Shown: in pieces, positions 1 through 64,000 of the stretch
Numbering within the stretch: the stretch's first letter is position 1
Layout of the letters: every line of letters begins with the position of its first letter
Source of the DNA: Akkermansia sp.
GTDB taxonomy: Bacteria; Verrucomicrobiota; Verrucomicrobiia; Verrucomicrobiales; Akkermansiaceae
Length of the DNA: 64,000 nt
Reading direction: 5' to 3'
Assembly (NCBI GenBank): GCA_017477935.1
Contig: JAFVIC010000065.1
Coordinates: 124,001 to 188,000 of the forward strand
Notes under the pieces: model-generated
Database searches by the model: none
The model's input: the letters and a program-made list of their open reading frames with translations, nothing else
Told to the model about the DNA's origin: nothing
Made by a program: the position numbers and the translations under genes

Positions 1-64
1 CGCGAGCTACCGTGAGCTATTCTTGCATAATCTCAACACCATCTGCGAGCACCTGGGTAAATGA
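1..64 (+). CDS. C-terminal end of a metal ABC transporter substrate-binding protein (partial)
   Basis: Frame 2 is open from the window edge to TGA at 62-64 and encodes about 20 residues ending in NTICEHLGK. The stop overlaps the ATG of the next gene in an ATGA junction, so translation is probably coupled. Substrate-binding proteins of the ZnuA/MntA family end in a similar amphipathic helix, and the ATPase and permease of such a transporter follow. The identity is inferred from this context; the fragment is too short to classify alone. Confidence 0.5.
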   Translation, partial: ASYRELFLHNLNTICEHLGK

Positions 65-486
65 CCCCTGTTCTGAAAGCCACGTTGACTCTGGCCGGAG
101 TAATTGCCGCCGGCCTGCCCCTGCTGTGGCTCACGACCCCGCCGCCGACCACGGTGCCACAGTCAGCCCCCGCAACAACTCCCGGACTGCGAACGATTAA
201 CGCAAGCCTGTACTTCAGCGGGGAGCCGCACCGTATCACCCTGTGGCACGAAGCGAAAGAACTGGTGCAATTCACCGACCCTGCGGCTGCCTGCCACTTC
301 ACACTGAACCTGCCCCTGGAGAACAGCACGGAAATCGAGTTCGAGATTGAGTGGCCCGACAACACGCCCGGCATGAAAGGCGCTACCCTGTACCTGGAAC
401 CCGATGGTCTTGAACAGAAGGGCGAGTCCATGTGGACTATGCCCGAAGATTCCACCGTGCACGATATTTTCTACTTCACATGGTAA
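61..486 (+). CDS. Unrecognised membrane-anchored protein inside the metal ABC transporter operon
   Basis: The 141-residue protein has one hydrophobic segment (about residues 5-26) followed by a Pro/Thr-rich stretch and a soluble region of about 100 residues rich in Glu, Thr and aromatic residues, probably beta-rich and periplasmic. I recognise no family. It overlaps the upstream substrate-binding-protein stop by ATGA, and its own TAA (484-486) lies inside the start of the ATPase gene (ATG 480), so it is embedded in the transporter operon. Membership of the transport system, for example as an accessory or metal-delivery subunit, is inferred from this coupling. No Cys or His cluster is visible in it. 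Confidence 0.75.
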   Translation: MTPVLKATLTLAGVIAAGLPLLWLTTPPPTTVPQSAPATTPGLRTINASLYFSGEPHRITLWHEAKELVQFTDPAAACHFTLNLPLENSTEIEFEIEWPDNTPGMKGATLYLEPDGLEQKGESMWTMPEDSTVHDIFYFTW

Positions 487-1259
487 GCGAACACGACCAC
501 ATCTGCTGGGGCGGAGGCCACCACCACAGCGGCGGGCATACGCTCGCGGTTGAGGGGCTCTGTGCGGCTTACGGCAAAACAGCGGTGCTCAGCGACATCA
601 GTTTCAGCGCCTCATGCGGGCAAACCATGGCCCTCATCGGCCCGAACGGCGCAGGCAAATCCACCCTGCTCAACCTGCTGGCCGGGCTTATGCAACCCAC
701 TGCCGGCGCCATGAGCTGGAATGGGGTTCCCCTGCACTCCATGCGGCACGAAACCGCCTTCATGCCGCAACGCACAGAGGTGGACTGGCGATTCCCCATC
801 ACCGTGCGCGACCTGGTAGAGATGGGGCGCTATCCGTCCACGGGTATCTGGCGGAGCCTGCGGCGCCACGATATCGAAATAGTCGACAAAGCGCTCGATA
901 CCCTCGAGCTGACGGAACTGCAGCACCGCCAAATCGGGGCGCTCTCCGGCGGGCAGCAGCAGCGCGCCTTTCTGGCTCGCGCGCTCGCGCAAGAGGCACA
1001 CATACTGCTGCTCGATGAACCGTTCACCGGTTTGGATGTACCGGGCATGGAGTCACTGGCGGCACTGTTGCGCTCACTGGCTGAGGAGGGGCGGCTTATC
1101 ATCGCCTCTCACCACGACCTGAGTACCGCGGCTCAGATATTCGACCACAGCCTGCTGCTCAACAACCGCGCCATTGCCTTCGGCCCCACAGCCGGGGTAC
1201 TCCATGAGCAGAACCTGCACACCGCCTTCGGCAAACGCCGCCTCACCGTCACGCCATGA
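480..1259 (+). CDS. Metal ABC transporter ATP-binding protein (ZnuC/MntA-like)
   Basis: This is the cytoplasmic ATPase of a manganese/zinc-type ABC importer, about 259 residues. Walker A (GPNGAGKST), Q-loop region, signature LSGGQQQR, Walker B ILLLDEP and the switch His (ASHHD) are all present. The start at ATG 480 overlaps the preceding stop by 7 bp; an in-frame ATG at 432 would overlap more and adds a non-conserved extension. The N-terminus before the ABC domain is short and His-rich (HDH, then HHHSGGH), which may bind metal. The stop overlaps the permease ATG as ATGA, typical of stoichiometric subunits. Metal specificity cannot be read from the sequence. Confidence 0.9.
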   Translation: MVSEHDHICWGGGHHHSGGHTLAVEGLCAAYGKTAVLSDISFSASCGQTMALIGPNGAGKSTLLNLLAGLMQPTAGAMSWNGVPLHSMRHETAFMPQRTEVDWRFPITVRDLVEMGRYPSTGIWRSLRRHDIEIVDKALDTLELTELQHRQIGALSGGQQQRAFLARALAQEAHILLLDEPFTGLDVPGMESLAALLRSLAEEGRLIIASHHDLSTAAQIFDHSLLLNNRAIAFGPTAGVLHEQNLHTAFGKRRLTVTP

Positions 1260-2095
1260 ATGAGTTTCTGCAATTTCTCACTGAACCGATTGCCCTGCGC
1301 AGCCTGTGGGCCTGCGCCGTCATCGGTTTTGCCAACGGTTTCGTGAGCGCACTGGTGGTGCTTCGGCGCTCATCGCTGCAGATTGGCACGATATCCTGCG
1401 CCCTGCTGCCGGGTATAGCCCTGGCCATCCTGCTCTTCGGCTTCATGCAGCTGAGCATCCTTATCGGTGCCGTCATTGCCGGGCTGATGGTGGGGCTGGG
1501 CTCACTATTCATTGCCCGAAGCGGCAAGGCCGACCACGACACAGCGCTCTCCATCCTGCACACTACGGCCTTCGCGCTCGGCTACATCATCCTCATTCGC
1601 CTGGGCCTGCAGCAGAAGGTGGACGATTGGCTCTTCGGCAACATCATGAGCATGAGCAACACCGACCTGTGGATAGCCTGGGGAACAGGGGCCATTGCCG
1701 TGCTCGCCATCACAGTGCTCTACCGGCCACTGCTTATCTGCCTTTTTGACCCACGCGCAGCAACGGCCATGGGCATACCTACCCGAGCCTTCAGCTACGG
1801 CATCTTCGCGCTTATCATTCTGGTGCTGGTGTCCTCCCTTCAGGCGGTGGGAGCCTTCCTGACCCTGGGGCTGATGGTAGCCCCGGCAGCCACGATGCGC
1901 CTGCTCACCGACCGCGCCGCACTCATGTTCTGGGGCGGCGGGCTCATCGGTTGCTGCGGTTCCGTGCTGGCGTTTTTCCTGTCGTACCCGCTCGGTTGGC
2001 ACCCGGGAGCAACCATCATTGTACTTCAGGGGTGCATCTTCCTGACGGCCTGGCTTTTATCACCTAAATACGGTTTGTTACGGCACCGCAGCTGA
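1256..2095 (+). CDS. Metal ABC transporter permease, ABC-3 family (ZnuB/MntB-like)
   Basis: The 279-residue integral membrane protein has about eight or nine hydrophobic helices and matches the ABC-3 permease family that carries Zn, Mn or Fe across the inner membrane. Family-like features include an early AVIGFANGFVSALVVLRR segment and, towards the C-terminus, the LQAVGAFLTLGLMVAPAA region. Translation is coupled to the ATPase gene by ATGA at 1256-1259. It is the last gene of the transporter operon; the next gene has its own promoter starting at 2103. Confidence 0.9.
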   Translation: MNEFLQFLTEPIALRSLWACAVIGFANGFVSALVVLRRSSLQIGTISCALLPGIALAILLFGFMQLSILIGAVIAGLMVGLGSLFIARSGKADHDTALSILHTTAFALGYIILIRLGLQQKVDDWLFGNIMSMSNTDLWIAWGTGAIAVLAITVLYRPLLICLFDPRAATAMGIPTRAFSYGIFALIILVLVSSLQAVGAFLTLGLMVAPAATMRLLTDRAALMFWGGGLIGCCGSVLAFFLSYPLGWHPGATIIVLQGCIFLTAWLLSPKYGLLRHRS

Positions 2096-2102
2096 TTTTG
2101 CT

Positions 2103-2131
2103 TGCGTTGCGCAGGGCCGATATGCTAGAAT
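2103..2131 (+). promoter_or_regulatory. Predicted promoter of the pseudopilin gene (leaderless)
   Basis: The -35 box TTGCGT (2103-2108) and -10 box TAGAAT (2126-2131) are 17 bp apart. Only 8 nt separate the -10 box from the ATG at 2140, so transcription should begin at or next to the start codon. The 16 bases at 2117-2132 recur exactly at 7136-7151. Confidence 0.65.
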
Positions 2132-2139
2132 ATGCGCGT

Positions 2140-2844
2140 ATGAAAATGACTTTCACCACTCATCAAAAAAAGGGCTTTACTCTCATTGAGCTCCTTGTCG
2201 TCATTGCTATTCTGGCAACACTTGCCGGCATCTCATCGCCCATCATCATGAGCCAGATGGAGGCCGCCCGCGAGTCCACAGCTCGCAAGACCTGTCTGGA
2301 TATCGTGGAGGGTGCCACCAGATTCCGCACCGACTACGGCGTGCTCCCCTTCCGTACGGATGAAGCCGAACCCACCGAGGAAAACAACTACCAGGTTTCC
2401 CTCAGCACCGAGGTCGGCAGCGATGCCGGCATGCTCGCCATCCTCACCAACCGCGAGGAAGACGATGACAACCGCATGAACACCAACAAGGACTACTACA
2501 TCCGCTCCGATGTGCAGGAGAAGAAGGCTGAGGGGCTTTATGAAGACCCCGCCACAGGTGACCTGGTGGGTCTGTACGACCCCTGGGGCAAGCCCTACTA
2601 CGTGCTCATGTGCGAAGAGAATGACGGTTGCACCGACCCCTTCACCGGCAAGAAGCTGCGCGGCAAGAACTGCATAGCCTACTCCCTGGGTGTCAACGGC
2701 ACCGGCAAGGCTCCTGAGACGCTTCCCACCGCCGGCAAGAGGAATAAAAAGGACAAGAAGAACACGGAAATGACCATCGAAGAAGAGGAGGCAGAAGAGG
2801 CTATCGCCGATAACATCTACTCCTGGAAGAAGGTCAACAAGTAA
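2140..2844 (+). CDS. Type II secretion/type IV pilus pseudopilin (GspG-like)
   Basis: The 234-residue protein has a prepilin leader ending K-K-G before FTLIELLVVIAIL, with Glu at mature position 5, so it should be cut and N-methylated by a prepilin peptidase and assembled in a pseudopilus. The globular part contains YDPWGKPY, the conserved DPWG region of GspG-type pseudopilins, and the C-terminus is Lys- and Glu-rich. Start ATG 2140 is chosen because the leader peptide then has normal length and the promoter lies 8 nt upstream; a TTG at 2098 is in frame but would precede the promoter. It stands apart from the secretion genes at 58-63.7 kb, and its stop is 2 nt before the DAHP synthase gene. 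Confidence 0.85.
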   Translation: MKMTFTTHQKKGFTLIELLVVIAILATLAGISSPIIMSQMEAARESTARKTCLDIVEGATRFRTDYGVLPFRTDEAEPTEENNYQVSLSTEVGSDAGMLAILTNREEDDDNRMNTNKDYYIRSDVQEKKAEGLYEDPATGDLVGLYDPWGKPYYVLMCEENDGCTDPFTGKKLRGKNCIAYSLGVNGTGKAPETLPTAGKRNKKDKKNTEMTIEEEEAEEAIADNIYSWKKVNK

Positions 2845-2846
2845 TA

Positions 2847-3908
2847 ATGAATCCATTCATCACAGACGACGTACGCGTAACGGACATTCGTCCGTTAATC
2901 TCCCCTGCCATTCTCATGCAGGATTTCCCCGCGAGCCACGAGGCCAGCAAAGTGGTCTACGATGCGCGTGAGGAATTCCGCCGCATTCTCAAGAAAGAGG
3001 ATGACCGCCTGGCTGTTATGGTAGGCCCCTGCTCCATACACGACACGGTAGCCGCCATCGACTACGCCGGTCGCCTGGCCGAAGCGCGGAAGAAATACAG
3101 CGAAGACCTGCTGCTTATTATGCGGGTGTATTTCGAAAAACCTCGCACCACCGTGGGATGGAAAGGGCTGATTAACGACCCATTCATGGACGGCAGCTAC
3201 AACATCAACAGCGGCCTGCGCATGTCGCGCGGTCTGCTGCTGCGCCTGGCCGAGATGGGAGTGCCCGCCGCTACGGAGTTTCTGGATGTCATTACCCCCC
3301 AGTACATCAGCGACCTGATTGCCTGGGGGGCTATCGGAGCCCGCACCACGGAAAGCCAGGTACACCGCGAGCTGGCCAGCGGCCTCTCCATGCCCATCGG
3401 TTTCAAGAACGGCACCTCAGGCTGTGTGCAAATTGCGGTGGACGGTATCGTATCCTCAGCGCACCCGCACTGCTTCCTTTCCGTCACCAAGCAGGGCGTG
3501 AGCGCCATCGTGTCCACCAGCGGCAACGACAGCTGCCACATCATCCTGCGCGGCTCAACCTCCGGCCCGAACTACTCCGCCGAAGATGTAGCCACCGCAT
3601 GGGAAATTCAGCAGAAATCCGGTATCAGCAATCGCATTATGATTGACTGCTCGCACGGCAATAGCCACAAACAATGGCAAAACCAGCACCTGGTGGCCGA
3701 AGCCGTAGCGGCTCAGCTCGCAGCGGGCGATGACCACATCGGCGCTGTCATGATTGAAAGTAATATCAACAGCGGCAATCAGAAATGCACTAACCGGGCT
3801 GAGCTGAAATACGGTGTGAGCATAACGGATGCCTGCGTAGACTGGGATGGTACCCTCGCTATTCTCGATACACTGGCCGAGGGTGTGCGCGCCCGCCGTA
3901 AGGCATAA
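2847..3908 (+). CDS. 3-deoxy-7-phosphoheptulonate (DAHP) synthase, class I
   Basis: This enzyme condenses phosphoenolpyruvate and erythrose 4-phosphate, the first step of aromatic amino acid synthesis. The 353-residue length and motifs match the AroF/AroG/AroH type: GPCSIHD, MRVYFEKPRTT, GWKGLINDP, IGFKNGT, HIILRGS and DCSHGNS. The N-terminal extension typical of feedback-inhibited isoenzymes is present (ITDDVRVTDIRPL), but which amino acid inhibits it cannot be told. It starts 2 nt after the pseudopilin stop and so is probably cotranscribed with it. A strong hairpin terminator follows. Confidence 0.95.
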   Translation: MNPFITDDVRVTDIRPLISPAILMQDFPASHEASKVVYDAREEFRRILKKEDDRLAVMVGPCSIHDTVAAIDYAGRLAEARKKYSEDLLLIMRVYFEKPRTTVGWKGLINDPFMDGSYNINSGLRMSRGLLLRLAEMGVPAATEFLDVITPQYISDLIAWGAIGARTTESQVHRELASGLSMPIGFKNGTSGCVQIAVDGIVSSAHPHCFLSVTKQGVSAIVSTSGNDSCHIILRGSTSGPNYSAEDVATAWEIQQKSGISNRIMIDCSHGNSHKQWQNQHLVAEAVAAQLAAGDDHIGAVMIESNINSGNQKCTNRAELKYGVSITDACVDWDGTLAILDTLAEGVRARRKA

Positions 3909-3935
3909 TAGTTGTTTTATCACCTTCACAAACTT

Positions 3936-3968
3936 AAAGGCCATTCCGCGGATGTCGGAATGGCCTTT
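3936..3968. terminator. Bidirectional terminator between DAHP synthase and the heptose operon
   Basis: A 13-bp perfect stem (3936-3948 with 3956-3968, AAAGGCCATTCCG and its complement) closes a 7-nt loop. The A-tract on one side and T-tract on the other suit termination of both convergent transcripts. Confidence 0.8.
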
Positions 3969-3989
3969 CTGCTACGTGATAAAGCGTGC

Positions 3990-4931
3990 TTATTTTTCTT
4001 CTATTCCCAAGTAGGGCAAAAGTGTCGCCCAAACCTGGTCTACTGTAATCCGGTCGATCGGCCCCGGGGATATGATATTCGTGACCTGCTTTCCCTTGAT
4101 TGAGCAGGGCTTTGTTCTGGTGGCAAACAATCCAATCATCGGTGTACCGGAAAGAGCCGTCATGTGAGAGGGACCTGTATCATTCCCCACAGTTGCCAGT
4201 GCTCGGGCTGCAAGGTCCGGTATATCAAGCAGTGAGGTTTTTCCCAGCATATTGTGAGCAAGAGGTGTACTGCCCGCTATATACTCTATCTCCTCAGCCT
4301 CGGTCTTTGTACCGATGATAACAGAGTGAATACCATGCTCCGCCAGTCGCTGCGCAAGAGCCGCAAATGACTGAGCCGGCCAGCGCTTATGCGGGTGCCC
4401 CGGTGAGCAGCCGGGAATCATCGTAACAAAACGCTCAGGCAATTCATCGAAATGTTTGTTCTCGCCGTGCAAGAATGTCAAATCGGTCAATTTACGATCA
4501 TACTGAAACGTCTCTACCTCCGACGTTCCCCATGAATAGGGACGCGTTTTTTTCACGCGCGTAATCGTGCAACCGGAGGACATCCTGTACCATGAAAAGG
4601 AAACAGGCGACAGCCAGCGCATCAGCGGGAAGTAGCGCCCCTCAGTTCGGGAGGAAACCTGAAAATTCAACACGCAGTCGAATCTCGCCTTCTGGATTTC
4701 CTTCATAATCCGGTAATAAGTACCGATGTGCCAATAAGACTCGCGATTATCAATAATATAATTACTGAATACCCCCATCTGCTTTGCTATGGGCAAGAGC
4801 GATTTGTGGGTCATGAGGGTGAACTCAGCTCCGGGAAATTTCCCTATCATCGTCTGAATCGCCCCCAGCTCAGCAACAAAATCACCGAGAGCCCCGAGCT
4901 TAATAACCAAAACCTTCTGTTTATCAGCCAT
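3990..4931 (-). CDS. Glycosyltransferase family 9 (heptosyltransferase-like)
   Basis: The 313-residue protein resembles WaaC/WaaF/WaaQ-type enzymes that transfer heptose to the LPS inner core at the cytoplasmic face. Visible features are the N-terminal KLGALGDFV loop, the PGCSPGHPHKRWP segment where family members bind the ADP-sugar phosphate, and the C-terminal VGNDTGPSHMTALSGTPMIGLF motif. It lies 21 nt after gmhA in the order hldE-gmhA-GT9, so it probably uses the ADP-heptose those enzymes make. Acceptor and linkage are unknown. Confidence 0.88.
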   Translation of the reverse strand: MADKQKVLVIKLGALGDFVAELGAIQTMIGKFPGAEFTLMTHKSLLPIAKQMGVFSNYIIDNRESYWHIGTYYRIMKEIQKARFDCVLNFQVSSRTEGRYFPLMRWLSPVSFSWYRMSSGCTITRVKKTRPYSWGTSEVETFQYDRKLTDLTFLHGENKHFDELPERFVTMIPGCSPGHPHKRWPAQSFAALAQRLAEHGIHSVIIGTKTEAEEIEYIAGSTPLAHNMLGKTSLLDIPDLAARALATVGNDTGPSHMTALSGTPMIGLFATRTKPCSIKGKQVTNIISPGPIDRITVDQVWATLLPYLGIEEK

Positions 4932-4952
4932 ATTAATAAAACAGAAACGAGC

Positions 4953-5522
4953 TTATTCAAACAGTGCCTTTTCTACCAGCTCACACACTAAGTGACCACT
5001 GGTAATGTGAAGTTCCTGAATGTGGTTGGTAACGGAGGCCGGGACATCCAGACAGACATCGGCCAGTTCCTTCATTCGCCCGCCACCGCTGCCGGTAAAT
5101 GCGACCGTGGTAATCCCCATGGAGGCGGCCTGCTCAAAAGCGAGTACTACGTTGCGGCTGTTACCGCTGGTAGAAAGCCCGATGAGCACATCACCGGCGC
5201 GGCCTATTCCCTCCACCTGACGGCGGAATACATCATCATACCCGTAATCATTCCCTATAGCAGTGAGAATGGAAGTATCAACTGTCAGCGCGACGGATGC
5301 CAGCGCGGTACGTTCCATCTTGTAACGTCCTACCAATTCAGCGGCCAGATGCTGTGAATCAGCAGCCGACCCGCCGTTACCGCAAAACATTACCTTACCC
5401 CCGGACTTCAGAGAAGCTACGCACAGCTCAGCAATACGCACAATATCTCCGGCGCGTTCAGAAAGAGCCTTCAAACTCTCTGACAACACCTGAACCTCAC
5501 TATTAACCCACTCTGTTTTCAT
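4953..5522 (-). CDS. gmhA: Phosphoheptose isomerase GmhA
   Basis: GmhA converts sedoheptulose 7-phosphate to heptose 7-phosphate, the first step to ADP-L-glycero-D-manno-heptose for LPS. The 189-residue SIS-domain protein has GNGGSAADSQHLAAELVGRY, the STSGNSRN phosphate-binding loop and the C-terminal QELHITSGHLVCELVE helix with the active-site Glu/His. The stop of hldE is 2 nt upstream, so the two are cotranscribed. The phosphatase GmhB is not in this window. Confidence 0.95.
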   Translation of the reverse strand: MKTEWVNSEVQVLSESLKALSERAGDIVRIAELCVASLKSGGKVMFCGNGGSAADSQHLAAELVGRYKMERTALASVALTVDTSILTAIGNDYGYDDVFRRQVEGIGRAGDVLIGLSTSGNSRNVVLAFEQAASMGITTVAFTGSGGGRMKELADVCLDVPASVTNHIQELHITSGHLVCELVEKALFE

Positions 5523-5524
5523 AT

Positions 5525-6991
5525 TCAGCTGTTAATTTTTTCTACTATTGATGTTGTGGAGAAACCTTCCACTCGGGGCAATACGACAGCCTTGCCGCCA
5601 TATGACTGCACAAAGCGACCTCCACGCCATTTATCCAGCGGATAACCTTCCTTTGCAATGACATCGGGGCGGAGCTTTTCCAAGAGCGGCAGCGCCGAAT
5701 CTTCCTCAAAAATAACGACATAATCCACCGATTTGAGGGCGGTGAGCATAGCGGCTCTGGCCTGTTGATTGTTCACGGGACGCGACGGTCCCTTCAGGCG
5801 ACGCACGGACTCATCACTATTGAGCCCTACAAACAGCACATCGCAGAGAGCGCGGGCTCTGTCAAAAGAGCTGAGGTGCCCGGGGTGAAGTATATCAAAG
5901 CAGCCATTGGTAAACCCTATGGTCATCCCCTTCTCCCTGAGTTCTGCGACAAGCTTAACGGCCTCATCTACCGTCAGAACTGCACTCTCTGTCTTATTGG
6001 CAAGTTTGCGTTTCAGTTCATCGCAAGTCACGCAGGCCGTTCCAAGCTTACCCACAACAATCCCCGAAGCCGCATTCGCAATCTTCATGGCCTGCTCCAT
6101 CGGCGCACCGGCCGCTATCGACGCACCCAGCGTAGCAAGTGAGGTATCACCGGCACCGGACACGTCATAAACTTCTTTTGCCTCGGTCGGTATCAATCTG
6201 TACCGGCGGTTCTCATCACCGGGTATGTACAACATACCGTACTCGCTGAGCGTCACCAGCAGATTCTCCACCCCGTAGCGATGGCAAACCTCCCGACCGG
6301 CGGCAACAGCCTCTTTCACGAAATCAGGCGATGCGGGGTCAAACTTCCTGCCGGTCACGCCCTCAAACTCCTTTCGATTCGGTTTCACCAGGGTGGCTCC
6401 GCTGTAAAGAGTGTAATCAATTTTCTTGGGGTCAACAATAACAGGCACACCCGCCCGCTTGCAACAGGCTATAAGTTCGGGGGTGAAACGGGCATCAAAC
6501 AGCCCCTTACCATAGTCTGATACAAGCACCATGTCTACCTCGGCCAACTGAGACTGCACATAGCTCAACAGCTCCGCCAACATTTCATCAGACACATGCA
6601 GAACCTCCTCATTATCGACTCTCAGCAAGTGCTGTCGCCCTGCAACATAACGGGTTTTCACCGTGGTGCGATACCCGGCAAGAGAGAACACACCCTCATG
6701 GCCCGCAGCAAGTTTATCCAGACATTCGCGCACCGTATCACCATCGGCATCCATCCCCACCACACCAACCAGGGAGGTACGGCAACCGAGACTGCGAAGG
6801 TTGGCAACGACGTTACCCACGCCACCCAACATGCTGCTGCACTGCTGTTCCAGCAAAACAGGCACCGGAGCTTCCGGCGACAGACGATTGGTTTTACCGT
6901 ACACAAAATTATCCAACATCACATCACCAACGCACAGCACGCGCATGTCGGAAAAGTGATCTACGTATGAGTATAGATTAGCTGTTGTCAT
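5525..6991 (-). CDS. hldE: Bifunctional heptose 7-phosphate kinase / heptose 1-phosphate adenylyltransferase
   Basis: HldE phosphorylates heptose 7-phosphate and later adenylylates heptose 1-phosphate. Residues about 1-320 form a PfkB-type kinase with GDVMLDNFVYG, GGVGNVVAN and DVSGAGDTS; residues about 350-488 form a nucleotidyltransferase with TNGCFDILHPGH. The 488-residue length is normal for the fused enzyme. It heads the minus-strand operon hldE-gmhA-GT9. Its promoter is at 7034-7062, and a GGAGG lies 15 nt before the ATG, rather far for a Shine-Dalgarno sequence. Confidence 0.95.
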   Translation of the reverse strand: MTTANLYSYVDHFSDMRVLCVGDVMLDNFVYGKTNRLSPEAPVPVLLEQQCSSMLGGVGNVVANLRSLGCRTSLVGVVGMDADGDTVRECLDKLAAGHEGVFSLAGYRTTVKTRYVAGRQHLLRVDNEEVLHVSDEMLAELLSYVQSQLAEVDMVLVSDYGKGLFDARFTPELIACCKRAGVPVIVDPKKIDYTLYSGATLVKPNRKEFEGVTGRKFDPASPDFVKEAVAAGREVCHRYGVENLLVTLSEYGMLYIPGDENRRYRLIPTEAKEVYDVSGAGDTSLATLGASIAAGAPMEQAMKIANAASGIVVGKLGTACVTCDELKRKLANKTESAVLTVDEAVKLVAELREKGMTIGFTNGCFDILHPGHLSSFDRARALCDVLFVGLNSDESVRRLKGPSRPVNNQQARAAMLTALKSVDYVVIFEEDSALPLLEKLRPDVIAKEGYPLDKWRGGRFVQSYGGKAVVLPRVEGFSTTSIVEKINS

Positions 6992-7033
6992 AGCATTTCT
7001 CTCAGACCTCCAACAAGTCTGTTACTTTTCATC

Positions 7034-7062
7034 AGGATAACACATCCGCCCCATGGCGTCAA
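7034..7062 (-). promoter_or_regulatory. Predicted promoter of the hldE operon
   Basis: On the minus strand TTGACG (7062-7057) and TATCCT (7039-7034) are separated by 17 bp. The expected start near 7027 gives a leader of about 36 nt. Confidence 0.55.
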
Positions 7063-7122
7063 CAAAATTCCCCCAGCCAAGAGCAGATTAACAAAAAATA
7101 ATCCTTCGGCGGGATTATAATC

Positions 7123-7150
7123 TTGTTTTTCTCCACCGATATGCTAGAAT
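7123..7150 (+). promoter_or_regulatory. Predicted promoter of the O-acylation genes
   Basis: TTGTTT (7123-7128) and TAGAAT (7145-7150) are 16 bp apart. The -10 region shares a 16-base identical stretch (7136-7151) with the pseudopilin promoter at 2117-2132. The leader to ATG 7177 would be about 20 nt. It is divergent from the hldE promoter in the 185-bp gap. Confidence 0.6.
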
Positions 7151-7176
7151 ACACCCTGTAACAGAAAGCTTACGCC

Positions 7177-8958
7177 ATGCACGCAGCCATCACGAAAGCA
7201 GGAATCAGCAAAAAAGCGGCCGTTGCAGTTTCATCGACCATTCTCATTCTACTCTGCCTGATAACAACACTGCTCTGTTCAAGGTTGTATATGGCCTCCG
7301 ACCCGCTTTTTCTCGACTTTGACATCAAATCACCAAAAGCCTTAACCCTGAAATGTCAGTACACACCGGAAGCGTCCGGGGGGTTCACCAGCGAGCGTAG
7401 TGTGGAGGCCGGAGTTTCCGGCTGCGGAGACTTTGAATCCGTGCGCATGGTAATTCCCTGTGACACAATTCAGCAGATAAGGATATACCCCGGAGAGGCC
7501 CCGGGGGAGATTTCTATCCGCAACATTCGAATCACGACACAGAACCGGGAGATTCCGCTCGACCAGGATTTCACCTTCCACGATACCGATTCGCACTTAC
7601 AACAGGGAGATATCATCACACTGAGCAGCGAACAGAAAGCCCCGTACATCAGCTACGCCGGTTCGTTCTGTGCCACAAATCCGGCAAGTCACATAGATTG
7701 GTTTTACCTGCTGATAGTGGTAAGTCTGTCTGCGCTCCTCTGGGTGGTTGTACTGCGATATGCGCTGCCGCTCTACTTCGCGAATCGCAGCAGTAATGAT
7801 GATGAATACCGGGGCAGTCCTGTTTTTGTGGTCATTTTCTGCATCTTGCTGGTGTTACCATGGGTCGATGTAAGCCGCGAAACCATATCGATTGCAGAGA
7901 ACAGAGCACTTGCCCCACTGCCACCGCCGGTGAAGGAAAACGGCGGCATCAATGCGAACTTCGGCAAGGGATTTGACAGCTGGCTGCAAGATCATGCAGC
8001 CTTCCGCAACGCCCTCACCTCAGCATACTTTGATTTTAAGGCTCGCATGTCGGCTGTTCGAGCGACGGCTCGTGTTACCATGTACAAAGACAACTGGATG
8101 TTCTCGAAACAGTACTACGAGGCAGCCATTACACCGTACACCGATGAAGAACTCGCGAAGATGACCGACAATCTCCGCCGACTTCAGGCATGGTGCAAGG
8201 AGAGAAACATCAAGCTCTACCTGTTATCGTGTCCCACCAAAGAAACCCTGTACGCCGATTTCAACACATCATTCGTAAACGCTGAAATGAAGGCCGTTCC
8301 GCAGCTGCAGGCACACCTGCAAACACACCTGCCGGAATTACCCTTCATCAACCCACTCGCCGCCATGCAGCAAGCGAGGAGCGATAAACCGGAGGAGCTG
8401 TTGCACTACAAATCGGACTCACACCAAACTGAAGACGGCGCCTACATTATCTATCGCGAAGCCATGCAGGCCATTCGCCGGGATTTCCCCGACATCCCCA
8501 TCACATCCAAAGAAGGTAACCACCTGAAGCTCGTGCGCAACAACATGGTTCTGCACCGCGATAAACCGCTCGAAAACCGGTACTATGAGGGCGGGCTCTA
8601 CCACAATCTTGATTTGGATGATGAGAATGTTCTGGACACGGAGTACAATCACTACGAGTGTATAAGCCCGGGTGCCACCTGCAAGGCCGGCACCGAACCG
8701 ATGGAATTCCATTTCACCTTCGATGAAGGTAAATACACGGCCATGCTGCTGGGAGACTCATATTCCTCATACCAGCAGCTCTGGTTCCGCTACAGCTTTA
8801 AGAACATGTGGCGAGTTCGCGCTAACAACGGTGTGAATGGTGGCACCATGAATATGAAGCGTTGGGAAAGCGCACTGGAGCAATCCCCGCCCGATGTTCT
8901 CATTCTCTGCATCTGCTCAGGGCGACTCGGCATGCACTTATCAGCACTTTACGACTAA
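7177..8958 (+). CDS. AlgX/AlgJ-like SGNH-hydrolase-type acetyltransferase, membrane-anchored
   Basis: The 593-residue protein has a transmembrane helix near residues 15-37, a beta-rich extracytoplasmic stretch, two more hydrophobic segments around 170-230, and a C-terminal domain resembling AlgX/AlgJ, which O-acetylate exopolysaccharides in the periplasm. The nucleophile motif appears as LLGDSYSSY and an upstream LHYKSDSHQT matches the Asp/His motif of this family. It is followed after 12 nt by an AlgI-like MBOAT protein, the usual partner that passes acyl groups across the membrane. The substrate glycan is unknown; the adjacent heptose operon suggests an envelope glycan. Confidence 0.75.
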   Translation: MHAAITKAGISKKAAVAVSSTILILLCLITTLLCSRLYMASDPLFLDFDIKSPKALTLKCQYTPEASGGFTSERSVEAGVSGCGDFESVRMVIPCDTIQQIRIYPGEAPGEISIRNIRITTQNREIPLDQDFTFHDTDSHLQQGDIITLSSEQKAPYISYAGSFCATNPASHIDWFYLLIVVSLSALLWVVVLRYALPLYFANRSSNDDEYRGSPVFVVIFCILLVLPWVDVSRETISIAENRALAPLPPPVKENGGINANFGKGFDSWLQDHAAFRNALTSAYFDFKARMSAVRATARVTMYKDNWMFSKQYYEAAITPYTDEELAKMTDNLRRLQAWCKERNIKLYLLSCPTKETLYADFNTSFVNAEMKAVPQLQAHLQTHLPELPFINPLAAMQQARSDKPEELLHYKSDSHQTEDGAYIIYREAMQAIRRDFPDIPITSKEGNHLKLVRNNMVLHRDKPLENRYYEGGLYHNLDLDDENVLDTEYNHYECISPGATCKAGTEPMEFHFTFDEGKYTAMLLGDSYSSYQQLWFRYSFKNMWRVRANNGVNGGTMNMKRWESALEQSPPDVLILCICSGRLGMHLSALYD

Positions 8959-8970
8959 ATACATCCGGCC

Positions 8971-10368
8971 ATGTTATTCAGCTCTTTCTCATTTGTCTTC
9001 GCCTTTCTTCCGCTGGTATTGTTGCTGTATTACCTCCGCAACAGCCTGACGTGGCGCAATAATGTGCTGTTGGGAGCCAGCCTCATGTTCTACGCCTGGG
9101 GTGAACCACGTTACCTGCTGATATTATTGATATCCGTCACCATTACCTGGTTAGCAGCCCTGGCCGTTGACAGGTGGCGGCGCTATGCTGCGCTCAGCAT
9201 AGCTCTGGCACTGATACTGGATTTGGGTATATTGATTTACTTCAAATATACTAACTTCATTCTCGAAAATCTCAGTTATATCTTCAATGCCAAGGTAGAC
9301 TTCATCCATGTGGTCATGCCCATCGGCATCTCCTTCTACACATTCCAGGCCATTTCTTACCTGATAGACGTATACCGGCGCGACACTCCGGTGCAGCGGG
9401 ATTTGCACACGCTGTTGCTCTATATCACCCTCTTCCCGCAGCTGGTAGCCGGCCCGATTGTAAAGTACCACGACATCTACCGACAGATAGACAATCGCCG
9501 CGAAACGCTCGCAAAGTTCACCTGCGGCGCTCGCCGTTTCATCATCGGCCTGAGCAAGAAAATGCTTATTGCCAACACGATGGGTGAAATCGCCGACAAG
9601 ATTTTCACCATGCCGGTCGATCAGTTCGACACCGCCACAGCTTGGCTGGGGGCTATCACCTATACCTTCCAGATTTATTTTGATTTCTCCGGCTACTCTG
9701 ATATGGCCATCGGTCTGTGCCTGATGTTCGGGTTCTCATTGCCGGAAAACTTCAACTATCCCTACATCTCCCGCTCAATAACGGAGTTCTGGCGCCGCTG
9801 GCACATCTCCCTTTCGACCTGGTTCAAGGAATATCTCTACATCCCATTGGGTGGCAACCGAGTCAGCAAGAATCGCAATTTGTTCAACCTGTTTGTTGTA
9901 TTCCTGACAACGGGCATTTGGCACGGAGCCAGCTGGTGTTTCGTGATATGGGGATTATGGCACGGCCTGTTCATCATCATTGAAAAGATAACAGGGTGGC
10001 ACAAAAAGGAAGGCGGTATCCTGTTACGAGTCACGCAGCACATCACACTGCTGTTCATCGTCATCATCGGCTGGGTCTTTTTCCGCGGCGAAACCCTTTC
10101 ATACTGCATGGATTATCTTGCCAACATGTTTGGCCTGCACGAGCATCAGGCGGCTCACCTGACCGTGTTGCACACCATGAACCAGCTCTCGTGGGGCATT
10201 CTCGCACTGGCAGTCATCCTTTCCATGCCATTGGCCCGCAAACTGGCATACTGCAAAGGTAAATACACATCAGCCCTGTCCAATACCTGGTGCCTGGTTC
10301 TGTTTGTCATTACTTGGGCCACCATGGCAGCCTCCACCTACAATCCTTTCATATACTTCAGATTCTGA
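8971..10368 (+). CDS. MBOAT-family O-acyltransferase (AlgI-like)
   Basis: The 465-residue polytopic protein matches the AlgI/DltB/PatA family, which moves acyl groups from the cytoplasm to the periplasmic side for glycan acylation. Motifs include RSITEFWRRWHISLSTW, FKEYLYIPLGGNR and TTGIWHGASW with the conserved catalytic His. It is 12 nt downstream of the AlgX-like gene and probably forms a functional pair with it, donor channel plus periplasmic transferase. No other alginate genes are nearby, so the target is not alginate by context. Confidence 0.9.
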   Translation: MLFSSFSFVFAFLPLVLLLYYLRNSLTWRNNVLLGASLMFYAWGEPRYLLILLISVTITWLAALAVDRWRRYAALSIALALILDLGILIYFKYTNFILENLSYIFNAKVDFIHVVMPIGISFYTFQAISYLIDVYRRDTPVQRDLHTLLLYITLFPQLVAGPIVKYHDIYRQIDNRRETLAKFTCGARRFIIGLSKKMLIANTMGEIADKIFTMPVDQFDTATAWLGAITYTFQIYFDFSGYSDMAIGLCLMFGFSLPENFNYPYISRSITEFWRRWHISLSTWFKEYLYIPLGGNRVSKNRNLFNLFVVFLTTGIWHGASWCFVIWGLWHGLFIIIEKITGWHKKEGGILLRVTQHITLLFIVIIGWVFFRGETLSYCMDYLANMFGLHEHQAAHLTVLHTMNQLSWGILALAVILSMPLARKLAYCKGKYTSALSNTWCLVLFVITWATMAASTYNPFIYFRF

Positions 10369-10409
10369 TTTCCGAGTATACTGTTACAGCAAATCTGACC
10401 GGTTTTGAG

Positions 10410-10438
10410 TTGACAAAACAGGCGAGCTACTCTATACT
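10410..10438 (+). promoter_or_regulatory. Predicted strong leaderless promoter of the acyltransferase-3 gene
   Basis: TTGACA (10410-10415) and TATACT (10433-10438) with a 17-bp spacer are close to the sigma-70 consensus. Only 9 nt separate the -10 box from ATG 10448. Confidence 0.8.
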
Positions 10439-10447
10439 GCGGCCCGC

Positions 10448-11431
10448 ATGAGCCATAGCCTGCCGAAAAAGAAACGCATTGAGTCCCTGTATGTACTGAA
10501 AGCGCTCAGCTCGCTGCTGGTGGTCATTGTTCACGCGGAGCTGTGGGGAAAGAGTGCGCTCACACCGCTGCTGGGTGTTGCGACCCCATGCTTTCTGGCC
10601 ATCACGGGGTTCTTGCTTTACTCCGCAGACGGTGAGCGCGAGCTGACGAAAGCGGCGAAATGGGCTCGCAAATGTTTCATTCTGAGCCTCGTGTGCAATG
10701 CACTCTACCTGAGTTTTTACCTCCTGGACGGCACCCCGCTGAGCCGATTCGGACTTGGCAATCTGGTATGTAACCTGTTTACCGGGCACATCGTCAGCAC
10801 CCACCTGTGGTACCTGACCGCCGTATGGCAGGGATTACTGATTATGTGGGTATTGCGCCGCTATGTGCCCCGCCTCATAGCCGTTGCCCCCCTGCTCTAT
10901 GTGATTGCATATATTCTGCGGGCCTACGGCAAGCTGCTGTTCCCGGAGCTGAGCAGCGACACGCTCTTTATCCTGCGTGCGAATGCGGTGGTAACCGCCC
11001 TGCCGTTCCTGGCTACAGGCTACCTGGTGCACAAGTACCATGAGCAAGTGCTGACCAAGGTGCGCATATTGCCCTGCCTTGCGGGATTGTTGCTGCTCAT
11101 TTACGGCGAATACGCCCTGCGACTGTTCATCAATACGGGCGGCAGCATTTTCTTCATCTGCACCTGGCCCTTAGTGGTTACCCTCATGCTGACCTGCTGC
11201 CGCTACCGCGATTTCACCCTGCCTGTACTCGGCTGTATAGGGCGGGAACACTCGGCCAATGTCTACTACTTTCACGTGTTGGTACTCATCTACATCAATC
11301 GCCTGCTGCCGGGGCAGACAGCCTGGCAGGCCCTACTGGTCTATACCGCCACCCTGCCGGTGTCAATCATCTTCAACCGAGTGCAAAAGCTGATGATTGA
11401 CCGATTTGCCCTACAGGACAAACATGCCTGA
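10448..11431 (+). CDS. Acyltransferase-3 family membrane protein
   Basis: The 327-residue polytopic protein resembles the OafA/WecH acyltransferase-3 family, which O-acylates surface polysaccharides. The family signature, an Arg followed by a helix ending in His, is seen as RIESLYVLKALSSLLVVIVH, and LHIRGLW-like elements are replaced by STHLWYL and YYFHVL. It has its own near-consensus promoter ending 9 nt before the ATG, so although it follows the AlgX/MBOAT pair it can be expressed separately. The acyl donor and substrate are unknown. Confidence 0.75.
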   Translation: MSHSLPKKKRIESLYVLKALSSLLVVIVHAELWGKSALTPLLGVATPCFLAITGFLLYSADGERELTKAAKWARKCFILSLVCNALYLSFYLLDGTPLSRFGLGNLVCNLFTGHIVSTHLWYLTAVWQGLLIMWVLRRYVPRLIAVAPLLYVIAYILRAYGKLLFPELSSDTLFILRANAVVTALPFLATGYLVHKYHEQVLTKVRILPCLAGLLLLIYGEYALRLFINTGGSIFFICTWPLVVTLMLTCCRYRDFTLPVLGCIGREHSANVYYFHVLVLIYINRLLPGQTAWQALLVYTATLPVSIIFNRVQKLMIDRFALQDKHA

Positions 11432-11498
11432 AAAACGCCCCGGCTCTCACGCTCGCTCATCGCCCCCACAAAAACTATGCCATATCAACATTGTCGGC

Positions 11499-11527
11499 TT
11501 GAATTCCGGGTATGAAAAGTGTAGAAT
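11499..11527 (+). promoter_or_regulatory. Predicted leaderless promoter of the AI-2E transporter gene
   Basis: TTGAAT (11499-11504) and TAGAAT (11522-11527) have a 17-bp spacer. The -10 box ends 10 nt before ATG 11538, which decides the start of that gene. Confidence 0.7.
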
Positions 11528-11537
11528 ATCTGTGGCT

Positions 11538-12665
11538 ATGCAGAGTGAAGATAACAACACGGCAATCAAACAGCAAACGGAAGGAGGATGGGGTGAAGGC
11601 GCGCGATTTCTGCTGACAGCGGCCTGTGCCATTATAGTACTGTTCGGCCTGCGAGAGGCTCGTGATTTACTGCTGCCGATTGTGATGGCCATATTCCTGG
11701 CAGTTATCAGCTACACGTTCACCTCTGCGCTACGCCGCTGGCTGCATTTCCCGCACTGGCTGGCCGTGTTTTTCACTGTTGTGGCCGATGCCGGTATCAT
11801 CTACGCCGCCGGCTCGCTCATCAAATACCTTGCGGCCGATATGAAAGCCACCATCGAGGGCGATTTCATGGTCCAGATGCAGAGCAAATATCAGGCTATC
11901 ATGCAGTTCCTGCACGACTGGGGGTATGGAGCCGAGGCACAACAGTTCATCCACGCCCCACAGGAATACATCAACCCCAAGGTCATCATCAGTATCTCAC
12001 AGACTCTGGGTTCCCAGGTGCTCTCCTTGACATCCGTCACCACACTGGTGCTCATTCTCATGACATTCCTGCTGGGAGAAGCCCCGCTCTTCACGCGCAA
12101 CTTCCGCGCCCTACCCAACAGCATACAGGGCAAGGACAAAGTAATAGAAGCCCTCAAGAGCATACAGCGCTACCTCTTTATCAAAACAGTAGCCAGTGCC
12201 ACCACCGGTCTGCTGGCCTGGTGGCTCTGCCAGGCCAAGGGGGTACCTTTCGCCTTCTTGTGGGGGGTGATTGCCTACCTTCTCAATTATATCCCGACCA
12301 TCGGCTCCATTGTTGCTGCCATCCCCCCCATCGTTCTGGCACTGGTGCTGGGAGATTTGGGAGACGGCGTCATTGTATCGCTGGGTTACGTCTTCATCAA
12401 CTTTCTCATTGGCAACGGCATTGAACCCCTGTTCCTGGGTAAGCAGTTCGGCATTGCCACCTCGGTAGTACTGCTTTCGGTACTGCTGTGGGGCTGGGTG
12501 TGGGGGCCCTGCGGCATGTTGCTGGCTGTACCCATCACCGTCATGCTTAAGCTCGCGCTTGAAAACTCGCGCGACCTGCACTGGGTAGCAGCCATTATTG
12601 ACGACAATGCCACGCCGAGCTCAGAAGATATCAAAAACAATAACAAAATAACAACAACATTATAA
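11538..12665 (+). CDS. AI-2E/PerM-family transporter
   Basis: The 375-residue membrane protein belongs to the AI-2E transporter (YdiK/TqsA/PerM) family, which exports small molecules or exchanges ions; the substrate is not predictable. It has paired N-terminal helices (RLLL-type then ARDLLLPIVMAIFLA), a soluble middle region, and the conserved C-terminal block with AFLWGVIAYLLNYIPTIGS and NGIEPLFLGK. The reading frame stays open to 11397, but the promoter at 11499-11527 and the non-conserved, Arg/Pro-rich upstream sequence favour ATG 11538. lysA begins 6 nt after its stop, so the transporter promoter probably serves lysA too. Confidence 0.85.
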   Translation: MQSEDNNTAIKQQTEGGWGEGARFLLTAACAIIVLFGLREARDLLLPIVMAIFLAVISYTFTSALRRWLHFPHWLAVFFTVVADAGIIYAAGSLIKYLAADMKATIEGDFMVQMQSKYQAIMQFLHDWGYGAEAQQFIHAPQEYINPKVIISISQTLGSQVLSLTSVTTLVLILMTFLLGEAPLFTRNFRALPNSIQGKDKVIEALKSIQRYLFIKTVASATTGLLAWWLCQAKGVPFAFLWGVIAYLLNYIPTIGSIVAAIPPIVLALVLGDLGDGVIVSLGYVFINFLIGNGIEPLFLGKQFGIATSVVLLSVLLWGWVWGPCGMLLAVPITVMLKLALENSRDLHWVAAIIDDNATPSSEDIKNNNKITTTL

Positions 12666-12671
12666 CACACT

Positions 12672-13958
12672 ATGCATTCATTCGCATACAACAACGGCAC
12701 GCTTTGCTGCGAAGGCGTAAACCTCGCGGATATCGCGGCAGCGGTCGGCACCCCCACCTTCGTCTATAGTCGCAGGACGATAATGGACGACCTTGCGGAG
12801 CTCAAGCGAGAGCTTGCCCCGCTCAACGCCCATGTGGCTTATGCTGTGAAAGCCTGCTCGAACAAAGCCATTCTCAACCTCATGGCCCGCGAGGGGGTGG
12901 GCTTCGATATCGTGAGCGGCGGTGAGCTATGGCGTGTAGTGAACGCCGGCGGCGACCCCACCTTGTGCACCTATGCCGGTGTGGGCAAAACCGAGGCAGA
13001 AATCCGCTACGCACTTTCCCTGAACATCTACTGCTTCAACTGTGAAAGTGAAAACGAGCTGCGCGAAATCAACCGCATTGCCGGGGAAATGGGCGTAAAA
13101 GCCCCCGTGGCCGTACGCGTCAATCCCCATGTGGATGCCCACACGCACAAATACATCACCACCGGCACAAACGAAAACAAGTTCGGAGTAGACATCACCC
13201 GCATTGAAGAGCTCTACGCCACCATCGCCGCCGAAATGCCCCACCTGCACATTCGCGGCCTGCAAATGCACATCGGTTCCCAGCTCACTGAGGTAGAGCC
13301 CTTTGTGAAAGCCGTGCAGAAGGTGGCCCCCATCGCAGCAAAGTTCAGGCAGCTCTACAATATCGAGTTCTGGAGCATTGGCGGTGGTATCGGTATAGTG
13401 TACGACGGCTGCTTGGAATCCGGCAAGCCCGAGTGGTGGGCAGCCCACCCTGAGCAGATTACCTTCAGCAACTATGCGCAGGCCATCATCCCCCTGCTGC
13501 AGCCACTCGGTCTCAAAATTCTCGTTGAGCCGGGTCGTCGCCTGGTGGGGAACGCCGCCTGCATGCTCACCACCTGCCTGTACGAGAAAAAAGGCGAGGC
13601 CAAGACCTTTAAGGTGGTCGATGCCGGCATGAACGATATCATCCGCCCTGCTCTCTACGAGGGTTACCATGAAATCTGGCCTGTTCAAGAGCACAGCGGT
13701 GATACCATCGTGGCCGACATCGTGGGGCCCATCTGCGAGAGCGGTGATTTCCAGGCACAGAACCGTGAGATTGCTGATGTGAAACCCGGTGAGGTACTGG
13801 CCGAAATGAGCGCAGGGGCTTACGGGTTCAGCATGGCGAGCACCTACAACTCGCGCCCGCTTGCAGCGGAGGTGCTGGTAGACGGCGACAAATGGCACAT
13901 TATCCGCCGCCGTCAGACACTGGAACAAATCGTGGAAGACGAGTGCCTGCCCGAGTAA
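12672..13958 (+). CDS. lysA: Diaminopimelate decarboxylase
   Basis: LysA removes CO2 from meso-diaminopimelate to make lysine, using pyridoxal phosphate. The 428-residue protein starts with a FAYNNGTLCCEGV segment and contains AYAVKAC with the PLP lysine, LQMHIGSQ, the glycine-rich GGGIGIVYDG, and CESGDF with the dimer-contributed catalytic Cys. It is 6 nt downstream of the AI-2E transporter and 10 nt upstream of a beta-CASP nuclease, in an apparent four-gene operon without an internal promoter that I can see. Confidence 0.95.
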   Translation: MHSFAYNNGTLCCEGVNLADIAAAVGTPTFVYSRRTIMDDLAELKRELAPLNAHVAYAVKACSNKAILNLMAREGVGFDIVSGGELWRVVNAGGDPTLCTYAGVGKTEAEIRYALSLNIYCFNCESENELREINRIAGEMGVKAPVAVRVNPHVDAHTHKYITTGTNENKFGVDITRIEELYATIAAEMPHLHIRGLQMHIGSQLTEVEPFVKAVQKVAPIAAKFRQLYNIEFWSIGGGIGIVYDGCLESGKPEWWAAHPEQITFSNYAQAIIPLLQPLGLKILVEPGRRLVGNAACMLTTCLYEKKGEAKTFKVVDAGMNDIIRPALYEGYHEIWPVQEHSGDTIVADIVGPICESGDFQAQNREIADVKPGEVLAEMSAGAYGFSMASTYNSRPLAAEVLVDGDKWHIIRRRQTLEQIVEDECLPE

Positions 13959-13968
13959 GAACAGAGCC

Positions 13969-15333
13969 ATGATTACACTCACCAACCTGACAGCAGGCCC
14001 CGAAATCGGGGCCAACTGTTACCTGATTGACATGGAGGGTTCACGCCTCGTGCTTGATTGCGGCATGCACCCGAAACTGGACGGCAACGCCGCCAAGCCG
14101 AACTTCTCACTCATTGGCCCTGCTGACCCGGATGCCATCTTCATCACCCACTCACACCTCGACCACATCGGCACCCTGCCCGTTTTCCAGGATGAATACC
14201 CCCGTGCCGAGGTTATCATGACAGTGGGTACAGCTGAAGTGGGCGACGCCATGTTGCACAATTCGGTCAACGTCATGACCGCCAAGCGCATGGGAGAGGG
14301 TATCATCGAGTACCCCTTCTTCACCCACGGCGAGCTGCAACGGCATGTGAATGCCTGGGTCACACGCCCCTACAACGAACCCTTCCGCACCGGCAACAAC
14401 GGTACCGTGCTCGCCACGCTGCACGATGCCGGGCACATTCTCGGCTCCTGCGGCGTGCTGCTGGAGGGCCAGAGCGGCACCACCGTCTTCTACACGGGCG
14501 ACGTGCAGTTTGACAACCAAACTCTCATCGGCGGCGCGGATTTCCCGCAGAGCGGGGTGGATGTGCTTATCATGGAGAGCACGCACGGTCTGACCGACCG
14601 CAACCCGTCCTACACACGCGAGAAGGAAATGCAGCGCTTCGCCCGTGCCATACGCGAGGTGCTGGAGAACAACGGCGCCGTACTCATCCCCGTCTTCGCG
14701 CTCGGTAAGAGCCAAGAGCTGCTCTGCGAGCTGGGGCGCTTCAAGCGCGAAGGGCTTATTCCCGATGTACCTGTATACTTCGGCGGTCTCAGTTCCAAGA
14801 TTACGCAGGTCTATGACCGACTGAGCGACAGCACCCCGCGCCTCAAGCCCGGCTATCGCCTGCGCGATGAAATCGAAACCCACGGCCTGCCCAAGCAAGA
14901 TAAAGGCCCCCTCGTTGCCACCCCCGGCAACATTTACCTCGTTTCCAGCGGCATGATGAGTGAGCACACCGTCTCTTACAAGATGGCGGCCCAGGTGCTG
15001 CCGCACAAGAACGACGCCATCCTCTTTGTCGGCTACAGTGATCCGGAATCACCGGCAGGGCGCATCAAGGCCACTAAGCCCGGAGAGAATGTGAAACTCA
15101 ACGGCAAGGGCCAGGCATACCCCCTGCTTTGCCGAACAGAGTGCTTCGACTTCTCCGGCCACGCTACGCGCTCCGCTCTGGTGGACTACGCCTGCCGCCT
15201 GCGCCCCCACACCATCGTGCTTGTGCATGGCGATGAAGACGCTATGGCCAGCATGCAGGCCACCCTGACAGAAGTGCTGCCCGACACCCGCGTGCTCTGC
15301 CCGCGCCCCGGGAAAACCGTGCGCTTAGCCTGA
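13969..15333 (+). CDS. Beta-CASP metallo-beta-lactamase RNA exonuclease-type protein
   Basis: The 454-residue protein resembles CPSF73/YSH1-type RNA-processing nucleases. The metallo-beta-lactamase motif HSHLDHIG, the later DAGHILGSC and FYTGDVQFD metal ligands and the beta-CASP elements (PVFALGKSQELL, SSGMMSEH, and C-terminal SGHATRSAL, HGDEDA) are visible. Such enzymes are zinc-dependent endo- or exonucleases acting on RNA in the cytoplasm. It is the third gene of the AI-2E-lysA-nuclease-ankyrin group, which gives no clear functional hint. RNA as substrate is inferred from family. Confidence 0.88.
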   Translation: MITLTNLTAGPEIGANCYLIDMEGSRLVLDCGMHPKLDGNAAKPNFSLIGPADPDAIFITHSHLDHIGTLPVFQDEYPRAEVIMTVGTAEVGDAMLHNSVNVMTAKRMGEGIIEYPFFTHGELQRHVNAWVTRPYNEPFRTGNNGTVLATLHDAGHILGSCGVLLEGQSGTTVFYTGDVQFDNQTLIGGADFPQSGVDVLIMESTHGLTDRNPSYTREKEMQRFARAIREVLENNGAVLIPVFALGKSQELLCELGRFKREGLIPDVPVYFGGLSSKITQVYDRLSDSTPRLKPGYRLRDEIETHGLPKQDKGPLVATPGNIYLVSSGMMSEHTVSYKMAAQVLPHKNDAILFVGYSDPESPAGRIKATKPGENVKLNGKGQAYPLLCRTECFDFSGHATRSALVDYACRLRPHTIVLVHGDEDAMASMQATLTEVLPDTRVLCPRPGKTVRLA

Positions 15334-15340
15334 GCGGGCC

Positions 15341-16492
15341 ATGTATTCCCGGTTTTACGACAAGCTCTTTGAAGCTGCTGCGCAAGGTGATACAGCCGGA
15401 ATTATCCGCCTGAGAGCCAGGTGCATGAGTGTGCTGATTCAGGATGATGACGATAACACACCCCTGCACCTCGCAGCGCGAGGCGGGCACACCGCTGCCG
15501 TCTATGAGTTGTTGAAACGGGAGGGCGGCACCGCGGCCAATACCGGCAATCTGGCAGAGGAAACACCCTTCACCCTGGCGGTGCAGTACGGGCACACCGA
15601 AATAGCCCGCATGCTTCTCAAGGCATCGGCCATTGATGTCAACAGGCAGGATGCTCTGGGGCGCACACCCCTGCACCTCGCTGTAGAGCATGGGGCTTCT
15701 CCCGACATGATTCACTTGCTGCTGGCAGCCTACGCCGACATCCGTATAAAAGATCATCAGAAACACAGCCCCGTTTCGCTGGCGCAACGACAAGGGGAAA
15801 CCGAGGCCGTGGAGCAGATGCGGCGAGAAAATCCCGCTCTGCGTCTGGCGGCACGCCGGGGGAACCTGCGGGAAATCAAACGTCTGCTCTCAGAGGGGGC
15901 TGATATTCACGCCCGGGATTTAGCCGGCTATAGCGCACTGGCAAACGCCCTGGATTGTGAAGAACATGAAGCTGCGAACCTGTTAATAGAGGCAGGAGCC
16001 CGCCTGAGTCTCAATGAAATGGTGCGTATGGGTGATGTGCGCGATGTGCAGGTATTGCTGGACGGTGGCGCTGATGCCAACGAACAGACACTCGATTACC
16101 AGACACCACTGCTGCGAGCCATAGATGAGCAGAATCCCGCCATGGTGCGCTTACTTCTGGCTGCCGGGGCAGATGCCAACCTGTCTACCATGGACGGTAC
16201 TCCTCTGACGGAAGCGGCCTGGCGTGAGAGCAGCGAAATCGTACAAATGCTCATCGAAGCCGGGGCAAATGTCAATACACGGAGCTACCACGGCTCCACG
16301 GCACTGATGGAAACCATCATCTTACAACGAACGAAAAACCTCGCCCTGCTCATCCGTGCGGGGGCGGATGTCAACCAGGTCGGAGCAGAAGGGTTCACCC
16401 CTCTGGCAAAGGCAAAGCTGTTCGGGCGCGACGACATCATACGCCCCCTGTTGGCAGCCGGGGCTGACCCCGGTTCAGAAGTCAGCCCGTAA
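15341..16492 (+). CDS. Ankyrin-repeat protein
   Basis: The 383-residue protein consists almost wholly of about ten ankyrin repeats. Typical units include TPLHLAARGGHTAAV, TPFTLAVQYGHTEIA, TPLHLAVEHGASP and the C-terminal GADVNQVGAEGFTPLAKA, with recurrent LLxAGADxN turns. There is no signal peptide or membrane segment, so a cytoplasmic protein-binding role is likely; the partner is unknown. It starts 7 nt after the nuclease stop and ends the operon, 26 bp from a convergent peptidase gene without an obvious terminator between them. Confidence 0.9.
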   Translation: MYSRFYDKLFEAAAQGDTAGIIRLRARCMSVLIQDDDDNTPLHLAARGGHTAAVYELLKREGGTAANTGNLAEETPFTLAVQYGHTEIARMLLKASAIDVNRQDALGRTPLHLAVEHGASPDMIHLLLAAYADIRIKDHQKHSPVSLAQRQGETEAVEQMRRENPALRLAARRGNLREIKRLLSEGADIHARDLAGYSALANALDCEEHEAANLLIEAGARLSLNEMVRMGDVRDVQVLLDGGADANEQTLDYQTPLLRAIDEQNPAMVRLLLAAGADANLSTMDGTPLTEAAWRESSEIVQMLIEAGANVNTRSYHGSTALMETIILQRTKNLALLIRAGADVNQVGAEGFTPLAKAKLFGRDDIIRPLLAAGADPGSEVSP

Positions 16493-16518
16493 ATAACAAG
16501 CCGGGTATACGCGCCGAA

Positions 16519-17781
16519 TCAACGTGAGGGGCGCAGAATGTAGCGAGCCTGAGTCATGGCAGCCGCATGGTTCATCTTAATAGCCTTTTTCTCGTGACCG
16601 GCACCCCAGCTGTCACTGAAGTAGATGATACCTTTTTCTTCATTATAACCGACAATCATGCGCATGTGTGCGCCGTCTGACTGCTGGCCGGCACCCTCCT
16701 CGGGATAGAGCCCCAGCTCCACACTCCAGAGCACGGGAACCCCCACATCGATGCTTTTTTTGATAGGAGCAAACCACTTTTTGGTATATTTCTTATTGCC
16801 GCGGGCTGCAAGCAGCACCTTGGGGTCACGACAGACTTCCACCCAGTTCATGGGCGAAGCCTGCGGCTTTTTGAGTTTCTTGGCCGCCTTGTTGTAATCG
16901 GCAATGAAGTTCATGATAACCGAGGTCATATCCTTACCTTCCAGCATCTGAATACGAATATGGAACTTGCGGGCAATGGACTCCAGAGCCTCCTGCATGG
17001 CCACAACGGAGGTACCGCCATCCGCAGAACTGGAGCAGAGCTGAGCCAGCGCATGCTGGTCTACGCCATCCATACCGTAATAAGCAAATACGCGAGATAC
17101 GCTTGCCGGTACACAGTACCCCTTCTGCCCTTGGTCAACCATGGGCACACTTATCCATACATCACCGCCGTCTTCATCGCGTTGCACATTTTCTTTCAGG
17201 TCTTTGCGCTTAGCAGCATTCGCAGCGCCGCCACCGGTCACGCTTTCCTGATCAGCCCCCAGCTTCATGCGGATAAACTCTCCCTTGAAGTCGCGCTTAC
17301 CGCCGGTGTATGAGGCATCGAGCCGTATCACCCCGTTATCCCACTCCCACTTCCAGCTGCGGAGCGACACGCCTGAATCTTTTTTGGCGACTTTCAACGG
17401 CTTGCCCTTGGTGCCGATGAATTCATTCAGGTCGCTGATGGTATTTTCGAGTATCTCCATGTACTCCTCCCGCTGAGTATCACCATCATCGCCCCTGTTA
17501 TAAACCATGATAACCAAATTTTCCGTAGCGCCGTTTTCCGGAGCCCAGGTCACGAGGGTTTCACCGAATTCCATCTTTCCCAATGCAATCCCCCCCTTGC
17601 GCGGCACGCGAATGGTATTGTCGTCCACGGTGGCGAAACGCACGCCATTAAATGCCCCACGGGCCAAATCATCGCGGGTCTGTTCCCAGATTTCGCCGCT
17701 CTTAACGATACCGGAAATATCACCGGCAAGCAGCGGGGCACACAACAGACAACTAAGAATGGTGGCATATACGGTCTTCAT
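16519..17781 (-). CDS. Secreted C39-like cysteine peptidase domain protein
   Basis: The 420-residue protein has a signal peptide (cleavage near LLAG, residue 19), an N-terminal region of about 190 residues without a family I can name, and a C-terminal papain-like domain of the C39 type. Catalytic residues are visible as QKGYCVPAS (Cys), GAHMRMIVGYN (His) and FSDSWG (Asp). Peptidase activity is inferred from this triad; proteins of this layout could also act on peptidoglycan or as toxins. A promoter with TAGAAT ends 6 nt before its ATG, so its mRNA should be leaderless. Confidence 0.75.
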   Translation of the reverse strand: MKTVYATILSCLLCAPLLAGDISGIVKSGEIWEQTRDDLARGAFNGVRFATVDDNTIRVPRKGGIALGKMEFGETLVTWAPENGATENLVIMVYNRGDDGDTQREEYMEILENTISDLNEFIGTKGKPLKVAKKDSGVSLRSWKWEWDNGVIRLDASYTGGKRDFKGEFIRMKLGADQESVTGGGAANAAKRKDLKENVQRDEDGGDVWISVPMVDQGQKGYCVPASVSRVFAYYGMDGVDQHALAQLCSSSADGGTSVVAMQEALESIARKFHIRIQMLEGKDMTSVIMNFIADYNKAAKKLKKPQASPMNWVEVCRDPKVLLAARGNKKYTKKWFAPIKKSIDVGVPVLWSVELGLYPEEGAGQQSDGAHMRMIVGYNEEKGIIYFSDSWGAGHEKKAIKMNHAAAMTQARYILRPSR

Positions 17782-17787
17782 GCCACC

Positions 17788-17816
17788 ATTCTAACGGCTC
17801 AAGTCTTTCTTGGCAA
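17788..17816 (-). promoter_or_regulatory. Predicted leaderless promoter of the C39-like peptidase gene
   Basis: On the minus strand TTGCCA (17816-17811) and TAGAAT (17793-17788) are 17 bp apart, and 6 nt separate the -10 box from the ATG (17781-17779). Confidence 0.7.
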
Positions 17817-17824
17817 GCAAATTC

Positions 17825-19414
17825 TCACGGCTTCACACCGAGCCGCGGGGTACGAAAACAGCTACCGACCGCAAAAGTAGCGATGGTACCGATTGTCACG
17901 CGCCAGGGGAAAGCAATGGGGGTTATAAGCTCACTGCGAGTCAGAATTTCCAGGGCAATGACCGTAGCAAAGCCTGCGAGCATAGCGATGATGTTGCCGA
18001 GGTCATTGCCACGGTTGCGGGTCAGCATACCCAACAGGAACACACCCAGCAGCGAGCCGTAGGTGTAGCCGAAGATACCCAGCGCAATGGGAAGAATACG
18101 CACGGTAGGATCCATCACGGTAAGCCAGGCCGTACCGGCACCCACCAGGATAAGCAGCACGGCAAAGAAAACCGTAAGCCAACGTACGGCTCGCAGCTGC
18201 TCCTGCTGCGTGGCCTGCGGGCGAAACACATCCACATACCAGTCGCGCGTGGCGGTGGTGGCCAAGGCATTCAGCGCAGTCGAAAGCGAGCCCATAGCCG
18301 TAGCCAGCAGAGCGGCTACCAACAGGCCGCGCACACCCACCGGCAGGCAGTGAATGATGAACCAGGGGAAAATCTCAATCTGCTTCTCAGGCGGGGTAAT
18401 GCCTTGCTGAGCGAAATAAACAAAGAGCAGCATACCGCACGAGATGAATACCAGCACGATGGGCATATCCATCAGCCCCGAAAGAATGACGGCGCGGGCA
18501 CCCTTTTTGCTGTCCGGCGCAGCAAGCATGCGCTGCACCATATCCTGGTCAGTGCCATGCGTAGCCATGGTGATGAAGGTGGAGCCCAGTACAGCGCTCC
18601 ACAGGGTATACTCACTGCCGAGTATATTCTTGATATCCGCCAGCAAGCCCTGCCCGGTCATACCGGTATCGAAGAAAGCCCAGGGTTTCAGGTTCTTGAT
18701 TTCACAGGGGTTGTAGTCTTTGTTACCAAGGTGATAGCAGATGGAATCCCACGCAGCGTCCCAACTGCCCCCGGCCTTGATACTGAAGAGCAGCACGCAG
18801 ATGGTAGTGATGAGGGAGATAGCCAGGATGGAGGCCTGCAGCACATCCGTCCACACCACGGCTTTCAGGCCACCCAGGGTGGTATAAACAGCCGTGGCAA
18901 TGGTAATGAAAGTAAGTGCAGCAATGTAGATAACCACGGTTTCCATCTGTCCGGCACTCTCCTGCCCGGTGACCATCATGTAAGCAATCACCAGCAGAAT
19001 ACCCGCGAAAAAGAGACGCGTGCCACTGGCTAACACACGGCTGATAAGGAAGGTCACGCTTGCCCAGCGGCGCGTGCTCAGGCCGAAGCGTTTCTCCAGG
19101 TATTCGTAAATGGAAACGACGTTGTACTGATAATAGGGTTTGAGGAACAGGCGCCCCACAATAATACGGCCGAGAATGGTACCGATAGCCAGCTGAGCAT
19201 AGGTGAAGTTGCGCAGTGCGAACCCCTCGCCGGGAGCCCCCAGGAAGGTGGCGGCACTGATTTCAGCCGCAAGGATAGAGGCAAGAATTGCCCACCAGGG
19301 CAGGTTGCGGTTGCCCAGGGCGTAACTTTCCAGACTCTCCTGCTTGCGCCCGACATACAGCCCCACACCGAAAATGGCACAGAAATAGGCCAGAACTACC
19401 AGTATATCAATCAT
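17825..19414 (-). CDS. Sodium:solute symporter family transporter
   Basis: The protein of about 529 residues has roughly thirteen transmembrane helices and matches the sodium:solute symporter family (SSS), which couples Na+ entry to uptake of sugars, sialic acid, amino acids or vitamins. Family-like parts are ALGNRNLPWWAILASILAAEISAATFLG near the N-terminus and TTLGGLKAVVWTDVLQ. ATG at 19414 is preferred to the upstream in-frame TTG (19426), which falls in the T-tract of the pyrG terminator. Substrate cannot be told. The peptidase gene downstream has its own promoter. Confidence 0.88.
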   Translation of the reverse strand: MIDILVVLAYFCAIFGVGLYVGRKQESLESYALGNRNLPWWAILASILAAEISAATFLGAPGEGFALRNFTYAQLAIGTILGRIIVGRLFLKPYYQYNVVSIYEYLEKRFGLSTRRWASVTFLISRVLASGTRLFFAGILLVIAYMMVTGQESAGQMETVVIYIAALTFITIATAVYTTLGGLKAVVWTDVLQASILAISLITTICVLLFSIKAGGSWDAAWDSICYHLGNKDYNPCEIKNLKPWAFFDTGMTGQGLLADIKNILGSEYTLWSAVLGSTFITMATHGTDQDMVQRMLAAPDSKKGARAVILSGLMDMPIVLVFISCGMLLFVYFAQQGITPPEKQIEIFPWFIIHCLPVGVRGLLVAALLATAMGSLSTALNALATTATRDWYVDVFRPQATQQEQLRAVRWLTVFFAVLLILVGAGTAWLTVMDPTVRILPIALGIFGYTYGSLLGVFLLGMLTRNRGNDLGNIIAMLAGFATVIALEILTRSELITPIAFPWRVTIGTIATFAVGSCFRTPRLGVKP

Positions 19415-19424
19415 GTCCGTATGC

Positions 19425-19465
19425 AAAAAGCCCGGCGGCCAGCTCCGGGAGGAGTCTGACCGCCG
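19425..19465 (-). terminator. Intrinsic terminator after pyrG, just upstream of the symporter gene
   Basis: On the minus strand CGGCGG (19465-19460) to CCGCCG (19438-19433) form a long, slightly imperfect GC-rich stem around a TCCC loop, followed by GGGC and TTTTT (19429-19425). The T-tract ends 10 nt before the symporter ATG. I see no clear promoter between, so the symporter may depend on readthrough. Confidence 0.7.
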
Positions 19466-19484
19466 AGGGTTAACAAAGTAAGGT

Positions 19485-21098
19485 TCAGCCCTGTTTCTTT
19501 TCCAGCGCAGCGGCTACCAACCCATTGAAGAGAGCATGCGGAGCGGTCGGGCGGCTCTGGAACTCGGGGTGGTACTGACAGGCGATAAAGTAGGGGTGAC
19601 CGGGCAGCTCCACAACCTCTACCAGCCCGTGCTCATCATTCACGGCCGAGATGACCATGCCGGCCTTCTCACAGGCCTCGCGGAAATCAGCGTTGAACTC
19701 GTAGCGGTGACGGTGACGCTCGGAGATGATTTCGGCACCGCCATAGAGCTTGCTGCACAGGCTACCAGGCTGAATGTGAGCCGTATAGGCACCCAGGCGC
19801 ATGGTAGCCCCCATGTTGGTGACAGTCTTCTGCTCCTCCTGCAGGCAGATGACGGGGTGCGGGGTGAACTTGTCGAACTCGGTGGAGTTGGCCTCGGCCA
19901 GGCCCAGCACATTGCGGGCAAACTCGATAACAGCCACCTGCATGCCCAGGCAAATACCGAAGAAGGGGATGCCCTTCTCACGGGCATACTGCACTGCCTT
20001 AATCTTGCCTTCCACACCGCGCTCACCGAAACCACCGGGCACCAGTATGCCGTCCACATCACCAATCATGGTGTCACAGCTGCCACTTTCAAGAGCTTCG
20101 GCATCCACACGCACGATTTCCACGCGGCAATCATTGGCTGCACCGGCATGGGTGAAACTTTCGTAAATGGATTTGTAGGCATCCTGCAGGGAGATGTACT
20201 TGCCCACCACGGCAATTCGCACGCTGTGTGCGGGGTGAATCACACGCCCCACGAACTTCTGCCATTCGTCCATCTTGGGCTTGGGTACGGTGATACCCAG
20301 CACCTCAGTCACAATGCGATCCACACGGTCGCGCCCCAAATCAAGCGGGCACTCGTAAATGCTGTGCTTCACATCACAGAAGGCCACCACATTGCGCGGC
20401 GGTACGTTGCAGAACATACCGATCTTGCGCTTCTCTTCATCCGTTAGGTTGTCCATCTCGGTGCGGCATACGATGATGTCGGGCTGAATACCGATTTCGC
20501 GCAACTTGGCCACACTCTGCTGGGTGGGCTTGGTCTTGGTCTCGCCGGCAGCCTTAATGTAGGGCAGCAGGGTCACGTGAATGAAACAGCAGTTGTTGCG
20601 CCCCACCTCAAGAGCAAACTGACGCAGAGCTTCCAGGAACAGATACCCTTCGATATCGCCTACCGTACCGCCGATTTCGGTGATGATGACATCGCAATCC
20701 TTGTTGGCCTCGGTGAGGTCGTAGAGTCGCTGCTTAATCTCATCGGTCACGTGGGGAATATACTGCACGGTCTTGCCCAGGTAGTCACCGCGGCGCTCCT
20801 TCTCAAGCACATGCTCGAACACTTTGCCGCTCGTCAGGTTGTTCAGGCGGGAAAGCTGGCAGTGAATAAAGCGCTCGTAGTGCCCGAGGTCAAGGTCCGT
20901 CTCGGCACCATCGTTAAGCACATACACCTCACCGTGCTGGTAGGGGCTCATGGTGCCCGGGTCTATGTTCAGATAGGGGTCAAACTTCTGCATAGTGACA
21001 TCAAGTCCGCAGTGCTCCAGAAGTGTGCCAATGGAAGCCGCTGCAAGACCTTTACCCAGAGAAGATACCACGCCGCCGGTTACAAAGATGTATTTCAT
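19485..21098 (-). CDS. pyrG: CTP synthase
   Basis: PyrG aminates UTP to CTP with glutamine nitrogen. The 537-residue, two-domain protein begins [16 protein letters not shown], carries the synthetase signatures [16 protein letters not shown] and [13 protein letters not shown], and a C-terminal class I glutaminase with GICLGMQ (nucleophile Cys) and QYHPEF (His/Glu). It has a predicted promoter at 21129-21157 and a leader of about 24 nt, and is followed by a strong terminator, so it is probably monocistronic. Confidence 0.97.
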
Positions 21099-21128
21099 GT
21101 CTGTGTGATGTTCGGTTCTGTTGGCAAT

Positions 21129-21157
21129 ATGTTAGCAGATATCGCTCCGTCTGTCGA
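21129..21157 (-). promoter_or_regulatory. Predicted promoter of pyrG
   Basis: On the minus strand TCGACA (21157-21152) and TAACAT (21134-21129) are 17 bp apart, with an extended -10 TGC just before. The leader is about 24 nt. Confidence 0.55.
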
Positions 21158-21248
21158 GTCTTTGCTGAGAGATTCTCCCACGGCCCTCGTCACACCCACG
21201 CCGACAAACTCACACTACTCTCTGGTAATCAAGTTGTAAAATTAACGC

Positions 21249-21277
21249 TTGACTTATACAGGCAAAGCCCCTATACT
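21249..21277 (+). promoter_or_regulatory. Predicted promoter of the ROK-like regulator gene
   Basis: TTGACT (21249-21254) and TATACT (21272-21277) have a 17-bp spacer; the expected start near 21284 leaves about 15 nt before ATG 21299, A/T-rich and without a Shine-Dalgarno motif. Confidence 0.7.
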
Positions 21278-21298
21278 TAATTAACACGATTTATAAAG

Positions 21299-22180
21299 AT
21301 GAACATGACAGCAGCCCAGAGAGCCGTAAGAGAAGCCATGCACGAGCGAGGTGAAGCCACACGCCCGCAACTGGCACAGGCGACCGGCCTGAGCCTGGTG
21401 AGCGTGTGCAAGGCCGTAGCGGAGCTCTGCCGCCGGGGTGAGCTGCAGGAACTGGCGGAGATACCCTCCGGCGGCGGTCGCCCGGTGAAACTGTATCGCT
21501 ACAACGTGAACCACGCAGCCCATGTACTGATACAGGGGCAAAAAGAAGGCCCCCTGCTGCTCTGTAATCTGACACTGCTTGATTTACACGGCAGGGAACG
21601 CCGACGGGCGCAAGCGACATTTGCCTATCTGGAACCCGAAAGTCTGGATGGACTGCTGACGAACCTTGTGAGGCGGCAGCGCCTGCGCAGCATCACCCTG
21701 CAACTGCCGGGGGAGTTTACCCCGGCCGGCACGCCATCTCACCTGGAGGAACTATGGAACTGCCCGGTACACAGCCCCTCAGCCGCTGCTATACTGGCAC
21801 AGGACAGCGATGAAGGCACGGCAACCATCAGCCTGCAGGCAGGCTACCTGCCCAGCTGCGTGATAAAGCGAGCGGGCTGCTGCTGCGAGAGCGGCCCCCT
21901 GCACCTTCTGCCGATGCCGGCAGACTGGCTCACTCTCGACTATACCGACCGCGCCCTGGTAGAAGAAATGGTAGCGCGCCTGTTGCTCATCATCACCTGC
22001 ACCCTGGCTCCGCAGCGCATACACCTGTACACCCCACCGCTCACCCAACGACTTACAGAGCGCATACGCTACAATGCCGCCACCAAGCTACGCGGCACCC
22101 TCCCCCCAATCGAGATATCGCACCCCACCCCGGGCGAACTCCGGTCACGAACCGCTCATTTCTGCACAATCAGCAGGTGA
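21299..22180 (+). CDS. Winged-helix regulator with ROK-like N-terminus
   Basis: The 293-residue protein starts with a winged helix-turn-helix (about residues 5-65: ATRPQLAQATGLSLVSVCKAVAEL, then a GGGRP wing) like those of ROK-family repressors such as NagC or Mlc. The rest does not show the ROK ATP-binding or sugar-binding motifs (no DxGxT, no zinc Cys cluster of the usual spacing), though CCCES occurs around residue 195. It may be a diverged ROK regulator or a different family. It has its own promoter and sits 197 bp upstream of skp-lpxD. Target genes are unknown. Confidence 0.6.
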   Translation: MNMTAAQRAVREAMHERGEATRPQLAQATGLSLVSVCKAVAELCRRGELQELAEIPSGGGRPVKLYRYNVNHAAHVLIQGQKEGPLLLCNLTLLDLHGRERRRAQATFAYLEPESLDGLLTNLVRRQRLRSITLQLPGEFTPAGTPSHLEELWNCPVHSPSAAAILAQDSDEGTATISLQAGYLPSCVIKRAGCCCESGPLHLLPMPADWLTLDYTDRALVEEMVARLLLIITCTLAPQRIHLYTPPLTQRLTERIRYNAATKLRGTLPPIEISHPTPGELRSRTAHFCTISR

Positions 22181-22267
22181 AGCATGAAAACCACATGAAA
22201 AGCGAAACCGGGGTAAGCAGCCTGCCCGTTAATCAATAGGGCAATGCCTGCAAGCTCGCTCCATGTC

Positions 22268-22281
22268 GACGTAATTACGTC
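22268..22281. promoter_or_regulatory. Perfect 14-bp palindrome upstream of the skp promoter
   Basis: GACGTAATTACGTC is fully self-complementary and centred about 45 bp before the -35 box of skp. It could be a binding site for a dimeric regulator. It has no T-tract, so it is not a terminator. Confidence 0.4.
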
Positions 22282-22318
22282 ATCTGAGCATATTTTTTCA
22301 ATTTTGACACAGCGTTTA

Positions 22319-22347
22319 CTTGACTTAATGAGTCAAGCGGCTAGAAT
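22319..22347 (+). promoter_or_regulatory. Predicted skp-lpxD promoter with overlapping inverted repeat
   Basis: TTGACT (22320-22325) and TAGAAT (22342-22347) are 16 bp apart. An inverted repeat, CTTGACT (22319-22325) and AGTCAAG (22331-22337) with a 5-nt centre, covers the -35 box and half the spacer. A protein bound there would block RNA polymerase. The leader to ATG 22377 is about 23 nt without a Shine-Dalgarno motif. Confidence 0.6.
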
Positions 22348-22376
22348 AGGAAAGTCAATAGACCTCAGATTCAGTT

Positions 22377-23015
22377 ATGAAGTTCCAAACCATCATCACC
22401 ACTATTGTTGTGACGCTCTGCGCCATGGTTGCCACCGCTCAGGCCGAGATTAAGGTTGCTTCCGTCAATGTAACCGAGCTTTACACCATGTTCTACAAGC
22501 GCTTCGACACCGAGGTTCGCCTGAAGGAAGAAGAGGCCAAGATTAAGGCTGAAATCAAGCAGCGCGAAGACAAACTGCGTGCCCTGCAGGAAGAAGACCA
22601 GAAGATTCAGAAGCAGTACGACCCCTCCCTGTCTGAGTCCCAGGTAAAGAAGCTGCGCGATCAGCACAACATCAAGGTAAACGAGATTCAGGCCGCTCAG
22701 CAGGAGCTGCAGACCTACGTACAGCGCCGCTCCATGGCCTTCAAAGAGCTCTTCCGCCGCGACATGGCTCTGCTCTTCAACGAAGTGCAGCAGGCTATCT
22801 CCGACTGCGCCACACAGGGTGGCTATGACCTGGTGATTGACTCCAGCGCCACGAATTCCACCACGGGCATGAAGGTATTCCCCCACGTAAAGAGCACCTT
22901 CGACATCACCCCCGAGGTTCTTAAGCACATCAACGCCGGTGCTCCCGCCGGTTTCGACCCCAAGGCAGAGCTGCAGCGCCTGTACGGCAGCAGCGCTGTG
23001 CCCGGCACCAAATGA
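22377..23015 (+). CDS. OmpH/Skp-family periplasmic chaperone
   Basis: The 212-residue protein has a signal peptide (cleavage after AQA, about residue 22), a long charged coiled-coil region rich in Glu, Lys and Gln (about residues 45-130) and a C-terminal beta part with GYDLVIDSSA, typical of the Skp (OmpH) chaperone that keeps outer membrane proteins soluble on the way to BamA. It lies 34 nt upstream of lpxD, the same pairing as in many Gram-negatives where bamA also precedes; bamA is absent here. The Pro/Gly tail after residue 180 is not typical. Confidence 0.85.
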   Translation: MKFQTIITTIVVTLCAMVATAQAEIKVASVNVTELYTMFYKRFDTEVRLKEEEAKIKAEIKQREDKLRALQEEDQKIQKQYDPSLSESQVKKLRDQHNIKVNEIQAAQQELQTYVQRRSMAFKELFRRDMALLFNEVQQAISDCATQGGYDLVIDSSATNSTTGMKVFPHVKSTFDITPEVLKHINAGAPAGFDPKAELQRLYGSSAVPGTK

Positions 23016-23049
23016 TTTTCACCCCTAACCCCATATTCAGAGCACGACC

Positions 23050-24126
23050 ATGAATCTCTCTCTCGACCAGGTTGTCGCTCTCACAGGGGGTAAGATTCTC
23101 AACCCGACTCCGGAGATCAGCGTCTCCGGAGTCGCAACGTTGGCTGAAGCTTGCCCCGGTGAGATTTCATTCCTCGGCAACGAAAAATACTTCAAGGACT
23201 TCCTGGCCACCAAGGCCTCCATCGCCCTGGTGCCGCCCGGCCTGACGGAGTACCCGGAAGGCGTCGTATTCATCGAAGTGGAAAACCCGTCCCTGGCGTT
23301 CAATGCCGTGGTAGGTTACTTCATGAAAGCCGCCAACGACTTCACCCCCGGCATTTCTCCCGGCGCCTATGTGGACCCGACAGCCATCATCAACCCCGAG
23401 AAGGTACGTGTGGCCCCCGGTGTTGTCATTGAGGCAGGTGCCACCATCGGCGACGGTTGCGACATCGGCCCCGGCTGTGTCATCGGCAAATCCGCTGTAC
23501 TCGGTACGGATTGCAAACTCTACGCCAACGTAGTCGTACGCGAGCGCTGCGTGCTGGGCAACCATGTCGTGGTACAGCCCGGCGCAGTCATCGGCTCCGA
23601 TGGTTTCGGGTTCCTGCTCAACAAAGAAACCGGTCGCTACGAGACTGTGGACCAGGTAGGCATCGTTGTGGTTGGCGATAACGTAGACATCGGCGCCAAC
23701 ACCACCATCGACCGCGCCCGCTTTGGCCGCACCATCATCGGCGAAGGCTCTAAGATTGATAATCTGGTGCAGATTGCACACAATGTCGTGGTTGGCAAGC
23801 ACACCGTCATCGTCTCGCAGAGCGGTATCGCCGGTAGCACTCAGATAGGTGACTATGTAACTGTTGCAGCACAGGTGGGCATTGCCGGCCATATCAGCGT
23901 GGGTGACAAGGCCGTACTGGCCGCCCGCACGGGTGTGATGTCCTCACTCGATGGCGGTCAGGTATACTGGGGTGCACCCGCTGCCCCGTATAAGGATGCC
24001 GCCAAGCAATATGCCGCCATCCGCAAGCTGCCCGAGGCCATGAAAGAAATGGCTGCCCTCAAGAAACAGGCAGCCGAAATTAAGGAACTCATTGACCAGG
24101 CCCTTGCCGAACAGGCAGGGAACTGA
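23050..24126 (+). CDS. lpxD: UDP-3-O-(3-hydroxyacyl)glucosamine N-acyltransferase
   Basis: LpxD adds the second hydroxyacyl chain in lipid A synthesis. The 358-residue protein has an N-terminal LpxD domain (SGVATLAEACPGEISFLGNEKY), a left-handed beta helix of hexapeptide repeats (residues about 105-310, for example VIEAGATIGDGCDIGPGCVIG) and the catalytic His in NLVQIAHNVVVG. A Gln/Lys helix closes the protein. It is cotranscribed with the Skp-like gene and followed by a strong terminator. Confidence 0.95.
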   Translation: MNLSLDQVVALTGGKILNPTPEISVSGVATLAEACPGEISFLGNEKYFKDFLATKASIALVPPGLTEYPEGVVFIEVENPSLAFNAVVGYFMKAANDFTPGISPGAYVDPTAIINPEKVRVAPGVVIEAGATIGDGCDIGPGCVIGKSAVLGTDCKLYANVVVRERCVLGNHVVVQPGAVIGSDGFGFLLNKETGRYETVDQVGIVVVGDNVDIGANTTIDRARFGRTIIGEGSKIDNLVQIAHNVVVGKHTVIVSQSGIAGSTQIGDYVTVAAQVGIAGHISVGDKAVLAARTGVMSSLDGGQVYWGAPAAPYKDAAKQYAAIRKLPEAMKEMAALKKQAAEIKELIDQALAEQAGN

Positions 24127-24151
24127 TACCTCACTGCAAGTTTTCCGAAGC

Positions 24152-24187
24152 AAGGCCCCGCTGTCTCAGTTGACAGCGGGGCCTTTT
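24152..24187. terminator. Intrinsic terminator after lpxD
   Basis: A 14-bp stem (24152-24165 with 24172-24185, AAGGCCCCGCTGTC and its complement) closes a 6-nt loop and runs into TTTT. It may also help stop the convergent minus-strand gene. Confidence 0.85.
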
Positions 24188-24217
24188 ATACACCCGAACC
24201 GGCAGTTGGCACCGGCT

Positions 24218-24514
24218 TTACGATTTTACCTGCACGGCATGCAGTTTTTCAACAAGCGGAGCCGTATCATATTTATCAGCCCAAGCCTTGAGCTCTTTAC
24301 CCGAGTATGATGAAAGCCCGTCTGCCGACAATTGCCGGGCCAGCACTCCGGCCGGGATAAGCATGCAGAGAAAGTCAGCATCGCTTTCGTAACCGACCTT
24401 CACCTTGCCTTCACGGGTCATGATTACACCATCGCAGGGGCTCATGGAGTTCAGCTCAATGATAGCAGCTGTGAGGTCCGCCTGCTCAATTTCAAAAGTT
24501 ACACTCTCACTCAT
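24218..24514 (-). CDS. Small hypothetical protein
   Basis: The 98-residue acidic, probably cytoplasmic protein begins MSESVTFEIEQADLTAAI and shows no family I recognise, no signal peptide and no transmembrane helix. The frame is open to 24565, but a TATAAT promoter at 24521-24549 ends 6 nt before ATG 24514, which fixes the start and predicts a leaderless mRNA. It is convergent with lpxD across a terminator and divergent from the lipoprotein gene at 24611, with both starts within 100 bp. Confidence 0.65.
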   Translation of the reverse strand: MSESVTFEIEQADLTAAIIELNSMSPCDGVIMTREGKVKVGYESDADFLCMLIPAGVLARQLSADGLSSYSGKELKAWADKYDTAPLVEKLHAVQVKS

Positions 24515-24520
24515 GCGGAC

Positions 24521-24549
24521 ATTATACCTGAGAGCCGAGCCCAACACAA
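24521..24549 (-). promoter_or_regulatory. Predicted leaderless promoter of the small hypothetical gene
   Basis: On the minus strand TTGTGT (24549-24544) and the perfect TATAAT (24526-24521) have a 17-bp spacer and 6 nt to the ATG (24514-24512). Confidence 0.7.
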
Positions 24550-24574
24550 GCCACAAGTTTGGCACACATCGGAC

Positions 24575-24604
24575 TTGACGTCACCCCTTGTTTTGGTGTA
24601 GGCT
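24575..24604 (+). promoter_or_regulatory. Predicted leaderless promoter of the lipoprotein gene
   Basis: TTGACG (24575-24580) and TAGGCT (24599-24604) are 18 bp apart, and 6 nt remain to ATG 24611. This supports ATG 24611 over the in-frame ATG at 24605. Confidence 0.55.
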
Positions 24605-24610
24605 ATGGGC

Positions 24611-25249
24611 ATGAGCAGATTCAACATTGCGACAGCGGCAGTACTGATGTGTGTTCTGTCCATCAGTTGTCAGCAACAACAGCGACCGGGCAGCGAAACC
24701 GATACCGAAACCGGCGAGCAGCAGATGGCACCGCCCATTCACCTTGGGGCCGTGCACCAGGTCTACCCTGAGCAGAACTTTGCCCTGCTGCGCATCATCG
24801 GCCCCATGCCCAAAAGCGGAACCGTGCTCATCACCCACCCCATGGACGGCACGAACTCCCGAATCGGCAACCTGATTGTTTCATCTGAATTCGCCGCTCG
24901 CAACGGGATTATCGCAGCCGATATACGTTCCGGCACTGTGGTGAAAGGCGATCGAGTGTTCCAATACCGCAACATTTCACGCCGGAATGAGCAAGAGCGC
25001 GAGGACGAATCGACCGAGAGTGTTGCACACCCCATTCTTGACACCGTACCCGATAGCGTCGTGAAAGAGATGGAGGCCACCCCCGAGCCCTTGCCGGAAG
25101 AACCGAGCGATGCCCCTACAGCCACCGAACCCCACGAGCCGGAATTCACACCGCAACCCGAACTGCAACCCACCACCCCCGACAGCGGAAGCAACACACC
25201 GCCGGCCTATCTCGATGAAATCCCCGATGACATCAGCGGCTGGAACTGA
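24611..25249 (+). CDS. Predicted lipoprotein of unknown function
   Basis: The 212-residue protein has a lipoprotein signal (VLMCVLSIS followed by Cys at about residue 20). Residues about 45-115 form a folded part with NFALLRIIGPMPKSGTVLI and IAADIRSGTVVKGDRVF, reminiscent of small beta-barrel domains, and the remainder is a Pro/Glu/Thr-rich disordered tail that could span the periplasm or peptidoglycan. I cannot name the family. It is 17 nt upstream of the FAH-family gene and probably cotranscribed with it. Confidence 0.7.
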   Translation: MSRFNIATAAVLMCVLSISCQQQQRPGSETDTETGEQQMAPPIHLGAVHQVYPEQNFALLRIIGPMPKSGTVLITHPMDGTNSRIGNLIVSSEFAARNGIIAADIRSGTVVKGDRVFQYRNISRRNEQEREDESTESVAHPILDTVPDSVVKEMEATPEPLPEEPSDAPTATEPHEPEFTPQPELQPTTPDSGSNTPPAYLDEIPDDISGWN

Positions 25250-25266
25250 TAACATAACACTCCACC

Positions 25267-26136
25267 ATGAGACTTCAATACTACGTAGATGAGGAAGGCG
25301 AAAGTGTCATCGGCCTGTGGGTACCGCGCCGCAAGTGCTGGATAGACGTCACCGGTCAGGATGACCAGATATGGGCAGCGCTTCAACCCGATGGCAAAAA
25401 GTTGCGCAAAGAGATAGAAACCTGGATTTCCAAGGGTGCGCCCGATGGCGTAGCCGTTGATATGGAAGGGCTTGCAACCTCAAGCGCCCTGCACGTTCAA
25501 CCCTGCACCATAGCCTGCCTGGGTAAATGCTATGCCGCACACGCCCGCGAATTCAGCGGCGAAGAACTCAGCGAACCCTCCATCTTTCTGAAAGCGACCT
25601 CAGCTATCAGCTCAGACTTATCGTATGTACTTAATCCCCCCGGAGCAAGCAAACTGGACTACGAAGTTGAACTGGCCGTGATTCTGGGCGACACGTTACA
25701 CAACGCCACCGCAGCCGAGGCTCGCCGCGCCATTATCGGCTACACCCTCATGTGCGACTACTCAGAGCGCTCGTACCAGCTCGAACACGGTGGCCAGTGG
25801 ACCAAGGGGAAGAGCTACGACACGTTCGCCCCGTTCGGTCCCGTGTTCGTATCGAAAGACGAAATACCCAACCCCGACAATTTAACCCTGCAACTCAAGG
25901 TAAATGGCGAGCTTCGACAGCATGCCTCGACGGCCGAGCTCATCATGCCCGTTGCCGAACTTGTTGCTTATGTGTCGCAGTTCATGACCCTGAACGCCGG
26001 CGATGTTGTATCCACAGGTACTCCCGGCGGTGTGGGCATGGGCATGACCCCACCCTGCTACCTCAAACCGGGCGATGTTGTGGAAATAGGCTGCGATGCC
26101 ATCGGGTGGATGTCTCAGGTAGTGGAACAGGAATAA
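25267..26136 (+). CDS. Fumarylacetoacetate hydrolase (FAH) family protein
   Basis: The 289-residue protein matches the FAH superfamily, metal-dependent hydrolases, isomerases or decarboxylases acting on 2-oxo acids. Seen are the metal-binding YEVELAVILG, the following MCDYSERSYQ and KSYDTFAPFGP segments and the C-terminal STGTPGGVGMG. An N-terminal domain of about 75 residues precedes the catalytic part, as in many members. The substrate is not predictable; genomic context (lipoprotein before, epimerase after) does not help. Confidence 0.85.
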   Translation: MRLQYYVDEEGESVIGLWVPRRKCWIDVTGQDDQIWAALQPDGKKLRKEIETWISKGAPDGVAVDMEGLATSSALHVQPCTIACLGKCYAAHAREFSGEELSEPSIFLKATSAISSDLSYVLNPPGASKLDYEVELAVILGDTLHNATAAEARRAIIGYTLMCDYSERSYQLEHGGQWTKGKSYDTFAPFGPVFVSKDEIPNPDNLTLQLKVNGELRQHASTAELIMPVAELVAYVSQFMTLNAGDVVSTGTPGGVGMGMTPPCYLKPGDVVEIGCDAIGWMSQVVEQE

Positions 26137-26151
26137 TTCTGAAAAAAAAGA

Positions 26152-26179
26152 TTGCATTCGACGCAAAAGCATGTAGAAT
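26152..26179 (+). promoter_or_regulatory. Predicted promoter of the epimerase gene
   Basis: TTGCAT (26152-26157) and TAGAAT (26174-26179) are 16 bp apart. The leader to ATG 26233 is about 46 nt, A/C/T-rich and without a Shine-Dalgarno motif. Confidence 0.6.
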
Positions 26180-26232
26180 GGTGATTGTTCGCTTATCCTG
26201 CCTATCTCTCACAATTATTACTTACACTGCAC

Positions 26233-27267
26233 ATGAAAATACTCGTAACCGGAGCTGCCGGTTTCATAGGTTACCACACTGTCAATCGACTCATTAACGA
26301 AGGTCACAGTATAGTGGGCATAGATAACCTGTGCGACCCTGATACTGTCGATCTTAAAAAAATCAGACTCTCACTTCTGGGTATCAACCCCGATGCCATA
26401 GCAGACGCCCGCCCCGTACGCAGCACCATCGCGCAGTTTGATTTTATTAAACTGGATGTGCAGGACCGCGAAAATGTGCTCCGGCTCTGCAATGACCTCC
26501 GGTTCGATGCCATCATACACCTGGCAGCCGTAACCGGAACCACGTTGTCGAGCAATTACCCCACCGCGTTCTATGACATCAACACCACCGGCACGCTCAA
26601 CATGCTTGAGGCTGCCCGGCTCGCTAACGTGAAGCATTTCTTCTTCACCTCAAGTTCCGTCGTGCATGGCAAGCTGTCGCATGCCCCCATGGAAGAGCAG
26701 GATGATGTAGACAGCCCCATGAGCATGTATGCCGGCTCCAAACGTGCAGCCGAGCTGCTCTGCTACACCTACGCGCACTCATATAATCTGCCGATAACCA
26801 TCTTCCGTCTGTTCAGCGTGTATGGCTCCTGGTGCCGCCCGAACTCCGCCCCCATGAGCATAGCCTACAACATCACCGAGGGCAAGCCCATACGCGTCAT
26901 CAACAACGGCTATCTCGTGCGAGACTTCACCTATATCGATGATGTGCTCGATGGCGTGATTTTCGCGCTGAATACACCGAGTCACAAGCCCGGTCGTGCC
27001 CCCTACGCCCTCTACAACGTAGGGCGCTCCACACCGGTACCCTACCTGTCGTTCATTCAGGCCATCGAAACAACCCTTGGCATGCCCGCCATCATTGAGC
27101 GTGACTCAACCGACCCCTTCACCATCGGTGAACAGGTTGAAATGTATGCAGACACCACCAGACTCGAAACCGAGCTGGCATACTCACCCGTCTGGGACTA
27201 CGAGGAGGCAGTCCCCCTCTTTGCCCAGTGGTTCAAAGACAACTATAACGTCACCTTTACAATCTAA
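26233..27267 (+). CDS. NAD-dependent sugar-nucleotide epimerase/dehydratase
   Basis: The 344-residue extended short-chain dehydrogenase has the Rossmann start KILVTGAAGFIGYH, an HLAAVTGTTLSS loop and the catalytic Ser plus YxxxK (TSSSVVHG, then MYAGSKRAAELL). It most resembles UDP-glucuronate 4-epimerases and related sugar-nucleotide enzymes (RDFTYIDDVLDGV), so it likely makes a precursor for envelope glycans. Exact substrate is uncertain. The frame opens at a TTG (26185), but ATG 26233 starts directly at the nucleotide-binding strand. Confidence 0.85.
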   Translation: MKILVTGAAGFIGYHTVNRLINEGHSIVGIDNLCDPDTVDLKKIRLSLLGINPDAIADARPVRSTIAQFDFIKLDVQDRENVLRLCNDLRFDAIIHLAAVTGTTLSSNYPTAFYDINTTGTLNMLEAARLANVKHFFFTSSSVVHGKLSHAPMEEQDDVDSPMSMYAGSKRAAELLCYTYAHSYNLPITIFRLFSVYGSWCRPNSAPMSIAYNITEGKPIRVINNGYLVRDFTYIDDVLDGVIFALNTPSHKPGRAPYALYNVGRSTPVPYLSFIQAIETTLGMPAIIERDSTDPFTIGEQVEMYADTTRLETELAYSPVWDYEEAVPLFAQWFKDNYNVTFTI

Positions 27268-27326
27268 CTCTATACCGGATGGCGCTATGGCCGCGGGTAA
27301 CGGCTGCAGCGCCTTCCACTCTGACC

Positions 27327-28361
27327 GTGAACCCGATTATATATAACATAGGCAAACGATTCCTCTTCAGCCTCGACCCGGAAACCGCCCACGGCCTAAC
27401 CCTGGCCGGTCTTCGCATGGCTGAAAAAACGCGCACTCTTTCGATTATCGCCCCGCGCACCATCGACGACCCAGTCACGGTAATGGGCATTAAATTCCCC
27501 AACCGCGTGGGTTTGGCCGCCGGAATGGATAAAGAGGCCAACACGATCGCCGCCTTCGGTCGACTGGGGTTCGGCTTTGTTGAAGTGGGTACCCTCACCC
27601 CCCGCCCTCAACCCGGCAACCCCAAACCACGACTTTTCCGCTGCATCAAAGAGCGCGCTATCATTAACCACATGGGTATCAACAACCCGGGCATTGATAA
27701 GGGCGTAGAGAATATTGAAGCCACCACACGATTCAACGGTGTGCTGGGTGTCAATATCAGCAAAAACAAAGTCACCCCGAACGATGAAGCCCGCATGGAC
27801 TACCTGGCCTGCATGCGCGCCGCCTGGGGTGTGGCAGACTACATCGCCATCAACTTCTCGTGCCCGAATGTGCCCAACCTCTGCAACCTGGCCAAAGCTG
27901 CGCCCGCGGCCGACCTGCTGGCCTGCCTGAAGAGTGAGCAAGCCAACCTCACCAACGACACGGGGCGCTATGTGCCCATTGTCATGAAGGTATCCCCCGA
28001 TATGGATGAGGCACAGATTAACGAGCTTGCACAGGTTTTCATGGACAGCCAGCTCGATGGGCTCATCTGCTCGAACACGACAACCACCCGAAAAGGTGTG
28101 GAAAACCACCCGGCCGCCGCCCGGAGCGGCGGGCTTTCCGGCGCCCCGCTCTACGATCGCGCCAATGAAACGCTGGAGGCCTTCGCCAAGGCGTTCAAGG
28201 GCAGCATACCCATCATCGGAGTCGGCGGCATTATGAGCGGAGAAGACGCCGTGAAGAAAATCCGCGCCGGTGCCAGCCTGGTGCAGCTCTACAGTGGGTT
28301 CATCTACAATGGGCCCAAACTCATTTGCGACTGCGCGAAAGCCATTCGCGACATGAAGTAA
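27327..28361 (+). CDS. pyrD: Dihydroorotate dehydrogenase, class 2 (quinone)
   Basis: PyrD oxidises dihydroorotate to orotate at the membrane in pyrimidine synthesis. The GTG start at 27327 gives an N-terminus (NPIIYNIGKRFLFSLDPETAH) that lines up with class 2 enzymes, whose helices bind the membrane and quinone; ATG 27279 is an alternative. FMN-site and catalytic motifs are GLAAGMDKEA, NHMGINNPG, INFSCPNVP with the class 2 Ser, and VGGIMSGEDA. No clear promoter of its own is seen, 59 nt after the epimerase stop. A long hairpin terminates it. Confidence 0.93.
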   Translation: MNPIIYNIGKRFLFSLDPETAHGLTLAGLRMAEKTRTLSIIAPRTIDDPVTVMGIKFPNRVGLAAGMDKEANTIAAFGRLGFGFVEVGTLTPRPQPGNPKPRLFRCIKERAIINHMGINNPGIDKGVENIEATTRFNGVLGVNISKNKVTPNDEARMDYLACMRAAWGVADYIAINFSCPNVPNLCNLAKAAPAADLLACLKSEQANLTNDTGRYVPIVMKVSPDMDEAQINELAQVFMDSQLDGLICSNTTTTRKGVENHPAAARSGGLSGAPLYDRANETLEAFAKAFKGSIPIIGVGGIMSGEDAVKKIRAGASLVQLYSGFIYNGPKLICDCAKAIRDMK

Positions 28362-28384
28362 CCGGATTATCGCTTTCAACAAAT

Positions 28385-28440
28385 AACTTGGGGAGTTCCG
28401 TTCGCCTGCAAATGCAAGCTGTAACGGAACTCCCCAAGTT
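28385..28440. terminator. Long-stem bidirectional terminator between pyrD and metG
   Basis: An 18-bp perfect stem (28385-28402 with 28423-28440) closes a 20-nt loop between convergent genes. The flanking T content is modest (GTTGTAATTTG), so efficiency is uncertain. Confidence 0.7.
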
Positions 28441-28463
28441 GTAATTTGATTTCGGCGCCCTGA

Positions 28464-30095
28464 TTACTGCTGCTGGGCAGCAGCCTTGCGGGCAGCCTTG
28501 GCGGCGGCTTTGGCAGCGCGCTCAGCCATCTTCTGCTTCTCTTCTTCTGAGAGAATGCGGGGGAATACCGGGCTGGGTGCCTGCACCTGATGCCCGTCTT
28601 TCAGAATCCCCCAGGCAAGAGTCTGCGGGCTGAGAGCGGCAGAATCCACCTGCAACTGTGAAAGAATGCGGGCGGAGGCCTCCGGCAGCACGCAGCCGAT
28701 AAGGTAGCCCACCTGCACACAGCTCTCAAGCAGGTGCGCCAGCACACTCTGAAGCTCAGCCAGGCGGGACTCATCCTTCGCCAGCGCAAAGGGCTGAGTC
28801 TTCTCGATGAAGGCATTGCACTGCCCCACATGAGCATTCAGGGCGGCCAGAGCCTCGGAAGTGTTGTAAGCATTCATACACTCGCAGAAACGCGCCACTG
28901 TGGCAGCCATGCTCTCGCGCAGAGCAACGGAAAGCTCGTTGGCAGCCGGTTCGGCAGCCACAGTAACAGTACCGCCGAGATAGCGGGTGCACATGTTAAG
29001 CGAGCGGTTGCAGAGGTTACCGAGGTCGTTGGCAAGCTCCGTATTATAGAGCATCTTCATGCGCTCGGCATCGTAATCACTGTCGTAACCGGTCTTGGTA
29101 TCACGCACCAGGTAGTAGCGTACAGCCTCCGGGCCGAAGACATCGCAGAGGTCGTTCGGGTCAACGATGTTGCCGAGAGATTTCGACATCTTCTCCCCCT
29201 TGATATTGAGCCAGCCGTGTACCAGCAGGCGCGGCATTTCAGCATCGCTGAATCCCATGGCGTGCAGCATGCACAGCCAGTAAATGCCGTGAGCGGGTAC
29301 CAGAATATCCTTACCGATAACTTCGCAGGCGGCGGGCCACAGCTTGTTGAAGTCAGGCAGCGAGGGGTCACCCTCTGACAGGTAGCCGGCAAAAGAAATG
29401 TAGTTGATAAGGGCATCGAACCACACATAGGTCACGAAATCCGGGTCGAAGGGCAGCGGAATACCCCAGCTCAGGCGGTCTTTCGGGCGGGAGATACACA
29501 GGTCGTTCGTAGCGCGCTCAATAGCCATCAGCAAATCCTGACGGCGGAACTCAGGGGTCACGCAGTCGGGGTGCGTGGTCACAAACTCTTTCAGCCAGGC
29601 GGTGTGGGCGGTGAGGTTGAAATACCAGTTCTCCTCCTCCAGCTCGATAACCTGCCCCCACTCAGGGCCGAAATTGCCATCTTCGCCACGCTCCTTATCG
29701 GTCAGGAACTGCTCCTGACGCACAGAATAGAACCCCTTGTAGGCCTTCTTGTACAGACAGCCCTTTTCTTTGAGGTTGGTGAGGATTTTCTGCACGCTGG
29801 CCTTATGGCGGGCATCTGTCGTGGCAGCCCAGCCATCGTAGGAAATCCCCAGGCGCTCCCAAAGGGCGATGAATCGCTTCGTCACCGTATCGGCGTACTC
29901 CTGCGGGGAGATTCCGGCCTCTTCAGCTTTCTGCTGCACCTTCTGGCCATGCTGATCCACACCCGTCAGCAGGAAGGTATCCTCACCGCACATTCGGTGC
30001 CAACGAGCCAGTACATCCGCAAGGACCTTCTCGTATGCATGCCCGATGTGGGGGGAACCATTTGTATAATCAATAGCTGTAGTGATGTAGAACAT
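28464..30095 (-). CDS. metG: Methionyl-tRNA synthetase
   Basis: MetG charges tRNA-Met. The 543-residue protein has the class I motifs HIGH (SPHIGHAYE) and KMSKS (GEKMSKSLGN). The connective peptide (GFYSVRQEQFLTDKE to ENWYFNL) lacks the CxxC zinc pairs, as in the zinc-free MetG type, and the C-terminal tRNA-binding EMAP domain of longer enzymes is absent. An Ala/Lys-rich helix ends the protein. The promoter at 30105-30133 predicts a leaderless mRNA. It is divergent from the DUF3592-type gene. Confidence 0.95.
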   Translation of the reverse strand: MFYITTAIDYTNGSPHIGHAYEKVLADVLARWHRMCGEDTFLLTGVDQHGQKVQQKAEEAGISPQEYADTVTKRFIALWERLGISYDGWAATTDARHKASVQKILTNLKEKGCLYKKAYKGFYSVRQEQFLTDKERGEDGNFGPEWGQVIELEEENWYFNLTAHTAWLKEFVTTHPDCVTPEFRRQDLLMAIERATNDLCISRPKDRLSWGIPLPFDPDFVTYVWFDALINYISFAGYLSEGDPSLPDFNKLWPAACEVIGKDILVPAHGIYWLCMLHAMGFSDAEMPRLLVHGWLNIKGEKMSKSLGNIVDPNDLCDVFGPEAVRYYLVRDTKTGYDSDYDAERMKMLYNTELANDLGNLCNRSLNMCTRYLGGTVTVAAEPAANELSVALRESMAATVARFCECMNAYNTSEALAALNAHVGQCNAFIEKTQPFALAKDESRLAELQSVLAHLLESCVQVGYLIGCVLPEASARILSQLQVDSAALSPQTLAWGILKDGHQVQAPSPVFPRILSEEEKQKMAERAAKAAAKAARKAAAQQQ

Positions 30096-30104
30096 AGCGG
30101 GTCA

Positions 30105-30133
30105 ATTCTACTACCAAGCTCGCCCGCGCGCAA
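30105..30133 (-). promoter_or_regulatory. Predicted leaderless promoter of metG
   Basis: On the minus strand TTGCGC (30133-30128) and TAGAAT (30110-30105) are 17 bp apart, 9 nt before the ATG (30095-30093). Confidence 0.65.
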
Positions 30134-30188
30134 GCCCAAACTCGGCATGCTGACAGGAAAATCAGCGCATTCGCAATCGAATCAGGCG

Positions 30189-30217
30189 TTGACAAAGCAA
30201 GGGGCATCACCTATAAT
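30189..30217 (+). promoter_or_regulatory. Predicted consensus leaderless promoter of the DUF3592-type gene
   Basis: TTGACA (30189-30194) and TATAAT (30212-30217) match the sigma-70 consensus at all 12 positions with a 17-bp spacer. The ATG at 30225 follows after only 7 nt, so transcription should start on or next to it. Confidence 0.85.
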
Positions 30218-30224
30218 CAGCGCC

Positions 30225-31322
30225 ATGAAACTACCGGAGGGAAAAGATGAACTGCACCGGGCAATCAGCTTTGTGCTGAGTGATGATGAAGAGCTGCTGT
30301 GGGCCGAACGCCGGGGCTACGCCATGAACAGCGATGTATGGGTGGTGCTGGTGGCAGGTCTTGTGCTGCTGGGTATGAGTCTCACCTTCACCGTGCTCGC
30401 CCTCGGCCCGGAACCTCCCGACTACTGCAACGCCTACACGATCATACCGGGATTTGCAGCAGCGCTCGGCATGCTGCTCTGCGCCGTTTATGCGATGAAG
30501 GGGAACCGCCGCACGGTGTATGCCCTTACGGAGCACCGGGCGCTCATCGTGCAGCTGCTGCCCGTCGGCAAACCCGTGGTCTACGCCGTACCCCTATCGC
30601 CGGATTTGGTATACCGCGTTACCCTCCACCACGATAACCTCATGGATTACAATATAGCGGAGATGCCCCTCGGGCGCTACGGCATGCGGGAAATCGGTTT
30701 TCTGCGCGTGCGCGACAATGAGCGACTGCAGGCAGAGCTGGGCCGATGCGGGGTGAAACTGCCGCAACCCGGCAAGCAACGACCGGCCACGCGCAGGCTG
30801 GATGCCTACGCCGGACTCTCTCCCCTGCTCCCCATGGCCGGTTGGCTCACCCTGCTGGCGCTGATGCTCGCCGGCGTCATCCGCGAGCTGACTGATTCTA
30901 CCACGCGCACCTACCTCGACCTGTGGTTCAACGGTGAACAGGCCACAGGCACCATCATCGGCTACAATCAGACCTGCACCCGCCGTACCACCAAAATCAA
31001 CGGCGAAATACGGGGTGTCTCCGAGAAAATTGTCTACTACCCCGTCTATCAGCTCACCCTCGCAGACGGCACCACCGTCATCAGAACAGAGAAAGACGGC
31101 AGCAGCAAACCCATATCCGACACCGATAGGCAATTCACCGTCTATTACTCACCCCACCACACCGGGCGAGCCATGCGCCGAAACCCGGATATCTTCTCCG
31201 TGGCTCTCATCTTTCTCTGCATGGGCGGAGTATGCGCCTATATGTTCCTGCAAGCCGGCAGACGCTACCTCCGCACGCGCCACTTGCCCTACTACCTCGT
31301 CACGGCAGAAAATATAAAATAG
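30225..31322 (+). CDS. Membrane protein with DUF3592-like domain
   Basis: The 365-residue protein begins with a short cytoplasmic segment (AISFVLSDDEELLWAERRG), a pair of helices (about residues 38-90), a PH-like part (RRTVYALTEHRALIV), another helix pair around 205-225, an extracytoplasmic part with GTIIGYNQTCTRRTT and FTVYYSPHH typical of DUF3592, and a last helix. Function is unknown. ATG 30225 is chosen although the frame is open to 29571, because the consensus promoter sits 7 nt upstream. It is 88 nt from the next gene, which has its own promoter. Confidence 0.75.
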   Translation: MKLPEGKDELHRAISFVLSDDEELLWAERRGYAMNSDVWVVLVAGLVLLGMSLTFTVLALGPEPPDYCNAYTIIPGFAAALGMLLCAVYAMKGNRRTVYALTEHRALIVQLLPVGKPVVYAVPLSPDLVYRVTLHHDNLMDYNIAEMPLGRYGMREIGFLRVRDNERLQAELGRCGVKLPQPGKQRPATRRLDAYAGLSPLLPMAGWLTLLALMLAGVIRELTDSTTRTYLDLWFNGEQATGTIIGYNQTCTRRTTKINGEIRGVSEKIVYYPVYQLTLADGTTVIRTEKDGSSKPISDTDRQFTVYYSPHHTGRAMRRNPDIFSVALIFLCMGGVCAYMFLQAGRRYLRTRHLPYYLVTAENIK

Positions 31323-31375
31323 GTCACCCAATCACCCACAGGCCTGAATAATAAATGAGCAGCACATATTTGTGC

Positions 31376-31404
31376 TTGCGGTGCGCGTGATTTTCAGGTA
31401 AACT
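31376..31404 (+). promoter_or_regulatory. Predicted leaderless promoter of the DsbD-like gene
   Basis: TTGCGG (31376-31381) and TAAACT (31399-31404) are 17 bp apart, 6 nt before ATG 31411. Confidence 0.6.
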
Positions 31405-31410
31405 GCGTGC

Positions 31411-34400
31411 ATGAACATTGCTAGATTTCTGACAATGGCAACGGCTCTGCTGGCCGGTACCGTGCAGGCACAGTTCGGCGGCTTCGCCTTCGGGGGAGAA
31501 GCTGCACAGCAGTCTGCCACCATGACCGTGAGCAGCAAAGCCAGCGTAAGCAGCTACAAAGCCGGCGAACCTTTCTATGTGGCCCTGCTGGCAGACGTCC
31601 CCCAGCCCTGGCATGCCTACTACCGCAACCCGGCCACTATCGGTGAACCGATGACAGCAACACTGACAGCGCCTGAGGGCTTCACCGTCGAGGGGCCTTA
31701 CTGGTCAGCCCCCGACCGCCACGAGGGTATGCTCGGCGTCGCTTACACGTACAACACGCCCACCGTTGTCTGGAAACTCACCCCTGCCGCCGAGGCTCCT
31801 CAGCAGGCAGAAATTACCGTAAGCACCACGGCTCAAACCTGCTCCGACACCGGTTGTAACCCACCGGAAACAAAGACAGCCACCATCAGCCTGAGTGCCG
31901 GCGATGGTGCCGCAGCCGCTGATTGGAATGCCGAAGAAAACAAAGTGGAGCAACTGGGTGACACTGCAACCACCATCACCGCCACTCAGACGGCAGACAG
32001 CGTGGTGCTGAACTTCACTGCTGAAGGTGAAGTGACGAGCGCCTATTTCTTCTCGGACGACAACTCCATCAACCCCACCGCTGCGCAGGCGCTCGCCAAA
32101 ACCGACAGCGGGTACAGCCTGATCCTGCCCCGCAATGACGGCAAGGATGACATGGCCCCGGTAAAAGACGCCGCGCTCGTCGGCAAGGAATTGCCTGCCC
32201 TGAGCGGCCTGCTCGTATTCGATGGTAAGCTGGCTGTGGTAAAACACACCTTCACCGGTACACCGGCCCCGGCTACCGTAGCTACCGATAATACAGCTGC
32301 TGCTGAAGAAGAAGCCGAAGAAGAAGAGGATGATGATGAGGAGGAAGAAGCAGACGCTGACGAAGAAAGCGAGGAAGATACCGAAGAAGACGAGGCTGAG
32401 GAAGACGAGAGCGCTGACGATGAAGCCCCGGCTGCTGCGGAAACCACATCCGGCGACTACACGGTGGGCGGAGCCCCCTTCGGCAGCAGTCTTTTCGGCG
32501 GTAGTGCCCAACAGCCCGCCACCATGAGCGTAACCGGCAGCGCCAGTGTAAGCAGCTACAAAGCCGGCGAGCCTTTCTATGTTGCCCTGCAGGCCGATAT
32601 TCCCCAGCCCTGGCACGCCTATTTCCGCAACCCGGCCACTGTCGGAGAGCCCATGACCGCCACCATCACAGCGCCTGAAGGTTTCACTGTGGAAGGCCCC
32701 TATTGGTCAGCCCCCGACCGCCACGAAGGCATGCTCGGCGTGGCCTATACCTACAACACCCCCACCATCGTGTGGAAACTCACCCCCACAGCGACAGCAC
32801 CGCAGCAGGCCGACATCACCATGAGCACCACGGCTCAGACCTGCTCCGATACCGGCTGCAACCCGCCCGAGACGAAGACGGCCACTATCAGCCTGAGCAT
32901 CGGCGACGGTTCCGCCGCGGCAGACTGGGCGGGCAAGGAGAGCAAAGTCGAGGTGCTGGGCAGCACCCCCACAACTGCCACCATGACCCAGACAGCAGAC
33001 AGCGTGGTACTGAGCTTCACTGCTGAGGGCGAAGTAAAGAGCGCCTACTTCTTCTCCGACGACAACTCCATCAACCCCACCGCTGCGCAGCCCCTCGCCA
33101 AAACGTCCACCGGTTACAGCCTGACCCTCCCCCGCAATGACGGCAAGGATGACATGGCTCCCGTGAAAGACAAAACCATGGTTGGCAAAGAACTGCCGGC
33201 TCTGAGCGGGCTGCTCGTGTTCGACGGCAAGCTGGCTGCCCTGAATATCAACGCCACGGCAGCAGCCGAAACACCGGCCGCCACACCCGCTGCACCTGCC
33301 GCCACCACCCCGCAGGGTGGAGTACCCGCCGGTATATGGGGTATCTTCGGCTCACTGTTCCTGGGTGGTCTTATCCTCAACCTCATGCCCTGCGTGTTCC
33401 CCGTCATCGGGCTCAAGATTATGAGTTTCGTGGAACTTGGTGGCGGCGAGCGCCGCAAGGTGTTCATGCACTCGCTCATCTTCGTGCTGGGTATACTGGT
33501 ATCGTTCTGGGTACTGGCAGCAGCGCTGATAGTGGTCTCCAACCTCGAAGTGCTGGCAGCCACCCCCTGGACTCAGTGGCTTGAAACCCTGTGGAACGAC
33601 GCCGGCTCCGACACGCGCAGCTGGGCCGTATGGATGCAGAATGACTGGATTGTCTACGCCATCATGCTGCTGCTGCTGGTGCTGGGGCTGAGCATGTTCG
33701 GCCTGTTTGAAATCGGCGTGGGTGCAACCGCTGCCGGTCAGGGCCTGCAGCAGAAGAAGGGCCTGTGGGGCTCCTTCTTCCAGGGCCTGCTGGTCACCGT
33801 AGTGGCCACCCCGTGCAGTGCTCCGTTCCTGGGGGCCGCCATGCCTGCTGCCATGTCCCTGCCGGGGGTATGGATGCTGCTGGCACTCACATTCATGGCT
33901 CTGGGGCTTGCCTTCCCGTATATCATCATGGGGGCATTCCCGGCGCTGGTAAACATCCTGCCCCGCCCCGGCGCCTGGATGGAATCGCTCAAGCAGGGGC
34001 TTTCTTTCCTGCTCTTCGCCGCCGCTGCGTGGATGCTGGATGTCTACCTCGCCTTCCTGCCCGAGGAATACAGCGTTGACCGCCCGTGGATTCTCATGTC
34101 GCTGGTGGTGTTCTGCTCCGCCTTCTGGGTATATGGTCGCTGGTGCCCCATCTACCAGAGCAAGGGCACACGCACCATCGGCGCCATTGTAGCCATTCTG
34201 CTCATTGCGCTGGGTGTGTGGGGCTCCATGCCCCGCCCTGCTACGGGTGCGCCCGCTGCTGCCCCCACCGCTGAGCAGGCCACAGCCGCCGGCTATACTG
34301 TTGCCACAGGCGAGCACCCCACCTGGAACACCTGGAGCAAGGCCCTCATGGATAAAGCCCTCGCTGACGGTCACCCCGTCTACGTAGACTTCACCGCCAA

Positions 34401-34665
34401 GTGGTGCGCCACCTGCCAGATGAACAAGAAGACCGCCTACACGGCTGACGTGTGCGCCCTGTTCGAGAAAGGCAAGGTTGTGCTCATGCGCGCAGATAAA
34501 ACAAGGCCCGATACCGCTATCGATGCCGAAATGCGCCGCCTGAACCGCTCTTCCGTACCGGTGAATGTGCTCTACATGCCGGGTAAAGAGCCGGCTATCA
34601 CCACCGAGCTGCTCACCCCCATCTATATGGACGGATTCCTCAACGAGCAACTCAACCTCAGGTAA
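31411..34665 (+). CDS. DsbD-type thiol:disulfide interchange protein with duplicated N-terminal domain
   Basis: DsbD carries electrons from cytoplasmic thioredoxin through the inner membrane to periplasmic proteins. At 1084 residues this one is about twice the usual size. Order: signal peptide (1-21); alpha domain 1 (about 34-276) with redox pair C144/C149 in TCSDTGCNPPET; acidic linker (about 299-340, mostly Glu/Asp); alpha domain 2 (about 368-610) with C478/C483; about eight membrane helices (645-945) with C661 (MPCVFP) and C802 (TPCSAP); and a C-terminal thioredoxin domain with C999/C1002 (WCATCQ). All redox Cys of a DsbD are kept, and the alpha pair is doubled. Its electron source may be the trxB product 12 kb away. 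Confidence 0.92.
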   Translation: MNIARFLTMATALLAGTVQAQFGGFAFGGEAAQQSATMTVSSKASVSSYKAGEPFYVALLADVPQPWHAYYRNPATIGEPMTATLTAPEGFTVEGPYWSAPDRHEGMLGVAYTYNTPTVVWKLTPAAEAPQQAEITVSTTAQTCSDTGCNPPETKTATISLSAGDGAAAADWNAEENKVEQLGDTATTITATQTADSVVLNFTAEGEVTSAYFFSDDNSINPTAAQALAKTDSGYSLILPRNDGKDDMAPVKDAALVGKELPALSGLLVFDGKLAVVKHTFTGTPAPATVATDNTAAAEEEAEEEEDDDEEEEADADEESEEDTEEDEAEEDESADDEAPAAAETTSGDYTVGGAPFGSSLFGGSAQQPATMSVTGSASVSSYKAGEPFYVALQADIPQPWHAYFRNPATVGEPMTATITAPEGFTVEGPYWSAPDRHEGMLGVAYTYNTPTIVWKLTPTATAPQQADITMSTTAQTCSDTGCNPPETKTATISLSIGDGSAAADWAGKESKVEVLGSTPTTATMTQTADSVVLSFTAEGEVKSAYFFSDDNSINPTAAQPLAKTSTGYSLTLPRNDGKDDMAPVKDKTMVGKELPALSGLLVFDGKLAALNINATAAAETPAATPAAPAATTPQGGVPAGIWGIFGSLFLGGLILNLMPCVFPVIGLKIMSFVELGGGERRKVFMHSLIFVLGILVSFWVLAAALIVVSNLEVLAATPWTQWLETLWNDAGSDTRSWAVWMQNDWIVYAIMLLLLVLGLSMFGLFEIGVGATAAGQGLQQKKGLWGSFFQGLLVTVVATPCSAPFLGAAMPAAMSLPGVWMLLALTFMALGLAFPYIIMGAFPALVNILPRPGAWMESLKQGLSFLLFAAAAWMLDVYLAFLPEEYSVDRPWILMSLVVFCSAFWVYGRWCPIYQSKGTRTIGAIVAILLIALGVWGSMPRPATGAPAAAPTAEQATAAGYTVATGEHPTWNTWSKALMDKALADGHPVYVDFTAKWCATCQMNKKTAYTADVCALFEKGKVVLMRADKTRPDTAIDAEMRRLNRSSVPVNVLYMPGKEPAITTELLTPIYMDGFLNEQLNLR
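31510..32238 (+). repeat. Direct repeat copy 1 (first DsbD alpha domain)
   Basis: This 729-bp stretch aligns without a gap to 32512-33240. By eye about 206 of 243 encoded residues are identical, and the nucleotide match is high with many synonymous changes, so the copies are not recent exact duplicates. Confidence 0.9.
32512..33240 (+). repeat. Direct repeat copy 2 (second DsbD alpha domain)
   Basis: Second copy, offset from the first by exactly 1002 bp (334 codons). The two are separated by the acidic linker (32305-32430) and a short Gly/Phe segment that also occurs before copy 1 (FGG-type). Confidence 0.9.
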
Positions 34666-34687
34666 TATACTGAACAGACAAATTAAG

Positions 34688-34740
34688 AAGGACAAGTTGA
34701 ATGTCATCTGTACATTTCAACTTGTCCTTCGTCATTTTTT
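34688..34740 (+). terminator. Intrinsic terminator after the DsbD-like gene
   Basis: A 17-bp stem with one bulged A (34688-34704 with 34712-34729) is followed shortly by TTTTTT. Confidence 0.8.
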
Positions 34741-34788
34741 AGGCTCTATCACCAACATCAAGTGATTTCCCCCCCAAAAAAAATTACC

Positions 34789-34814
34789 CACTACCTTTTG
34801 AGTAGTGTTTTTTT
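34789..34814. terminator. Second hairpin terminator, possibly bidirectional
   Basis: CACTAC (34789-34794) and GTAGTG (34802-34807) enclose a 7-nt loop; seven T follow on the plus strand, and eight T follow 5 nt beyond the stem on the minus strand. Which transcript it stops is unclear. Confidence 0.55.
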
Positions 34815-34906
34815 GAATTTTAATCATTCGCCAAACGATTTGCCATTCCTGATTAGCTGTGTTGGCGACAGAGATAATATTTTTCCGTGAGATACAAGCA
34901 TTTTAC

Positions 34907-34935
34907 TTGACTTAAACATCCGCACATGCTACACT
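34907..34935 (+). promoter_or_regulatory. Predicted promoter of the nusA-infB-rbfA operon
   Basis: TTGACT (34907-34912) and TACACT (34930-34935) have a 17-bp spacer with TGC before the -10 box. The stretch TTTACTTGACTTAA is shared with the skp promoter. Transcription should begin near 34942, giving a leader of about 90 nt. Confidence 0.65.
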
Positions 34936-34967
34936 CAGCGCGAACAAGTTCCGGTCTTATGAGATTG

Positions 34968-34995
34968 GAGCGGGTCAATGACCCGCTCTTTTTTT
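34968..34995 (+). terminator. Terminator/attenuator in the nusA leader
   Basis: GAGCGGGT (34968-34975) pairs with ACCCGCTC (34981-34988) around loop CAATG, followed by seven T (34989-34995). It lies between the nusA promoter and ATG 35033, so it must be bypassed for nusA expression. A weaker hairpin, CCGGTCT (34951-34957) with AGATTGG (34962-34968), directly precedes it and shares one base, which may allow alternative folding. Confidence 0.75.
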
Positions 34996-35032
34996 ATAGC
35001 CGACTCACAATCAAACTCAAGCAGCAATCACT

Positions 35033-36331
35033 ATGGCAGCCACAGACATCTCAGCACTGATCGATTTCTACGTTCGCGAAAAAGACCTTACCCGCGAGCG
35101 AGTCCTGCAGGCCCTTGAGGCTTCCTTCCTCACCGCCTACTCCAAGATGGTAGATGGTGCAGACCGTATTCACCACATCAAGGCCGTCATTGACCCGCAG
35201 AAGAACAGCGTCAAGATTAAAGCACGCATGGAGATTGTTGCCGATGAAGATTTCAGCGACCCCTTCAACGAAGTGAAACTCTCTGAGGCGCAAGCCATGG
35301 CCGCCCGAAGCGGCAAGACTGTTGAGATTGGTCAGCGCATCAGCATGAACATCACCCCCAAGGATTTCGGCCGTATCGCCGTGCAGACAGCCCGCCAGAC
35401 CATGCAGCAGCGTATTCGCAAAGCTGAGCAGGAAATGCTGGCCGACGCCTTCAAGGACCGTATCGGTGAGCTGGTGACCGGCACCGTGCGCCGCTATGAC
35501 AAGGGTGACGTGATTGTCGAGGTTGATAAGTTCGAAGGTCTGATGCCGCTGCGCCAGCGCATACCCGGCGAAGAGTACAACCCCGGCGACAAACTGCGCT
35601 TCTATGTGGTTGAGGTGCGCGATGGTGCCCGCGGACACGAGCTCATCCTCTCCCGCAGCCACCCGAACCTGGTGCGCCGTCTGTTCGAGAGCGAGGTAAT
35701 GGAAATCTACGAACACACGGTTGAGATTGTCAACATCGTACGCGAAGCCGGCTACCGTACCAAGATGGTGGTGAAGAGCGATGACCCGAACATCGACCCC
35801 ATCGGTGCCTGTGTGGGTATGCGTGGTGCCCGCGTGAAGAATGTGGTGAACGAACTTAACCGCGAGAAGGTCGACATACTGGAATACTCCGAAGACAAGG
35901 CTGCCATGGTGCAGGAATCCCTGGCGCCCATCGACCCGGTCAAGATTGATGTGGATGAAGCCGCTCGCGTGGTGACCGTCTATGTGGCGGATGATAAGGC
36001 CGCTGCGAAGGCCAAGGGCCGCCGCGGTCAGAATGTGCGCCTGACGGCACGCCTCATCTCCGGCCCGAGCGACCGTTGGGATGTACGCGTGGAGCCCTAC
36101 GACAACATGACCCGCGCCAAGAGCCTGGCCAACGAGGCTGCCAACGAAGCCGCCGGTGAGCTGGTGACCGTACTGGGTGTAACCCCGGAACTGGCAGGCG
36201 ATATGATTGCCAACGGCTTTACCACCCTTCAGGTTATTGCCAACTACGTACAGCCTGAGGATTTGGTTGACGCCCTGGGAATCAGCGAGGAACTGGCCTT
36301 TGCCATTGTCGACAAAGCCAAAAATGCCTGA
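35033..36331 (+). CDS. nusA: Transcription termination/antitermination factor NusA
   Basis: NusA binds RNA polymerase and RNA and modulates pausing, termination and antitermination. The 432-residue protein has the N-terminal polymerase-binding domain (1-125), an S1 domain (about 130-200: GELVTGTVRRYDKGDVIVEVD), KH domains (IGACVGMRGARVKNVVNEL) and a C-terminal helix-hairpin-helix stretch (about 375-432). It is the first gene of the operon; the usual upstream rimP is absent. The leader carries a strong terminator, suggesting attenuation. Confidence 0.96.
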   Translation: MAATDISALIDFYVREKDLTRERVLQALEASFLTAYSKMVDGADRIHHIKAVIDPQKNSVKIKARMEIVADEDFSDPFNEVKLSEAQAMAARSGKTVEIGQRISMNITPKDFGRIAVQTARQTMQQRIRKAEQEMLADAFKDRIGELVTGTVRRYDKGDVIVEVDKFEGLMPLRQRIPGEEYNPGDKLRFYVVEVRDGARGHELILSRSHPNLVRRLFESEVMEIYEHTVEIVNIVREAGYRTKMVVKSDDPNIDPIGACVGMRGARVKNVVNELNREKVDILEYSEDKAAMVQESLAPIDPVKIDVDEAARVVTVYVADDKAAAKAKGRRGQNVRLTARLISGPSDRWDVRVEPYDNMTRAKSLANEAANEAAGELVTVLGVTPELAGDMIANGFTTLQVIANYVQPEDLVDALGISEELAFAIVDKAKNA

Positions 36332-36392
36332 TAAAGACATGAAGAAAGGCAGCATGAGCTGCCACAGCTAACACACGATTTTTCAGATACAC

Positions 36393-38507
36393 ATGAGCGA
36401 AAGGAACAGCAAGAAACCCGAGGTGCTTGACCTGCTTGGCAGCACCAGAAAAAAGAAAGCAGCAGCGCCTGCTCCCGCCCCGGCCGAGAAGGCTGCGGCC
36501 CCTGCACCGGCACCTCGCAACTCCAACAGTGCACAGCCCGCCCGTAAAGCCGCGCTCGATTTGCTCAGCCCCCAGCGCAAGAAAGCGCCGGCGACTGCCA
36601 AACCCCAGCCCGCCCCCAAGGCTCAACCCGCCCCTGCACCAGTCAAGAAGGAAACCCCACCCCCCGCAGCTCCTGCGCCTGCCCCGAAGCCTCAGCCGGT
36701 GGCAGAGGCTCCGACCGGTGACAAAACCATCAACGTCAAACCGCCGGTATCAGTTGCCGAGTTGGCAGCTCAGATGAACCTGAAACCCTTCAAGCTTATT
36801 GCCGAGTTGCTGCCCATGGGCGTATTTGCCAACCCCGGCACAACGCTCGACAGCGACCAGGTGGCAGCCTTGTGCGAGAAGCACGGCTTTGCCTTCGAAC
36901 GCGTGAAGCGCGAGAAAGGCGCCGGCGTGAAAGCCCCGGTGGAGGTCGTGAAAGAGCCCGAACCCGTAGCCGTTGAAGAAGAACCCGAAGATTCACTGAA
37001 GGTCCGCACCCCCATCATCACCGTAATGGGTCATGTAGACCACGGCAAGACCTCCCTGCTCGACTACATCCGCCGCACCAAGGTTGTAGCCGGTGAGGCC
37101 GGTGGCATCACCCAGCACATCGGCGCCTACTCTGTGGAGCACGCCGGTAACAAGCTGACCTTCATCGACACCCCCGGTCACGCCATCTTCACTGAAATGC
37201 GTGCCCGCGGTGCCGACGTGACCGATATCGTGGTACTGGTGGTAGCTGCCAATGACGGCATCATGCCCCAGACCCGCGAGGCTATCACCCACGCCAAGGC
37301 CGCCGGCAAGACAGTTATCGTGGCCGTCAACAAGTGCGACCTGCCCGCTGCAGACCCTGTGCGTGTGCGCACCCAGCTGATGGAAGAGGGGCTCATGCCC
37401 ACCGACTTCGGCGGCGATATCGAGTGCGTGGATATCTCGGCTCACACCGGTGCCGGTATTGATGACCTGCTCGACCTGCTCTGTCTGCAGGCCGAAGTTC
37501 TGGAGTTGAAGGCCAACCCCCGCGCCAACTGCCGCGCCTCTATCATCGAGGCCCGCATGGAACAGGGTAAGGGCAGTTCCGCCACCGTTATCGTGCAGAG
37601 CGGTACTCTCAAGGTCGGCATGCCGTTCATCTGCGGCCCTTATTCCGGCAAAATCAAGACGCTCTTCAACGACCAGGGCAAATCCATTAAGAAAGTTACC
37701 CCCGGCATGCCCGCCGAGGTATCCGGGTTCCTGCAGACCCCGAATGTGGGCGATGAACTCGTGGAAATGAAGAACGAGCGCGAGGCCCGTAGACTTGCCG
37801 AGGAACGCCAGGAAGAGCTGCGCCAGCAACGCCTGAGTGCCCCCCGCCGCTCCCGCATGGAGGACATTCTGGCCATGATGGGTGACGGCAACCAGAAGGC
37901 CGTGCTGAAACTCTACCTGAAGGGTGACGTGCAGGGCTCGGTGGAGGCTATTAAGAAAGCGATTCTCGATATCGAGAGCGAGAAGGTCGAATGCCAGTTT
38001 ATCGGTGCGGCAGCCGGTCCTATTTCCGAAAGCGACGTATTGCTTGCCTCTTCGTCCGATGCGGTGATTCTGGGCTTCAACGTGAAGGTTGAGAGCAACG
38101 CCGTGAAGGCCGTGAAGCGCGAAGGCGTGCAGGTCAAGATTTACTCCATTGTATATGAGTTGATTGACCAGGTGAAGGATGCCATGCTCGGTCTGCTTGA
38201 GCCTGAGACTCGCGAGACCATTCTGGGTCATGCCGAGATTAAGCAGGTGTTCAAGTTGAACAAAGGCCGCGCCGCCGGGTCTTATGTATCGGACGGCAAG
38301 ATGCTGCGTAAGGCCGAGGCTCGCGTGCTGCGTGATGGCCAGGTGGTCTTCGATGGCAAGATGTCGACCCTGCGCCGCTTCCAGGATGAAGTGGAAGAAG
38401 TCAAAGCCGGTCTCGAATGTGGTATCCGCCTGGCGGACTACGATGATTACGAGGAAGGCGATGTGATTGAGTGCTACTCACTCGAAAAGATTAAACAGAC
38501 ACTCTGA
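36393..38507 (+). CDS. infB: Translation initiation factor IF-2
   Basis: IF-2 is the GTPase that brings initiator tRNA to the 30S subunit. The 704-residue protein has an Ala/Pro/Lys-rich disordered N-terminus (1-115), an IF2-N domain (about 118-170: [22 protein letters not shown]), the G domain with [17 protein letters not shown] and NKCD, then domains II-IV. It starts 61 nt after nusA; the gap contains a GGCAGC/GCTGCC hairpin (36346-36361) without a T-tract. In a genome with leaderless mRNAs, IF-2 handling of 70S initiation is of particular relevance (inference). Confidence 0.97.
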
Positions 38508-38521
38508 TTCTGATTCCCTTT

Positions 38522-38908
38522 ATGGCAAGCCGCCGACTCGACAAAGTCAATGAGCTGATGAAGCGTGAAATCGGCTCCTTCATCCAGAAGGAGTTTGAAT
38601 GGAACGGCACTATCGTTTCCATCCTTCAGGTCGAAATCACTGAAGACCTGAAGGAAGGGCGTGTGTGGGTAGGTGTGGTGGGTCGTATGGCCCCCGCACA
38701 GGTCATCGAAAAACTCACCCGTAATCGTGCAGCCATTCAGAAAGCCGTCAGCAAGCGCGTGATTCTGCGCAACACACCCAAACTCACCTTCAAGCACGAC
38801 AACTCAGCCCAGCGCGGGGTTGACCTGGTGAACCTGCTGGACGACATTGACAAAAACCTGCCGAAAGCTCCGCCCCTGCCGGAGGGGGAATACGACCCTG
38901 AAATCTGA
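38522..38908 (+). CDS. rbfA: Ribosome-binding factor A
   Basis: RbfA is a KH-like protein needed for late 30S maturation and 16S 5' end processing. The 128-residue length and sequence (SRRLDKVNELMKREIGSFI, VSILQVEITEDLKEGRVWV, KRVILRNTPKLTFKHDNS, then GVDLVNLLDDI) fit well. It lies 14 nt after infB in the common nusA-infB-rbfA order. Confidence 0.95.
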   Translation: MASRRLDKVNELMKREIGSFIQKEFEWNGTIVSILQVEITEDLKEGRVWVGVVGRMAPAQVIEKLTRNRAAIQKAVSKRVILRNTPKLTFKHDNSAQRGVDLVNLLDDIDKNLPKAPPLPEGEYDPEI

Positions 38909-38931
38909 CGCATCACCTTGCAACAGAACGC

Positions 38932-41900
38932 ATGAGCAGAAAACTCACCATCAGACGCGTTGGCAATCATTTACCGACCATCATTCTGGTGGGTTTTCTG
39001 TTTTTCAGTATCACGCTCGGCTGGCTTTCTGTAGTAGGGCTGCCTGATAGCCTGCTGAGAAAAATCGAAGCAGCGGCAGCGGAACAAGGCATTTACCTGA
39101 AGGTCGACGAACTGCACCTGGAACCGACCAAAGGTCTGGCAGCGCAGGCAAACAATATCCGCCTGTACGTCAATGCCGGTGAGCAGCAACCGCTGCTGAA
39201 GGCGGATTCTGTGACGGCCTCTCTCCATATTGCCGGCCTGCTTGGCGGCGATGTCAAACTCAAAACGCTGCGCATAGACAAAGCCCAAGCCGACATACCG
39301 GTCACAGACACCCCCGGGACAAGCCTTGAACTCAATAATTTCTCGCTGAGTGCCGATATAGACAGGCGGAAAAATCTGCACCTGACATCGGCAGCACTCA
39401 ATCTTCAGGGAATAGCTCTGCGCCTCAGTGGCAGCATAGAGCTCTCACGGCTGCTGGATGAATCCCCCGCTACGACAGATTCATCACCAACAGCTGAGCC
39501 CATCAATATATCAGACCTGCTCGCACAATATGCAACATATACGAATAAAATCTACCACACCATCACGGAGCAGCACTGGTGCGTGCATGAAACCCCGCTA
39601 CTTCGCGCTGAGTTAAAACTCGATGAAACTCCCTATGTCACCATCACCGGCGAAGTCCCCCGCTACGATTTCGATATTTTCCATATACGCGATGCCCGAC
39701 TCAACATCTGCTACAAGGATAATACTCTCACCATCAACAATCTGGCATTCAGCACCATCGACCCGCCGTCCAAAGCCTCGCTTCAAGCGGCATTCCAACA
39801 CACCAGTCGGGAGTTAGGGTTCCGTTTTGCAAGCACGACCTCGCTTGTCCCCATGCTGCGCTCTCTGCTCGGGTCAGAAGCCACACCCATTCTCAACAAA
39901 ATCACTCATGCACCCGAACACGCCCCCAGCATAGAGCTGAGCGGCACCGTGAGCTTCGAGGAAAACTTTTCTCCCCGCCACATCCGGCTCAATGGCGAGA
40001 TGGAGCAGAAAAACCTCATCATCGGCGAGCATAAAATCGACCGCCTCATACTGGCCTTTTTCTACCGGGACGGCGATTTCAATCTGAATAAACTCGGGCT
40101 TGTTTATGGGGCGAATACCCTCAACCTCTCAGCTGCTGCCAGCCGGGGCAAGGGACAGGCAGAAATACAGGCAGACGTTAATATACAGGAAACGCTGGCT
40201 CTGGTGAATGAGTTTACCGCCGAACCGGTCTCTGTACCGACAGAGTTTACACTGGGTGACCGCATACAACTCTCCGGCAAAGCAGATCTCACCACGCCGG
40301 TATTCGAAGCGGGTCAGACGGAATGGCAGCAGTTCACCCCCGATATCCGGAACCTGCAACTCTCGCTCAAACTCGATTCGCTGAAGACCGCAGAGCTCGC
40401 CCTTATCAAGCCGACTGTTTCCGTGGCACTCACCGAACTGGTGCAGAATAAAAGCAAAATGCCGACCGGAGCGGAGTCAGCCCGGCTGACATTCGATGTC
40501 GAGAAGGTTGATACGGCAACGGCTTGCTTAACAGGTGCCCACCTCTCCATCGGAGCAGCAGATATTGCGTACACGGACGGCAAACTCAGTATCGACCGCC
40601 TCACGATTAACCCGGACGAAGCGACTCTTGGTAAGGAATTGAGCTTCGGAAGGGTGAATATCCGCGAACCGAAACTACAATTAACTGCCGAGCAACTCGT
40701 CTATGCAGATGGGCAATTCGCTTCGAGCCGGGTCGAAGCAATTGCTGCACTTTCCGACCTGAGCAGCAGTGACATAAGCACGGGAAAAATCACAATAAAG
40801 ACAAACGATTTACAACAAATCACGCTGACCGATCGGAACAGCGAACCTTTCTTCTCGCTTGCAGATGTCGCCATCGAGCTGGCGGATTTCACCTACCGCG
40901 GACAATCCCTGTGCAATCTGAATGGCCATATCCATGCCACAGATGACAAGCTTGGCTCTATCGACCTCGATATTGTGCTCCCCGGCAGTCCCCGCCACAA
41001 TACGCTTCGGGCGGAGGTTGATTGGCGGGATTTATCTCACATTGCCATCACCAATATCAGCGCCGACCTGGCCCCGGCAGACTGCACAGCCATAACAAAG
41101 GACCTGCAAATAGACATTCCGCAAATTAAGCTGCCGGAAAAACTGACAGCAACAGGTCAGCTGGTTTACAATTCGGAAAAACAGCAGGCAAAGGATATCA
41201 ATATCCACCTGAACATCCCTGAATTGGTACGCACCCCATGCAGAATCAAAGCCTTTGCCGGCCAGCAGGTGCCTGTCGGACTGCAGGCAGATATCACCAT
41301 GCAGCCCGCAAGCGAGAAAGGCTATCGGTACACAGCCGACCTGAATGTAACACACGGAGCGGATGCCCTGATGGCAACGGTGAACGGTCATACTGATGGC
41401 AATTTGCACGTAACGGGCACCAACACGATACGGGCAGATGTCGTAGACAAGCTGATAGATTCCAACACGGCGCACGAAATCATACGCGACTTCGATTTCG
41501 GGCCTCAGAGTCGCAACACCATAACCGGTATTGACGTGAAAGTCGACTATTCGGAAGGGCTGAAAGTTGACTCATACTGCAATGTTGAGCTTCGACAGGT
41601 GGGATACCAGCTCGGCATCATTAAAGAGGACGCTCAGGGAAATGAGAAAAAGGCAGAAATAACCGGGCGCCCGGCCTACACAACTGCCCATCGCGCCACC
41701 TGCTATGTGCGGGCAAAGGTTCGCTACGACCAAAAGAAAAACGGCAAAGCTCTGAAAGATGAATGCGTCATTACCATAGGCGATATTGACATGCAATATG
41801 ACAATACCCCCTGGCTCGCGTACCAAAACTTCGAAAAGCTCGGTATTTCAAAAGAAAAGCTCGCAGAAATCAAGCGCCTGTACCGCAACACCACGCTGCG

Positions 41901-43023
41901 GGGAAATGCCGTCATCATCGATGTTGAGAACAGCTTTGTAGAACTCGTCAACGTTCGCGGCAGTGTGTACCCGTCATACTCACTGGGTATGTACTACGCG
42001 CCGTTGCATGAGTTCCTGGCAGACATCTGTATGCCCTACCCCGCCGACATCGAGACCGACAGCTGTGTGTTCCCTATTTACCACGACTGCACTCGCCCCA
42101 TGAGCGGCAATATTCGGGTGAAGTCACCACGGGATTGCGGGTTCCGGTTCCTGGGCACCACTATACCACTGAAACAATTCAACGGGTTCATTCATCTGAC
42201 GGATGACTACGTGCTGCTTGACCGCATGAACGCTGCCTGCTGGCAGGGTGTACTCGATGCCACAGTCAAGATAGGATTTTCGGGCAAACGAACCTCATTT
42301 GACGGCCAGGTGAAGGCACGCAACATGAGCCTGAAATCCATATTGAAGTCCTACAACACAACCTACAGCGATGCGCTGTGCAACGGCGAGTTGCGTTTCC
42401 GGTCCCCCAGCCCGGACCTCGACGATATACAGGGCTATGGTAAGGCCAGTATCGTGAACGGTGATTTGATGGGTTTCACCCTGTTCCAGCCGATAGGTGA
42501 CCTGGTATCAGACTTACCGAGCAAGCTGCTGATGCTCGAATCCAGCGCCAAGAGCAAAAAACCAGGCTATATAGCCAAGGTGTTCTCCGGCACCGGTGAC
42601 GCGATTTCACGTATTGGTAACGAGGCAAAAATCATCCCCGGTTACAACCATATTTTCGCTTATGATATTCAGGATGCCCATGCGAAATTCGCCATCTCTG
42701 ACGGCAAACTGAACATCTACGAGATGAAGGCCCTCGGGTATAACCTCAATGTGAATATGAAGCTCAGCATCGACCTCGATACTCTTTATATAAAGGGTAA
42801 TCTCTGGCCGAAAATCACCAGCCTGCCGACCGTCATCCTTTCCCCGATTACCTTCCTTTCGGATTTCATGATTGATATTCTCATCTTCGGTGAGATTGAC
42901 AGTCTCGACTGGAAATTCGGACTCGACCGCCGCTTTAACGAAGAGGAACCATCTGCCTCAGCAAATGGTCCCTCCCCAAAATACAAACCGGTTTCAGAAA
43001 AACATAAAAAGAGCGGCTCTTAA
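38932..43023 (+). CDS. Giant AsmA-like membrane-anchored protein
   Basis: The 1363-residue protein has one N-terminal transmembrane helix (about residues 14-36) and a very long, repetitive beta-strand region, ending with AsmA-C-like sequence (SLKSILKSYNTTYSDALCNGELRFRSP, then GFTLFQPIGDLVSDLP). This layout fits the AsmA/YhdP/TamB group, thought to form periplasmic bridges moving phospholipids to the outer membrane. It starts 23 nt after rbfA with no promoter seen. Its TAA (43021-43023) overlaps the convergent TolC-like gene by 4 bp. The lipid role is inferred from family and from the LplT-like gene nearby. Confidence 0.8.
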   Translation: MSRKLTIRRVGNHLPTIILVGFLFFSITLGWLSVVGLPDSLLRKIEAAAAEQGIYLKVDELHLEPTKGLAAQANNIRLYVNAGEQQPLLKADSVTASLHIAGLLGGDVKLKTLRIDKAQADIPVTDTPGTSLELNNFSLSADIDRRKNLHLTSAALNLQGIALRLSGSIELSRLLDESPATTDSSPTAEPINISDLLAQYATYTNKIYHTITEQHWCVHETPLLRAELKLDETPYVTITGEVPRYDFDIFHIRDARLNICYKDNTLTINNLAFSTIDPPSKASLQAAFQHTSRELGFRFASTTSLVPMLRSLLGSEATPILNKITHAPEHAPSIELSGTVSFEENFSPRHIRLNGEMEQKNLIIGEHKIDRLILAFFYRDGDFNLNKLGLVYGANTLNLSAAASRGKGQAEIQADVNIQETLALVNEFTAEPVSVPTEFTLGDRIQLSGKADLTTPVFEAGQTEWQQFTPDIRNLQLSLKLDSLKTAELALIKPTVSVALTELVQNKSKMPTGAESARLTFDVEKVDTATACLTGAHLSIGAADIAYTDGKLSIDRLTINPDEATLGKELSFGRVNIREPKLQLTAEQLVYADGQFASSRVEAIAALSDLSSSDISTGKITIKTNDLQQITLTDRNSEPFFSLADVAIELADFTYRGQSLCNLNGHIHATDDKLGSIDLDIVLPGSPRHNTLRAEVDWRDLSHIAITNISADLAPADCTAITKDLQIDIPQIKLPEKLTATGQLVYNSEKQQAKDINIHLNIPELVRTPCRIKAFAGQQVPVGLQADITMQPASEKGYRYTADLNVTHGADALMATVNGHTDGNLHVTGTNTIRADVVDKLIDSNTAHEIIRDFDFGPQSRNTITGIDVKVDYSEGLKVDSYCNVELRQVGYQLGIIKEDAQGNEKKAEITGRPAYTTAHRATCYVRAKVRYDQKKNGKALKDECVITIGDIDMQYDNTPWLAYQNFEKLGISKEKLAEIKRLYRNTTLRGNAVIIDVENSFVELVNVRGSVYPSYSLGMYYAPLHEFLADICMPYPADIETDSCVFPIYHDCTRPMSGNIRVKSPRDCGFRFLGTTIPLKQFNGFIHLTDDYVLLDRMNAACWQGVLDATVKIGFSGKRTSFDGQVKARNMSLKSILKSYNTTYSDALCNGELRFRSPSPDLDDIQGYGKASIVNGDLMGFTLFQPIGDLVSDLPSKLLMLESSAKSKKPGYIAKVFSGTGDAISRIGNEAKIIPGYNHIFAYDIQDAHAKFAISDGKLNIYEMKALGYNLNVNMKLSIDLDTLYIKGNLWPKITSLPTVILSPITFLSDFMIDILIFGEIDSLDWKFGLDRRFNEEEPSASANGPSPKYKPVSEKHKKSGS

Positions 43024-44270
43024 TCCTCGCCGAAACCGTACTCGAGGATAACGGCCGTCTCGCTCTCCACGGAAGCGGCCTCTTGATTAAGCAACTCTGA
43101 TTTCATGCTGAAAAGAGTTTCTTCGTTAGTGAGCCTATCGGTTGCCGTCATGACCGGAGAGGCTTCGATATACTCTATACGCTTGTACATATAACTGCGC
43201 CAGCTCAGATAATCCCGCACGCTGCGCTTAAGCTGGATAAGCTTATGTTTGTGTGAAATGATGGAGGCTTCAACCTTCCGGCGGGTGATTTCATAATCAT
43301 CCTTACTATCCATGTATTCGTTCCAGGTATCGAGCTGGGTGTCGATGGTGTAGCTGGTACTGAGGTTGATATTGGTATCTTCACCATCCAGGAAAGCACC
43401 CTCATACGTACCGCCGGTCGAAGAAAAGAGCGAGGGACTGTACAGGTTGGTATTGATAGTTGGTAAGTATTTCAGGGCTACTCCGTACTTTCGCAAGCGA
43501 GATTGCTCGAGCTGTATGGCGAAACGCTCCACGGAAAGGGAGGAAAGTTTATTCAACTTCGGCAGGTACTTGCTCCATTTCACCCTGGGGAGAGACTCCG
43601 GCAGAATATACCAGCGCGCAGAGTAATCCCCCAAAAGCTCGGCAACATTTTTCCAATACGATGAATCAGCGAGTCGCTCAGCGCTGGCAGCCAGCATACG
43701 GTCCTGTTCATCAAGTCCCGGGCGCTGTTTCTGCAGCGCACGTTTTTTCAACTCAATCTCTCGATTGCGAATCTCAGCGTAGAGTTTTGAGATAATGTCA
43801 CGCTCCGAAAGCTCCCTTGTTTTAATGGCGGAAAAGGTATTGGCGCGAGCCGCATACACGCGGTATGGGATGTTGGTGATTGTGGGCAGGTTAAAGGTCA
43901 CATTAACAGATGAGTTCATATCACGAGAATCGATTCTTCGAACATCATTAATGGACTTGGTCAGATAACCGTAGTAAGACAGCCCGGGAATCATGTCGGT
44001 ATAGATGCCTAGCCCCTCACGCTCGCTGCGCTCGATGGCAGAAGCCAGGCTTTTGAGCTCTACGTTATTTTGCTGCACCATGGTAAGCGCCTGTTGCCAG
44101 GAAATGGCGCGAAGGGGCAGCTGCTCCCATTCGCGAGCATTGGCAAAAGTCGTCTCGATATCGCCGGCTGCTTTAGCCATGCGCTGCTCTACACTGCACC
44201 CGGTCAGGCACAATCCGCCGGCAACGATACTACCGGCCCACAAAATACGGCAAACAGATGAACGCAACAT
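43020..44270 (-). CDS. TolC-family outer membrane lipoprotein
   Basis: The 416-residue protein has a lipoprotein signal (GLCLTGC, Cys about residue 25) and a mostly alpha-helical body with repeated long amphipathic helices (ISWQQALTMVQQNNVELKSL; LSERDIISKLYAEIRNREIELKK), like outer membrane efflux channels. It lacks obvious adaptor and pump partners in the window; the gene just upstream (15 nt) is an LplT-like permease. Last gene of the trxB operon. Its stop overlaps the AsmA-like stop within TTAA (43020-43023). Confidence 0.75.
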   Translation of the reverse strand: MLRSSVCRILWAGSIVAGGLCLTGCSVEQRMAKAAGDIETTFANAREWEQLPLRAISWQQALTMVQQNNVELKSLASAIERSEREGLGIYTDMIPGLSYYGYLTKSINDVRRIDSRDMNSSVNVTFNLPTITNIPYRVYAARANTFSAIKTRELSERDIISKLYAEIRNREIELKKRALQKQRPGLDEQDRMLAASAERLADSSYWKNVAELLGDYSARWYILPESLPRVKWSKYLPKLNKLSSLSVERFAIQLEQSRLRKYGVALKYLPTINTNLYSPSLFSSTGGTYEGAFLDGEDTNINLSTSYTIDTQLDTWNEYMDSKDDYEITRRKVEASIISHKHKLIQLKRSVRDYLSWRSYMYKRIEYIEASPVMTATDRLTNEETLFSMKSELLNQEAASVESETAVILEYGFGED

Positions 44271-44285
44271 ATAAAAATAATCAGA

Positions 44286-45554
44286 TTAGGATGAATGGGC
44301 ACGCATGCTGCGGAAAATAAAAATCGCGACGGCAGCACTGCTGACAGCAAGCAGCCCGCACTGCAACTGAGGGGAAAGCCCGGCAGCCTTCATACCGGCC
44401 TGTACAACAACCGACATGATACCCAGGAAACAATCTACCAGATTGCCGGCGGCAATCACATCACCACGTTTATCATTATCTGCGCGGTCCTGCAACAGTG
44501 CATTGAGGGGTACCAGATAACCGGCTGCCATGAACCCGGTCAGCGACAGCGATGTATAAAAAACAGGCGTGCCGTAAGGTACTATCGCCAACAGCAAACA
44601 GCCAAGCGTCATCCCCACGCCCCCGACGGTTGCAAGCTCCGTGCGTATGCGACGCGCGCAGATGACCGATGCAAGCACACCGCCGAGAATGGACCCGCCG
44701 CTAATCCAGGCCATAAGCAGCGCGGAATCCTTCTGCTGCCCAAGCACCTGCATGAAATCGGACGAACTCTGTACAGGATGTGCCTCTGCCGCCATCTGCA
44801 GCGCGATAAGCATCATCGTGCCGGCTATAAACCAGAAATAGCCGATACCGATCTCGCTGTGGCGCAGCACAGGCACGCGCCACAACATGCGCAGCTGGGT
44901 GAAGTGCTCCCAGAGCAGGCTCCACGAGAACGTGCGGCTGCTCTCCGGCTTGTATCGCGGTATGAACAAGCTGAGAATAAACACCACCACGGCACCGCAC
45001 ATACACACAGCGCACGGCCAGGCTGCCGATTCCCAGCCGGACTCAGGTCCCCATTTTTTGAGCAGACTGTAAACAATGAAAAGCGCCCCGATCTGGCCCA
45101 GCAAAATAGCCAGCATCGAGGTTATTTCAAGGATTCCACTGGCGAAACCGATATTTTCGGAGCCGACAATATCTTTCACCAAGCCTTTCTTAGCCGGGCT
45201 GAAAAACATGGCCTGCACGCAAAAAACGATGAAAAAGCCAATAGCCATCGGCAGATTGTGCAGGAAGAGCCCGGCCGTCATACCGGCCAGTACAAATACC
45301 TGCAGCAACACCATCGCCTGCAACAGGCGGGTCTTGCAGTAGCGGTCAGCCAGCCAGCCGGCCAACGGAGAAAACAGCACAAACGGCAGCACTATAAGTA
45401 CTGAAAGCGGGTACTGGAGCTGCTTCGCCATCCATATCCCCAGCGCAATGAGCATGAACTGTACGCCCTTTTCGTTGAGCGAGTTCATGGACTGGATGAT
45501 ACTGAGACTCCAGAACTTTCCCCAGGGTGTTTTCCCCGTTGTCAAACCGGCCAT
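44286..45554 (-). CDS. LplT-like major facilitator (lysophospholipid transporter family)
   Basis: The 422-residue protein has about twelve helices and resembles LplT and the MFS half of Aas, which flip lysophospholipids inward across the inner membrane for re-acylation. Diagnostic parts are FSPLAGWLADRY, FFSPAKKGLVKDI, SGILEITSMLAILLG and YLVPLNALLQDR. A fused acyltransferase domain, often present, is missing here. It is 9 nt after the Sel1 lipoprotein gene and 15 nt before the TolC-like gene in the trxB operon. Substrate is inferred from similarity. Confidence 0.78.
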   Translation of the reverse strand: MAGLTTGKTPWGKFWSLSIIQSMNSLNEKGVQFMLIALGIWMAKQLQYPLSVLIVLPFVLFSPLAGWLADRYCKTRLLQAMVLLQVFVLAGMTAGLFLHNLPMAIGFFIVFCVQAMFFSPAKKGLVKDIVGSENIGFASGILEITSMLAILLGQIGALFIVYSLLKKWGPESGWESAAWPCAVCMCGAVVVFILSLFIPRYKPESSRTFSWSLLWEHFTQLRMLWRVPVLRHSEIGIGYFWFIAGTMMLIALQMAAEAHPVQSSSDFMQVLGQQKDSALLMAWISGGSILGGVLASVICARRIRTELATVGGVGMTLGCLLLAIVPYGTPVFYTSLSLTGFMAAGYLVPLNALLQDRADNDKRGDVIAAGNLVDCFLGIMSVVVQAGMKAAGLSPQLQCGLLAVSSAAVAIFIFRSMRAHSS

Positions 45555-45563
45555 AAAGGGGGA

Positions 45564-46199
45564 TTATTTCCAGTTATTATCCTCCATGAACGCGGCGGCG
45601 TTCTGATGCCCCTGAGCAGCTGCGCGACTTACCCACAAACGGGCTTTTTCCATATCCACCGGCACACCGAGACCATGGTAGTAGCTTCGGCCCAGGTTAT
45701 ACTGAGCGTTAGCATTACCCTTGAGAGCCGCTTGCTCAAAGCACTGGGAAGCCGTGATGTGGTCGGGAGCAACTCCCTCGCCGTTTCGGTAACAAAGCCC
45801 CAGGTTGTTGAGCGCATAAGCATTCCCCTGCTCAGCTGCGCGCTTGTACCAGAAAAACGCACGGGAAAGATCCTTGGGCACGCCATACCCTTCGGCATAG
45901 CAGGTAGCCAAGTTGTCCTGAGCATCGGCATTGCCGCTCTCGGCTGCACGGCTGTACCAGCGCACGGCTTCCGCAGGGTCAGCCGTCACGCCACGCCCGA
46001 AATCATAGCACTTACCCAGTGCCAGCTGAGCTTCGGCAGAGCCGGCTTTGGCAGCGCTGCGATAGAGGGGCAGCGCTGCGACATGATTGCCGGCATCCGT
46101 ATACGACTTCGCCCGGGCGAGATTCATCTCAGCTGTCTGGCATGCACTGAAAATCAGGCAGCATGACAGCAGAGCGGATGACAGAATGTATTTTTTCAT
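45564..46199 (-). CDS. Sel1-repeat lipoprotein
   Basis: The 211-residue protein has a lipoprotein signal (CLIFSAC, Cys about residue 20) and four to five Sel1-type repeats (ALGKCYDFGRGVTADPAEAVRWYSRAAESG and similar units), which form helical scaffolds for protein interaction in the periplasm. It starts 17 nt after the trxB stop. Partners are unknown; Sel1 lipoproteins often regulate envelope processes. Confidence 0.85.
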   Translation of the reverse strand: MKKYILSSALLSCCLIFSACQTAEMNLARAKSYTDAGNHVAALPLYRSAAKAGSAEAQLALGKCYDFGRGVTADPAEAVRWYSRAAESGNADAQDNLATCYAEGYGVPKDLSRAFFWYKRAAEQGNAYALNNLGLCYRNGEGVAPDHITASQCFEQAALKGNANAQYNLGRSYYHGLGVPVDMEKARLWVSRAAAQGHQNAAAFMEDNNWK

Positions 46200-46216
46200 G
46201 ATGTTTCTTTTTACGT

Positions 46217-47149
46217 TTATTCCTGAGCCAGCAGATAACGCTCGGCCTCGATAGCAGCCCAGCAGCCCATGCCGGCAGCGGAAATAGCCTGGCGATACAC
46301 CGGGTCAGCCACGTCACCGGCGGCAAACAAACCGGGGGTCTTGGTTGCAGCACCACCATTGGTACGGATGATAAAACCGGCGTCATCCACATCGACCAAA
46401 TCGCCGAGGAACTTACTGTTCGGGGTGTGACCGATAGCCATGAACACGCATTTGACCTCCAGCAAGCGTTCTTCGCCGCTCCGGGTATCGCGCAAGGTCA
46501 CGCCGCATACCTCGCCGGCTTCATCCGTCTTGTAGGCCGCAATCGTGCTGTTCCAGACCGGCTCGATTTTGGGGTTGGAGAGCACGCGCTGCTGCATGGC
46601 CTTGCTGGCGCGCAACTGGTCGCGGCGGTGGATGAGATAGACCTTCGATGCAAAGCGCGTAAGGAAGGTAGCCTCTTCACAGGCACTGTCGCCACCGCCC
46701 ACCACGCAAACCGGTACGTCGCGGTAGAACGCACCATCGCAAGTGGCGCAGGCAGTCAGACCGTGGCCGATAAGCGCCTTTTCGCCCTCCACACCCAGAT
46801 AACGAGCCGTGGCTCCGGTGGCCACGATAACGGCTCTGGCCTTATACGCACCACCCGAGGTTGTCACAACGAACAGGTCGCTGCAAGCCTCTTTCGTGAC
46901 CGATATTACGTTTTCATAGGCATAGCGAGCGCCGTGTTTTTCGGCCTGCTGGCTCATGTTGAACATGAGGTCCGGGCCCATGATTCCCTCCGGAAAGCCC
47001 GGAAAGTTTTCCACCTCAGTGGTCGTGGTAAGCTGACCACCAAGCTGCTCCCCGGTGAATACCAGAGGTGACAAATCTGCGCGCGCAGCATAAATGGCCG
47101 CCGTGTAACCGGCAGGCCCCGTTCCGATAATGATTACTTTTTCGTCCAT
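46217..47149 (-). CDS. trxB: Thioredoxin reductase
   Basis: TrxB reduces thioredoxin with NADPH through FAD. The protein of 310 residues has the FAD motif GTGPAGYTAAIYAAR, the redox-active CATCDG, the NADPH motif GGGDSACEEA and C-terminal GLFAAGDV. ATG 47149 is chosen over ATG 47158 and an upstream start because a promoter at 47157-47185 ends 7 nt before it and it directly precedes the FAD-binding strand. It heads a minus-strand operon trxB-Sel1-LplT-TolC. Confidence 0.95.
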   Translation of the reverse strand: MDEKVIIIGTGPAGYTAAIYAARADLSPLVFTGEQLGGQLTTTTEVENFPGFPEGIMGPDLMFNMSQQAEKHGARYAYENVISVTKEACSDLFVVTTSGGAYKARAVIVATGATARYLGVEGEKALIGHGLTACATCDGAFYRDVPVCVVGGGDSACEEATFLTRFASKVYLIHRRDQLRASKAMQQRVLSNPKIEPVWNSTIAAYKTDEAGEVCGVTLRDTRSGEERLLEVKCVFMAIGHTPNSKFLGDLVDVDDAGFIIRTNGGAATKTPGLFAAGDVADPVYRQAISAAGMGCWAAIEAERYLLAQE

Positions 47150-47156
47150 TGCGGTC

Positions 47157-47185
47157 ATCTTACACGTTCGCGTGTACCCGCGCAA
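47157..47185 (-). promoter_or_regulatory. Predicted leaderless promoter of trxB
   Basis: On the minus strand TTGCGC (47185-47180) and TAAGAT (47162-47157) are 17 bp apart and 7 nt before the ATG (47149-47147). Confidence 0.55.
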
Positions 47186-47226
47186 GGGTTTAGTGCGTCA
47201 GCATGGGGCAGAGTCATTATTTGAGC

Positions 47227-47255
47227 TTGCAAGATGGTGCAATATGCGAGATACT
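47227..47255 (+). promoter_or_regulatory. Predicted leaderless promoter of the LolC/E-like gene
   Basis: TTGCAA (47227-47232) and GATACT (47250-47255) are 17 bp apart, 10 nt before ATG 47266. Confidence 0.55.
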
Positions 47256-47265
47256 GTGCGCGAGC

Positions 47266-48918
47266 ATGAAAATAGTGAGACGCAATCTGAGCCTGATGCT
47301 GGCGCTGCGGTACCTCAATCCGCTGCGCACCCTTTTTTCCGTCATCACCCTGATATGCCTGGTGGGTGTGGCACTGGGTGTGATGGTACTCATCGTGGTA
47401 CTTTCTGTCATGGGGGGACTGCAAAAAGAGATGGAGGAGCGAGTACTGGCCTTCACCCCGCACTACGTGATAGCGCAGTCAGACGGCATGAAACGCATCG
47501 CCCTGAGCCAGGAGCGCACCGACTGGGAACAGCTGGTGGAGCAGCTGCAGGCCATGCCCGATGTAGCCTGCGCTTACCCGCAGCTTGAGGGGCAGGCTTT
47601 CGCCCAGAGTGAAGCCGGGCGTATCATGGCACAGTTCTCTGCCCTGCAGCCGCACAATGAAGCCCAACTCAAGCCCCTGCTGCCCATGCTCAAGGAGGGC
47701 ACTTTCGATTTCGGTGAAGGTTTTGATACCGAGTGTGTCATCTCCCGCCAGACAGCGAGGGCGCTTGGCATAGGCCTGGGGGATGAAGTTCACCTGACCC
47801 CCGTCGGCAGCATTGATGAGGTTGCCGCCATTTACGCCATGATTCAAAACCCGCTCATCACCCAGAGCAACACTCAGTTCATGCAGGACATCGCCGGCCT
47901 GTTCGACGGAACCACCCCGGCCAACGGCGGTGAAGTCGTGGCGACCGAAAAGCTTGAAGCCGTCATCAGCACCATACGCGGGTTCGCCCCCGACAAAATG
48001 CGCAAGAGCGAGATAGATGCCTGCGGCACCCTCTACAGACTCGCTACGTCTCATGCTGCCGGTGTACCCTTCACCACAGATGAAAAGCAGCTCTGGCAGA
48101 CCACGGCCGGAGAACTGGCCGCCCTTGACCGCGACAAGGAGGACGGCAAAGCCGTCAAGAGCATCAACGAAATGGTAATGCCGGTCGACCTCAGAGTGGT
48201 GGGTATTTACCAGGCACCGGAAAACATGCCCGGCCCCAACATCTACATGCCGCTGAGCATCGCACAGGAGGTTGTAGGTTACTCCAACGAATTGGCCGGC
48301 AATGTAATGGGTATTGCCGTAAGACTGAAAAACGCCCACGAGCCCGGCGATGTGCAGCAGCGTATGGAAGCCATGCTGCCCGACAACACAGCCTCGACCG
48401 ATGAGCTGCCGCTGGGAGCACACTGGTTCATCACCCCATGGACCTCAACCTTCGAGCAATGGCACAAACTGATTGCCAACGAGCGAATCATGATGAACTT
48501 CGTGCTCTCAGCCATCAACCTGATAGCCAGTTTCTGTATCATGGCGGTGATGTTCACCATGTCCATACAGCGCAAGCGCGAAATTGCCGTACTGCAGGCG
48601 CTGGGCGCCACCCCCGGTAAAATCATGGGTATCTTTGCCTGGCAGGGCGTCATCATCGGCCTGGCCGGTTCCATACTGGGAATTCTGCTTGCCCTGCTCG
48701 TTCTCTACTACCGCCTGGAAATTCAGGCAGCCCTGGCCGGTATAGGTATGGACCCCTTCCCGATGGAGGCTCACGGTATCACCATACCGGCAGAGTACGA
48801 CCCCGCCACCTTCGCCAAACAAGCCTTCTCGGCGTTCGTCATGGTCGTTATCGCCTCTATTGTACCGGCCTTCATCGTATCCCGACAGGACCCCGCCAAA
48901 GCACTGCGCTCAAACTGA
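47266..48918 (+). CDS. LolC/LolE-type lipoprotein-releasing permease with insertion
   Basis: The 550-residue protein is an FtsX-type permease like LolC/LolE, which extracts lipoproteins from the inner membrane. The first helix (about 24-50) is followed by a MacB-type periplasmic core and three C-terminal helices (about 425-545), with the RKREIAVLQALGATPGKIM cytoplasmic loop and a QDPAKALRSN tail typical of LolC/E. Between about residues 181 and 303 lies an insertion not found in the 400-residue enterobacterial proteins. The LolD ATPase is not in the window. ATG 47266 fits the promoter; TTG-like upstream starts do not. Confidence 0.85.
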   Translation: MKIVRRNLSLMLALRYLNPLRTLFSVITLICLVGVALGVMVLIVVLSVMGGLQKEMEERVLAFTPHYVIAQSDGMKRIALSQERTDWEQLVEQLQAMPDVACAYPQLEGQAFAQSEAGRIMAQFSALQPHNEAQLKPLLPMLKEGTFDFGEGFDTECVISRQTARALGIGLGDEVHLTPVGSIDEVAAIYAMIQNPLITQSNTQFMQDIAGLFDGTTPANGGEVVATEKLEAVISTIRGFAPDKMRKSEIDACGTLYRLATSHAAGVPFTTDEKQLWQTTAGELAALDRDKEDGKAVKSINEMVMPVDLRVVGIYQAPENMPGPNIYMPLSIAQEVVGYSNELAGNVMGIAVRLKNAHEPGDVQQRMEAMLPDNTASTDELPLGAHWFITPWTSTFEQWHKLIANERIMMNFVLSAINLIASFCIMAVMFTMSIQRKREIAVLQALGATPGKIMGIFAWQGVIIGLAGSILGILLALLVLYYRLEIQAALAGIGMDPFPMEAHGITIPAEYDPATFAKQAFSAFVMVVIASIVPAFIVSRQDPAKALRSN

Positions 48919-48933
48919 TTCTCCCTACCGGAC

Positions 48934-49875
48934 ATGGATATCTACTGGATTCAGGACAAACAACGCCGCGGCCCCGCCACTGTGCCTGACGTCATCGCCC
49001 TGGTGCAGATGGGGGAACTCACGCCCGATACTCCCGGCTGGCACGCAGGGTGCACGAACTGGCGCCCCCTGCGAGAGTTGCCTGCCCTTGCCGATTTCCT
49101 GGGTGAGATGACCGACAAGAGCAAAGGAGCAGCCCCCCTGCCCCCATTGCCGCCGCTGCCCGCAGCGCCGCCCCAAGAGCCGACACGGCCCGTTGTTGAC
49201 ATCAACATCACCATCAATCAACCGACCGGCAGCAACATCAACCCCGCCGATGTCCGCCTGCCGGCCCCCTGGGCGCGCCTGGCAGCCCGCCTGATTGACA
49301 GCAGCCTGTATGCCGCCATCGCCGCCGCCCTGCTCTCACTGACCGGACTGAATTACAACGACATGCTCATACCCCTGTTCTGGCTGCCCATGGTCTTCCT
49401 GGAGGCTATCCTCCTCAGCCGCCGCGGCACCACACCGGGCAAGCGGCTCATGGGTATAGCAGTAAGTACCGTCGGCTCAGCGCAGCAGCTCACCTTCCGC
49501 CGTGCCCTCGTCCGCAGCTTCGCTGTGAACATCATGGGTATGGGCTGTTACCTTTTCCCCATCTGCGTGGTGACAATCAGTATGTCGTATTTTCTGCTCA
49601 TCAGGCGTGGTCTTGCCATCTGGGACGCTCAGAGCCTCACCCTGCCCATACAGATTCGCAAGACGGGAATCGGTCACTATATCGCAGCAGCCGTCATCAT
49701 GTATGCCATGGCGCAGATTACCGCTTTTTCCCTGCTGCACATGCCGGGCACCCTCGAAACGGTCGAACAAATCTCGCCCGACACGGCTAAGCAGCTGCGC
49801 GAACTGATGCCCAACCTGCCCGGCAGTTCATCTCACACGCCGCCATCTGCCGATACCCCGCAGCCCTTGCAGTAA
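48934..49875 (+). CDS. GYF_2 and RDD domain membrane protein
   Basis: The 313-residue protein has an N-terminal GYF_2-like domain (residues 1-60: IYWIQDKQRRGPATVPDVIALVQMGEL), a Pro-rich linker (about 70-90) and a C-terminal RDD-type membrane domain (about 110-270: PWARLAARLIDSSLYAAI, then GTTPGKRLMGI). Combined GYF-RDD proteins are common but of unknown function, possibly ion or pH homeostasis or protein binding. It begins 15 nt after the permease gene and likely shares its transcript. Confidence 0.85.
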   Translation: MDIYWIQDKQRRGPATVPDVIALVQMGELTPDTPGWHAGCTNWRPLRELPALADFLGEMTDKSKGAAPLPPLPPLPAAPPQEPTRPVVDINITINQPTGSNINPADVRLPAPWARLAARLIDSSLYAAIAAALLSLTGLNYNDMLIPLFWLPMVFLEAILLSRRGTTPGKRLMGIAVSTVGSAQQLTFRRALVRSFAVNIMGMGCYLFPICVVTISMSYFLLIRRGLAIWDAQSLTLPIQIRKTGIGHYIAAAVIMYAMAQITAFSLLHMPGTLETVEQISPDTAKQLRELMPNLPGSSSHTPPSADTPQPLQ

Positions 49876-49937
49876 AAAATCCCGACATATCCGCCATACT
49901 GCAACAGATTTTACTTCCCTAACGGGTACAAGTAGCG

Positions 49938-49943
49938 TATAAT
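49938..49943 (+). promoter_or_regulatory. Predicted -10 box of argG
   Basis: A perfect TATAAT with TAGCG before it. No good -35 box is found at 16-18 bp (the region reads TTCCCT), so an activator may be needed. The leader to ATG 49982 is about 32 nt. Confidence 0.5.
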
Positions 49944-49981
49944 GCCCACGTGCACGGTAAACCGCCGCGTACCCAGTCAAC

Positions 49982-51268
49982 ATGAAGATCGTTCTTGCAT
50001 ACTCCGGTGGCCTTGACACATCCGTCCTTCTGGTGTGGCTCAAGGAGAAGTACAACGCAGAAATCATCGCATACTGCGCCGACGTAGGCCAGGCTGAAGA
50101 GCTCGATGGCCTGGAAGAGAAGGCGCTCGCCACGGGTGCCTCCAAGTGCATCATCGGTGACCTGAAGGCAGACTTCGCCGCCAACTACATTTACCCCATG
50201 TTCCAGGCGAACGCCGTTTACGAAGGCCGTTACCTGCTGGGTACCTCCATCGCCCGCCCCTGCATTTCCAAAGCCATGGTGGATGTCGCCATCGCTGAAG
50301 GGGCTGATGCCATTGCCCACGGTGCAACCGGCAAAGGCAACGACCAGGTGCGTTTCGAGCTCTCCATCAATGCGTTGGCTCCCCAGCTGCAGGTGATTGC
50401 CCCCTGGCGCATGAAAGAGTGGCGCGACCAGTTCCCCGGCCGTACCGAGCTGATTCAGTACGCAGAGTCCCACGGCATTCCGATTCGCCAGAGCATGAAG
50501 AAGCCCTACTCCATGGATCGCAACCTGCTGCACATCTCCTACGAGGCCGGTATTCTGGAGGACACCTGGTACGACGCCACGAAGGAAGAAGACCGCGGCA
50601 TGTACCTGCTCTCCACCGCTCCTGAGGATGCCCCCGACACCCCGCAGTACCTGCAGTGCCTGTTCGAGAAAGGCAACATCATCGGTCTGCAGACCGAAGG
50701 CCTGGCTGAAATCATGGCAGAAGTCGGCACTCAGCCCACCGGCGAGAAAGACGGCTACACCCTGCTCGACCCGCTGGGCGTCATGCTTGTGCTTAACTAC
50801 CTGGGTGGCAAGCACGGTATCGGTCGTGTGGACATCATCGAAAACCGCTTCGTCGGCATGAAGAGCCGCGGCATCTATGAGACCCCCGGCGGCACCATTC
50901 TGCTGGCTGCTCACCGCGATATCGAGACTATCACCATGGACCGCGAAGCTCAGAAGGTGCGCGACTCCCTCATTCCCGACTATGCCGCCATGGTTTACAA
51001 CGGTTTCTGGTTCGCCCCCGAGCGCGAGGCTATCCAGGCTCTCGTTACCAAGACGCAAGAGACGGTCAACGGCGAAGTGCGCCTGAAGCTCTACAAGGGC
51101 AACGTCATGTACGCCGGCCGCAAGAGCCCGAACTCCCTCTACAGCTACGAGATTGCCACCATGGAAGGTGACTACACCGATGAGGATTACAACCAGGATG
51201 ACGCCAGCGGCTTCATTCACCTCAACGGCCTGCGCCTCAAGCAGTTCTCCCGCGCCAACAAGAAGTAA
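49982..51268 (+). CDS. argG: Argininosuccinate synthase
   Basis: ArgG joins citrulline and aspartate with ATP in arginine synthesis. The 428-residue protein has the P-loop-like [23 protein letters not shown], and [12 protein letters not shown] motifs. This version carries a longer C-terminal region with [20 protein letters not shown]. It is apparently monocistronic, with a -10 box upstream and a strong terminator at 51289-51321. No argH is adjacent. Confidence 0.96.
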
Positions 51269-51288
51269 GTTTTTTTCAACAGCTTCCC

Positions 51289-51321
51289 CGCCCCCGCTTC
51301 CCGGAGAAGCGGGGGCGTTTT
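51289..51321 (+). terminator. Intrinsic terminator after argG
   Basis: A 12-bp GC-rich stem (51289-51300 with 51306-51317) closes a 5-nt loop and is followed by TTTT. Confidence 0.85.
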
Positions 51322-51366
51322 CATTCCGGCAGCGGCTGTCATATACCGTCATAACTGACAAAATAC

Positions 51367-51395
51367 TTGCATAAGGGAGAGCGTTGCGGTATACT
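51367..51395 (+). promoter_or_regulatory. Predicted leaderless promoter of valS
   Basis: TTGCAT (51367-51372) and TATACT (51390-51395) are 17 bp apart, 10 nt before ATG 51406. Confidence 0.7.
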
Positions 51396-51405
51396 TTCGC
51401 GCGTC

Positions 51406-54075
51406 ATGACTGAATTGCCCAAGGCTTACGAACCGACCGTTGTAGAAGAAAAATGGCAGAATCGCTGGTTGTCAGAGGGGTGCTTTAACGCAGACCCGCA
51501 ATCTGACAAGCCGGCATACAGTATCGTCATCCCCCCGCCCAATGTAACCGGTGTGCTGCACATGGGGCATGTGCTCAACAACACAATTCAGGATATCCTT
51601 GTACGCCGCGCCCGCCAGGAAGGCAAAGAAGTGCTCTGGCTGCCCGGTACCGACCACGCCGGTATTGCCACTCAGGCCCGTGTGGAAAAAGAACTTGCAA
51701 AAGAAAACCCGCCCCGCACCCGCTACGATGTCGGCCGTACCGACTTCATGAAAATGGTGTGGGAGTGGAAAGACAAGCACGGCGGCATCATCATCAACCA
51801 GCTCAAGCGCCTGGGCTGCTCCTGCGACTGGGAGCGAGAGCGCTTCACCATGGATGATGTCTATGCACCCGAGGTGGCTCGCGTGTTCACCGAGCTGTTC
51901 AAAGAAGGGCTCATCTACCGCGGTCGCCGTATGGTGAACTGGGATCCCGTGCTCCGTACAGCTCTTTCCGACGAAGAGGTAATCATGACCCCCTCGAAGA
52001 GCAAGCTCTACACCATTCGCTACAAACTGGCAGACGGCAGCGGGCAACTGCTTGTCTCCACCACCCGCCCGGAAACCATCATGGCCGACGTAGCCGTGGC
52101 TGTTAACCCGAAGGACCCGCGCTTCGGCCACCTGGTAGGCAAGACAGTCATTCGCCCCCTGGTTGAGACAGAAATCCCCATTATTGCCGACGAGCACGTG
52201 GAAATCGAGTTCGGTACCGGCGCGCTCAAAATTACCCCCGCCCACGACCGCACCGACTTCGAGGTAGGCACCAAGCACAACCTCGAAATCATCGATGTGC
52301 TGACCGCCGATGGCCACATCAACTGCCCCGACTGCCCCGAACTTCACGGGCTCGACCGTTTCGTGGCACGCGACAAATCCATTGAGCTTATCGAAGCCAA
52401 GGGCCTGCTCGAGAAGGTCGAAGACTACGAAAATAACGTGGGCATGAGCGAACGCTCCCATGTACCCATCGAACCCCGCCTGAGCATGCAGTGGTTCCTG
52501 AAATACCCCTGCGTGAAAGAAGCCGCTGAGGCCGTAGCCAACGGCGATATCGTCTTCCGCCCTGCCCACTGGGCCAAGACTTACGCCCACTGGCTCGAGG
52601 GGATTCAGGACTGGTGCATCTCCCGCCAGCTGTGGTGGGGCCACCGTATACCCGTTTGGTACCGCAAAGACAAAGCCGACGAACTGCAGGAAGCCGCCAA
52701 GCTCGATGAGGCAGATGCCGCCGCCGGCGACATCTATGTGGGCGTAGAGCCCCCCGCCGACCCTGAAAACTGGGTGCAGGATGAAGATGCTCTCGACACC
52801 TGGTTCAGTAGCTGGCTGTGGCCCTTCGCCACGATGGATGCCGAGTGCCGCGCCAAGTTCTACCCGACCTGTGATCTGGTGACCGGCCCGGACATCATCT
52901 TCTTCTGGGTGGCCCGCATGATTATGGCCGGCTACCGTTTTGCCGACGGCAAGCCCTTCAGCAATGTATTCTTCACCTCCATCGTGCGTGACCTGCAGGG
53001 TCGCAAGATGAGCAAGAGCCTCGGCAACAGCCCCGACCCCCTCGACCTCATAGCCCACTACGGTGCAGACGGCCTGCGTTTCGGGCTCATGCGCATAGCC
53101 CCCACCGGCACCGATGTGAAGTTCGATGAAAAACAGATTGAAGAAGGCAAGAACTTCGCCAACAAACTGTACAATGCCGCCCGATTCCGCATGATGCAGG
53201 GAGAGGCCGACAGCGTAGCCCCCGTATTTACCTCTGTTCATATCGACATCCTCTCCAAGCTCAAGGAGCTGCACGTCACCGTGGCAGACGCACTGAGCAA
53301 GTATGAGTTCAACACCTACACACAGGCGCTCTACAGCTTCTTCTGGAACGAATACTGCTCCCTGTTCCTGGAGGCCGTGAAGAATGACCTGCGCGAGGGT
53401 GATCCGGCTGTAAAGAACGCCACGCTGCATACCATCGATACCGTGCTGCGCCACTATCTTGCCCTGCTCTCCCCCATTATGCCTCACATCACCGAGGAGC
53501 TTTGGCAGAGCCTGGGCTTTGCCGCCCGCAACGAAGGAAAGCCGCTTATGAGCACGCCCCTGCCCTCAGCAGAGCACCTGCTGGCCGGCCTGAGCGATAC
53601 CCATATTTCTAAAGCCCGCGCCCTGTCCACAGCGCTCTACGATACAGCTAACCGAGCCCGAAATCTGAAGGCAGAGTACAATCTGGCCACCAATAAGAAG
53701 GTGCGCTTTGTTGTGAAGCCCTCCCTGCCCGTTGATGATGACCTGATGTCCCGCCTGGCCCTGCTGGCAGGTGCTCAGAGCGCCACAGCAGAACCGGATT
53801 ACGAGGCTCCCAAGGGTACACCCACCGCACTCACCCCGTTCGGCGAACTCTTCCTTCCGCTCGATGGTCTGGTGGATGTCGAGGCCGAGCGCAGCAGAAT
53901 CAGCAAGGAACTCGAGAAAATCACCAAGGAAATTGCTAAGAGCAACGCCAAACTGAGCAATGCCTCTTTCGTGGATCGAGCCCCGGCTGCCGTTGTGGAT
54001 CAGGAACGCGCCCGCTTGGTTGAGTGGGAGACCAAGAAAGCGCAGCTCGAAGCCATGTTGACGGCACTCGCCTGA
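51406..54075 (+). CDS. valS: Valyl-tRNA synthetase
   Basis: ValS charges tRNA-Val and edits misactivated threonine. The 889-residue protein has HIGH as HMGHVLN and KMSKS as GRKMSKSLGN, the editing domain (TTRPETIMADVAVAVNP), the conserved anticodon domain and a C-terminal coiled-coil arm (SRISKELEKITKEIAKSNAKL). A start codon at 51367 is in frame but lies inside the promoter, so ATG 51406 (TELPKAYEP) is used. The next gene starts 10 nt downstream. Confidence 0.97.
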   Translation: MTELPKAYEPTVVEEKWQNRWLSEGCFNADPQSDKPAYSIVIPPPNVTGVLHMGHVLNNTIQDILVRRARQEGKEVLWLPGTDHAGIATQARVEKELAKENPPRTRYDVGRTDFMKMVWEWKDKHGGIIINQLKRLGCSCDWERERFTMDDVYAPEVARVFTELFKEGLIYRGRRMVNWDPVLRTALSDEEVIMTPSKSKLYTIRYKLADGSGQLLVSTTRPETIMADVAVAVNPKDPRFGHLVGKTVIRPLVETEIPIIADEHVEIEFGTGALKITPAHDRTDFEVGTKHNLEIIDVLTADGHINCPDCPELHGLDRFVARDKSIELIEAKGLLEKVEDYENNVGMSERSHVPIEPRLSMQWFLKYPCVKEAAEAVANGDIVFRPAHWAKTYAHWLEGIQDWCISRQLWWGHRIPVWYRKDKADELQEAAKLDEADAAAGDIYVGVEPPADPENWVQDEDALDTWFSSWLWPFATMDAECRAKFYPTCDLVTGPDIIFFWVARMIMAGYRFADGKPFSNVFFTSIVRDLQGRKMSKSLGNSPDPLDLIAHYGADGLRFGLMRIAPTGTDVKFDEKQIEEGKNFANKLYNAARFRMMQGEADSVAPVFTSVHIDILSKLKELHVTVADALSKYEFNTYTQALYSFFWNEYCSLFLEAVKNDLREGDPAVKNATLHTIDTVLRHYLALLSPIMPHITEELWQSLGFAARNEGKPLMSTPLPSAEHLLAGLSDTHISKARALSTALYDTANRARNLKAEYNLATNKKVRFVVKPSLPVDDDLMSRLALLAGAQSATAEPDYEAPKGTPTALTPFGELFLPLDGLVDVEAERSRISKELEKITKEIAKSNAKLSNASFVDRAPAAVVDQERARLVEWETKKAQLEAMLTALA

Positions 54076-54085
54076 GGTTGATACA

Positions 54086-54841
54086 ATGGAAATCCAACCC
54101 ACAGAGTTTCAAGTGTCAGAGCCTGAACGTCAGGCTCTGGCTGTTTGCGGCATTTACAAAGCGGAGCAACTTGCCGAAGTCGGTCTGAAAGCGCTGCTGC
54201 GTGACATTGAGCTGGCGAGTGAGTGTTTTCCGGAGCAGATGAGTGCTCTTTCGGAAAAACGGCTCAAGGAGCTGTTCTCCGCTGTGACCGGTACGACCGG
54301 TGTGACGGAAACTCCAACCAACGAAGAACCGCAGGAGCCCACAGACGAGACAGGAGTTAGCCGAGAACTCCCCAAGCTCATCCCCCTGCGCCATTCTTCA
54401 TCTAAGAAAAAGAAAAAGCCGACATCAAATACGCACAAGGTACTTCATGACAAGAGTCACTGCGTGCACTGCACTCACCCGCTGCGAATTTATATAGGTG
54501 CATGGCTGACCCTGCTGTTCTATATAGATATTCTGGCCTGGTTGACCATACCGGCACTCATGCTGATGGGGGTTCTGCCTGAAATGAACGCGAAACTGGT
54601 GATTGCGGGCTTATTACTCCCGGCCCTTCCTTTTATTTTCACCAGCCGGAAGGCGAAATGTTCCGTCTGCAACATCGCTATCTATCCTCTGCGCAGGTAC
54701 ACGCACAATCGCTTCGCTCACAATTTCCTGTTCTTTGGCACCGCCCTCTCGACAGCGCTGCACGTTATCTGCTTTCTCTGGTTCCGCTGCCCCGGCTGCG
54801 GAACGCCCCAACGCCTGCTGCGTAAAAAGCGTAACCGATAA
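54086..54841 (+). CDS. Membrane protein with helical N-terminus and Cys pairs, function unknown
   Basis: The 251-residue protein has an N-terminal helical stretch (residues 8-65) reminiscent of helix-hairpin-helix/DUF4332-like domains, a charged linker ending in SSKKKKK, then two or three membrane segments (about 135-185 and 215-235). Four Cys motifs (CVHC, CSVC, CPGC and nearby) surround the helices and could bind zinc on the cytoplasmic side. I do not recognise the family. It follows valS after 10 nt, so it is probably cotranscribed. Confidence 0.7.
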   Translation: MEIQPTEFQVSEPERQALAVCGIYKAEQLAEVGLKALLRDIELASECFPEQMSALSEKRLKELFSAVTGTTGVTETPTNEEPQEPTDETGVSRELPKLIPLRHSSSKKKKKPTSNTHKVLHDKSHCVHCTHPLRIYIGAWLTLLFYIDILAWLTIPALMLMGVLPEMNAKLVIAGLLLPALPFIFTSRKAKCSVCNIAIYPLRRYTHNRFAHNFLFFGTALSTALHVICFLWFRCPGCGTPQRLLRKKRNR

Positions 54842-54859
54842 CCCTCCCCCATACCCACA

Positions 54860-55258
54860 GTGAGCACCAAATCCACCCTACTCGCCACAATCACACTGCC
54901 CGCGCTGATATGCCCGATTGCCACTGCGCAGGCAGATTCGCACTACACCCTGGCACAAGAAGTCATAGCCCTGCTCTCCGAGACTGAATTAACTCTCAGC
55001 AGTTGTACCGATGCGACCGCCACAGAAGCCGCGCTGCCCAAACTCAGAGAACTTGCAGCAAAAGCTGCCGAGTTACACACCCGCCAGCAACAGCTCCCCG
55101 ACTCCACCATGCAGGAAGACGTAGCCATCGCCGCTCTTGTGCAGGATTTCCAGATCATCTGGGGCGCCATCCGCGCGCACATCGACCGCCTTGAACAAGC
55201 CGGACTGCTCAGCGAAGCCCTGCGTGAGGTGCTCCGTATCGCACCTACTACAGATTAA
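54860..55258 (+). CDS. Small secreted helical protein, function unknown
   Basis: The 132-residue protein starts with GTG (54860), has a signal peptide (cleavage near AQA, about residue 25) and then an alpha-helical body (LAQEVIALLSETELTL, LPKLRELAAKAAELHTRQQ). One Cys remains after the signal peptide. No family is recognised. It begins 18 nt after the preceding gene. The start is the only good one before the signal peptide. Confidence 0.6.
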   Translation: MSTKSTLLATITLPALICPIATAQADSHYTLAQEVIALLSETELTLSSCTDATATEAALPKLRELAAKAAELHTRQQQLPDSTMQEDVAIAALVQDFQIIWGAIRAHIDRLEQAGLLSEALREVLRIAPTTD

Positions 55259-55383
55259 GACAAAATATTTTTTTAGCTCACGCGGCCACAATATCTTGTA
55301 CCATGTAGCAAAAATACGTGCCACATCCCCGGAAGTCAACTGGAACAGCGTCGTCTGAGAGCCCCCTGCTGAAAATTTTGTGC

Positions 55384-55411
55384 TTGCAAAATGTCAGTAA
55401 AACCGTAATAT
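55384..55411 (+). promoter_or_regulatory. Predicted promoter of the MarR-family gene
   Basis: TTGCAA (55384-55389) and TAATAT (55406-55411) are 16 bp apart. The leader to ATG 55441 is about 23 nt and A/C-rich. I see no clear inverted repeat that would mark a MarR operator. Confidence 0.5.
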
Positions 55412-55440
55412 CGAGGAAGCCAAAACACTTACGACAACAC

Positions 55441-55896
55441 ATGAAAACCTCACTCTCTCCGACCTGTAACAAGCTGACAAACGATGAAGCTCAGCACCTT
55501 GCGGACTTCGTTCTTTTTTCACAGCGCAATTGCATCCTGAAACTTTCGCCTGAACTGACGCAGGACAAGATTTCCTACCCGCAGTTTTTCCTGCTTACCT
55601 ACCTTGCCGAAGAGGAGAGCCTGTCGATGAGCAGCATTGCTCGCATGATGGGGCACTCCACAGCGGCAGCAACCGGCATGGTGGACAAACTGCAGGAGCT
55701 CGGGCACATCAAGCGATTCACCGCCGCTGCCGACCGCCGAAAGATTATGGTTCGCATCACCGAACAAGGGCTTGAGCTGGTGAACCGCATGCGCGGCAAT
55801 ATTGCCCGCGACCTGGCCAACCTGATGGCTATGGAGGACAATGCAAGCCGCACCGGCCATGCGCGCACCCTCATCAGCCGCGGCAGCGCCAAGTGA
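55441..55896 (+). CDS. MarR-family transcriptional regulator
   Basis: The 151-residue protein shows the MarR winged-helix fold: PQFFLLTYLAEEESLSMSSIARMMGHSTAAATGMVDKL (recognition helix) and the wing DRRKIMVRITEQG. It would act as a dimer. Upstream in-frame codons back to 55318 exist but fall before the promoter. The 182-bp gap before it holds the promoter and nothing else I can name. The pgeF-type gene starts 52 nt downstream, possibly in the same transcript. Confidence 0.88.
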   Translation: MKTSLSPTCNKLTNDEAQHLADFVLFSQRNCILKLSPELTQDKISYPQFFLLTYLAEEESLSMSSIARMMGHSTAAATGMVDKLQELGHIKRFTAAADRRKIMVRITEQGLELVNRMRGNIARDLANLMAMEDNASRTGHARTLISRGSAK

Positions 55897-55948
55897 ATAA
55901 TAGCAGGCAACCGAACCTGCACAAGCAGATTTCACCCCCATACCGAAC

Positions 55949-56620
55949 ATGAGCAACTACGCCCCCAGTTGGCTTGACCGCCTGAATGCCGAACCGGAAA
56001 ACTTCGCACGTTTTGTCACCCGAGTCCCCGGAGTAGAACCGACAACAGATAGAGCAGCTGTCATAGCAGCCCTGACCCCGACTCACGAGCAGGTACTGAG
56101 CGAAGGAGGTATAGCCCCTAAAATGCTGCGCCGCGCCCAGCAGGTACACGGCAACAAAGTTGCTCTGGTGGGCGATATCGGGTGCTCATTCCCCGTGGAA
56201 GGGGTAGACGCCCTGTATTGCGGCGGAAAGGCTGACTGCTGCCTGGGCATCTACGTAGCCGACTGCGCGGCAGTGTGGATTTACGACACGGCAACGGGCT
56301 GCCGAGGCCTGGCACACTCCGGCAAACTGGGCACCCAGCAGAATATTGTAGGCGAACTGCTGCGCTCCATGCGCAAAACTCTCGGCGTGCAGCCCGAAAA
56401 CTGTGTAGCCGTCATCTCCCCCTGCATTCGCCCGCCCCACTACGAGGTAGACATCCCCACCGCCATTCGCCGGCAACTCGAAAATGCCGGTTTGTCACCC
56501 GATAACATCATCGACAGCGGACTTGACACCGCCGCCGACCTGCAGACGTTCTATTCATACCGTATCGAGAAGGGCAAGACCGGACGCATGCTCGCCCTCT
56601 TCGGACGCAAGCCTGAATAA
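55949..56620 (+). CDS. pgeF: Peptidoglycan editing factor / YfiH-type laccase-domain protein
   Basis: The 223-residue protein belongs to the YfiH (multi-copper polyphenol oxidase domain) family; E. coli PgeF removes misplaced amino acids from UDP-MurNAc, and other members act on purine nucleosides. The active-site His and Cys appear as RAQQVHGNKV, YVADCAAVW and GLAHSGKLGT, followed by ISPCIRPPHYEV. The usual HAGWRG is changed to AHSGKLG but the His is kept. It lies between marR and the cyclo-ligase gene (4 nt). Confidence 0.82.
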   Translation: MSNYAPSWLDRLNAEPENFARFVTRVPGVEPTTDRAAVIAALTPTHEQVLSEGGIAPKMLRRAQQVHGNKVALVGDIGCSFPVEGVDALYCGGKADCCLGIYVADCAAVWIYDTATGCRGLAHSGKLGTQQNIVGELLRSMRKTLGVQPENCVAVISPCIRPPHYEVDIPTAIRRQLENAGLSPDNIIDSGLDTAADLQTFYSYRIEKGKTGRMLALFGRKPE

Positions 56621-56624
56621 CCCC

Positions 56625-57173
56625 ATGCCGTCAACCGAACGGAAACGCACCCTGCGCAGAGCTATGCTCGAACAACTGCGCGGGGTGCCCGTTACGCAAC
56701 GTGATGAGCAATCTGCCCTATTACGCAGAGCTCTCAACCCCCGGCTGAGTCAGGCCGAACCACTGACGGTGGCGCTCTATGCGCCTATGCCGCACGAGGT
56801 TGACCTGCTACCCTTGGTTGCCGAGTACCCGCAGCACCGCTACGCTTTCCCCCGCTGTACGACCGAGCGCCGGATGGAGTTTTACCACGTCTCCGATATC
56901 ACAACTCAACTCGGGCGCGATCAGCGCAACATTCCGGCCCCCATCGAGGGTCTACCCTGCATTAACCCGACAACGATTGACTTCATCATTGTACCCGGGG
57001 TTGCGTTCACGCCTGAAGGCAAACGCCTGGGCTACGGCGGCGGCTACTACGACACCTACCTGCCGCGCTGTCCGCAGGCACAGGTGATAGCCCTGGCATT
57101 CCCTGTACAGATGGTAGCCGACCTGCCGACGGAAGCGCACGATTTACTGATACCCCATATTATTCACCTCTGA
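56625..57173 (+). CDS. 5-formyltetrahydrofolate cyclo-ligase
   Basis: This enzyme converts 5-formyl-THF to 5,10-methenyl-THF with ATP. The 182-residue protein has an N-terminal KRTLRRAMLEQL basic helix, PMPHEVDLLPL, and the substrate and ATP site IIVPGVAFTPEGKRLGYGGGYYDTYL. ATG 56625, 4 nt after the pgeF stop, is preferred to an upstream in-frame start at 56484 that lies inside pgeF. Confidence 0.93.
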   Translation: MPSTERKRTLRRAMLEQLRGVPVTQRDEQSALLRRALNPRLSQAEPLTVALYAPMPHEVDLLPLVAEYPQHRYAFPRCTTERRMEFYHVSDITTQLGRDQRNIPAPIEGLPCINPTTIDFIIVPGVAFTPEGKRLGYGGGYYDTYLPRCPQAQVIALAFPVQMVADLPTEAHDLLIPHIIHL

Positions 57174-57185
57174 CATCACCCCGCT

Positions 57186-58247
57186 ATGCCCCGCCTGCTT
57201 CTGCTGCTCTCATTGTTAATCTGCGCCGTCACCACCCACGCGGCCGATGAGAAAAAACTACTTATCATCGGCAACAGCTACACCTTCTACAATGACCTGC
57301 CGGAGCTCCTGCAAGCTATGGCAGATGCTGACGGCACCCCCCTGACGGTGGATTCCTACACCGCCGGCGCCATGAGCCTGCGCGGATTTCTGGACAGCCC
57401 CCGGCATGCCGAGGGGCGCAGAAAACTCGAAAGCGGGGACTACGACTACCTCTTGCTGCAGGACCAGAGCCAGACCCCGGCCTACAAACCGGATGAAACA
57501 CTGGATTCAGTCAAACGCTGGTGTGACCTGGCCCGCCTTCATAAAACCAAGCCGATACTCTTTCTCACCTGGGCACACGCCGTGCGGGCAGAAGGAAAAG
57601 TAAAACTGCTGACAGCCATGCAAGACGACACCAGTCTGACCTATTGCAAGGCTGCCGTAGCCAACAAAGCCAGGGTAGCCCCCGCCGGCGAAGCCTGGCG
57701 ACGCTGGTACGCCAAACACCCCGGCGACCCCCTGCACCTCCCGGACATGTCGCACCCCACCGACGAGGGCTCCTACCTGGCTGCCTGTGTCATTTACAGC
57801 ACCATTACCGGAAAAAAAGCCACAGGAATCCCCGTCCGCCTGAAAGGTGCCCCCGTGCGTATAGCACCGGCCCGGGCACGCGAGCTGCAGAAAATCGCGG
57901 CTGCCACCCTCAAAGCCTTCACCCCCGCCGGGTACCTTAAGAAACACGAAGAAAGCAACAACAAACTCCTCAGCGCCACGGAAGCGCGTGACCTACTCAC
58001 CCGCGACATCACGGCAACCGAACTCACGGAGGCGCTCGGCAAACCCACGCTTGTGCAGAAAAACGGCAAGCAGATAACATATCAGTACCGCCTGCGCGAC
58101 AATGTAGAATTCGTTGCCTACTGCAACAGCCGCGGTAAAGTACTCAACGTTTCTATATCCGACCCTGCTGCCGGGGTCAGCATTATCGACCTTTCGGAGC
58201 TCAAAACCACTGACAGGAACAAAAAATCACCTAATTTACAAAAGTGA
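57186..58247 (+). CDS. Secreted SGNH/GDSL-type hydrolase
   Basis: The 353-residue protein has a signal peptide (cleavage after HAA, about residue 20) and an SGNH-like fold in which the nucleophile motif is LLIIGNSYTFYN and a late DMSHPTDEGSYLAA supplies Asp/His. Members of this shape de-esterify glycans or other esters outside the cytoplasm. The C-terminal 110 residues (after LKKHEESNN) form a separate domain (TATELTEALGKPTLVQ, then YQYRLRDNVEFVAYCN), similar to SmpA/BamE-like folds by pattern only. It is 12 nt after the cyclo-ligase gene. Confidence 0.75.
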   Translation: MPRLLLLLSLLICAVTTHAADEKKLLIIGNSYTFYNDLPELLQAMADADGTPLTVDSYTAGAMSLRGFLDSPRHAEGRRKLESGDYDYLLLQDQSQTPAYKPDETLDSVKRWCDLARLHKTKPILFLTWAHAVRAEGKVKLLTAMQDDTSLTYCKAAVANKARVAPAGEAWRRWYAKHPGDPLHLPDMSHPTDEGSYLAACVIYSTITGKKATGIPVRLKGAPVRIAPARARELQKIAAATLKAFTPAGYLKKHEESNNKLLSATEARDLLTRDITATELTEALGKPTLVQKNGKQITYQYRLRDNVEFVAYCNSRGKVLNVSISDPAAGVSIIDLSELKTTDRNKKSPNLQK

Positions 58248-58249
58248 GG

Positions 58250-58278
58250 TTGACGCCGCGGAGTTTATAGTGTAAAGT
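58250..58278 (+). promoter_or_regulatory. Predicted promoter of the first GspE/PilB gene
   Basis: TTGACG (58250-58255) and TAAAGT (58273-58278) are 17 bp apart with TG before the -10 box. Leader of about 63 nt to GTG 58348, or 9 nt to GTG 58288. Confidence 0.55.
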
Positions 58279-58347
58279 ATAGAACAGGTGCGGCACATTC
58301 TCCGTGCCACCTCGTCTTGCGCAATACTTTCACCTATATTCCATCCC

Positions 58348-59973
58348 GTGTACTCAAACGAAAATTATCTTCTGGAGCTGCTGACCGAAGCCGGCGCCAT
58401 CGATGCCGGAACGCTCGATGCCGTACGCGCAGAGCTCTCTCCGCTGGACAGCGTTATTGATCATCTCGTCAAGAACAACTACCTGACACCCGAATACATT
58501 GCCCAGGTAGCAGCCTACAACTCCGCCATGGAGTATGTAGACCTGAGTGCCTTCGACGTCGACCCGAACATCATCGCCGGCGTGAACGGCGAACTGGCTC
58601 GGCGCGTAGGGTTCCTGCCTATCGGGGATGACGGGTACTCCCTGCAGGTAGCCATTGCCGACCCATTCGCAATGGAAACCCTCGACAGCCTGCCGCAGTT
58701 CCTGGGGCGCGAAATCACCTTCTTTGTTGCTTCGGAACCGGGGCTGCAGAAAGCCATTGCAAAGTATTACCCCGAGAAGAAAACCTACGCCAAGGGCGAC
58801 ACGGAGGCTCCCATCGTTGAGTTGGTCGACAACATGTTCAACGAGGCGCATGAAATGCGCACCTCCGATATTCACATCGAGCCGATGGAAGACAGGGTGC
58901 GTATTCGTTTCCGAATCGATGGTCGCCTGGTAGAGGTGGCAAGCCACCCCAAGAAATTGCTCGGCCCGATTGTTGCCCGCCTGAAGGTGATGAGCTCCAC
59001 CATGAGTATCGCCGAGAAACGCGTACCGCAGGACGGCCGAATTGAGCTCGACCTGCGAGACGGCAACCACATCGACCTTCGTGTCAGCACCGTGCCCACC
59101 AACCACGGCGAATCGGTCGTCATGCGTATTCTCGACAAATCCGCTCTGGCACTCGGCCTGCCGCAGCTCGGCTTCCTTTCTGATGACGAGGCCACCTTCG
59201 ACCGCCTGGTTACCCTGCCCGATGGTGTGATTCTGGTAACCGGCCCGACCGGTTCCGGTAAAACAACAACCCTCTACGCCTGCCTGAACCACCTGAACCG
59301 CCCCGACAAGAAGATTATCACCGCGGAAGACCCGGTGGAATACGAAATGGCTGGTATCAACCAGGTGATGATTCGCTCCGAAATCGGCATGACCTTCGCC
59401 GCTGCTCTGCGAGCCATGCTCCGTCAGGCTCCCAACATCATCATGATTGGTGAAATTCGTGACGGAGAGACCGCCGGCATCGCCATTCAGGCCGCCATGA
59501 CCGGTCACCTGGTGCTCTCCACCCTGCACACGAACGATGCTCCTTCCTCCGTCGCACGTCTTTCCGACATGGGTGTGGACCGCTTCCTCATTGCCTCCGC
59601 CGTACGCGCCGTCATGGCACAGCGACTCTGCCGCAGCCTCTGCTCCGAATGTAAGCAGGACGGCCGCCTGACCGAAAAACAGGCGACCACTCTCGGCATT
59701 GACATCAACCGCCCCGTCATGGTAGCTCGTCCCGGCGGCTGCCCCAAGTGCAAGGGCAAGGGCATGCGCGGCCGTATGGGTATATTCGAGATTTTCCAGG
59801 TGACGGACGATGTGCGCGGACTCATCAACTCCAACCTCACCTCGGCACAGCTGCGCAAGCGAGCCCGCGAGCTGGGCATGCGCACGCTGCGTGAAGACGG
59901 CATACGCAAGGTGCTGGCCGGGCGAACCACCGCCGAAGAAGTAATCCGCGTCACCACCGGCGACGCCAACTGA
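58348..59973 (+). CDS. GspE/PilB-type secretion/pilus assembly ATPase (first copy)
   Basis: Hexameric ATPase that drives pseudopilus or pilus assembly at the inner membrane. The 541-residue protein has an N-terminal MshEN/T2SSE domain (1-140), then the ATPase core with Walker A GPTGSGKTT, the Asp box ITAEDPVEYEM, the Walker B region IGEIRDGETA, His box LSTLHTNDAPSS and a zinc motif (CRSLCSECK, later CPKCKGKG). GTG 58348 matches the expected N-terminus (YSNENYLLELLTEAG); GTG 58288 is possible and would be leaderless. Confidence 0.92.
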   Translation: MYSNENYLLELLTEAGAIDAGTLDAVRAELSPLDSVIDHLVKNNYLTPEYIAQVAAYNSAMEYVDLSAFDVDPNIIAGVNGELARRVGFLPIGDDGYSLQVAIADPFAMETLDSLPQFLGREITFFVASEPGLQKAIAKYYPEKKTYAKGDTEAPIVELVDNMFNEAHEMRTSDIHIEPMEDRVRIRFRIDGRLVEVASHPKKLLGPIVARLKVMSSTMSIAEKRVPQDGRIELDLRDGNHIDLRVSTVPTNHGESVVMRILDKSALALGLPQLGFLSDDEATFDRLVTLPDGVILVTGPTGSGKTTTLYACLNHLNRPDKKIITAEDPVEYEMAGINQVMIRSEIGMTFAAALRAMLRQAPNIIMIGEIRDGETAGIAIQAAMTGHLVLSTLHTNDAPSSVARLSDMGVDRFLIASAVRAVMAQRLCRSLCSECKQDGRLTEKQATTLGIDINRPVMVARPGGCPKCKGKGMRGRMGIFEIFQVTDDVRGLINSNLTSAQLRKRARELGMRTLREDGIRKVLAGRTTAEEVIRVTTGDAN

Positions 59974-60017
59974 TTTTCCCACACAACCTCGTTCACTTCT
60001 AATTTATAAGATTTTGT

Positions 60018-61685
60018 ATGGATACGAATGTTGCACTTGATGTTTTCATCAACAACGGCATGATGGACAAAGCCCTGGCCAAGGATATCAAGGAAGAGAT
60101 GTCCAACAGCGGCAAGGAACTGTGGGAGACGCTCATCGACTTCGGCGTCATTGGCGGGCCGGAAGATTTCTGGAACGTGATTGCCACGGAAGTAGGCGCT
60201 CAGTACATATCACTTGAAGGCTTTGTTCCCGCCCCTGAGCTGCTGGCTATGATACCTGCCCCGCAGGCACGCATGCTCGGAGCCCTGCCCATCGAATACC
60301 GCGAAGGCGAGGGTCTGTACGTCTGTGTAGAAGACCCGCTCAACCCCCAAACCATCGACGACCTGCGCATTGCCACAAATCAGGATATTTACCTGTATGT
60401 TGCGGCCGACTACGAAGTACGAGCCCGCGTGAGCGAGTTCTACGGCGGTGCAGATGCCGCCATGGGCGACCTGCTCGGCGAGCTTGACGGCATGAGTGTG
60501 GGCAGTGGCGACGGCTCCGAAGAGGCAAACGCCGCCCCCATCATCAAGTTCGTCAACCTGGTTATCGAACAGGCCGTGAAGGAAAAGGCCTCCGACATTC
60601 ACCTGGAGCCCTTCGAAAAAGAGTTCAAAATCCGCTATCGTGTCGACGGCGCCCTGTATGAAATGGCTCCGCCGCCTGCCTACCTGGCCAACCCCATCAT
60701 CTCCCGAGTGAAGGTGATGGCCGGCATGAACATCGCCGAACGCCGCGTACCGCAAGACGGTCGAATCGTCATGAAGACCGGCAAAGGCGGCGTGGATATG
60801 CGTGTGAACTCCCTGCCCACTCAGTATGGTGAGTCCGTGGTAATGCGTGTGCTTGACCGCAACAGCGTAAGCCTGAACCTCGACAACCTCAACCTCTCAC
60901 CCAAGCTGCACGAGTACATCATCGACACCGTCAACAAGCCCAACGGCATCTTCGTGGTCACCGGTCCCACCGGTTCCGGTAAAACAACGACTCTCTACGC
61001 GGCTCTGCGTGAAATCAATACCGAAGACACGAAGATTCTCACCGCCGAAGACCCGGTGGAATACGACATCGACGGCATTGTACAGGTACCTATCAACGAA
61101 GCTATCGGCGTCACTTTCCCGCGCGTGCTGCGTGCCTTCCTGCGTCAGGACCCTGACCGCATTCTGGTGGGCGAAATTCGTGACCAGGATACCGCCCAGA
61201 TTGCCATTCAAGCAGCTCTGACCGGTCACCTGGTGCTCTCGACCCTGCACACGAACGATGCCGCCGGCGCCGTCACGCGTTTCATCGACATGGGCGTGCA
61301 GCCCTTCCTGCTCTCGGCCACCATCCTGGGTGTGCTGGCACAGCGACTGGTGCGCACCATCTGCCCCTACTGCAAGACCGCCTACAAGCCCTCGAACACG
61401 CTGCTCAACCAGCTTGGCATCAACCCCTCCCTGCTCGGCAACCAGCAGTTCTACACCGGTGCTCGCTGCGACAAATGCGCCAACACCGGCTACAAGGGCC
61501 GAAAGGGTATACATGAGCTGCTCAACGCCAGCGACCCCATCCGCGACCTCATCACGCAGAACGTACCTTCCATTGTGCTCAAACAAAAGGCTATTGAGTT
61601 GGGTATGACCACGCTGCGAGATGACGGTATTCAGAACATCTTCGAGGGCAATACCACCATTGAAGAAGTGCTCAAATATACCTAA
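60018..61685 (+). CDS. GspE/PilB-type secretion/pilus assembly ATPase (second copy)
   Basis: The 555-residue protein is a clear paralogue of the preceding ATPase but well diverged. It has the N-terminal T2SSE domain (1-150), an acidic, Gly-rich linker (about 150-175), and the full core: GPTGSGKTT, TAEDPVEYDIDG, VGEIRDQDTA, LSTLHTNDAAGA and zinc CPYC with CDKCANTG. Keeping the N-terminal domain argues against a PilT-type retraction ATPase. It begins 44 nt after the first copy with an A/T-rich gap lacking a Shine-Dalgarno motif. Confidence 0.93.
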   Translation: MDTNVALDVFINNGMMDKALAKDIKEEMSNSGKELWETLIDFGVIGGPEDFWNVIATEVGAQYISLEGFVPAPELLAMIPAPQARMLGALPIEYREGEGLYVCVEDPLNPQTIDDLRIATNQDIYLYVAADYEVRARVSEFYGGADAAMGDLLGELDGMSVGSGDGSEEANAAPIIKFVNLVIEQAVKEKASDIHLEPFEKEFKIRYRVDGALYEMAPPPAYLANPIISRVKVMAGMNIAERRVPQDGRIVMKTGKGGVDMRVNSLPTQYGESVVMRVLDRNSVSLNLDNLNLSPKLHEYIIDTVNKPNGIFVVTGPTGSGKTTTLYAALREINTEDTKILTAEDPVEYDIDGIVQVPINEAIGVTFPRVLRAFLRQDPDRILVGEIRDQDTAQIAIQAALTGHLVLSTLHTNDAAGAVTRFIDMGVQPFLLSATILGVLAQRLVRTICPYCKTAYKPSNTLLNQLGINPSLLGNQQFYTGARCDKCANTGYKGRKGIHELLNASDPIRDLITQNVPSIVLKQKAIELGMTTLRDDGIQNIFEGNTTIEEVLKYT

Positions 61686-61690
61686 TTAGC

Positions 61691-61719
61691 TTGACGCCAC
61701 GCGCAACATCTGCTATTTT
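61691..61719 (+). promoter_or_regulatory. Predicted promoter of the GspF/PilC gene
   Basis: TTGACG (61691-61696) and TATTTT (61714-61719) are 17 bp apart with TGC before the -10 box. Leader of about 38 nt to ATG 61764. Confidence 0.5.
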
Positions 61720-61763
61720 TTAAACGTAATCCATCAATCTTTCCGTAAACTTACACCAGAATT

Positions 61764-63050
61764 ATGCCTAATTTCAAATATACTGCACTGGATCAGAACG
61801 GCGTAGAAAAGACCGGCATCATCACGGCTGACAGCAAGATTGCAGCCGCCGAGATGATTCGTGCTCAAGGGCTGCTGCTGCGCGAATGTGAAGAAGCAGC
61901 CAAGGGCGCCAAGCCCGGCCCCGCCAAAGAAGCCAAAAAGAAGGGCGCCAAAGGCAAGAAGAAAGAGCCCAAGGGAGGCAAGGCCGGCGGAGCTGTCAGC
62001 CAGAAGGAGCTCATGATTTTCACCCGTCAGCTGGCCACACTGATTAGCGCCGGCCTGCCCCTGCTGCAAAGCCTCAACGTACTCAACAAACAGGAGCCCA
62101 ACCCGAACCTGCGTGCTACCATCGGGGCTCTCGGTGAAGCGGTACAGGGTGGTTCCACCTTCTCCGAGGCACTTTCGGCCTACCCCAAGATGTTCAACCG
62201 TCTCTTCGTCAACATGGTGAAAGCCGGTGAGATTGGCGGTGTGCTCGAAACCGTTCTGAACCGACTGGCTGAATATCAGGAAAAGGCTAACAAGCTGCGC
62301 GGCAAAGTGACCTCTGCCATGGTCTACCCGCTCATCATCATGGTGATTGCCGTGGGTATTCTTATTTTCCTCATGCTGGTCATCGTGCCCAAGTTCAAGG
62401 AAATGTTCGAAGGCCAGAACATGGAGCTGCCTGCTATTTCCGAGTTCGTCTTCGGGTTCTCTGACAGCTGTATGGCGGACAGCATGATTCCCTACGTGCC
62501 GAATGCCGTGGTATTCCTGGCAGCCGTTGCCGCCGGTATTGTGGGTCTGAGTGTATGGAAGCGCACTCCCAAGGGAGCCCGTGCTATGGACAACTTCATG
62601 CTCAAGGTACCTAAGCTGGGCCACCTGACCCGCGTGAATGCCGTGGCTCGCTTCTCTCGTACCTTCGGCACCTTGGTGAACTCCGGTGTGCCGATTCTGC
62701 AGGCGCTCATGATTACCCGCGATACGGCCGGCAACATCGTTGTAGCTGATGCCGTAAACAAGATTCACGATGCCGTTCGCGAAGGTGAATCCATTGTCAC
62801 CCCGCTGAGCTCTGCCTCCAACATCTTCCCGCCCATGATGATTTCGATGGTTGACGTGGGTGAAGAAACCGGTCAGCTGCCCGACATGCTCATGAAGGTA
62901 GCCGAAGTTTATGACGAAGAGGTTGACAACAGTGTAACGGCTCTCACCGCCATGCTCGAACCGCTCATGATTGTGTTCCTGGCTGTGGTTGTGGGTGGTA
63001 TCGTGCTGTCAATGTTCATGCCGATGATGAAAATCATGGAAAGCGTATAA
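61764..63050 (+). CDS. GspF/PilC inner-membrane platform protein
   Basis: The 428-residue protein anchors the assembly ATPase and promotes pilin insertion. It starts PNFKYTALDQNGVEKTGII, as in family members, has a Lys/Gly/Ala-rich linker (about 50-75), two T2SF cytoplasmic domains (ELMIFTRQLATLISAGLPLLQ; NAVARFSRTFGTLVNSGVPILQAL) and three membrane segments (about 185-210, 240-260, 400-420). It is directly downstream of the two ATPases and 9 nt before the pseudopilin gene. Its own promoter could allow extra expression. Confidence 0.94.
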   Translation: MPNFKYTALDQNGVEKTGIITADSKIAAAEMIRAQGLLLRECEEAAKGAKPGPAKEAKKKGAKGKKKEPKGGKAGGAVSQKELMIFTRQLATLISAGLPLLQSLNVLNKQEPNPNLRATIGALGEAVQGGSTFSEALSAYPKMFNRLFVNMVKAGEIGGVLETVLNRLAEYQEKANKLRGKVTSAMVYPLIIMVIAVGILIFLMLVIVPKFKEMFEGQNMELPAISEFVFGFSDSCMADSMIPYVPNAVVFLAAVAAGIVGLSVWKRTPKGARAMDNFMLKVPKLGHLTRVNAVARFSRTFGTLVNSGVPILQALMITRDTAGNIVVADAVNKIHDAVREGESIVTPLSSASNIFPPMMISMVDVGEETGQLPDMLMKVAEVYDEEVDNSVTALTAMLEPLMIVFLAVVVGGIVLSMFMPMMKIMESV

Positions 63051-63059
63051 TATCCGGTC

Positions 63060-63698
63060 ATGAAATTACGAGTCAACAGAAAAGCCGCAGGCTTCACTCT
63101 GATCGAGATTCTGGTAGCCATTGCCATTCTGGCCACTCTGGCGGCCGGAGCCTGGCAGGCCAAAGGCTGGCTTGATAGCAAGCAGCTCAACACCGTGGCT
63201 CAGACCCAGGTCGAAACTCTCGCGGCTGCCATGAATGCCTACCGTGCTGATAACGGTGACATTCTGCCGGCCGGCCGAGGGGATGCCGTGAGTGCCACTG
63301 AGCTGTATTCCGCGCTCTATCGAGACGCCGACAACGATGGCGAACCGGACAAAGATGGAAGCGGTGTTACCCTCATGCCCTACTGCAAGCAGCTCGTCAT
63401 CATCGAGAACACTAAGGACGGCGAGCGCGAGGAAGGTATCCCCTGCATCAAGGTCAAAGTGTCCGGCAAGAATGCCAAAGGCAAAAAGATCAAAGGCAAG
63501 CACTATGCCATCATCGACCCCTGGAACCAGCCCTACCGGTACAGGCTCGGCTGTGAAGCCATGGATGAAGACGGCAAGGTTGGCAAAGGCATTAACCCCG
63601 ACTTCGATATATTCTCTCTGGGGCCTGACGGTAAAGGCAATGGCCTGACCAAAGACGGCGACAACGAAGACAATGTATCCAACATAAAGGTCTGGTAA
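63060..63698 (+). CDS. GspG-type pseudopilin
   Basis: The 212-residue protein has a prepilin leader ending A-A-G before FTLIEILVAIAIL, with Glu at mature position 5. The soluble part has IDPWNQPYRYRLG, the conserved GspG DPW region, and a C-terminal DFDIFSLGPDGKGNGLTKDGDNEDN stretch resembling the calcium-binding loop. It is longer than enterobacterial GspG (about 140), with an added Lys-rich insert (KVSGKNAKGKKIKGK). It lies with GspF and two GspE proteins and is related to the lone pseudopilin at 2140-2844. Confidence 0.9.
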   Translation: MKLRVNRKAAGFTLIEILVAIAILATLAAGAWQAKGWLDSKQLNTVAQTQVETLAAAMNAYRADNGDILPAGRGDAVSATELYSALYRDADNDGEPDKDGSGVTLMPYCKQLVIIENTKDGEREEGIPCIKVKVSGKNAKGKKIKGKHYAIIDPWNQPYRYRLGCEAMDEDGKVGKGINPDFDIFSLGPDGKGNGLTKDGDNEDNVSNIKVW

Positions 63699-63729
63699 GA
63701 CCTGCCCCTGCAAACACTTACCCCACAGC

Positions 63730-63758
63730 GCCCGTATCAGCCACCTGCCGATACGGGC
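63730..63758 (+). terminator. Weak hairpin terminator after the pseudopilin gene
   Basis: GCCCGTATC (63730-63738) pairs with GATACGGGC (63750-63758) over an 11-nt loop; the following CTTCCCG is a poor T-tract. Confidence 0.5.
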
Positions 63759-63789
63759 CTTCCCGTAGGTAACAGTAATTTCATCAGCA

Positions 63790-64000
63790 ATGTATCAATT
63801 TCTCTCTTCCTCTCTGAGCGTAACCTGCGCCCTTGTACCGTCCATGTGCATGGTTCAGGCGGCGACAGCCCCTGAAACCGAGCCTGCGGTGCAGCTTGTC
63901 GCCCGTGTAACTCCGCAATATGCCCAGCGTATCAAGTTCGCTATTGTACCGCAACAGAGCAGCCCCACCATCGAAGGACGCGGGAAATTTGTACACATAA
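63790..64000 (+). CDS. N-terminal fragment of a secreted alpha-N-acetylglucosaminidase-like protein (partial)
   Basis: The frame is open from ATG 63790 to the window edge, 70 codons. A signal peptide (cleavage near VQAA, about residue 24) is followed by VQLVARVTPQYAQRIKFAIV and EGRGKFVHI, resembling the small N-terminal domain of NAGLU-type (GH89) enzymes and of related glycosidases. GH89 enzymes release alpha-linked N-acetylglucosamine and suit a mucin-degrading lifestyle. The catalytic domain is outside the window, so the call is tentative. Confidence 0.5.
   Translation, partial: MYQFLSSSLSVTCALVPSMCMVQAATAPETEPAVQLVARVTPQYAQRIKFAIVPQQSSPTIEGRGKFVHI

Follow-up and report, generated by a model that had tools for sequence, protein, structure and literature searches.

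The window, a 64,000-nucleotide stretch of a 2.44 Mb metagenome-assembled Akkermansia genome, contains an operon in which nusA is followed by infB and then by rbfA. Among named records, close relatives of this genome are animal-gut Akkermansia genomes, A. glycaniphila being more distant. The region from the operon promoter to infB contains the following features.

34907–34935, + strand: sigma-70 type nusA promoter, TTGACT-N17-TACACT; the −35 and −10 boxes are prominent in the genus alignment
34947–34956, + strand: 5′ strand of hairpin P1, AGTTCCGGTC, invariant; positions 34948–34952 (GUUCC) can also pair with 34967–34971 (GGAGC)
34951–34968, + strand: hairpin P1, CCGGUCU-UAUG-AGAUUGG, extendable to 10 pairs (34948–34971)
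34968–34988, + strand: terminator hairpin, GAGCGGGTC-AAT-GACCCGCTC in DNA and GAGCGGGUC-AAU-GACCCGCUC in RNA, kept in the order and the phylum
34989–34995, + strand: T-tract of seven T, the expected release point of a leader RNA of ~54 nt
34996–35008, + strand: right strand of pairing P3, from the minimum-energy fold and coevolution in the genus
35033–36331, + strand: nusA, 432 aa, ATG at 35033, first gene of nusA-infB-rbfA, with NusA_N, S1 and KH domains
36393–38507, + strand: infB (IF2), same operon, downstream of nusA

Farther 5′ of nusA, a gene for a DsbD-type protein (31411–34665) encodes two DsbD N-terminal domains with a long Asp/Glu run between them. Directly past this gene, a 14-bp perfect inverted repeat (AAGGACAAGTTGAA / TTCAACTTGTCCTT, 34688–34729) followed by a T-run is probably its terminator, and a further hairpin with seven T lies at 34789–34814.

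The promoter at 34907–34935 matches the consensus at 9 of 12 positions, has a TG preceding the −10 box and is the sole promoter-like site on the + strand between 33500 and 36500. A score of at least 9/12 was reached by 93% of the genus leaders versus 6% of shuffles. The terminator scored 21.6, a value reached by none of 3,000 dinucleotide shuffles of 34900–35033 (shuffle maximum, 14.3). For the 55-nt leader the folding energy is −21.2 kcal/mol (shuffles, −10.8 ± 2.4; 0/200 equally stable), and the stem motif GRGCGGGT-N-CCCGCTC occurs as a single copy in the 2.44 Mb genome. The original prediction, made from the DNA of the window, had given the same positions for the promoter, for the hairpin with its seven T and for the start of nusA. 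Its transcript of about 54 nt agrees with our own estimate of a start at ~34942, 7 nt past the −10 box, from which the end of the T-tract is reached after 54 nt; the second hairpin that it had noted just upstream, sharing one base with the terminator, corresponds to P1, and the common base is G34968. An intrinsic terminator thus stands between the operon promoter and nusA, as expected of an attenuator autoregulated by NusA. The end of its stem is 44 nt from the nusA ATG, group medians being 38–50 nt. No evident Shine-Dalgarno-like sequence precedes the nusA start codon in the window (34996–35032) or in the genus leaders (L001–L116).

Conservation of the hairpin in relatives, proposed with the original prediction as a check, was examined in 96 distinct nusA leaders from the order. 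An automatic search found a hairpin-plus-T signal at the same place in all 96, and 95 of these were convincing, the exception (L041) having a weak or different hairpin. The terminator is also present in families of the order whose NusA is only 43–49% identical. The same stem occurs in 58 leaders of the window's genus, where the near-invariant blocks are the −35 box, the −10 box, AGTTCCGGTC and the terminator, while the flanks, at 0.3–0.5 identity, are near background; since the pattern used to pick the alignment rows includes the motif, the motif values are partly selected, whereas those of promoter and flanks are not. The T-tract of other Akkermansiaceae genera (L119–L137) is mostly just TTTT, followed by a conserved GCGTCT. 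These shorter tracts, weaker than those of the window's genus, would fit a terminator that requires a factor.

Elsewhere in the phylum, 60 genomes from 40 other families were sampled. The terminator was found by score in about 50 of them, an approximate figure that includes a few other hairpins (for example L201 and L209), and two more genomes carry a weak GTGGG form; the genomes examined from families f11, f15, f21, f23, f33–f35 and f40 have no such terminator. A scan of 144 genomes of the phylum with RAGYGGG-N3-10-CCCRCTYTTTT returned 76 matches, 60 of which, in 60 genomes, precede nusA by at most 250 nt and share its strand. At stem pair 4 the genus has C-G where other groups have T-A or T-G, a compensating change, and one family has the stem variant GTGGAAAC...GTTTCCAC. 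Together, these comparisons strongly support the predicted attenuation of nusA, as judged by conservation in the order and the phylum.

A conserved sequence with its own promoter and terminator could also be an independent small RNA gene of 54 nt, nusA being transcribed from elsewhere. We regard this as highly improbable: the element always precedes nusA in the same orientation, at a distance of no more than ~150 nt, and the scan of 33500–36500 revealed no later promoter-like site. In several families, moreover, the gap between T-tract and start codon is a mere 12–20 nt, into which a promoter cannot fit, so that nusA must there be transcribed through the terminator. Two other candidates were discarded. 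A boxA or nut antitermination site would call for a conserved GCTCTTT boxA past the stem; CGCTCTTT is present in the window, but only part of the order retains it, other genera carrying CCCACTC-TTTT or CCCGCTT-TTTT. A short leader-encoded reading frame would begin with an ATG (34960) that is not conserved in relatives.

The original prediction had also described an operon without rimP, which proved right and holds throughout the phylum. With two domain models that were positive in 10 of 14 control genomes, RimP_N was detected in 0 of the 39 genomes searched from the order and in 0 of 144 from the phylum, and the RimP C-terminal domain in none of the same 144. The leader therefore persists without RimP. 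In terms of sequence, the promoter and terminator, their order, their conservation and linkage to nusA, and the absence of rimP are shown. On the same searches, maturation of the 30S subunit in Verrucomicrobiota seems to proceed without RimP.

Leaders of related layout are known elsewhere. The rimP-leader is a short conserved terminator, G-rich then C-rich, in the 5′ UTR of rimP-nusA-infB, 4–130 nt before the first gene, for which NusA was proposed as regulator (Naville & Gautheret 2010, PMC2965389; RF01770); NusA feedback has long been proposed in E. coli (PMC2965389), whose site, GGGCTTTAGGCCC-T7, is of similar layout to ours. In B. subtilis, the Bacillus precedent named in the original prediction and a real one, stimulation of termination by NusA in its own leader was shown experimentally (review PMC12288461). 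In Streptococcus agalactiae, RNA-seq of gbs0413–gbs0418 revealed two products of a single start upstream of rimP-nusA-infB-rbfA, a terminated RNA of 31 nt and a long transcript, and NusA feedback was suggested (PMC4448216).

Like the B. subtilis leader, that of the window has an intrinsic terminator between the promoter and the nusA operon, and we propose the same feedback, although it is demonstrated there and inferred here, and the make-up of the operon differs. The S. agalactiae leader differs in being shorter and in preceding rimP. With the rimP-leader, the window terminator shares a position within 4–130 nt of the first start codon; the first gene, however, is rimP there and nusA here, rimP being undetected. 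The rimP-leader core is GGGc...gCCC, as against GGGu...aCCC plus T7 in the window and GGGCC...GGCCC in other classes; the stem here is GAGYGGG...CCCRCTC, and the Akkermansia version has P1 and P3 in addition. Rfam gave no credible match at the site, RF01770 included, and in relatives RF01770 gave only sub-threshold matches, none at nusA; this model is narrow, exceeding its cut-off in just 1 of 14 control genomes. The leader resembles the rimP-leader in its working and is most likely its Verrucomicrobiota counterpart. We stop short of counting it as a full member because rimP is absent, RF01770 is unmatched and the core in the window is off by one base pair.

A search of a library with few subscription papers brought up no account of a Verrucomicrobiota nusA leader. 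The class of mechanism is known; its phylum-wide distribution without rimP and the extra structure we did not find described. The rimP-leader paper did not settle which of the two proteins, RimP or NusA, acts as regulator, and a phylum in which rimP is undetectable is a natural test: that the attenuator has been kept there, directly before nusA, argues that it can do without RimP.

We consider it probable that the nusA-infB-rbfA leader is a transcription attenuator, with NusA most likely raising termination in a negative feedback. Polymerase would initiate at ~34942 and form P1, then the terminator hairpin; a fraction of complexes would stop at 34995, and nusA, infB and rbfA would be expressed only by those reading through. 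By slowing polymerase and aiding hairpin closure, NusA would increase termination and so reduce its own operon when abundant. Partial termination in vivo is expected from what is established about terminators, this one being near-ideal; NusA is the most likely effector by analogy with the leaders above. The hairpin with its seven T looks strong unaided, and a dependence on NusA is not visible in the sequence. Our literature search returned neither transcriptomes nor in vitro results from any member of the Verrucomicrobiota, and no Akkermansia transcript ends. The phylum, Akkermansia included, has seen little work on transcription, and the leader, short and easy to handle experimentally, would allow the effect of NusA on termination to be measured.

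The near-consensus promoter of the genus could also belong to an attenuator that senses nothing and passes a constant fraction of transcripts, a steady dose of NusA and IF2 perhaps being sufficient. This seems decidedly unlikely, as a weaker promoter would achieve the same, a constant loss of transcripts hardly explains conservation across the phylum, and NusA generally acts at terminators, so that insensitivity to it would be unusual.

Within the genus, NusA-responsive attenuation may have a further, kinetic component. The sequence of P1 is invariant across the genus, and the pattern of P1 plus stem base occurs once per genome in 56 of 76 genus genomes (reversed control, 0); in the A. muciniphila-like clade the terminator is kept and the upstream hairpin is different. 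Beyond the hairpin originally noted, P1 can lengthen across the terminator base: GGAGC (34967–34971), the base of the terminator 5′ arm, has both GUUCC in P1 and GCUCU (34985–34989) as potential partners. In the genus consensus, GGRGC, the A or G lies exactly opposite the U of both partners, and hence both pairings are kept. Pairing in the genus leaders was assessed with RNAalifold. In 56 leaders, fully extended P1 with a shortened terminator lay only 1.3–2.6 kcal/mol above the best partition, in which P1 had, with a single exception, 6 or 7 pairs. When the 5′ strand was permuted 20,000 times, all nine pairs arose by chance in 50 cases (0.25%). In other families, a test for an antiterminator complementary to the stem base fell short of significance (mean z −0.1 to −0.8, cross-species P≥0.06), and a competing P1 is for this reason put forward as a possibility in the genus. 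There, slow closure of the terminator by branch migration is plausible and could tie termination to the length of polymerase pausing, hence to NusA; this kinetic role of P1 would be an addition to the attenuator itself. L155–L179 (family f9 and its neighbours) have a conserved UCACUU(U) 10–25 nt before the terminator, complementary to the basal AAGUG/AGGUG, which is possibly an independently evolved competing strand and was not significant in the test.

The invariance of P1 could also signal specific recognition, in an attenuator that responds through P1 (AGUUCCGGUC...GAUUGG) not to NusA but to NusG, to Rho, to a ribosomal protein or to a small molecule; intrinsic termination is indeed aided by NusG as well (PMC8060035). 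We find this unlikely. The part kept across the phylum is the terminator, not P1, the position of the leader is always before nusA, and the double pairing of GGRGC accounts for much of the invariance with no ligand needed.

Read-through RNA would have one more structure available. In the window, the right strand of P3 pairs with the region of 34952–34961; in the genus, the bases following CCGGUC pair with those directly past the T-tract. P3 encloses the terminator, can form in read-through RNA only and is mutually exclusive with P1. In the genus, the energy of P3 with its own partner averaged −8.87 versus −8.00 when partners were swapped between species (z=−3.95, 0/2,000 permutations), against z between −1.5 and +1.7 for eight control windows; a further test had a similar outcome. 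Thinned sets of 14–29 leaders gave z from −1.6 to −3.4, and other genera gave no signal. Because the permutation leaves some relatedness in, we take this as moderate evidence from the alignments that the two sides of P3 coevolve in the genus. A full three-strand switch, in which GUUCC and GCUCU compete for GGRGC as a timer of pausing and NusA, and P3 then displaces P1 after read-through and fixes a different mRNA fold, is conceivable though doubtful. If it operates, the P3 fold of the read-through mRNA would perhaps serve stability or processing.
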